DNA of 27,598 bases from NCBI GenBank assembly GCA_001275005.1, contig JWZX01002505.1, positions 1 to 27,598 of the forward strand, written 5' to 3'. Positions 1-27,598 of the stretch are shown piece after piece. Below the pieces are notes generated by a model. It was not told where the DNA came from and searched no databases. It was given only the letters and a program-made list of their open reading frames with translations. Origin of the DNA: Chrysochromulina tobinii. Lineage: Eukaryota > Haptophyta > Prymnesiales > Chrysochromulinaceae. The position numbers were made by a program, and so were the translations under genes. Position 1 is the stretch's first letter. Each line of letters begins with the position of its first letter.

Positions 1-450
1 CCCGCCCCCGCCCCTGCACCCGCACCCGCACTCGCACCCGCACCCGCACCCGCGGAGGAGGAGGAGGAGGCACCGTCCGATGCCTTCGTGCGAAGCCGCT
101 CGCCCGCTACGGCGCCTGGTCAGTCGCTCGAGGAGTCGAATGAGATTCTCGCGCCCGCCGAGTTCAAACTGAGCCACGACACGGCACCCGCCTCGTCGAC
201 CGCCGCGCCCGCCGCCGCCGCCGCCACGCCCGCCGCCGCCGCCTCGCCCGCGCCTGCGCCCGAGTCGGTTGCCTTAACGGAGGCCCCCGGTGACGCGTCA
301 GCTCTGAGCGACTCGCTTGCACACGAGGATTCACTCGAGGAGTCGTTTTCGTCGGCCGAGTTTGCCATCGGCCTCGCAGCCGAGGCTCAGGCTGAGGAGG
401 CACTAGGGGAGGGCTCCGGGGAGCTTGTCGGCTCGGGCGAGTTCCGATGA
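1..450 (+). CDS. 3' end of an Ala/Pro/Glu-rich protein (partial)
   Basis: The frame is open from the left edge to a TGA at 448-450, so this is the C-terminal part of a gene that starts outside the window. It has no ATG inside the window. The visible protein begins with a Pro-Ala dipeptide run, then a run of five Glu, then a Ser/Ala/Glu-rich stretch with repeated short acidic pieces (SLEES, SLAHEDSLEES, SSAEF) and an Ala-rich block. No domain is recognised. The composition suggests a disordered acidic tail. The antisense frames also stay open, but only because of the GCC/GGC-rich composition. Function is not inferred. Confidence 0.55.
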   Translation, partial: PAPAPAPAPALAPAPAPAEEEEEAPSDAFVRSRSPATAPGQSLEESNEILAPAEFKLSHDTAPASSTAAPAAAAATPAAAASPAPAPESVALTEAPGDASALSDSLAHEDSLEESFSSAEFAIGLAAEAQAEEALGEGSGELVGSGEFR

Positions 451-649
451 GCTAAGAGAGGTTGTCATCTCGAGCTACTATTTGCGAAACGAGTGTAAAA
501 TAAGTACTTCGGTGCAAGTTGCGGAGATGAGATGCCGAAGTCTTGACAGCTGACATTGCTTCGTAAGTTCCGACGGACTTGTCATTTGACTTGACTTCGA
601 GAGCAGGCCCACCCTCCGAGGGGGTCATCACAGCGGGGTTCGTCAACAA

Positions 650-1207
650 ATGCTTGCGCGCGGAGCCGGTCCCCGCCCCTCCATGCCGCTCGAGCCTCCC
701 AAGGAGGGTCCTAGCGCGGCCGAGCTACTCATCCCTGACGATGTCATGAAGGAGGCGTCGGCCTCTCAGCTCGTCGCTCTCGTGCAGCAATCTCAGGAGA
801 AGCGCATCCAGGTCGCGGCCACCTTTGACGACCAATTCGAGCACCTCGTGACGGCCGGACGCGCCGACGATTACGCGGCGCTGTGCGAGCGCTTCATGGA
901 GCGCTTCAGGGCCATCGCAGGCAACCTCGACAGGGCCGGGAGCGCCCTCGCAGCGGGGTCGGTGCATGGAGATGCACTTGCGCAGATGGTCAGAGCCATA
1001 AACGCCGAAGAGGCGCGCCGGCTGGAGCTGCAGCTGGAGCTGCAGGTGACGCGCCAGCGGCTCTCGCTCTCGGAGGCGGAGAGCGAGGAGGCACAGGGCG
1101 GCAAGCAACGCGTCACGACCCTTGAGGGCGCCCTGAGCACGAGCACGGGCAAGATCTACGAGGCGCTTGAGGAGCTGAGGTGCGAGGCGGCGGATCTGGA
1201 GGATTGA
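650..1207 (+). CDS. REX1-B domain protein (REX1BD-like, DNA-repair associated)
   Basis: An ORF of 185 aa with ATG at 650; a second in-frame ATG at 683 is an equally possible start. The protein is almost wholly helical and heptad-like. It resembles the REX1-B / human REX1BD family along its length: a block with SQLVALVQQSQEKR, a middle block with DDYAALCERFMERF followed by a predicted helix, a charged helix EEARRLELQLELQ, and a C-terminal signature KIYEALEELRCEAADLE, which parallels the family's end (K..EAI.E.L.DLR.EA.). In Chlamydomonas the REX1 locus is needed for repair of UV damage; the biochemical role of the B subunit is not established. No membrane segment or targeting peptide is evident. 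The gene converges on the minus-strand gene ending at 1351. The family call rests on pattern similarity from memory. Confidence 0.65.
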   Translation: MLARGAGPRPSMPLEPPKEGPSAAELLIPDDVMKEASASQLVALVQQSQEKRIQVAATFDDQFEHLVTAGRADDYAALCERFMERFRAIAGNLDRAGSALAAGSVHGDALAQMVRAINAEEARRLELQLELQVTRQRLSLSEAESEEAQGGKQRVTTLEGALSTSTGKIYEALEELRCEAADLED

Positions 1208-1350
1208 ACGGACGTGAAGCGAGCGCCGCGTGAAGCGATGCTTACCAACAAAAATACAAGCCACACCATACACACGAAAACAGAGCGTCGTCCGCAGCAG
1301 TGTACCGCAAGACGAAAGAAGAAACCGCAAGTGCACCTCGACTCGCACGG

Positions 1351-3132
1351 TCACGCGCTCTCGGGATTCTCTCTCCGCGCGGGAGATGCCATCTCGGGAT
1401 TCTCTCTCCGCGCGGGAGATGCCAGAAAGGGGGATGCGGGAGATCCCTGGGGAGATGCATGCTGTTCCGGCTTCCTGCGCAGGTCGTCGGGCGCGTCTTT
1501 GTGCCACTGCCAAAGGTGCTGCGTCTTGCCCTCCTGCGTCGCAAATTCAGGCGAGAGAGGCAGCCCTCGCACCAGCACGTCCACCTGGTGTAAGCGGGTG
1601 AGCGTCTGCAGCTGGGGGTACGACGACGAGCCGGCGATCTCGTCCCATTGGAGGTAAGTTTCGTCAAGGACTTTGACTCCGGCGTGGATGTCGGGGATGA
1701 GCGCGCCGAGCTCCGCCTGCACGGCGCGCAACGCCACGGCCAGCGGATCCTCGTCGTCGTAGAGCGGCCCGGAAGGCAGCTGATGACGCTTACGACGGCG
1801 CCCGGCCGCGAGCTGCTGCCCCACGCAGACCAGGTGGCGGTTGGTGCCCACGGCGACGCGTACGACAAGGCGGATGGCGCTCAGACAGCGGAAGATCTTG
1901 CCGTCCACCATCACCATCTTCGCGTCGCCATTTTCGAGCTCCACCAAGAGGTCAGCCACCGCCTTCGCGCTCCCGCTGCCCCAGGCCTCCACACCGATGC
2001 CATGGTGTGAAAGCCAACTGCCGAGCTCCTTGGCGTCCTTGAAGGCGCCCGCACCAATGCTCTTCGTCTTATCCTTGAGCACGTTGTACACGTCGACGCT
2101 CTTCTTGGGCGCGCCTTTGCCGCCCTTGCCGGCGCGCGTCGGCGAGCTCAACGGCGCAGGGAGGGCAGGCAGCGAGTACGACGAGATCAGGTTCGAGATT
2201 CGAAAGGCGTCGGTCACGATGGAGAAGGGGTATGCCTCAGACGCGAGGCTCTCGAGTGACTTCATGCGCTGGTCGCTCTTGCGCCGGGACTGCTCCGACT
2301 TCATCACGTGATGCCCGGCGGCGTAATCAATCTCCTCCTCTCCCATCTCCAGCCGCACCGCTGCGATCACCTTGCCGATCGACTGCAGGCTCCCTGTGGG
2401 GCCCATACAACCTTCTGGCTTGGGGCCGCCCGCCACGACGTTGATGAAATCCTCAAGGGTCAGCCGCAGCCCGAACTCCCCAAACTCGGGCCGCTCCTCG
2501 AGCATCTCGCGCGCGTTCTTCATCACCTCTGCCTCCTCATGCATGCTGTAACCAAAGGATCGGAGTGCGAGCGTGAGCTCATCGAGGTTGATCGTACCCG
2601 GGATGCGGCTGGTCGGACCCACGGGCTTTTCCACCTCGAGCGCCATGAAACATGCTGAGAGCGCGTACGTCTGATCGGTCGTGAGCGTCTCGCGCACATC
2701 GTCGACCATCCGATCGCGGTGCTTCTGAATGCGAAGATCAGCCTCGAAGTTTGACTTCTGCCTCATCATCATCTTGCGCCGCTTCTCCGTCTGAAACGCG
2801 AGCGGTGCGCTCTGCGCGATCTTCATGCTCAGTGCGCGGCGCAGTTGCTTCGTCTCGGCGAGCGATTGCTGCGAGGCCGAGGCCCGAATCATTCGCGCTT
2901 CGTGCAGCATCATCTTGGGCATGCTGGCAGGCTCCGCCGAGAGGATAGCTGGCAGCGAGGAGCTTCCGGAAGGCGCCAGCCGCCGCACGATCGGGAGGTC
3001 GCTCTCGAGTGGGTACTGCCTTTCGATTGGGTCCAGTACATTGTAGGGTCGGGTGAGTGGGAGGCGCATCCTCTCGGCGCCGCCGCCAAGCACTGTCGTC
3101 GCAGAAACTGTTTCTCTACCCTGCTTCTCCAT
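1351..3132 (-). CDS. EF-hand-like protein with conserved algal C-terminal region
   Basis: 593 aa from the ATG at 3132; upstream in-frame codons are open but include no ATG. The N-terminal third is charged and helical. A middle part has a degenerate EF-hand-pair look: a helix with FMALEVE, then GTINLDELTLALRSFGY, then LTLEDFINVV. Most Ca-ligating residues are missing, so calcium binding is doubtful. The C-terminal third begins near KSIGAGAFKDAKELGSWLSHHGIGV and contains R.LPSGPLYDDEDPLAVALRAVQAELG, a Nudix-box-like helix lacking the full GX5EX7REUXEEXGU signature, then YPQLQTLTRLHQVDVLVRGLP. This arrangement is common in uncharacterised stramenopile and haptophyte proteins. The last 22 codons contain an 11-residue tandem duplication (ASPARRENPE twice). 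Enzyme activity is not claimed. It lies head-to-tail with the next minus-strand gene. Confidence 0.6.
   Translation of the reverse strand: MEKQGRETVSATTVLGGGAERMRLPLTRPYNVLDPIERQYPLESDLPIVRRLAPSGSSSLPAILSAEPASMPKMMLHEARMIRASASQQSLAETKQLRRALSMKIAQSAPLAFQTEKRRKMMMRQKSNFEADLRIQKHRDRMVDDVRETLTTDQTYALSACFMALEVEKPVGPTSRIPGTINLDELTLALRSFGYSMHEEAEVMKNAREMLEERPEFGEFGLRLTLEDFINVVAGGPKPEGCMGPTGSLQSIGKVIAAVRLEMGEEEIDYAAGHHVMKSEQSRRKSDQRMKSLESLASEAYPFSIVTDAFRISNLISSYSLPALPAPLSSPTRAGKGGKGAPKKSVDVYNVLKDKTKSIGAGAFKDAKELGSWLSHHGIGVEAWGSGSAKAVADLLVELENGDAKMVMVDGKIFRCLSAIRLVVRVAVGTNRHLVCVGQQLAAGRRRKRHQLPSGPLYDDEDPLAVALRAVQAELGALIPDIHAGVKVLDETYLQWDEIAGSSSYPQLQTLTRLHQVDVLVRGLPLSPEFATQEGKTQHLWQWHKDAPDDLRRKPEQHASPQGSPASPFLASPARRENPEMASPARRENPESA
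1359..1424 (+). repeat. 33-bp tandem duplication at the 3' end of a CDS
   Basis: Two adjacent 33-bp copies beginning tctcgggattctctctcc lie inside the last codons of the minus-strand gene. They add 11 residues (ASPARRENPE plus M or S) in frame. The copies are nearly identical, so the duplication is recent. Confidence 0.9.
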
Positions 3133-3369
3133 CCCGGGGCATGAACAGTTTTCAGCTGTGAAAACGGCCGAGGGGAGGGTCTTAAAGTTAAGTGAGCCAA
3201 GGCCCAAGCTGAGTTAAGCTGAGCCAAGAGGCAGCTAGTGATCTGATCGCTTGCGAGTCCGCTGCGCGTTGTCGCGATTGCCAGGCAGGCGTCAGGCTCA
3301 CATGGACATGCTCTGACTCGACGCCAACAGGCCATACAGTCTCCCTTATGTCGCTTTCTTCTCTTGCTC

Positions 3370-4203
3370 TCAGAACGCGTACAGCGATACTGTGGAGCTC
3401 TGCTGCTTGGCGAACGCTGCGTTAGCCTCCTCGAGCTCTTCGAGCGTCTTCTTTTTCGTGCGCGGCGGCTCGCCAGCGGCTGTTCCTTCGGCCATCGCCG
3501 CCTTCTCGGCCGCCATTCTGGCACGGATGGTCCTGAGCTTCTCGTCTTCCTCCTCGAGCTGACGAACGCGCTCGGCGTAGGCCGCTTGGAGCTTGCGCAC
3601 CGCCTCCCTTCCCTCAGCTTGCTGTACTTCTGAGAAGGACTCGAACACCGTCTTCAATGCATCGCGAGCCTGCTCGTACTGCCTCGCCATGATCAGGTAC
3701 TCATCCGATGTGATCACTCCGCTACCCGCGCCCGCGGTGAGCTTGACGCCGTTGAGAATGCCCGCAGCCTCCGCGCCAGCGTCTCCAAACGTTGCCAGCT
3801 TCGAGCTCCGAAGCAGCACGTCCACGCTCTGCTTCAGCTCGTTGCGAGTAATGGGTGGCCATCGGCCCGCTTCCTTGCGCTGCTGTTCGGTGAGGCTCTC
3901 AACGTCCCTCGCCGATTGAACCAGTATGGTCTGCATGGCCGCTGTGGTCTCAGCGACCTGCAGTACCATGGCAGCAGGTGGGAGTGGCAAAGGCTGTTCG
4001 GCAGCCGCCGCTCGACGCACGTTCTGGCTAGCCAGGGCCATGGCAGCACCGAGTCCGAAGACTTGCCGGCGAGAGCATGGCGCACAGAAAGCTGCAAAAA
4101 TGCTTACCGTCGTCGCGCTGCCGTCGCGGCCAATAGGTAATCGCGGCAGCTGGCATGCGCGCTGTTGCGGCAGCAGCAGCGCGATCATGAATGGCGCGAG
4201 CAT
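3370..4203 (-). CDS. probable thylakoid-lumen protein with twin-arginine-type signal
   Basis: 277 aa from the ATG at 4203; the GTG before it is not needed. Residues 1-20 are hydrophobic like a secretory signal (MLAPFMIALLLP). A basic stretch follows, then SRRQVFGLGAAMALASQNVRRAAAA at about residues 45-70: twin Arg, hydrophobic core and an Ala-rich cleavage region. This three-part N-terminus is what secondary-plastid algae use to send proteins to the thylakoid lumen. The mature part (about 205 aa) is helical and soluble, with KLQAAYAERVRQLEEEDEKL near the end. It recalls helical-bundle lumen proteins of the PsbQ kind, but no family is recognised. A GTAAGC occurs within the N-terminal coding region (near 4110), so a small intron there cannot be excluded; using it would disturb the RR motif. 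Confidence 0.6.
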   Translation of the reverse strand: MLAPFMIALLLPQQRACQLPRLPIGRDGSATTVSIFAAFCAPCSRRQVFGLGAAMALASQNVRRAAAAEQPLPLPPAAMVLQVAETTAAMQTILVQSARDVESLTEQQRKEAGRWPPITRNELKQSVDVLLRSSKLATFGDAGAEAAGILNGVKLTAGAGSGVITSDEYLIMARQYEQARDALKTVFESFSEVQQAEGREAVRKLQAAYAERVRQLEEEDEKLRTIRARMAAEKAAMAEGTAAGEPPRTKKKTLEELEEANAAFAKQQSSTVSLYAF

Positions 4204-4299
4204 CACGAGAGGACGCGTCCCCGCGAAGTGGACGTGCTCGCTTTCCAGCCGATATCCAGGTAGTACCGTGTGTGTCCCGGCTCCCCCCGGTGTCTTTTT

Positions 4300-4330
4300 A
4301 CCGGTAGCACTATAGAACCGGTAGCACTAT
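4300..4330 (+). repeat. short tandem repeat ACCGGTAGCACTAT
   Basis: The 14-mer ACCGGTAGCACTAT occurs at 4300 and again at 4317, separated by three bases, in the intergenic stretch 4204-4479 between the divergent lumen-protein and cyclin genes. It could be a duplicated regulatory site for either gene, but nothing else supports that. Confidence 0.6.
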
Positions 4331-4479
4331 GACAGGGTTCTAGAAACCCCTCGAACATGGGATGCTCCTGCGGAATTCGGGTTTGGTCAAACCGAAAACC
4401 AAATGTCCGGATAGAGTGCTTACCAAGCCTACAGTATTAGCTTTCCTCACAACCACTAGGCTGCAAGCACTTCGACATC

Positions 4480-6156
4480 ATGGCGTGTCTGGGCAAGTAC
4501 TTGAATGGGGTGGACCCGGCAAATATCACGTCGCTCGAAGAGTTGCTCGAGAAGACCGACCTGAAGAGCGTGCATGAGCTCCTGAAGCAGCAGGGCATCG
4601 CGACGCTCGAGGCGTTCATGATGCTCACACCATCGGCCATCGAGACCATGGGAGTGACCAAGGGCCTCAGGATTCGCCTGCTTCGTGCGGCCGAAATGAT
4701 GCGGCAAGCCCGCCCGGTCGAGTTTCCACGCGAGGAGGATGCCCTCATGTCCGACACGGGAGAAGCCGACACTATGCCGCCGAAGCACAACTCGACGAGC
4801 TCATTATACATAGACTCGACGATCTCGTCGCCCGACTTCACCCGGGTGGTCTTCTGCGTCTCGATCCTCGTCCACGACCTGATCGTCGAGGGCGAGGCCT
4901 CGCACCAGGCCAAGCTTGCGGCCGGCCTCACGCCCACCAACCCGTGCGCTCTCTTCCGCCCCAAGGAGATCTTCGTCACGGGCAAGCGCCAGCGTGAAGA
5001 AGACGATACGTCCGTGCGCGGCGGTCCGCTCGCGCGGCCGGCAGCACCCGCGCCGCAGCCTACGACTTTCGCCGTCGGCGCCTCGTCCTCCAGTGCGGCT
5101 GCTCAGATGATGCCGCCACCGCCGCCGCGCCAAGCTATGCGTCAAGCGTCGTCAAGTGATGCGGTATCGATGGATTGCACCGGGTACGGCGACGCGGGAG
5201 CGGCGGCCAGCACGACACCATCCCCACCGCCGCCAAGGACGGTGCTCGTGGAGGCGCCGCCGCATCAGCCGCCCCTCTGGATGAGCAGCAGCAGCAGCAG
5301 CAGCGCCTCTGGTGGGTACAACCCTAATATGGATGGGCGCCCTAATATGGATGATCGCCCTAATATGGGTTCCTCGGCTTGTGCAGACTCCACCTCGTGC
5401 GCCGCCAACGCTGCCGAGCCCATGGACACCGAAATCCCTAGCGAGGACGAGATTTGTCAGGCCCTGCAGCAGATGCATGCGCTCATGCGCATGCATCCGG
5501 GCTGCCTGGTGGTGGCGATGATCTACATTGAGCGCTTGCGGCGCGGCACGCATTCAGATCTCCTCGTGTCGACGTGGCAGCCGACGCTCTTCGCCGCCGT
5601 CATCCTCGCACAAAAGGTGTGGGAAGATGGCCGGCACTATCGAGCACCGAAGGACTACGTGCTTCTCAATGCGGTGCGCTCCGCCTGCCCCCCTTGCACG
5701 CCCCTCACCTGCCCCCCTTCCGCGCTTCTCAATGCGGTGCGCTCCGCCTGCCCCCCTTGCACGTCACTCTTCCCCTCACCCCTCAGACGCCCCTCACCTG
5801 CCCCCCTTCCCCACTCCTCACCTGCCCCCCCCCGCCCGCCCACTCCCCACTCCCAGACGGTGACGAAGGCGCAGATGGCCCAGCTCGAGCGAGATTTCCT
5901 TCAGGCGATCGACTACAACGTGGGTATCAAGGCGGCCGTCTACACCGAATGGTACTTCAAGATCTGCACCTTCGCCGAGCGGCTGAGCGCGCCCCTCCGA
6001 CCACTGGGCAAAGATGTGGCCACGCTGCTTGAGATTCGAGGCGCGGCGTTTGAGGAGAAGATTCTCGCCGAGCGCCCCCAGTCGCAATCTGACCCCACCT
6101 TGTCGGACAGCTGCAAGGCGCCGCCCGCGCCGCGCTCGCGCATCGTGCTGAGCTGA
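4480..6156 (+). CDS. cyclin Y-like protein with N-terminal SAM-like segment
   Basis: The ATG at 4480 opens an uninterrupted frame of 558 codons. Residues 1-85 look like a SAM-type helical bundle (SLEELLEKTDLKSVHELL, then LTPSAIETMGVTKGLRIRLL). A long low-complexity linker rich in Pro and Ser follows. The cyclin box spans roughly residues 320-510 and reads as the cyclin Y type: CLVVAMIYIERL, then STWQPTLFAAVILAQKVWED, then LERDFLQAIDYNV, then VYTEWYFKICTFAE. Cyclin Y partners CDK14/16-class kinases at membranes in animals; here only the fold is claimed. An intron at 5674-5856 (183 nt, GTGCGC...CCCAG) interrupts the box between LNA and TVTKAQ; it is a multiple of three and stop-free, so the frame also reads through it. 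Removing it gives about 497 aa and restores the family's spacing. A second candidate intron (5312-5386, 75 nt) lies in the linker. Confidence 0.8.
   Translation: MACLGKYLNGVDPANITSLEELLEKTDLKSVHELLKQQGIATLEAFMMLTPSAIETMGVTKGLRIRLLRAAEMMRQARPVEFPREEDALMSDTGEADTMPPKHNSTSSLYIDSTISSPDFTRVVFCVSILVHDLIVEGEASHQAKLAAGLTPTNPCALFRPKEIFVTGKRQREEDDTSVRGGPLARPAAPAPQPTTFAVGASSSSAAAQMMPPPPPRQAMRQASSSDAVSMDCTGYGDAGAAASTTPSPPPPRTVLVEAPPHQPPLWMSSSSSSSASGGYNPNMDGRPNMDDRPNMGSSACADSTSCAANAAEPMDTEIPSEDEICQALQQMHALMRMHPGCLVVAMIYIERLRRGTHSDLLVSTWQPTLFAAVILAQKVWEDGRHYRAPKDYVLLNAVRSACPPCTPLTCPPSALLNAVRSACPPCTSLFPSPLRRPSPAPLPHSSPAPPRPPTPHSQTVTKAQMAQLERDFLQAIDYNVGIKAAVYTEWYFKICTFAERLSAPLRPLGKDVATLLEIRGAAFEEKILAERPQSQSDPTLSDSCKAPPAPRSRIVLS
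5312..5386 (+). repeat. CCCTAATATGG triple repeat, possible 75-nt intron
   Basis: Three copies of CCCTAATATGG spaced by 18 bp lie between a GTGGGT and a CTTGTGCAG. If spliced, exactly 75 nt (25 codons) are removed and the frame is kept; if not, they encode an Asn-Met-Asp repeat. The same undecamer is repeated at 6847-6872, inside a different gene and between duplicated flanks. Confidence 0.5.
5661..5763 (+). repeat. 40-bp direct duplication of exon end plus 5' splice site in the cyclin intron
   Basis: Bases 5661-5700 and 5724-5763 are identical over 40 bp, with period 63. Each copy contains the exon end CTCAATGCG and the splice donor GTGCGC, so the intron has two donor sites, at 5674 and 5737, both keeping the frame (introns of 183 and 120 nt). 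Use of the second would add 21 codons to the cyclin box. Confidence 0.85.
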
Positions 6157-6619
6157 CGCGCGCACGCGCACGCGTCGTCGCGTCTACACTTGCTTCACTG
6201 ACGGTCCCCCGCGTCTGGTCTGTACTATGCGGGGCGAACCAGCCGTAACTATCTGTTCGTCCGATCGTCTAATCTCCCTTATGGACGGGAGGCCCGCAGA
6301 CTGGGGCCGATACGCCGATTATGATTCGGTTATGTGTTCTAGGTACTAACTAGCCGTGGTGTGCCGAGAAATGTGACACTGTGTGCATGACCCTCGAATT
6401 TCGAATTAACGAAAAATAACGCGGAGCTACTTCGGGCCCCGAGCTACGCGGCTACATCCTTCGTATAGCGCGGGCGCGCGGGCGCGCCGCGCGCCTCGAG
6501 CACGTGCGCGAGGGCCACCGAGATTCTCACCGAGATTCTCCCCAAGGCTCCAACAAGGCTCCCTCAATAGTCACCGAGGGACGTCTCGAGGGGCGCACGC
6601 GGTGCCACGTAGAGGTCGA
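6157..6619. other. non-coding stretch after the cyclin gene
   Basis: No convincing ORF. The stretch drops in GC around 6290-6420 (runs such as gaattaacgaaaaataac), then turns very GC-rich at 6465-6500 with CG alternation. It probably holds the 3' end of the cyclin mRNA. No clear polyadenylation signal or promoter is recognised. Confidence 0.4.
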
Positions 6620-7560
6620 TCAGGTCTCCATGAAAGCCTCCAACGGCCTCGCCCTCGCCGCCGCCCTCGCCGCCGCCCTCGCCGCCGCCCACACCTCCCG
6701 ACCAGCGAACGCCGTCGTGAGCGCCGCCCATGCGCCAAGGTACAGCTGCATGCGAGTGCTCAATACGGCGCCATTTCCCACAGACGATCGTCCATGCGTC
6801 AAGGTACAGCTGCGCTGCACACAGTAGCCAAAGGGCGGCGAGCCATCCCTAATATGGTCATCCCTAATATGGTCACACAGTGGCCAAAGGGGGACGAGCC
6901 AGCGGACGCGGTGGCAAGCGCCCGTAACAGCGACGCAGCTCGCCCCATCGAAGCCTGAGGTCGGCCAGCATCGCGAGCATCGGCCACAGGAGGAGGGCGA
7001 TCGCTGGGAGGACCGTCTGTGGGGAAATGGCGCCGTGATGAGCACTTGCATGCAGGGCGATCGCTGGGAGGACCGTCTCTCGCACGCTCGGCACGGCGCC
7101 GATCTCGTCGGGAGCTCCGCCGATCTCGTCGGGAGCTCCGCCCATCCGTCGGCTGAGCTCGTGTGACCAGAGCACAGACGAGCCAAAGGCGGGTGCGGGG
7201 ATGGCCGCGAGGAGGCCGAAGCGCACACCGAGGAGGAGGGCGCTGTTGAGGCTGAGCGCACGGGTGAACACTACCACGGACGGCGCGTGCGGCGAGGCCT
7301 TATCGATCGAGAAGTACAGAAGGTACAAGACGAGGGTGCCTTCTGATGGGCTGACGAGCTGGCTTTGCTGGGATCTGGTCGTGGGCAGCCCGTCGTCCTC
7401 TCGAGTTCGGCGAGCGCGACCACCTGAGCGCACTGCTCAGGTCTGACCAGATGTGCCTTGCTGGGCGCAAAGTACACGATGAGCGCGACGAAGCTAAGGA
7501 AGAAGAGACGCTCGACGATCCACGGGAGCGATGAAGGCTCGGCGCGGAGTGCTCGGCACC
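6620..7560 (-). CDS. multi-pass membrane protein gene, exons unresolved, PIG-C-like in part
   Basis: Several minus-strand segments look like membrane-protein coding but lie in different frames: LPWIVERLFFLSFVALIVYFAPSK (about 7470-7530), then EGTLVLYLLYF and FTRALSLNSALLLGVRFG (about 7195-7340), then LPAIALLLWPMLAML, then VRWLVPLWPLC and QLYLGAWAALTTAFAG (about 6690-6910). The pieces LSLNSALL and LLWPML, in this order, resemble GPI-GlcNAc-transferase subunit C (PIG-C/GPI2), but the family's C-terminal GPWDE motif is not seen. The region holds two copies of the introner-like element and one CCCTAATATGG insertion, each flanked by duplicated exon sequence, plus a 21-bp tandem duplication at 7098-7139. 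I cannot give a unique gene model; it may be intron-rich or decaying. The start is probably near 7540-7600. Confidence 0.35.
6748..6783 (+). mobile_element. introner-like element copy 1 (plus orientation)
   Basis: 36 nt starting GCATGC, with the branch-like CTCAA box, CGGCGCC and a 3' end TTTCCCACAG. It is flanked by direct repeats of 19 bp, 6729-6747 and 6793-6811, with one mismatch. Orientation is opposite to the other five copies and to the membrane-protein gene suspected here. Confidence 0.75.
6818..6900 (+). mobile_element. second small insertion: CCCTAATATGG pair between 27-bp direct repeats
   Basis: Bases 6818-6844 and 6874-6900 match at 24 of 27 positions. Between them lie two copies of ATCCCTAATATGGTC. 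The net insertion is 56 bp. On the plus strand the segment ends GTCACACAG, an acceptor-like 3' end. Removing the insert restores an open minus-strand reading frame through a hydrophobic segment, so the target was probably coding on the minus strand. Confidence 0.65.
6994..7076 (-). mobile_element. introner-like element copy 2 with perfect 23-bp flanking duplication
   Basis: The element body is 7017-7053 on the minus strand (37 nt): GCATGC, then CTCAT, CGGCGCC, and TTTCCCCACAG at its 3' end. The flanks 6994-7016 and 7054-7076 are identical over 23 bp. With the donor GT taken from the upstream duplicate, a 57-nt intron is removed and the frame of the surrounding membrane segment is kept. Identity of the flanks indicates a young insertion. 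Confidence 0.8.
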
Positions 7561-8043
7561 CTTGTCATGGCTGGTGGCGACCTCTGTGCCATGGCCCGCA
7601 CGCTTTGTGGCCGCAGCACGCTCTTGGGCAAGCGTGGGTTGAACGCTCTTGGGCGTGCTGCTGCTACGCTGCTCACGCAAGAAAGACATGCGCAAAACAT
7701 GAACCTCGAGATCGATGCTGACACTGCGTGGCCTACGAGGTTCCTACACACGAAGAGGCTCGAGAGCGAGAGGACATCGGCACATCGGCCATCCTGTGAC
7801 CGCTTTTCGAAGCCTAAGATTTCTTCGAAGTCAAAAATTGGATCCACAAATGAGGAATCTCCGGACCGTGAGAGGTCAAGCATGCGTTCCCATTTTCTAT
7901 CAAAATTGGAAAAAAGAGGGGTCGGCCGCCGCGTGGTCACGAGAAAAGGTGTCCCTTTCCCCTTGCCTCCCTTTGCCCGCGCCGCGTCCCGCGTCGGCCG
8001 TCATTGACCCGGGACTCGGAGCGGATCGCGCTCTCAGACAAAC
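7561..8043. other. region upstream of the small basic protein gene, no supported gene
   Basis: Both strands have open frames here but none shows a recognisable domain or clean start. Bases 7800-7920 are relatively AT-rich (aagatttcttcgaagtca, then ctatcaaaattgg). The stretch lies between the minus-strand membrane gene and the plus-strand gene at 8044, so it probably holds promoters for both. Confidence 0.4.
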
Positions 8044-8373
8044 ATGGCCAAGCGCAGCAAGAACATCAAGCACAAGTGCATCCACCTGAACGACATGCGC
8101 CTCGAGATCGCCGAGGCCGCGAAGGCCAAGTACCTCTGGCACGAGGAGCACGTGAGCTCCTCCCCAGCGCCCGTCCCTGATCATTCCTCTGCTGCCGCCA
8201 CGCTTAATTCCCTTGCTGCTGCCGCACCAATGATCCCGAGGAACCGCGCCGCTCCTCTCACCGCCGCTCGTCGTGCCCCGTGCCTTTCACGTGCGCAGAA
8301 GGAAGCGGCCGAGAAGGCGAAGGATGCCTTCGTCAAGCTCTACGGCACCAGCAAGAAGAGCATCCTGAGCTAG
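8044..8373 (+). CDS. small basic protein of about 60 aa with one intron
   Basis: The ATG at 8044 follows an AGACAAAC context. The first exon encodes 36 residues (MAKRSKNIKHKCIHLNDMRL, then a helix ending LWHEEH). An intron is inferred at 8152-8298: donor GTGAGC after GAGCAC, acceptor TTTCACGTGCGCAG, with CTCAC boxes in between. It has 147 nt, a multiple of three, and is stop-free, so the frame also reads through as 109 aa; the read-through part is Ala/Pro-rich and looks non-coding. The second exon encodes KEAAEKAKDAFVKLYGTSKKSILS. The product would be lysine-rich and helical. I do not recognise the family; a nucleic-acid-associated role is possible only from charge. Confidence 0.55.
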   Translation: MAKRSKNIKHKCIHLNDMRLEIAEAAKAKYLWHEEHVSSSPAPVPDHSSAAATLNSLAAAAPMIPRNRAAPLTAARRAPCLSRAQKEAAEKAKDAFVKLYGTSKKSILS

Positions 8374-8758
8374 GCACGCGTATCGCATGATTTGTACTGG
8401 CGCGCCCCCGGGCCCCCTCACGCCGGTGGTCCGGTCCGAGACGTCGTGCCTGCGCGGTCTCTCTGCCAGGCTATCCTTGAGAGTTCTGTGGGTTTTACAA
8501 TTGCAGCGGGTGCAGACCGCATTAAAACGGAACTGAAACTCGATGCGTGGACACCGCCACCTCTCTTTCTCTGCCACGCGCGCCACGCAGGAAGCTGTCC
8601 GCTGCCACGCGCTCTCTCCGCTCGCGCACCTTCCGGCTTCCGGTTCCGCTTCCCACACACCGCGACGGCCCCGCCGGCGCGGGCGGTACAGTGACGAGTG
8701 AGACAAGTTAAGAGGGTCCGATTCTCCTAGTAACGGCCGACGTCCTAGGTCAATCCTC
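8374..8758. other. convergent intergenic stretch
   Basis: It lies between the 3' ends of the plus-strand small-protein gene and the minus-strand RBR gene. Open frames exist on both strands but show no protein-like pattern. No hairpin or repeat of note is seen. It presumably contains both 3' untranslated regions. Confidence 0.45.
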
Positions 8759-11700
8759 TCAGTTGTCCCACTCATCGTCGTCCTCCATGTCGTCGTCCTC
8801 CTCGTCCATCGAGTCAGCGTCGCTGTCGACTGGCGGTACCGGTAGCCTGTCGTCCACATCGTTCGCCCTGCCGGCCCCTCCCCCTTCCACCACAGCGCCA
8901 CCGACACCACCGACACCAGCGCCACCGACGCCTCCAACACCGACGCCGAAGCGCATCGCAAAGTGTTCACGGAGCCTGGGCGGCACCGAAGGGTCCTGAA
9001 GGATCCCGTGGACGTGCAACACCTGCACAGGCAGAGCGCCGTGGTGAGCACTTGCATGCTGGGCAGGCTGTGGGGATCCTATGGACGAGCAATACCTCAT
9101 TCTCGAGCCTCTGCACTTCGAGACGACCCCCGACGGTCTGGCCGAGCTCCTCCACCCGCTCGGCGACCACAAGCGCCGCCGCCGCCGCCGGTGGCAGGCC
9201 GAGCGGGTCGCGTCCCGCAGCGCTGTTCAAATGGGCACATAGGAGACCGCACTCAGTCGCAATCAGTCGCACTCAGTCGCACTCAGTCGCACTCGGTCGC
9301 ACTCAGTCGCAATCAATCGCACTCACCTGTTGAAATAGGCGCGGTGCGCTTCGGCAAAGACACGCAGCGTGAATGCTGTGTGGAGCGCATCGTGACGCAA
9401 CGATTGCTCGTTCAACAGCCTTATGAGTTGCTCCCCTCGCTGTTGCAGCTCGTCAGCGACACCGTCCAGCTCGCGCCGCGCCTCAGCGAAGAGCTCCTCC
9501 TCGTCGCGATGCCGAGCTGGCAGGCCCAGCCCGGGAGGAGCGGCGCGCGCGCCGTCATGGGCGTCGCCCACGACGGCGCGCGCGCCGTCTTGGGCGCCGT
9601 CCACCGCCGCTGCCGCCACCCCGGCGGCGGCGCCTCGCCCGCCCAACACGGCGCCTCGCCCGCCTCGCCAGCCTCGCAGCCACGCCGACGGGTCGAGCGC
9701 CGTGTTGAGCGCCGGCCACACGCGCGGCGCGAGCGTGAGTGCGCATGCAATCCCCGCCGGGAGTGCGGCGAGGAGCACGGCGCGATGGGCGCTGTGGTAG
9801 GGCGGCAGCGGCGCGCCCCCGGAGGGTAGGCTCGGACCAGACGGACCATACGGACCATACGAGGCGCTGAGCTCCCGCGTCGAGATGCCGTCCGGAGAGG
9901 TCTCATCAGAGGTCGTTACGGAGGCTGCCCAAATGGAACTCCCTCCCTCGCCCTCGCCCTCGCCCTCGGCGCCCGACACGGCGCCCTCGTCGCCCATGCG
10001 CGCGAGCATGGCGAGCATGCAAACGAGGAGACCACTCGACAAGACGACGAGCACGACCGCCGGCACACGGCGCACGCCGCCGCCACGGCCGTGGAACAAG
10101 GCGCCGTCTTGGGCGTCGTGGCAGTGGAAGGCGCTTAAGGACAAGCCGACCCAGCACACATTGAGGAGCGCCGCCATCCATCGGAGCGCTTCCCACGTCG
10201 GCGAGGCGGCGGCGGCGAGTTGCACGGGATCGTTCCACAGTGAGACAAGTCCATCGGTCGGGTCTTCGAGCCAGACGCGAATGAAACTCGGCAGGCAGGA
10301 GCGCAGCCCGAGGAGTAGCAGCACGAGAAGCAGGAAGAGGTACGAATACAGACGCACCTGTGGGGAAGAGGAGGGCGCCGTGGTGAGCACGTGCATGCCT
10401 GTGGGGAAGAGGTACGAATACAGACGCACCAGCTCGAAGCCATGGCTGAGGAGCTCCTCGGTCGGCAGGAGCAGCCGACCCGTCCACACGGTCCATAAGG
10501 GGATCCATAGGGCGAGGAGCTGCCCCACGTGCGCCCCGAAGCCGGTGAGGCACACCTGTATGCAATCGAGAGGCGTGGTCAGCATGCAAGTGGCACTCAG
10601 CATGCAATGCGGGAGGCGAGGTCAGCATGCAATGGAGGTGCACTCAGCATGCCATGCGAGAGGCTATGCGAAGCGGGCGAGGCACACCATCGCGGCCGGC
10701 AGGTGCAGACCGTGCAGGAGGGCGTGAAACGGGTTGATCCCCACAGGGAGCACCGAAGACAAGGGCGACCAGATCAAGCCAGTGCTGAAGACTCCGGCGG
10801 GCGCGAACGTGGCCTCAAGGTCCGCCCACAAGCCCACAGAGTAGCGATCGAACGCGAGGAAGAGGGATGCATGCATCAGTAGCGCCCGCCCGTCCATGAG
10901 CAGCCGGAGCGCGTCGTAGTGGAGATCCTCGCACCTGTGGGGAAGAGTAGGGCGCCGTGGTGAGCACGTGCATGCCTGTGGGGAAGAGGAGCTCCTCGCA
11001 CCTGTGGGGAAGAGAAGGGCGCCGTGGTGAGCACGTGCATGCCTGTGGGGAAGAGGAGCTCCTCGCACCGGTAATTGAGCTCGCCATCGAGGCGCAGCTC
11101 GTCGAGCTCCACCTCGGGGTCGATGGCGACGCGTGAATGCATTTGCCGCTGCACGCCCGCCTGCTCCACGCCACCAAGGAGCGATGCAACCGCAGTCCAG
11201 CTGAGCATGCTCGTGAGGGCGCACGAGAGCACGAGAGTCCCCACTGTTCCGAAGGCGCCCCATAAGTAGGCGAGGGCCGTTGGGAGGATCGCCAGCAGCC
11301 GGGTGGGGAGGGTGGCGCCGGCGGGTGCGACGCATGCCGCCGCGAAACGGACGAGAAGGCTCGAGATTGCCCAGAAGGCAATGAGCACGAGCCGCGTCAC
11401 GAGCGACACGAGCCCCGCGGCGAGCGGCGCGCACACGACGGGCAGTAAGCTCTCGAGCTCATACGCGGCGTTCGCGACGGCGGGCAGGGCGGCCCGGCAG
11501 CGCCGGCTCATCGAATACCCTTGTGCGTTGTTCAGTCCAAACGCCAACGGTCGGGCTCTATGGGGCGCTGCGGGCTCAGGCGGGTCACGGCACGCTGGTA
11601 TCACGCGCACGGACTCTCGCGCGCTGTACGCCGTCAGCCGAGGCGCGTCGTCCCGAGCGAAGATCGCGCTGACGAAACTTTGGAGCCGTTGGACGAGCCT

Positions 11701-13116
11701 ATCTCGCATGAGCTCCGCCCTCGGCACGGGCGGCGGGTGCGGCGGCAGCACGCCCCATCTCTCGAGCCTCTTCATCAGCGCGATCAGACGGAACGTGCCC
11801 ATCCCCATCAACGAGATGTCGACCTGGCGCACCGCCAGATAGGAGGCCAGTCGGCGAGGCACTGCGCGCAGGCTGGCGCGTGCGAGGGCGAGGTGCGCCA
11901 GGCTGAGCACGAGCTGCGCGACCGCCAGCTGCGTCGCGCGCGGCGCCTCGAGCAGCGCCGTCAGCGCCGCGCACACGCCAGCGCACAGGAGGTCCGCCTG
12001 CTGCAGCACGGCGCCCGCGAGAAGAGCACCGAAGAGACGTCGCAGTGCGGCGGCGTCGGCGGCAAAGAGGATGGCACGGCGCCAGGAGACCGAGGCGAGG
12101 CGCGCCCGCGCCTCGGCCGTGCGCCGCCCGCCAAACTGCGGGCACGAGCACCGCTCGGACAGAGGCCCCAAGCAGAGCCAGCAGAACGAGTGGCCGCAGC
12201 GGCAGTCCATGTGGTTGCAGCCGGCGCGCCGTTCGATGAAGACGCCGCACTGAGGGCACTGTCCCGCGTCGCGTCGCGCACACCAGCGCACAAGCTGCGC
12301 CGCGTGCAGCTCCTCGCACAGCGTGCCCGGGTGCCACGGGGCCTTGCAGTCCTGGCACACCGAATGGCCACACGAGGGGCACTCGGCTCGCCGGCGCGGG
12401 CCAACTCGGCCGCTCCCTTTCCAAAAGGCTCCGCCGAAGCCGAGGGCGCCGAGCACGGCGGTGGCGATGCCAAGTCGGGGCGTCAGTCCGATCGCCTCGC
12501 TCAGCGTCGGGTACAGGAGCGGCAGCGAGGCGAGCGCCGCACTGCCCGCGAAGCATGCCACCGCCGTGCCTGCCGACACCGGCGACTCCTCGACGCACGG
12601 CAGGCACACGGTGCCGCAGCCCGGCTGCGCGCACCAGCGCGTCTCCGGGTCACGCTCGGCGCGCTGCGCGGCGACGAACGCGTCGTACCGGTGCAGCCAC
12701 GCCCCATCCAGCGATGCCGCCACCTCGGCACGGCTCACCTCCGGGCAGTGCCGCTCGCCGGGGTCGGCGCCGCTCGCCGGGCACGGCAGCTCGAGCACAG
12801 AGCGCTCGTCGATGCGCACGCGCAGATATTGCTGCCAGCAGGGCCCGCAGAAGGTGTGGCCGCACGAGTGGCGCGGCGCCCCAACCACTTCGAGGCAGAT
12901 CAGGCACCTTGGGAGCAGCGCGTCTGCAGCTTCGGAGGCGGCGGCTGCAGCGGCGGAGGCTGCGGCGGCGATGGCGGCAGCGTCGGCCGCGAAGGCAGCG
13001 GCGGGCACGATGTCACGTCGTTGGCGCACGGGCGAGCGTGAGGCGCGGCGAGGCAGCTGAACACGCCCCTCGACTCGCTGCTGCAGCGAGCCTCTCATCG
13101 CGCGTGTGAGCACCAT
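8759..13116 (-). CDS. multi-span membrane RBR-type E3 ubiquitin ligase, six exons
   Basis: Exons, in gene order: 13116-11069, 10934-10688, 10555-10430, 10357-9327, 9222-9096, 9022-8759. They total 3843 nt, exactly 1281 codons, and all junction phases agree. RING1 starts at C71 (CLICLE...CGHTFC). The IBR begins WCAQPGC (162-167) and ends with [19 protein letters not shown] (246-264). RING2 is [28 protein letters not shown], with the predicted catalytic Cys at 300. RBR ligases take ubiquitin from an E2 onto this Cys and pass it to substrate. About 75 residues with two hydrophobic helices split the IBR. After RING2 come several membrane segments in exon 1 and more in exons 3-4 (e.g. [32 protein letters not shown]). 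The C-terminus is helical, then Gly/Val-rich, ending in an Asp/Glu tail. It is likely an organelle-membrane ligase; the compartment is unknown. Every intron is bounded by a duplicated exon edge. Confidence 0.8.
9023..9095 (-). mobile_element. RBR intron 5 (73 nt) containing introner-like copy 3
   Basis: Donor GTATTG at 9095, acceptor CTGTGCAG ending at 9023. The intron's first 22 nt match the first 22 nt of the downstream exon at 18 positions. The 3' half (9023-9059) is a diverged element copy with GCATGC, CTCAC and CGGCGC. Divergence of the flanks and acceptor suggests an older insertion. Confidence 0.75.
9223..9326 (-). repeat. RBR intron 4 (104 nt) filled by a 10-bp repeat
   Basis: Donor GTGAGT at 9326 and acceptor TTTGAACAG ending at 9223. 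The body is about eight copies of a decamer (plus strand ACTCAGTCGC, with A/C and G/A variants) at 9251-9325. The last 14 nt of the upstream exon (ending TTTCAACAG) match the last 14 nt of the intron at 12 positions, so the duplicated edge here supplies the acceptor. Confidence 0.75.
10358..10429 (-). mobile_element. RBR intron 3 (72 nt) with introner-like copy 4 and perfect 25-bp duplication
   Basis: Donor GTGCGT at 10429, acceptor TTCCCCACAG ending at 10358. Bases 10405-10429 and 10333-10357 are identical over 25 bp: the intron begins with a copy of the downstream exon's first 25 nt. The body 10358-10398 is the element (GCATGC, CTCAC, CGGCGCC, polypyrimidine, CCCCACAG). The intron is a multiple of three and stop-free. 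This is the clearest young example. Confidence 0.85.
10556..10687 (-). other. RBR intron 2 (132 nt), GCATGC-rich body
   Basis: Donor GTGTGC at 10687, acceptor GCATACAG ending at 10556. Its first 20 nt match the first 20 nt of the following exon at 17 positions. The body contains four GCATGCTGA units at irregular spacing, and in-frame stops, so it must be spliced for the protein to continue. It shares only the GCATGC core with the introner-like element. Confidence 0.75.
10935..11068 (-). mobile_element. RBR intron 1 (134 nt): two tandem 67-nt units with introner-like copies 5 and 6
   Basis: Donor GTGCGA at 11068, acceptor CCCCACAG ending at 10935. The intron is exactly two 67-nt units, each made of an exon-start copy (GTGCGAGGAGCTCC) and an element body (11002-11042 and 10935-10975). 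The real downstream exon begins GTGCGAGGATCTCC, one mismatch away. The tandem structure offers internal donor and acceptor sites. Confidence 0.8.
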
Positions 13117-13293
13117 CTTATCCTATCGAAGGAGGAGCCGCGCCGCAAAAGAGAGAGGGACGGAGAGGGACGCGAAAGCGCCGCCGTGGGCTACCGGGTA
13201 TTCACCCCTTTGTTGACCCCGAATGCATGCGAAAGTGGACTAAAGACGTCTAAAATCTAACTTCATCGTACAGTAATGTCAATATGAGATGCC
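13117..13293. promoter_or_regulatory. likely promoter region of the RBR gene
   Basis: 177 bp separate the RBR start from the stop of the coiled-coil gene, which is on the same strand. The part at 13238-13290 is AT-richer than its surroundings (gactaaagacgtctaaaatc). No TATA box is identified; the assignment is by position only. Confidence 0.3.
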
Positions 13294-16200
13294 CTAGGGC
13301 CCGGTAGCGAGGCGCCTGTGGATCCTCGTCCTCTGGACTTCCTGGTCGCCGGCCGGCGGGGGAGCTGCAGCCACCAAAAGGGGGCCCACACCGGAGGGCG
13401 CCCCGGCCCATTTTCGTGACTTTTGCCTCCGCCGCGGAGGAGTGCCGATGCGCGGGGCGTAGTACACGTACTTCGTGGCGTCAGGAGGCGCGTCGACGGG
13501 CCGAGGCGCCGTCCCTATGGGCGCCGTCCCTATGGGTGCAGTCCCTACGGGCGCCGTCCCGGGCGAATCTCCGCCGATTGGCTTTGGACTAGAGGCTCGC
13601 GCGTTCACAATGAAGGCCGCCGCCTCTTCTGCCGTCAGCGACGACGATGCCGCCTCTGGCGCCGCCGCTGCCGTGGCCGTCGGCGGGCGGCCACGTGGCG
13701 GGGGCTGTCGCGCGCCGAGCTGAGCGCCGCTGATGACCTCTGATTGCGGGCGGCCACGTGGCGAGGGCTGCCGCGCGCCGAGCTGAGCGCCGCTGATGAC
13801 CTCTGATTGCGGGCGGCCACGTGGCGAGGGCTGCCGCGCGCCGAGCTGAGCGCCGCTGATGACCTCTGATTGCGGGCGGCCACGTGGCGAAGGCTGCTGC
13901 GCGCCGACGAGCCCTGACGGAGCACCAGCAGCGGAAGCGATGGCGTTGGCGGGAGCTGCGACGGCGGGTGCCGCGCCGCCAGCGGCGAGGTCGTTTCGCT
14001 CGTGCCACGCCCTACTGGCTGCAAGAGCCGCCGCGGCCGCTGAGGTAGCGGCTGCTGCCAACCGCTCCGCAGCGGTGCTGCCGACGGGGCTGTAACGGTC
14101 GGGCTCACGCTGGAGTGCTATGGCGCGCACGGCGGCGTTGGCTCGGTCCGCTTGCACGCGTGCCGTGTACTCGCGCCACGCTCGCATGCACAAGCGAGCA
14201 CGGCTGAGAGCCCAGTGCCGCAGCGCCCAGACCGCAAGCTGCGAGCGCATCCGAATGACGCCTTCACGCAGCCGGGTGCGCTCGAGCACCAGAGACGCTG
14301 TCGCAAGGACCTCAGCCGCGGTGGCTTTGGCCTCGGCCTTGAGGCGCCACGCGCTTGACTCAAGCTCTCGCGTCGCAATCGCCGCATTGGACTGCGCCTC
14401 GCGATTCGCAAGCAGCAGCTCGAGCGCTTCCACGCGCCGAATCGCCTCAGCGTGCTGCTCGGCGCGAAGGCGCTCGGTGCCCTCATGTACTCGCTTGTAC
14501 TCGGCGAGCTCCGCACGTGCCGCCTCCGCATGCCGCAGCTTGCGCTCAAGTCGATGGACCTTGGCTGCGCCCTCGTCGAGCTGCGCCTCGTACGACACCA
14601 GCCGGAGGCTCTGCATGTCGAGTCGCAGCGCCGTAGCGGGTGGGTTGGCCTTCGGATCGCCGGAGACGTTGGGTCCCCGCGCGCCCAACGCGACGCGCCC
14701 GATCGGCGCGACTCTATCCCATCCGTCACCGAAGCCGTCGCTAGCCAAGTCGGGCGCTGAGTCGAGCGCGGCCGCCGCGGGCGCGTCGGCGGCCGCGAGT
14801 GCCGACGACCGGTGAGTCGCATGAGTCGCCTTCACAGTCATGCGAGTCGCATTCACAGTCGCATGAGCCGCCTTCAGAGTCGGTTGCGGCCCCAGCTGCT
14901 GATGCCCCTGCTGCTGCTCCCTCAGCTGCTGCTGCGTGCGCTCGAGCTCGTCGGCCATCTCGCGCAGCTTGTGCGCAGAGAAGGTCTTCAGGCGCTGGAG
15001 GGCCTCTTGCGCCTCGATCAACTCAGCACGGGCCGCCTCGAGCTCGGCTGTATGGGCGTGTTGGATCGAGCGCAGCTGACGCCCGTGGGTGGCGCGCGCC
15101 TCGGCGAGACGCGCCTCGAGCGTGCCGAGCATGGCCTCACGCTCCTGGAGCTGGCCGCGCTGTGCCGCCGAGTTCGCCACGAGGGCCTTCGCAGAATGCA
15201 CTGCCAGCTTCCAGCCCGCAAACGCGAGCAGCCGCCGCTGCCGCTGCGCCCCAAGCACCGCGTTGTGGGCGAGCCGATGCTTCAGCACGTGCACCTGCTC
15301 GCGGAGTGAGGAGGAACGCAATCAGACGCCATCAGAGGCCATCAGAGGCCATCAGAGGCCATCAGAGGCCATCAGAGGCCATCAGAGGCCATCAGAGGCC
15401 ATCAGAGGCCATCAGAGGCCATCAGAGGCCACCAGAGGCCATCAGAGGCCATCAGAGGCCACCAGAGGCCATCAGAGGCCATCAGAGGCCATCAGAGGCC
15501 ATCAAGGCAATCAGACGCCATCAGAGGCCATCAGAGGCCATCAGAGGCCATCAAGGCCATCAGAGGCCATCAGAGGCCATCAGAGGCCATCCGAGGCCAT
15601 CAGTGCACCTGCTCGCGGAGCAGACGCGTCGAGGCGCGCGCGTACACGTTCGCCTGGAGCGCCTCGGTGCGCAGGCTCTCCACCGTCGTGGCGAGCGCGT
15701 GCACATCTCCACGGAAAGCTGCTTGCAGAGCGAGCACGCGCTCGCGCATCCAATTGTCCTTCGCACCGACGGCCCTCTCGCATTGTGCCAGCTGCTCGCG
15801 CAGGGCGTTCAAGTCGACCTGGTGCTGCGCGGCCTGGCGTGCGTCGACCTCGACCGCGGTGCGCCGGATCGCCGTCTGCAAGTCTGTGCGCTCCGCTGCG
15901 ACCGCCACGAGGTGCTGCTCGAGCGCGAAGAGCTTCTCACCGCATGCTTGCCGCTCGGCCGCAAGCTCGTGCTCGTACAGCTCGATGCGGCGCTTGCGGA
16001 GGAGCTCTGCCTGACGCACCTCGTCGTGCAGGTACGCCTTCAAGCGTTCGCACGTCCCGTCCACGGTCGTCCACTCGTCCACGTCGAGCCGTTGCCGCCC
16101 AATCTGCTCGACGAAATGCTCGAGGCGCTCCGACACAGAGTGGATGCGCTGCTCGTGTGCACACAGTTCGGCTGTGCGACGCTCCTCGATCAGCTGCAGC

Positions 16201-17003
16201 TGCTGCTCGGCCTTCGCTCCGTGGGCCTCCAGCTGAGCCTCGCGCTCCAGCAGCCGACGGTGCAGGTGATCGCGACCCGAGTCATGCAGCGCGAGCGCCG
16301 TGCTGAGCTCGCGGATCTGCAGGTTGGCGCGCTCAAGCTCCTGGTGGAGCGACTCGAGTCGGGCGTTGCATCCCTGCACGGCGGTCCTCTGCTCCTCCAC
16401 ATCGCGCCGCGCCGCCGTGTACTGGCCGCGCCACCAGCTGCTCAGCGCGTCCGCCTCCCCAATCTCCTTGCTCAACAAGCTCTGCGTGCAGCGCATGAGG
16501 AGCAGCTCGTACTCGAGGCCACTCGCGCGACGCTCAGCCGTCTCCCAAGCATGCTTGAGCGGGCGTAGTTCCTTTTTGACACGCTTGCGCTCCTCGAGTA
16601 GCAGGAAGCGCAGCGCCGCCGCCTCTTTCGCCGTCTCCAAACTCACATCGGCTGACGACCCAGTGTGCTCCAGGCCGCTCCACATCTCGATCGACACAGC
16701 GGCCATGTCGGCCAAGCTCGGCTTGAACACTTCTGCAGCACTATCCTTGCCTTGCATCGTACGGACCCCGCTAGTAGAGCTCTTGTGACGGCGGCGCCGT
16801 GGCTTGGCGTGGTGCGAGCGGCGGCCGCGGCTTACGGTGCCGTTCGGATGATCCGTGGACGTTGCCGCGCCCGCCGCGTCAGCGTACACGTCGTACGCAT
16901 ATGCGTCGGACGCATATGCGTCGTATGCATATGCGTCGTACTGATCGCCAGCAGTACGGCCATCGCCACCACCACAGGCGCCTTCCGGGCTGGTTTCCCT
17001 CAT
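13294..17003 (-). CDS. long coiled-coil protein, two exons, about 1131 aa
   Basis: Exon 1 is 17003-15609 and exon 2 is 15294-13294; the intron (314 nt) falls in phase 0 inside LLREQ|VHVLKHRLAH. The ATG at 17003 starts a short N-terminal region with a Tyr-Asp-Ala repeat (residues about 20-45, DAYAYDAYASDAYAYDVYA) and a basic patch (KPRRRRHK). Residues about 85-750 are heptad-rich coiled coil with frequent Leu, Glu, Arg and Ala (e.g. LRFLLLEERKRVKKELRPLK). The C-terminal region is disordered, with four copies of a 21-residue Ser-Pro repeat (ARQPSPRGRPQSEVIS core) and GTAP repeats. The architecture fits a structural protein of centrosome, basal body or Golgi, but no family-specific motif is seen. 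The SPR sites look like proline-directed kinase targets. Confidence 0.75.
13503..13562 (-). repeat. GTAP-coding 15-bp repeats
   Basis: Four near-identical 15-bp units (plus-strand core GGCGCCGTCCCTATG) encode Gly-Thr-Ala-Pro-Val/Ile in the disordered tail of the coiled-coil protein. Confidence 0.75.
13683..13907 (-). repeat. 63-bp tandem repeat, about four copies, coding
   Basis: Units of 63 bp, recognisable on the plus strand by gcgggcggccacgtggcg and gccgctgatgacctctg, encode a 21-residue Ser-Pro-Arg repeat. The inner copies are almost identical and the outer ones diverge, a pattern expected from unequal exchange. Confidence 0.85.
15295..15608 (-). repeat. intron made of a 10-bp minisatellite between perfect 18-bp direct repeats
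   Basis: The intron runs from donor GTGCAC at 15608 to acceptor GCGAGCAG ending at 15295. The 18-mer CTCCGCGAGCAGGTGCAC occurs perfectly at both ends (15603-15620 and 15289-15306), so exon/intron and intron/exon junction sequences are the same. The body 15321-15603 is about 28 copies of the decamer ATCAGAGGCC (plus strand), with variants ATCAGACGCC, ACCAGAGGCC and two 9-bp units. Confidence 0.9.
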
Positions 17004-17250
17004 TGGCCCTCGAGAGGCCTTTCACATTGCGATTTGGACGGTTCAACACGACGCGTGTGTGCGTGCGACCCCCGCTCAGAAAGTCGTTCAGCAGACAGTC
17101 AGTTAGTCAGTTACCCCGATCCTACAGCTACAACTCGAGCATGTTTGTAAATGACAGACACAGCGCGTTGAAAGTTTGTCGTGCTGCACTCACCGCTGCC
17201 GTCAACGGACGAGCCGCCGGTCCGTCAGCGTCACGTCTGTGCGTTCAATG

Positions 17251-18534
17251 TTACCTCTGAGCATTCAGATGCTTGCTGAAGACGTCGAGGCCCGCGGGCG
17301 CAGCGGGTACGATGCCTGCCTCATGGAGCAGGTAGCCGCGCTCTCGATCGGTGAGCTTGTTCCGGTCGAGATAGATGAACAATGGGATGATGTAGCGCAC
17401 GCCCGAGGTGATTGGATGGCCGCCATGATGCAGTCGTCCAGGAAAGGAAACGACGCAGCCCACCTCGGGCGCGGCGACGTGGTTCGCAAACGGCTGCGCG
17501 TTGTCCGCGTCCGCCGGGCGCACGTTCGGGAAGAGCGTACCGCCGCCCTCGTACTCGGACGACGGGTTGAGCGCGATCGTGAATGTAAAGTCGGTCGTGT
17601 CCTGGTGCACCTCGAGACTGTTCATGCCCTCGCTTGTGTAGCGCGAGATGAAAGCATCGTGGCAGCGCAGCACGTCCGCCGTGGGTATGGCCTCCGGGTA
17701 GAGCGACTGCAGCATCGGAAAGAGGCGAGTGCGCAGCCGGTGCTCAAACCACTCGACCAGCCCGGGCACCTCGCGCAGCCACAGACGATCCGGGAAGCCT
17801 TTGGTCCAGATCATGTCGGCGCCTTTCTTGGTTGCGTCGGAATGGTCGCTCATCCAGCGCTCCTTGGCGACGCGCTCGGCCTGACTCACCACCCAGGCAC
17901 ACTCATCGGGTGGCAGGACGGGCGTGGTGGACACAGCGATTGCCGCGTGGCCCGTTGGGTAGTAAGTGCCGCGAGGGCAGTCGTTTGGCCACGCCGGCGC
18001 CGACAGCCGCTCGAAGCGCGTCTCGCCCGCAGCGTACTTGGACTCGTCGCCCTTGCCGGGCCACGCTAAAGCCACACCCTCCGCCTCGAGCGCGGGTGAA
18101 GGACCGGTACGTCGCATCTGACCAAGCGCTCGCACGAGCATCTCCGCATTCTCCGCGCCGCAGTGTTCGATGCCAGCCTCCAACAGGACACGTGCCTCGG
18201 CATACTCCTCGAGCTGTGCGGCAGCGGCCGCCAATTGGAACCAGCGCTGAGTATCGGCGGCCGCGCTGTCTTGCTCCGCAGCGTCTCGGGCCAGCGCTTT
18301 ACAAGCTTTGATCAAGTCCTGCACCGGCGGTGGGAAGGGCTCAGACTTCTTTGCCCCAAATCCTTGCGCTGATGTTGTTTTGGCCGGCTTCTTGGCCTTG
18401 GCTTTTGCATTCGCCAACATGATCATCGAACGTGCAGATGCGTGCGTCGAAGCCAGCCGAGGCGCAACCCATGCCGCTGAGGAGAGGGTGAGTGCAAGCC
18501 CCAGCACCAAAGAGCTCAGACGCATGTGGAGCAT
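17251..18534 (-). CDS. 2-oxoglutarate/Fe(II)-dependent oxygenase (prolyl 4-hydroxylase-like)
   Basis: 427 aa from the ATG at 18534, with an alternative start three codons later. The N-terminus MLHMRLSSLVLGLALTLSSA is a signal peptide. The AWVAP that follows resembles the cleavage motif of secondary-plastid transit peptides, so a plastid or secretory location is possible. Residues 90-140 form a helical, TPR-like stretch. The catalytic jelly roll occupies about 195-395: His310-x-Asp312 (LEVHQDTTDF), a distal His at 369/370 and Arg380 in HHGGHPITSGVRYIIPLF. These are the Fe(II) ligands and the 2-oxoglutarate-binding Arg of the superfamily. It likely hydroxylates a protein or small-molecule substrate; which one cannot be told. 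No intron is needed. It is divergent from the small membrane-protein gene at 18715. Confidence 0.8.
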   Translation of the reverse strand: MLHMRLSSLVLGLALTLSSAAWVAPRLASTHASARSMIMLANAKAKAKKPAKTTSAQGFGAKKSEPFPPPVQDLIKACKALARDAAEQDSAAADTQRWFQLAAAAAQLEEYAEARVLLEAGIEHCGAENAEMLVRALGQMRRTGPSPALEAEGVALAWPGKGDESKYAAGETRFERLSAPAWPNDCPRGTYYPTGHAAIAVSTTPVLPPDECAWVVSQAERVAKERWMSDHSDATKKGADMIWTKGFPDRLWLREVPGLVEWFEHRLRTRLFPMLQSLYPEAIPTADVLRCHDAFISRYTSEGMNSLEVHQDTTDFTFTIALNPSSEYEGGGTLFPNVRPADADNAQPFANHVAAPEVGCVVSFPGRLHHGGHPITSGVRYIIPLFIYLDRNKLTDRERGYLLHEAGIVPAAPAGLDVFSKHLNAQR

Positions 18535-18714
18535 GCTCCCTCTCTCCCTCTATCGCAGCAGCGTGCGAGATCATCGCCGCAACGCGCGTAGTTCGGCGTC
18601 AAGTTTATCTTGAGGACTTGAAGCCCACCCACTCGACTTTAGAATGCGAGCGTTCCCAAACCTGGCTAACGGAATGGAAAGTGGATTCCTTCTTTGAGAA
18701 CATCACCGCGGTGG
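18535..18714. promoter_or_regulatory. shared 5' region of a divergent gene pair
   Basis: 180 bp separate the oxygenase start (minus) from the small membrane protein start (plus). The region contains cctctctccctctatcgcag but no recognised core element. Assigned as a bidirectional promoter by geometry only. Confidence 0.35.
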
Positions 18715-19107
18715 ATGGGGAATGCGGCCAGCAGGCCGTCGCCGCCGGCAGCAGCGCCGAACGCCGACGCCGCCGCTCGTGGACGTGGCGCCTTCGCTGC
18801 GACGACGACGAGCGAATACCTTGACAAAGCTGCGCAGGCAGCACGGGCGGATGAGCGGGACGCGCTGCGCAACAAGCATGCACTCAACAACATGGCGCGC
18901 CTCGCACTGCAGGGCACGCCGGAGTGGACGATACAGGAATACAAATTTCTCACGCCGCTCGTCTGGGCGCCACTGTTCCCGATCATTCGCATGACCACCA
19001 CCCGCTTGAACAAACGTTTGCAGCCGTGGGCAATCGGCTTTGCCATAGTTGTTGCCAACTTGCACGGCTTCTGGCTCATCCAGAATCCCGACCTGACGAA
19101 CCTCTAA
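18715..19107 (+). CDS. small one-span membrane protein with N-myristoylation-type start
   Basis: 130 aa from the first ATG in frame (18715). The start MGNAASRP fits the N-myristoylation pattern (Gly2, Ser6). A Pro/Ala-rich stretch follows, then a helical domain EYLDKAAQAARADERDALRNK, then LTPLVWAPLFPIIRM, and a hydrophobic helix near the C-terminus (about residues 108-124, AIGFAIVVANLHGFWLI). I do not recognise the family. If the Ala/Arg-rich first 45 residues are instead a transit peptide, the protein would sit in an organelle membrane; the two readings cannot be separated by eye. Confidence 0.6.
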   Translation: MGNAASRPSPPAAAPNADAAARGRGAFAATTTSEYLDKAAQAARADERDALRNKHALNNMARLALQGTPEWTIQEYKFLTPLVWAPLFPIIRMTTTRLNKRLQPWAIGFAIVVANLHGFWLIQNPDLTNL

Positions 19108-19184
19108 AGTGACCGTTGTAGGACGCGTAGAATAGCGATACCAAACCAAAACATTTGAAAATTTGCTCACCCCCGGACCTGATG

Positions 19185-19783
19185 TTAATCGCGCCGCGCT
19201 CGAGCTGCGCCCACGGCCCGGGACCCTCGGGCGATGCGCAGCAATCGATCCACTTCCTCCGGATCAAAAAGCAGCGCCGCCGCGTGCTCAATGAGCGACA
19301 CGTCGGCCTGCATGTCTTCGAGGCGGTTGTACGATGGCAGCCGCTGCGCCGCGCGCGCCGCGTCGAGGGCACGAGCCCGCGCTTCATCGCTCGCGTCCGG
19401 CGCTAGCGAGAGGAGTAGCTCGAGCTGCTGGGAATGATCGTCATCGTCGTCTCTTGACGCGCCGGCGACGCGCGAGGCAGCAGCGCCGGTGGAGGCGGCA
19501 GCGCCGGCGCTCGCCTCGACGGATGGCGGCGGAAGCACCGGCAACTCAGGCTGGCTGGTTGGCTTGTCCATGAGAGGCTCCTCGACGAGCATTGCTGCCC
19601 CCTGGTCCGTCCCATCGAGCAAGGCAGGGTCGTCCCAGTTGCGCGGCGTGAGCACATCGTAGTGGCCCGGACGGTAGAGGACGCACGCCGCCAGCCGGCA
19701 ACGCACACGCGATACGGAGGCGACGGGCGCCGTGCCGGGCGCCGTGCTGGGCGCCGTGCTGGGCGTCTCTTCCGCAGCGCCCT

Positions 19784-19831
<48 letters not shown>

Positions 19832-21005
19832 GCGCGAGGGCGGCGCGGAGGCCACACACGACGTGCCTGTGCGGTCCGCGCGGGACCAGGTATTCGACGC
19901 GCACGACCACGTTGAGCGCCGTAGCGAGCGCCTGGATCTGCGGCTCGTCCGCCTCCACATCCATCGTCTCCACCTCCCGCGTACAGAACGTGTCCAGGTC
20001 GGTGCCGCCGTCGGTACCGCCGTCGGCCGCGCCGGCGCCGGCGCCGACGCCCGCGCCGTAGCTGATCGCGAGCGGCGCGTACACCTCCTTTTCGGAGCGC
20101 ATGCATGCCGAGGTGAGCAGCCGCAGCCAACGAAGGACCTCTCGGCTCTCGTCAGAGCGCCGCGCCGCCGCAAGCAGCGCTGCCACCGCCGCGTCGGCCG
20201 CGCCGGCCGCGGAGTCGGGCGCAGAGTCGGGCACATTGCACAGCGCGCAGGCCGAGCGCGCAAAGGTCTCGCCGAGCGTCACAAACGCGTGGCGGCGCTC
20301 GTCGTCAGGCAGGTGAGCGCGCATGGTACTCACCAGCGATGGCACCTCCTCCTCCCAGAAGCGCCTCCGCTCCGCTACCGGCAGCGCGAGCAGCCGCTCC
20401 ATGTATCCCATCCAAAGGGACCGGTAGAAGCAGTTGCCGTCGCCGCGCACGCGGCGGATGGCCACGTAGCGCGCCGAGAGCGCGCGCAGCTTCGCCGCCC
20501 AGAGGGCGCCGTGATCGCCCGCCGCATACTCGGCTTCGAGAATCGAGAGCGGCGCCGCGTCGCCCACGTTGGGCACCACCACCATACCGGCCTCGACGCG
20601 TGCGCCGGGCGTCGTGAGCGCCGCCTCCTGCTGCTCGTGCGCCATGCGCATGCTCTCGGCGATCGCGCGCTTCAGATCATCATCGTCGTTGTCAGTTCCT
20701 GCTTCCGTGGCGCCAATCGCGGCCGGCAAGGCGGCCGCCATCGCGGCCCAGCTGCCGACACCTTGCCGGCATGCACTGCCGCCAGAAGTGCCGCCGTTTC
20801 CGACGACTTCCTTCTGCTTACCGTTTGAAGGGCTGCCGCTGCCGCGGTCGCTGCCACCACTAGCTGGACCAGCTGCGCTGCTGGAGGCTCCCGCGCTGCT
20901 CGCTGACCGTGCCGTGCTGCCGGCGGCAGCGCCGCTCGCTGCAGAGCCGCCGGCAGCAGCACCACCTCGCTTCACAGGAGGCATGATGGGCATCTCGGCG
21001 TACAA
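19185..21005 (-). CDS. otubain-type deubiquitinase (peptidase C65) with N-terminal UIM
   Basis: 606 aa from the ATG at 21005. Residues 107-126 (DDDDLKRAIAESMRMAHEQQ) match a ubiquitin-interacting motif. The OTU core starts near 155. Asp189 and Cys192 lie in RRVRGDGNCFYRSL, the active-site Cys loop of otubains, and His449 in VLYRPGHYDVL is the matching catalytic His. Between them ETMDVEADEPQIQALATALNVVVRVEYL is the characteristic otubain region. Otubains cleave ubiquitin chains, OTUB1 preferring K48 linkage, and can block E2 enzymes. Compared with OTUB1 (about 270 aa) this protein has a long low-complexity N-terminus, an Ala run (19791-19830 in DNA) just before the catalytic His strand, and a C-terminal extension with LELLLSLAPDASDEARARALDAA that could be a small UBA/CUE-like helix bundle. 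Chain specificity cannot be read off. Confidence 0.88.
19786..19832 (-). repeat. GGC triplet repeat encoding a poly-Ala run
   Basis: About fourteen consecutive GGC/GCG triplets encode an Ala run inside the otubain catalytic domain, just before the His-containing strand. Triplet runs of this length are prone to slippage, so allele length may vary. Confidence 0.85.
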
Positions 21006-21229
21006 GTAGAGCTCGCGGCGAGGCCTCCCTTTTCCTCGTGGTCTGGGTGTTCTGGGTTGAAACCGACGTCAAGAAGCAGGCAAGCTAGCGTCGGATTAAG
21101 TGGCTCGCTACTCTGACTTCAGTTCTGTCCTGATCACAGTTCGGTGAAATCGAGAAGTTTTGGCGCTTCCACACTCAAGCGCCCCCTCGCGCAAGCACGA
21201 GTGCTCGTGCCGCTGGGTTCGCAAGACTC
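21006..21229. promoter_or_regulatory. shared 5' region of otubain and one-span protein genes
   Basis: 224 bp between divergent starts. It is less GC-rich than the flanking genes (e.g. ttaagtggctcgctactctg). No TATA box or repeated site is recognised. Confidence 0.3.
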
Positions 21230-21703
21230 ATGCGCCTCCTGACTGGTTCACCGGCAGCTCCGCTGCTCACGCCGCAACACGCCTCCGTCGCACGAGCCGG
21301 GCCGCTCTCCTGCAGCATTCTCGACGACCTCAAGTACCAGCTGTCAAATGCTGACGAAGAGAGTCGGCCGGCCCGCGACCTCATCGAGAACCCTATTGCG
21401 TTTGCGTATTTGCTCGTGCTGCTCGCGCTGGCTGGAGGCTTGGCGTACCTGGCGCTCGAGGACCGACGCATCGCGGAGCGGCAGGTTCAGAGCTTGCGCG
21501 AGATGGAGGATGCGGCCGCCATGCTGCGAGACCAGGGCCTGACGCGTGAGGCTGCGGTGCTTGACCGCGATCTACGTGCGCAGCGCGCTCCGCCTCCCAA
21601 GGAGAAGCCCAAGGGTCTTGCTGCTGATCCGTACGGTGCCGATGACGATGTCAACCGGTTCCAGCGGCGAATGCAGAAAAAGAAGAAGAGCAAAAGGAAG
21701 TGA
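21230..21703 (+). CDS. one-span protein with basic C-terminus, unknown family
   Basis: 157 aa from the ATG at 21230; the frame is open upstream, so a longer N-terminus is possible. Residues 1-30 are Ser/Ala/Pro-rich with a transit-peptide look. Residues about 52-72 (NPIAFAYLLVLLALAGGLAYLAL) are a clear membrane helix. It is followed by a charged helical region (RRIAERQVQSLREMEDAAAML), then a Pro/Lys linker, and the protein ends in a Lys/Arg cluster. It probably has its charged C-terminal half on one face of an organelle membrane. No family is recognised. Confidence 0.6.
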   Translation: MRLLTGSPAAPLLTPQHASVARAGPLSCSILDDLKYQLSNADEESRPARDLIENPIAFAYLLVLLALAGGLAYLALEDRRIAERQVQSLREMEDAAAMLRDQGLTREAAVLDRDLRAQRAPPPKEKPKGLAADPYGADDDVNRFQRRMQKKKKSKRK

Positions 21704-22343
21704 ACACATGAACACATGCAGACGTTTCCGGTTATGAACGAGGACTGGCCTCTGTGGGCTACATGCCACTTGTCGCCAGTGGCACATACTATATGCACGT
21801 TTGTGATGGATGCCAACAAGCAAGATGAGCGACATCCAACGAACATCATGCCAAGCATGATGGAATGCACGGAAACATAAAGGTGCATGCAGGCATGGAG
21901 AAGGGTGGAGGTTGCTGGCTCGCCTCGTTCCCCCCGCGGACCGCGGCCTGGTGTTCGGCAGCACCGCTTGAGGTGTTGCGGAGGATACTGACGCAGATAC
22001 TGTCTACATGTAGATGTAGCATGAACCGTGTGGTTAGAGAAGACAACCTCGTGGGGCGGCGGCGGCCCTCGTGCTTGGGGGTGCCGGAGGTCTTGCGAAT
22101 TGTGTTTCACAGCCAATGGTCATAATTCGACACCCATACGATGAGAGCTGCTTATTTTCACAGCAATGGTTCAATTTTCACAGCAGCAGCAAGAAGCACG
22201 TGAGCACGACGGACCACATGTGGTAGCCCGTCAGCTCCTCCGTCGTCAGTCTCGAGTGGCGCTCTTGCGTGTGAGGCCTCGAGTCGCCGCCGCCGCTTCT
22301 CGCACTTGATCAGGCCTGCGCAAAAGTGTTTAGGTACGCTGAT
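21704..22343. other. non-coding stretch with repeated TTTTCACAGC
   Basis: 640 bp without a supported gene. TTTCACAGC-type segments occur at 22104-22113, 22155-22164 and 22175-22184; the first two continue with CAATGGT. They resemble short acceptor-like (pyrimidine-CACAG) sequences but there is no exon beside them. A further TTTTCACAGC lies at 22974-22983. Likely 3' UTR of the upstream gene and 5' region of the EF-hand gene. Confidence 0.4.
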
Positions 22344-22640
22344 ATGAAGTTGGTTGTAGCACTTTGCGCCGCGGCGACAATGCTCGGGCTTGCAAACGAG
22401 GTTGATGATGCGCAGCTCTACGACGACCTTCTTCGCCGCATGGACCAGAACGGAGACGGCAGATTGGCGACGCACGAGATCAAAGAAACAAATGAAAAGT
22501 GGATTCGAGTCAATTTGCATGCCCAATACGTGGCCTATGCAGATACTGACAGGGATGGCTTCGTGAGCGAGAAGGAACTGGCCGTCCTCATGGCGCAGCA
22601 CAAGCAGAGGATGGGCAACAACAAGAAGGCCGAGCTCTGA
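22344..22640 (+). CDS. small secreted EF-hand calcium-binding protein
   Basis: 98 aa from the ATG at 22344; the open frame upstream has no ATG. Residues 1-18 (MKLVVALCAAATMLGLA) are a secretory signal peptide. Two EF-hand loops with all standard ligands follow: D34-N36-D38-R40-E45 (DQNGDGRLATHE) and D67-D69-D71-F73-E78 (DTDRDGFVSEKE). Their spacing is that of one EF-hand pair. The C-terminus is basic, ending KKAEL, which is not a strict KDEL/HDEL retention signal but resembles one weakly. It probably binds Ca in the secretory pathway or outside the cell. No partner is implied by neighbours. Confidence 0.85.
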   Translation: MKLVVALCAAATMLGLANEVDDAQLYDDLLRRMDQNGDGRLATHEIKETNEKWIRVNLHAQYVAYADTDRDGFVSEKELAVLMAQHKQRMGNNKKAEL

Positions 22641-23344
22641 ACGACGTCAAGTCGCAGCGTGCTTTAGATACGTCGATGCCGCGATGGAGCGGACACTCGG
22701 ATACTGCGAGAGTCCAGTTTCCGCGGCGGCCGGTCATTTTGATTATCATTTACAGGTACATCAACACGCATCTGCGAGCTGTTCTCCTCGATCGTCGATG
22801 GTTTCGACGATTCTGGTCGCGATACCTTGGGCTGTGAGCATCTCCAGACGAGTGCCATCTACGCGCTAACAGCGACGAAGCGACGCGTGATGATAGGTAT
22901 TAAAAATGTGGAATGTTCACACACAAGTAGATAGTAGTTGAGTCATAGTAGTTCTAAGTTCAGTTTTCACAGCCCGTCGCGGATCTGTGAACGCTACTGT
23001 GAAATTATTAATACTGCTCACGCGAACGACCGTGGCACACACTGACTTGCCTAGCTTGTAGATTACACTCTAGAGATGCTCACAGCCCAAGGAAAGAAGG
23101 AATCGTCCCGAATCGACAAACCATCGCATACCGTCGCATACGGCGCATATCAGGCTTGTTCCAAGCGCGTTTTGAGCATGCCACCTTTAGCTCCGGCAGG
23201 CGCGCTAAGCTCTCGCGCTCCGCGGCGAGCTGCTCGCGCGCCTGCAGCACGCCGTTGGTCGCGTCCTCCTCCGAGAGCTCGATCGCGCCGAGTCGGGTAA
23301 CTGCCTCCCGCAGTACTCCTGCAGGCCAAGTTGCCGCCTTTGGC
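22641..23344. other. intergenic region with a coding-like minus-strand piece at 23087-23335
   Basis: 704 bp. The part 22880-23070 is AT-rich and looks non-coding. On the minus strand, 23335 down to 23087 stays open and reads like helical protein (VTRLGAIELSEEDATNG, then VLQAREQLAAERESLARLPEL) but has no good start. It lies directly behind the RLP24 stop codon in another frame. It could be an alternative last exon or a gene remnant. Confidence 0.35.
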
Positions 23345-23824
23345 TCACATGGCCTTCTCGGCGACTTTCGTCTTGGCCTTCCTCGTAACCTTCTGGAGCT
23401 CTTGCTGAGCGAGCGGCGAGACGATGAGATCGAGGCCTTGAGTGACCTCCTTGAGGTCGCGCTCCTTCTCCACCTCCGCGTTGGGCGCCATGCGCTTCTC
23501 CCAGAAACGCTTCTCGCGCGCCTCTTTGATCTGCTGCACGCGCTCCATGGCGCGCACCGTCTTCTTCATGAGCTCGCGGTCATACCGCACGGGCCGCTGC
23601 CGCAGCCGCTCAAAGTCAAAGGTGCTGTCCACGGACATCTCCTTACCCGCGGCCTTGCGGAAAGCCTTGGTCCACCGCAGCTTTCGCGGGTTGAGCTTTG
23701 CCTTGAACGCCCTGTGGCACTTCGACCGGCAGAAGTGGAAGACCTTGGCGTCGTTGCGCACGAACGTGATGCCCTTGCCGGGGTACCTGGGGCCCGAGCA
23801 GACGTAGCACGTCTCGATGCGCAT
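23345..23824 (-). CDS. RLP24: ribosome biogenesis protein RLP24 (L24e family)
   Basis: 159 aa from the ATG at 23824. The N-terminus [19 protein letters not shown] and the following [11 protein letters not shown] give the L24e zinc ribbon with Cys6, Cys9, Cys32 and Cys36. The segment [19 protein letters not shown] distinguishes RLP24/RSL24D1 from ribosomal protein eL24. RLP24 sits on pre-60S particles, recruits the AAA ATPase Drg1 in yeast, and is exchanged for eL24 in the cytoplasm. Length is close to the human protein (163 aa) and shorter than yeast (199 aa). No intron. It is divergent from mL46 with about 124 bp between the starts, so the two may share a promoter. Confidence 0.93.
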
Positions 23825-23948
23825 GCTGCACTTGCACGCTCAGGGTCCCGGCGCGGGCGGCTTCAATTCGAGGTAGAGCTTGCGGACGGGCCGGATCCTC
23901 TCTCTGTCCACGTCGGTGTTCACAAAAGCCCTCGAACTTTGGAAAAAC
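23825..23948. promoter_or_regulatory. compact bidirectional promoter of RLP24 and mL46
   Basis: Only 124 bp separate the two start codons, so both core promoters and 5' untranslated regions must lie here. No TATA box is visible. Co-expression of a cytosolic ribosome-assembly gene and a mitochondrial ribosomal gene would make sense but is inferred from geometry. Confidence 0.45.
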
Positions 23949-24611
23949 ATGTGGCGTCACGCAGTCAATGCGGGCGTGCGGCCGGTGCTCGCCGGTGCAA
24001 GATCTGCCCGCTGCAAATCGACACTGCTCGCGGCGCTCGTCGAGCGCTCGCCGATGCTCACGCCCGACGTGGCGCCGCTCACAGTCGTGCAGCAGCAGGC
24101 ACAGGCGGCCGCGGTGAGACAAAAGGTCTATCCGACCCCTCTCACGGCAGCTGAGGAGGGCCCTGACCAGCAGCGTGCGCGCCTGCGCATGGAGGCACTC
24201 GTCGAACGCGAGGGCGCGCGCGAGGGCGAGGGTGATCGCACGGGCGATCAGCGCTCGCTCGACCGGCAGCTGGCACACCGTCTCTACCTGCTGGTGCAGG
24301 TCGATGGCCGCTGGCAGTTCCCACACCTGGCGTGGCAGCCGCCCGAGAGTGCTCGGGATGGCCTACGGCGCGCCATCACTCAGAGCTGCGGCGATGGCTT
24401 GGCGACGCATCAGATGGGCAACGCGCCGCTCGGCCACACGTCGCTCGCCAGCGGCGACGCCCTCTTCTTGTGGCGACACCTCTACGTATCGGGCGGGGTG
24501 ACGGTACCTCCTGGCAACGACTACGCGTGGGTCACCAAGGCCGAGCTCGCCAAACTCGTGAGCAAGGAGCTGGGCGACCTCAGCGCCATCGCGTGTGGGC
24601 CCTTCTCTTAG
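23949..24611 (+). CDS. MRPL46: mitochondrial large ribosomal subunit protein mL46
   Basis: 220 aa from the first ATG (23949); the frame is open further upstream without ATG. The N-terminus (MWRHAVNAGVRPVLAGARSARCKS) is Arg/Ala-rich and lacks acids, as a mitochondrial presequence should be. The body follows mL46, a Nudix-fold ribosomal protein: LAHRLYLLVQVDGRWQFPHLAWQ, then DGLRRAITQSCG, then the diagnostic MGNAPLGH, then LFLWRHLYVSGGV and YAWVTKAEL. The Nudix catalytic box is absent, as is normal for mL46. It is a structural component of the mitoribosomal large subunit. An Arg/Glu/Gly-rich insertion (about residues 80-105) is lineage-specific. Confidence 0.9.
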   Translation: MWRHAVNAGVRPVLAGARSARCKSTLLAALVERSPMLTPDVAPLTVVQQQAQAAAVRQKVYPTPLTAAEEGPDQQRARLRMEALVEREGAREGEGDRTGDQRSLDRQLAHRLYLLVQVDGRWQFPHLAWQPPESARDGLRRAITQSCGDGLATHQMGNAPLGHTSLASGDALFLWRHLYVSGGVTVPPGNDYAWVTKAELAKLVSKELGDLSAIACGPFS

Positions 24612-24988
24612 AGCCTCCGTCAGTGTTGACGGACAGTGTAGAGGGCCTGCCCCGGCTGGGGCGCGCTGGGCGGGACCGGAGCCTCTCGGGCGAACGACGG
24701 CCTCTCGAGAGTCCTGAGAGGATGTCGGCTGACCACACGCTCTCACCGGGTACATGGTGTATGATGTTATCTCATGTTTCATTCTTGATTCTACACTGTC
24801 GATTCGGCAGCAACAAGTGACGGCTGGGGGCGACGTCTACCGACTACTCAGTCAGACCTGATCAGAAAATTCACGATATGGTCGAGATCGTGCGATCCGC
24901 GTGTCGACGTTAGTACAGCTACGTAGAAGGTAGATCTTCTGAAGTAAAATATGTACACGTATAGTGTTCTATGCACGCGCGCGACACG
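24612..24988. other. convergent intergenic stretch
   Basis: 377 bp between the 3' ends of mL46 (plus) and the WW/PDZ-like gene (minus). The centre (24745-24800) is AT-rich with atgttatctcatgtttcattcttgattc broken by no ORF of note. Likely both 3' untranslated regions. Confidence 0.45.
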
Positions 24989-25807
24989 CTACCCATCGTC
25001 CTTGCTGCACGCGCCGCCCCTGCCGGCAGGCAGGAGCTCCACATCAACATGATCGCCGTCTGCTTGTGCACGCTGGAGCATCTCCATTGCTGCAGCAGGG
25101 TCGCGAGGGCATGATCGGCCATTGACAGACACAAGCCTGGCACCGAGGTGCCGGCCAATCGTCTGCTGCACAGCCTCGTCAGGGGAAACGCTCCTAAGGA
25201 TTACGACGCCGCTAGCAATACCGAAGGCCCTAAGAACCACGACGCCACTGGCGATGACGAAGGTGGCCGCGTCGGTACGCCGCAAGCGCACGAGAATCGC
25301 ATGATTCGGGCCCATCGGTGGAAATTGCTGCCCAGTCGGCTGAGCTGAGGGGCCTGCCCTGCCCTGGTCGAAGGCCGCTGAGAAGCCGCTTATACGCGCA
25401 CGTGGCATCAGACTCTTGCTTCGCGAGATCTCTATCTCCGACTCGTCAGGTTGCCCTGTGCGACGACTCAAGGTCAGACGGCCAGAGAAGATATCCTTCA
25501 GACTGTTGCTTCTTCGCGGAGTCTCTATCTGAGTCTCGTCGGGCATCGGTGGAGTCGGCGGAGGCGGCGGATCCGTGGGGGGTGGCGGCTCGTCGTATGC
25601 GACCGTTTCACGTGTGTGCACATTCCAATAGTAAACTCGGCCCGTCTTCATGTCCTTCGTAAGCCGCCAGCCAGGAGCGAGAGGCTTCGGCTTCGTGGCC
25701 TGTATCTGTCCGGTGAGCGTGTTCTGATATTCGACATGGCCGTTAACATCCTTGCGCCGCTTCCAGTGCGGCGGCAGAGGGTCCAGCACGAGGCGCACAA
25801 GGAGCAT
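24989..25807 (-). CDS. WW-WW-PDZ-like adaptor protein
   Basis: 272 aa from the ATG at 25807. WW1 (about 10-40) starts LPPHWKRRKDVNGHVEYQN but has Ala where the second Trp is expected, so it is degenerate. WW2 (about 43-73) reads PGWRLTKDMKTGRVYYWN and HTRET, with Tyr in place of the second Trp. A poly-Pro stretch (74-88) follows, which is itself a WW/SH3-type ligand. The C-terminal about 85 residues look like a PDZ domain: VILRSVSPDEAV, then LGARLVSVNGR and DPAAAMEMLQRA. WW domains bind Pro motifs and PDZ domains bind C-termini, so this is likely a scaffold. Two internal duplications are visible: a 93-bp offset repeat around residues 88-130 (PDE..IE) and a 36-bp one just before the PDZ strand (ASGVV twice). 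Confidence 0.7.
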   Translation of the reverse strand: MLLVRLVLDPLPPHWKRRKDVNGHVEYQNTLTGQIQATKPKPLAPGWRLTKDMKTGRVYYWNVHTRETVAYDEPPPPTDPPPPPTPPMPDETQIETPRRSNSLKDIFSGRLTLSRRTGQPDESEIEISRSKSLMPRARISGFSAAFDQGRAGPSAQPTGQQFPPMGPNHAILVRLRRTDAATFVIASGVVVLRAFGIASGVVILRSVSPDEAVQQTIGRHLGARLVSVNGRSCPRDPAAAMEMLQRAQADGDHVDVELLPAGRGGACSKDDG

Positions 25808-25921
25808 CTACGCATCGCGGTTGCACAGGAACGCGTTTCCACGTCCGTCCACTTGACTTGACTTATGAATACATGTAGGAAGGGGTTTCCAAGCAACTGG
25901 GCGGGGCTCGGCTACTGGGCG

Positions 25922-26206
25922 AGCCGCACTGCTCGGCACCTGTGCGGTCTAAATCGACCGCACTGCTCTTGCGCACTGCGGGGGGAAACGACCGCATTGC
26001 GGTAAAAATCGACCGCAGTGCTGTGTGAAAATTGACCGCACTGCGGTGCGAGACGACCGCACTGCGGCGGAAAATCGACCGCACTGCGGTCGGAATCGAC
26101 CGCACTGCGGTCGGAATCGACCGCACTGATCGACCGCACTGCGGCGAGTGCGGCGCGACATCGACCGCACTGCTGTGCGCGCCGCACTGCTGCGGTCGCC
26201 AAAGCT
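25922..26206 (+). repeat. palindromic minisatellite, core CGACCGCACTGCGGTCG
   Basis: About a dozen irregular units of roughly 20-21 bp carry ACCGCACTGCGG. In the best units (26088-26125) the core CGACCGCA-C-TGCGGTCG is a perfect 8-bp inverted repeat around one central base. Spacers vary (gaaaat, gcgaga, gaat). It lies in the 546-bp stretch 25808-26353, which has no supported gene. Confidence 0.85.
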
Positions 26207-26353
26207 CGCACAGGCAGCCGCAAGGCTTCAGCCGAGCGCGAGGTCCATGCCTCCGACTGGCTCAAAGAGGACGCGCACTGAGGCTATGGCTGTGTCCAAG
26301 CGAGACCAGATCATCTCTGCTTGACTGCGGGGGTCCTGGAGCTACGTACTAAC
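26207..26353. other. region upstream of the right-hand gene fragment
   Basis: No ORF of note; it lies between the palindromic array and the ATG at 26354 and would contain that gene's promoter if the gene is active. Confidence 0.3.
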
Positions 26354-26944
26354 ATGGCGGCCGGACAGCGGATGGTCTACCCAGCTGAGACGGTCTTTTC
26401 CGCGCCCTACGTCACCCATATCACGGTGCGTGTTGAGCACCCGCGCCCTGTCTCTTTGGTCTGCGCCGCTGTTAAGCCATTGACACCGTTCGTGCTGTAT
26501 GCGCTGCCCGCTCGCGCAGGGCATCCTCAAGTGTGAGCTGCGCGTGGCGGGTGAGCAGGGTGAGGATCGCAGCGGCGGCTGTGGACGACGATGACGACCT
26601 CGATGTGCAGCCCTCGCCGCCGCCTTCTCATACGCCCTCAACTCCCTCCCTTTCACCGCCTCGCCCTCGCCGCCGCCGCCCTCGCCGCCACCGCCCTCGC
26701 CGCCGCCTCCCTCCCCCCCACCACACTCGCTGCCGCCCCCTTGCCGACGCATCCCTTTCCCATACCATCGCCACCACCACCATCACCGCCTCCACCCTCG
26801 CCGCCTCCAACCTCGCCACCATCACCCTCCCCACCACCACCACCATCACCGGCGCCACGTCACCACCACCTTTACCGCCGCCGCCCTCACGGTGCTCGAA
26901 CAAGCCGATCCGCGGCGCTCCGCGCTCGAGGCGGCGCGCGATGA
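26354..26944 (+). CDS. gene or gene fragment with exon 2 copied at the window's right edge
   Basis: The ATG at 26354 starts MAAGQRMVYPAETVFSAPYV, exon end after ATCACG at 26425. An intron 26426-26519 (94 nt, GTGCGT...CTCGCGCAG) joins it in phase 0 to GILKCELRVAGEQGE from 26520. The same second exon, with 41 bp of the preceding intron, is present in inverted orientation at 27511-27598, where it continues VTPSSVLVQLRK and stops. Here the copy diverges after GGTGAGG (26565) and runs into an Asp-rich piece (VDDDDDLDV), then a long CCG/CCT/CAC-rich low-complexity stretch to about 26880, then VLEQADPRRSALEAARDDG. The 3' structure is uncertain. It may be a truncated duplicate. No family is recognised. 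Confidence 0.4.
26478..26565 (+). repeat. left arm of an 88-bp perfect inverted repeat
   Basis: Bases 26478-26565 are the exact reverse complement of 27511-27598. The match stops at 26565 on one side and is cut by the window edge on the other, so the repeat is longer than 88 bp. It spans an intron end and an exon. The spacer is 945 bp. Confidence 0.97.
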
Positions 26945-27472
26945 CGGCCTTTAACGGTGATGCCAAGCGCGCGGAGACCATTATGATGTGTAAGATACTC
27001 ACGCACGCGTACTAGCGTTACGGCGACGGTTTATAAATTTCTAAACGACGTCGACAGCTCGAGGGCGGCGCGCCGCGCCGCCTTAGGCCTTCGGACGCGC
27101 CGCCGCATCTAGAGAGAAGAGACGAGCGCTCGACCCCGTACATCGTACTGTCTATAACTCTAGGATGGGAAGTCTGTTTGTCTCGCCCGAAATCGTATGG
27201 CAACTCCGGCTCGGCCTCTTGCGCCAAAGATGCCGCCGAGCGAGCGCATCCTGGGGTCCGCCGCCGCGCTTTGCCACAAGGACAGTGGTACCTTCGCTTC
27301 GGCGGCGATGTTAGTGGCATCCTTCCGATCAACGACGACAAGGCGACCGCGCACGAGAGCTCGAAGCTCAATGCCTTGGCATCCGGGGTCAAGCGCAAGG
27401 GCGACTTCAGACGCACAGAAGCCATATTGACTAGCTCGTACTTGGAGTAGGAGTGCTGATGCTCCCTGCGAT
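26945..27472. other. unassigned region between the inverted copies
   Basis: Open frames exist on both strands (for example plus 27178-27450, reading GILPINDDKATAHESSKLNAL near its end, and minus 27160-27354) but neither has a convincing start and domain. A CG-rich palindromic spot (cggcgcgccgcgccgcc) lies near 27065. I cannot say which, if any, is a gene. Confidence 0.3.
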
Positions 27473-27556
27473 TCATTTGCGAAGCTGAACGAGGACAGAG
27501 CTCGGCGTCACCTCACCCTGCTCACCCGCCACGCGCAGCTCACACTTGAGGATGCC
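27473..27556 (-). CDS. last exon of a gene entering from the right edge
   Basis: 84 nt, 28 codons including TGA at 27473-27475, after an acceptor CTCGCGCAG. It encodes GILKCELRVAGEQGEVTPSS and VLVQLRK. The upstream intron and earlier exons lie beyond the window. It is the inverted twin of the exon at 26520. Clean exon structure and an immediate stop suggest this copy is the intact gene, but only 27 residues are visible. No family is recognised. Confidence 0.5.
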   Translation of the reverse strand, partial: GILKCELRVAGEQGEVTPSSVLVQLRK

Positions 27557-27598
27557 CTGCGCGAGCGGGCAGCGCATACAGCACGAACGGTGTCAATG
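27511..27598 (-). repeat. right arm of the inverted repeat, continuing past the window
   Basis: Exact reverse complement of 26478-26565. The perfect identity through intronic sequence means a very recent duplication, gene conversion, or an assembly artefact at a contig end. Confidence 0.97.

Follow-up and report, generated by a model that had tools for sequence, protein, structure and literature searches.

How could a short repeat that carries the 3′ half of an intron and no donor give rise to new introns? The question is raised by a 27,598-nt stretch of the Chrysochromulina tobinii genome (contig JWZX01002505.1), hereafter the window, in which the initial annotation described six copies of such an element. 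How a genome comes to gain introns by the thousand is debated, and DNA transposons are the usual reading of introners, i.e., repeated intron-generating elements. The sequence evidence gathered here makes it probable (roughly 85%) that the copies belong to a family of introners, making new introns in genes.

Six copies and a RING-IBR gene

A search of the window with GCATGCANGTGCTCANNACGGCGC, allowing up to 3 mismatches, recovered all six copies at the annotated coordinates and strands (6 matches versus 0.00 expected from 100 shuffles). GCATGC and CGGCGC are indeed common to the six. The proposed CTCAY box, of which the form CTCAC is a putative branch site, is found in five, the copy at 6748 reading CTCAA. 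Four copies end in an intact CCCCACAG, in place of which TTTCCCACAG stands at 6748 and TGTGCAG at 9023. The initial annotation missed that the copies are flanked on both sides by repeated surrounding sequence, 26/26 identical at 10358 and 20/24 at 9023, with a single such flanking stretch in common for the tandem pair at 10935 and 11002. Terminal inverted repeats were not seen by eye when GCATGCAAGT was compared with the reverse complement of the opposite end, CTGTGGGGAG. Neither an Rfam scan of the window nor two further scans of viral collections gave a match.

Four of the six copies lie in a gene encoding a RING-IBR protein (Table 1), the frame of which extends over 1280 aa with five predicted introns removed and stops at 746 when left unspliced. 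The proteins of relatives are contiguous across the sites of introns 1 to 3 and, because these proteins come without DNA, we infer that the introns are absent there. At the intron 1 site, P0002, P0005, P0006 and P0007 are contiguous and P0001 has one copy. The introner reading does not extend to the copies at 6748 and 7017, for which no clean message-restoring intron was found by eye; at 7017-7053, the GT is located 3 nt into the repeat and splicing would therefore not restore the message exactly.

Table 1. Element copies, host gene and predicted introns in the window
Feature	Coordinates	Strand	Content and flanks
Element copy	6748-6783	+	between 25-nt repeats 6725-6749 and 6789-6813 (23/25, 92%); no clean intron
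Element copy	7017-7053	-	between 25-nt repeats 6994-7018 and 7054-7078 (25/25)
RING-IBR protein gene	8759-13116	-	Pfam IBR, 1.2e-13, on ORF 10876-13116
Intron 1, 134 nt	10935-11068	-	tandem cores 10935-10975 and 11002-11042; donor GTGCGA in target copy, acceptor CCACAG
Intron 2, 132 nt	10556-10687	-	different insert, GCATGCTGA repeats; target GTGTGCCTCRCCSGCTTCG at 10669-10687, repeated in exon at 10537-10555
Intron 3, 72 nt	10358-10429	-	holds the 10358-10398 copy; target in intron at 10405-10429, again in exon at 10333-10357
Intron 4, 104 nt	9223-9326	-	GTGAGTGCG 10-mer repeats; donor at insert; end ATTTGAACAG like upstream exon tail ATTTCAACAG (by eye)
Intron 5, 73 nt	9023-9095	-	holds the 9023-9059 copy; target in intron at 9074-9095, diverged from its exon counterpart at 9001-9022

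Introns 2 and 4 have a similar layout around other inserts.

A genome-wide family and its duplicated targets

Hundreds of copies in the genome had been proposed as support for the element being an introner. In the 53 Mb assembly, whose 58 light-harvesting matches mark it as algal, a 25-nt core is present in 2113 copies with at most 2 mismatches, and its reversed control in none. Exact right halves with CCACAGG at most 22 nt downstream number 515 (reversed pattern, 0), of which 421 also have an exact GCATGC left end and are exact full cores followed by CCACAGG. So sharp an end is more readily expected of a defined mobile unit than of pieces taken at random. The copies studied were selected by core match rather than randomly, and the resulting set of 131 (at most 4 mismatches) probably includes some non-members, e.g., L032 4765 and L037 5357. 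In a strand-blind model, 118 of the 131 are in sense orientation and 13 in antisense. Another core is close by, in head-to-tail arrays, for 44/131. The closest independent relative is on the same contig in 25.5/101 cases against a permuted mean of 4.2, a value reached in 0/400 permutations; by mean similarity, the locality is weak (79/2000 permutations reach the observed value). This suggests that copies spread from nearby copies.

After leaving out the 44 copies near another core, the duplication score exceeded the 99th percentile of cross-paired controls in 55 of 87 single copies and the 95th in 64, leaving 32 with no duplication above the 99% line. Among the 52 usable copies (three of the 55 were set aside, two as tandem-like and one as a far match), the duplicated target measures 18-49 nt (median 30, sd 7.6). 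The target copy before the element begins with GT, while the other is the exon that follows the element's CAG. The claim that the element has no donor holds for the inserted sequence here, the donor coming from the duplicated target. The 5′ end of U1 is canonical. GTRCG is found in 23/43 exon copies versus 118/1329 background GT; a target preference of an enzyme is not claimed, since C is already the commonest letter at +4 in exonic GTRNG (118/228 background, 23/28 observed). Copies differ in additional 5′ letters and in 5′ extensions of various length, and the junction acceptor is absent in 5/52. The correlation of duplication length with the remainder of the intron (rho -0.46) is partly built in, a decayed end counting as filler; against insert length alone, the coefficient is -0.25 (p 0.08), and no use was made of this relation.

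Removal of the predicted introns keeps the frame in 37/52 copies and in 32/40 confident ones, the other 8/40 misfitting splicing. Among the 25 confident copies of a length that is not a multiple of 3, splicing fits 20, read-through 3 and neither 2. This set of 52 follows criteria differing from those of the set used for duplication length, and its donor finder allowed GC (41 GT, 11 GC), such that some GC calls may be wrong. We infer that the introns are actually spliced. Similar sequence is found in many predicted introns at unrelated positions. Sites lacking the intron elsewhere are those of introns 1 to 3, through the relatives' proteins mentioned above, and one in a pair available as DNA (L031 and C608): the filled site holds a 50-nt insert and a 25-nt duplication, and both core and duplication are absent from the empty site. 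Insertion together with duplication is directly visible in this pair. The introner-like nature proposed initially is supported by genome-wide copies, sense orientation, frame restoration and empty sites.

Longer copies of the same core have the mirror arrangement: the donor is part of the element, and the acceptor comes from the duplicated tail of the exon (20/23 versus 155/2965 in controls). The test bears on where the duplication ends. As the mirror loci share one subfamily, the control for the score is inflated (2/23 above its 99% line); two of the 20, L053 and L055, are identical in sequence, the 23 loci thus not all being independent. Mirror duplications measure 10-39 nt, the 5′ end is kept while the 3′ side varies, and 3/13 confident copies misfit splicing. 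An acceptor, initially described for the six copies, is carried neither by these longer copies nor by the 5/52 noted above. A second, unlike family has 1079 copies, with long duplications in 15/49.

When GT..AG pairs with duplications were sought without prior selection, tandem repeats dominated the output and other dinucleotides were equally rich, making the scan uninformative. A census of spaced duplications counted 42 in 220 kb, 14 of them with the core, which is suggestive only.

Routes of movement

In the proposed mechanism, a piece of ~25-50 nt around the core GCATGCAAGTGCTCACCACGGCGC, which fits a branch site, would enter an exon, in most cases bringing along a pyrimidine tract and CCCCACAG, and duplicate 18-49 nt of its target. 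The first target copy, starting with GT, would become the 5′ part of the intron, and the element would give branch site and acceptor. The second target copy would be the exon, and splicing would therefore restore the old message. In longer copies, the donor would come with the core, and the acceptor would be the AG at the end of a duplicated exon tail. Staggered breaks may be filled with copied pieces of existing introns, or such pieces may be inserted by template switch, the source often being a nearby copy; selection for splicing would preserve an exact splice-site end. This route is favoured tentatively, at a little short of even odds, the remainder going to a retroposon, a DNA transposon and unknowns. 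The initial annotation proposed mobilisation by something else or spread through repair, either of which may apply; the long variable duplications and the spread from nearby copies count against a transposase of the usual kind with a fixed footprint.

Two alternatives concern the movement and keep the introner reading. In the first, which is rather unlikely, the element would be a short non-autonomous retroposon: at a nick, the reverse transcriptase of a host retroelement would copy an intron-derived RNA (target-primed reverse transcription). Long duplications of variable length would be expected, with copies that are constant at the 3′ end and truncated to different extents at the 5′ end; the variable duplications, extra 5′ letters and 5′ extensions of most acceptor-carrying copies fit. 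The genome also contains 26 reverse-transcriptase (RVT_1) matches, 22 over the cut-off. However, donor-carrying copies do not fit, as they keep the 5′ end and vary on the 3′ side, and the acceptor end is absent in 5/52 copies. In the second, less probable still, an unknown transposase would move a miniature DNA transposon, as proposed for the introners of Micromonas and Aureococcus. The sharp GCATGC end, the 2113 copies and the spread to nearby sites, which some DNA transposons display, are consistent with this. Cut-and-paste transposases, however, leave a short fixed target duplication, and neither the 18-49 nt found here nor the 10-39 nt of mirror copies resembles the 3-9 bp of MITE-like introners; inverted ends were not seen by eye, and the second family makes long duplications with different ends. 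Helitron_like_N has 2 genome matches, one over the cut-off.

If an exon piece containing AGGT were duplicated in tandem and the core added later, duplicated pieces starting at GT and the head-to-tail arrays (44/131) could be accounted for, but this is highly improbable given a same core repeated 2113 times and, at C608, an empty site lacking core and duplication alike; when filled, this site has a 50-nt insert between the two target copies and not just the duplicated piece. That the repeats are translated or regulatory and not introns is hardly credible: some predicted introns are open and multiples of 3, and P0001 reads through one as protein, but 20/25 confident copies of other lengths keep the frame only if spliced, as does the 1280-aa window gene.

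Relation to known introners

The introners of Micromonas pusilla and Aureococcus anophagefferens, from the 2016 work of Huff, Zilberman and Roy, are reportedly DNA transposons with short duplications that carry one splice site and co-opt the other from the duplicated target. In that division of splice sites, they are like the present family. The A. anophagefferens introner is ~210 bp long (PMC9481584). The survey of Gozashti et al. 2022 (PMC9860276) includes Symbiodinium, Chrysochromulina, Florenciella and Aureococcus sp., and describes families of 5 to >2000 copies with median lengths from 30 nt. These are likewise short repeated intron-makers whose two splice sites are divided between the element and the duplicated target; a donor supplied by the target is already described there, as are acceptor-carrying, donor-carrying and neither-carrying designs. 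The designs pictured come from different species, whereas here both are common to one core, and target duplications of 3-9 bp (4 and 8 bp in pictured examples) contrast with the variable 18-49 nt and the lack of inverted ends, by eye, reported here. In both respects, long variable duplications and one core used both ways, the family differs from introners described in the literature consulted.

Direct repeats also border the introns of Amoebophrya introners, but they measure 3-5 nt and are accompanied by inverted repeats of 8-20 nt and mostly non-canonical splice sites (PMC7789003). In Daphnia, direct repeats at the exon ends of new introns were attributed to staggered breaks; they are shorter (4-12 bp), and the portion of PMC4202315 consulted describes no high-copy core. 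In introns from tandem genomic duplication, as reviewed in PMC3443670, a duplicated exon piece similarly supplies a splice site; unlike them, the present introns have a separate high-copy sequence between the target copies.

This genome keeps a direct record of how insertions are made, with long legible duplications, intron-present and intron-absent alleles, and both splice-site arrangements on one core, and allows sequence-based tests of whether a transposase, reverse transcription or repair is at work. A broader possibility, more doubtful than the copying route above, is that a host process independent of any single element multiplies introns: pieces of existing introns with a branch site and one or no splice site would be copied into exons at staggered breaks or by template switching, often within the same gene, and whichever splice site is lacking, donor or acceptor, would come from the target duplication of 20-45 nt, in unlike families too. 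If so, an introner in this alga would be a sequence that splices well, and not a transposon.

The dispersed core and its duplicated target

The six copies of a short introner-like element listed in the initial annotation, at 6748-6783 (+) and, on the minus strand, at 7017-7053, 9023-9059, 10358-10398, 10935-10975 and 11002-11042, were all recovered by pattern matching (6 matches against 0.00 expected from 100 shuffles). In the Chrysochromulina tobinii assembly (53,154,812 bases in 2253 contigs, the window being contig C1357), the 25-nt core has 2113 matches with up to 2 mismatches, 1005 forward and 1108 reverse, and the reversed control pattern has none. The right half followed by CCACAGG within 22 nt occurs 515 times without mismatch, and 421 times together with the exact left half. 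The eight letters of the left end agree at 7 or 8 positions in 111 of 268 right-half matches (chance matches included) and at 5 or 6 positions in only 12. The genome holds one U1 RNA match, as in a eukaryote, and 58 light-harvesting-protein matches, as in an alga.

The exact core is absent from the prokaryote genome collection and has one match in the viral collection, to which two other patterns had no matches. This sequence, L031 (IMGVR_UViG_3300027760_000958), carries the algal introner and matches contig C608 of the assembly; because it is 85-97% identical to the algal genome across about 370 bases, it seems misfiled as viral and is probably a eukaryotic, algal contig.

Target duplication was assessed in 131 copies (at most 4 mismatches over 24 positions) from 52 sequences (311 kb) selected for holding the core, with flanks of different copies paired as control. 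Once 44 copies with a second core nearby had been set aside, flank duplication exceeded the 99th percentile of the control in 55 of 87 single copies and the 95th in 64, and fell short of these in 32 and 23, respectively. Three of the 55 were dropped, and the remaining duplications measure 18-49 nt (median 30, sd 7.6, n=52), with an acceptor at the junction in 47 and none in 5. The usual order is exon, a first target copy opening with GT, 0-24 additional nt, the core with its GCATGC, a pyrimidine run, CCCCACAG and a second target copy again opening with GT; the middle half of predicted intron lengths is 72-84.5 nt. Head-to-tail arrays of target copy and core occur at L040 4612-4831, L043 6172-6298 and in L022.

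L031 and C608 also share a stretch that differs by a single insertion. In C608, a 50-nt insert (CTGCATGCATGCAAGTGCTCACGACGGCGCC...CCCCACAG) is flanked by two copies of a 25-nt sequence starting GTGCG, which is present once in L031; if the insert is disregarded together with one of the target copies, 94 of 96 positions are identical. This pair indicates that the duplication here arose with the insertion and is not an old repeat.

Predicted splicing and donor-carrying copies

When the duplication is used to position donor and acceptor, a codon model built from the flanking sequence finds the reading frame kept across the predicted junction in 37 of 52 copies (32 of 40 confident calls), chance being one third. 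Among the confident copies, 25 have a length not divisible by three; the frame of 20 of these agrees with splicing, that of 3 with read-through and that of 2 with neither. An orientation model, trained strand-blind and tested on other loci, placed 118 of 131 copies in sense (99 against 4 among confident calls). Judged from these sequence tests, the copies would be spliced as introns.

A longer left part, CCACTGATGACCTGCCTT, occurs at 184 places (up to 3 mismatches); 20 loci, each an exact match, were examined and contain 23 copies. These elements start with a donor-like GTRCG (or GCACG), then YTGATTGCC, and downstream of the core the tail of the preceding exon is repeated. In 20 of the 23 copies the end of the duplication coincides with the donor boundary (control 155/2965); these 20 duplications are 10-39 nt long, 19 of them ending in AG, their donors comprise 14 GT, 4 GC and 2 neither, and confident frames fit splicing in 10 copies and do not in 3. 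One core is thus shared by inserts that bring an acceptor, a donor or neither. Those that bring an acceptor and have a partial extension (L042, L048) may be shortened donor-carrying introns.

Predicted introns of the RING-IBR gene

The window gene encodes RING and IBR domains and, with five predicted introns removed, a single 1280-aa frame with an acidic end; unspliced, it meets a stop at 746 aa. A duplicated target is apparently present at one side of each of the five introns, which represent three kinds of insert. Among related proteins (protein sequences without DNA), P0002, P0005, P0006 and P0007 are contiguous at the intron 1 site (LNYKWEEL, LAYSTEEL, LIYPIEEL and LTYSIECL against LNYRCEDL in the window), and the last three also at the sites of introns 2 and 3, a short gap in the alignment lying 20-odd residues away. 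The alignments of P0001, P0002 and P0003 do not extend past intron 2. As P0001 and P0002 read into introns, the relatives' proteins were presumably predicted without splicing. P0001, 96% identical, has one core copy at intron 1 against two in the window, so arrays vary among close relatives.

Features of the window
Feature	Position	Strand	Observation
Protein	4480-6156	+	weak matches to SAM and cyclin domains
Small gene	8046-8370	+	seemingly conventional intron GTGAGC...GCGCAG; no duplication by eye
RING-IBR gene	13116-8759	-	
Intron 1	10935-11068	-	
Intron 2	10556-10687	-	third kind of insert, GCATGCTGA repeats; target GTGTGCCTCRCCSGCTTCG both sides
Intron 3	10358-10429	-	
Intron 4	9223-9326	-	largely 10-mer repeat GTGCGACTGA; end resembles upstream exon tail (short likeness, judged by eye)
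Intron 5	9023-9095	-	
Otubain-type peptidase	19185-21005	-	domain match (Peptidase_C65, 4e-38)

Movement of the elements and length of the duplications

Relatedness was compared over core and pyrimidine tract in 115 copies, and pairs whose exon flanks resemble each other were excluded. Of 101 copies, 25.5 have their nearest relative on their own contig (mean 4.2 with permuted labels, the observed value reached in 0 of 400), which suggests local spread. Same-contig mean similarity is only a little higher than expected, 79 of 2000 permutations giving a value as large. At L046, 16 letters (CGCACTCCTCGAGCCT) ahead of the core of the 5239 copy match, by eye, the intron-side target copy of the 4016 copy, as if the flank had been copied along with the element.

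Pieces of introns could be copied either during the repair of staggered breaks or through template switching, selection then keeping the splice-site end exact. Such repair or template copying, to which we give a probability of about 0.45, is favoured. It would account both for the variable left ends and duplications and for the donor-carrying copies, whose right ends are loose; a difficulty for it is the sharply defined GCATGC left end. Target-primed reverse transcription, which would account for the former and leaves the latter unexplained, is less likely. A transposase as yet not known is slightly less probable still; one with a fixed cut would fit poorly with duplications that range over 18-49 nt and with the absence, judged by eye, of inverted ends.

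The accessible text of Gozashti et al. (2022, PMC9860276) puts the duplications of previously described introners at 3-9 bp and pictures examples of 4 and 8 bp. The introners pictured, which come from different species, bring a 3′ splice site, a 5′ one, both of them or none. The present genome may be among its 175 introner-bearing genomes. The 18-49 nt found here also differ from the direct repeats of 3-5 nt of Amoebophrya introners (PMC7789003) and the 4-12 bp of Daphnia intron gains (PMC4202315), as given in the portions available, and direct repeats of 4-30 bp, partly found by eye, are described near 213 introns in the available part of PMC11782384. A search of titles and abstract openings returned no introners with 20-45 nt duplications.

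A second introner family, CTGATGACCTCCCTCATCAG, is represented by 1079 matches to CTGATGACCTCCCTCATCAGGT in the assembly (up to 2 mismatches), its reversed control giving 0. Tandem CTGATGACCT units precede the element in several loci. Among 49 copies in the loci read, 15 exceed a strict duplication control, at 29-61 nt, several of the 15 being tandem units; examples are 39/39 at L049 6330 and 34/34 at L036 632. Long duplications in this alga, as read from both families, would not be tied to one element.
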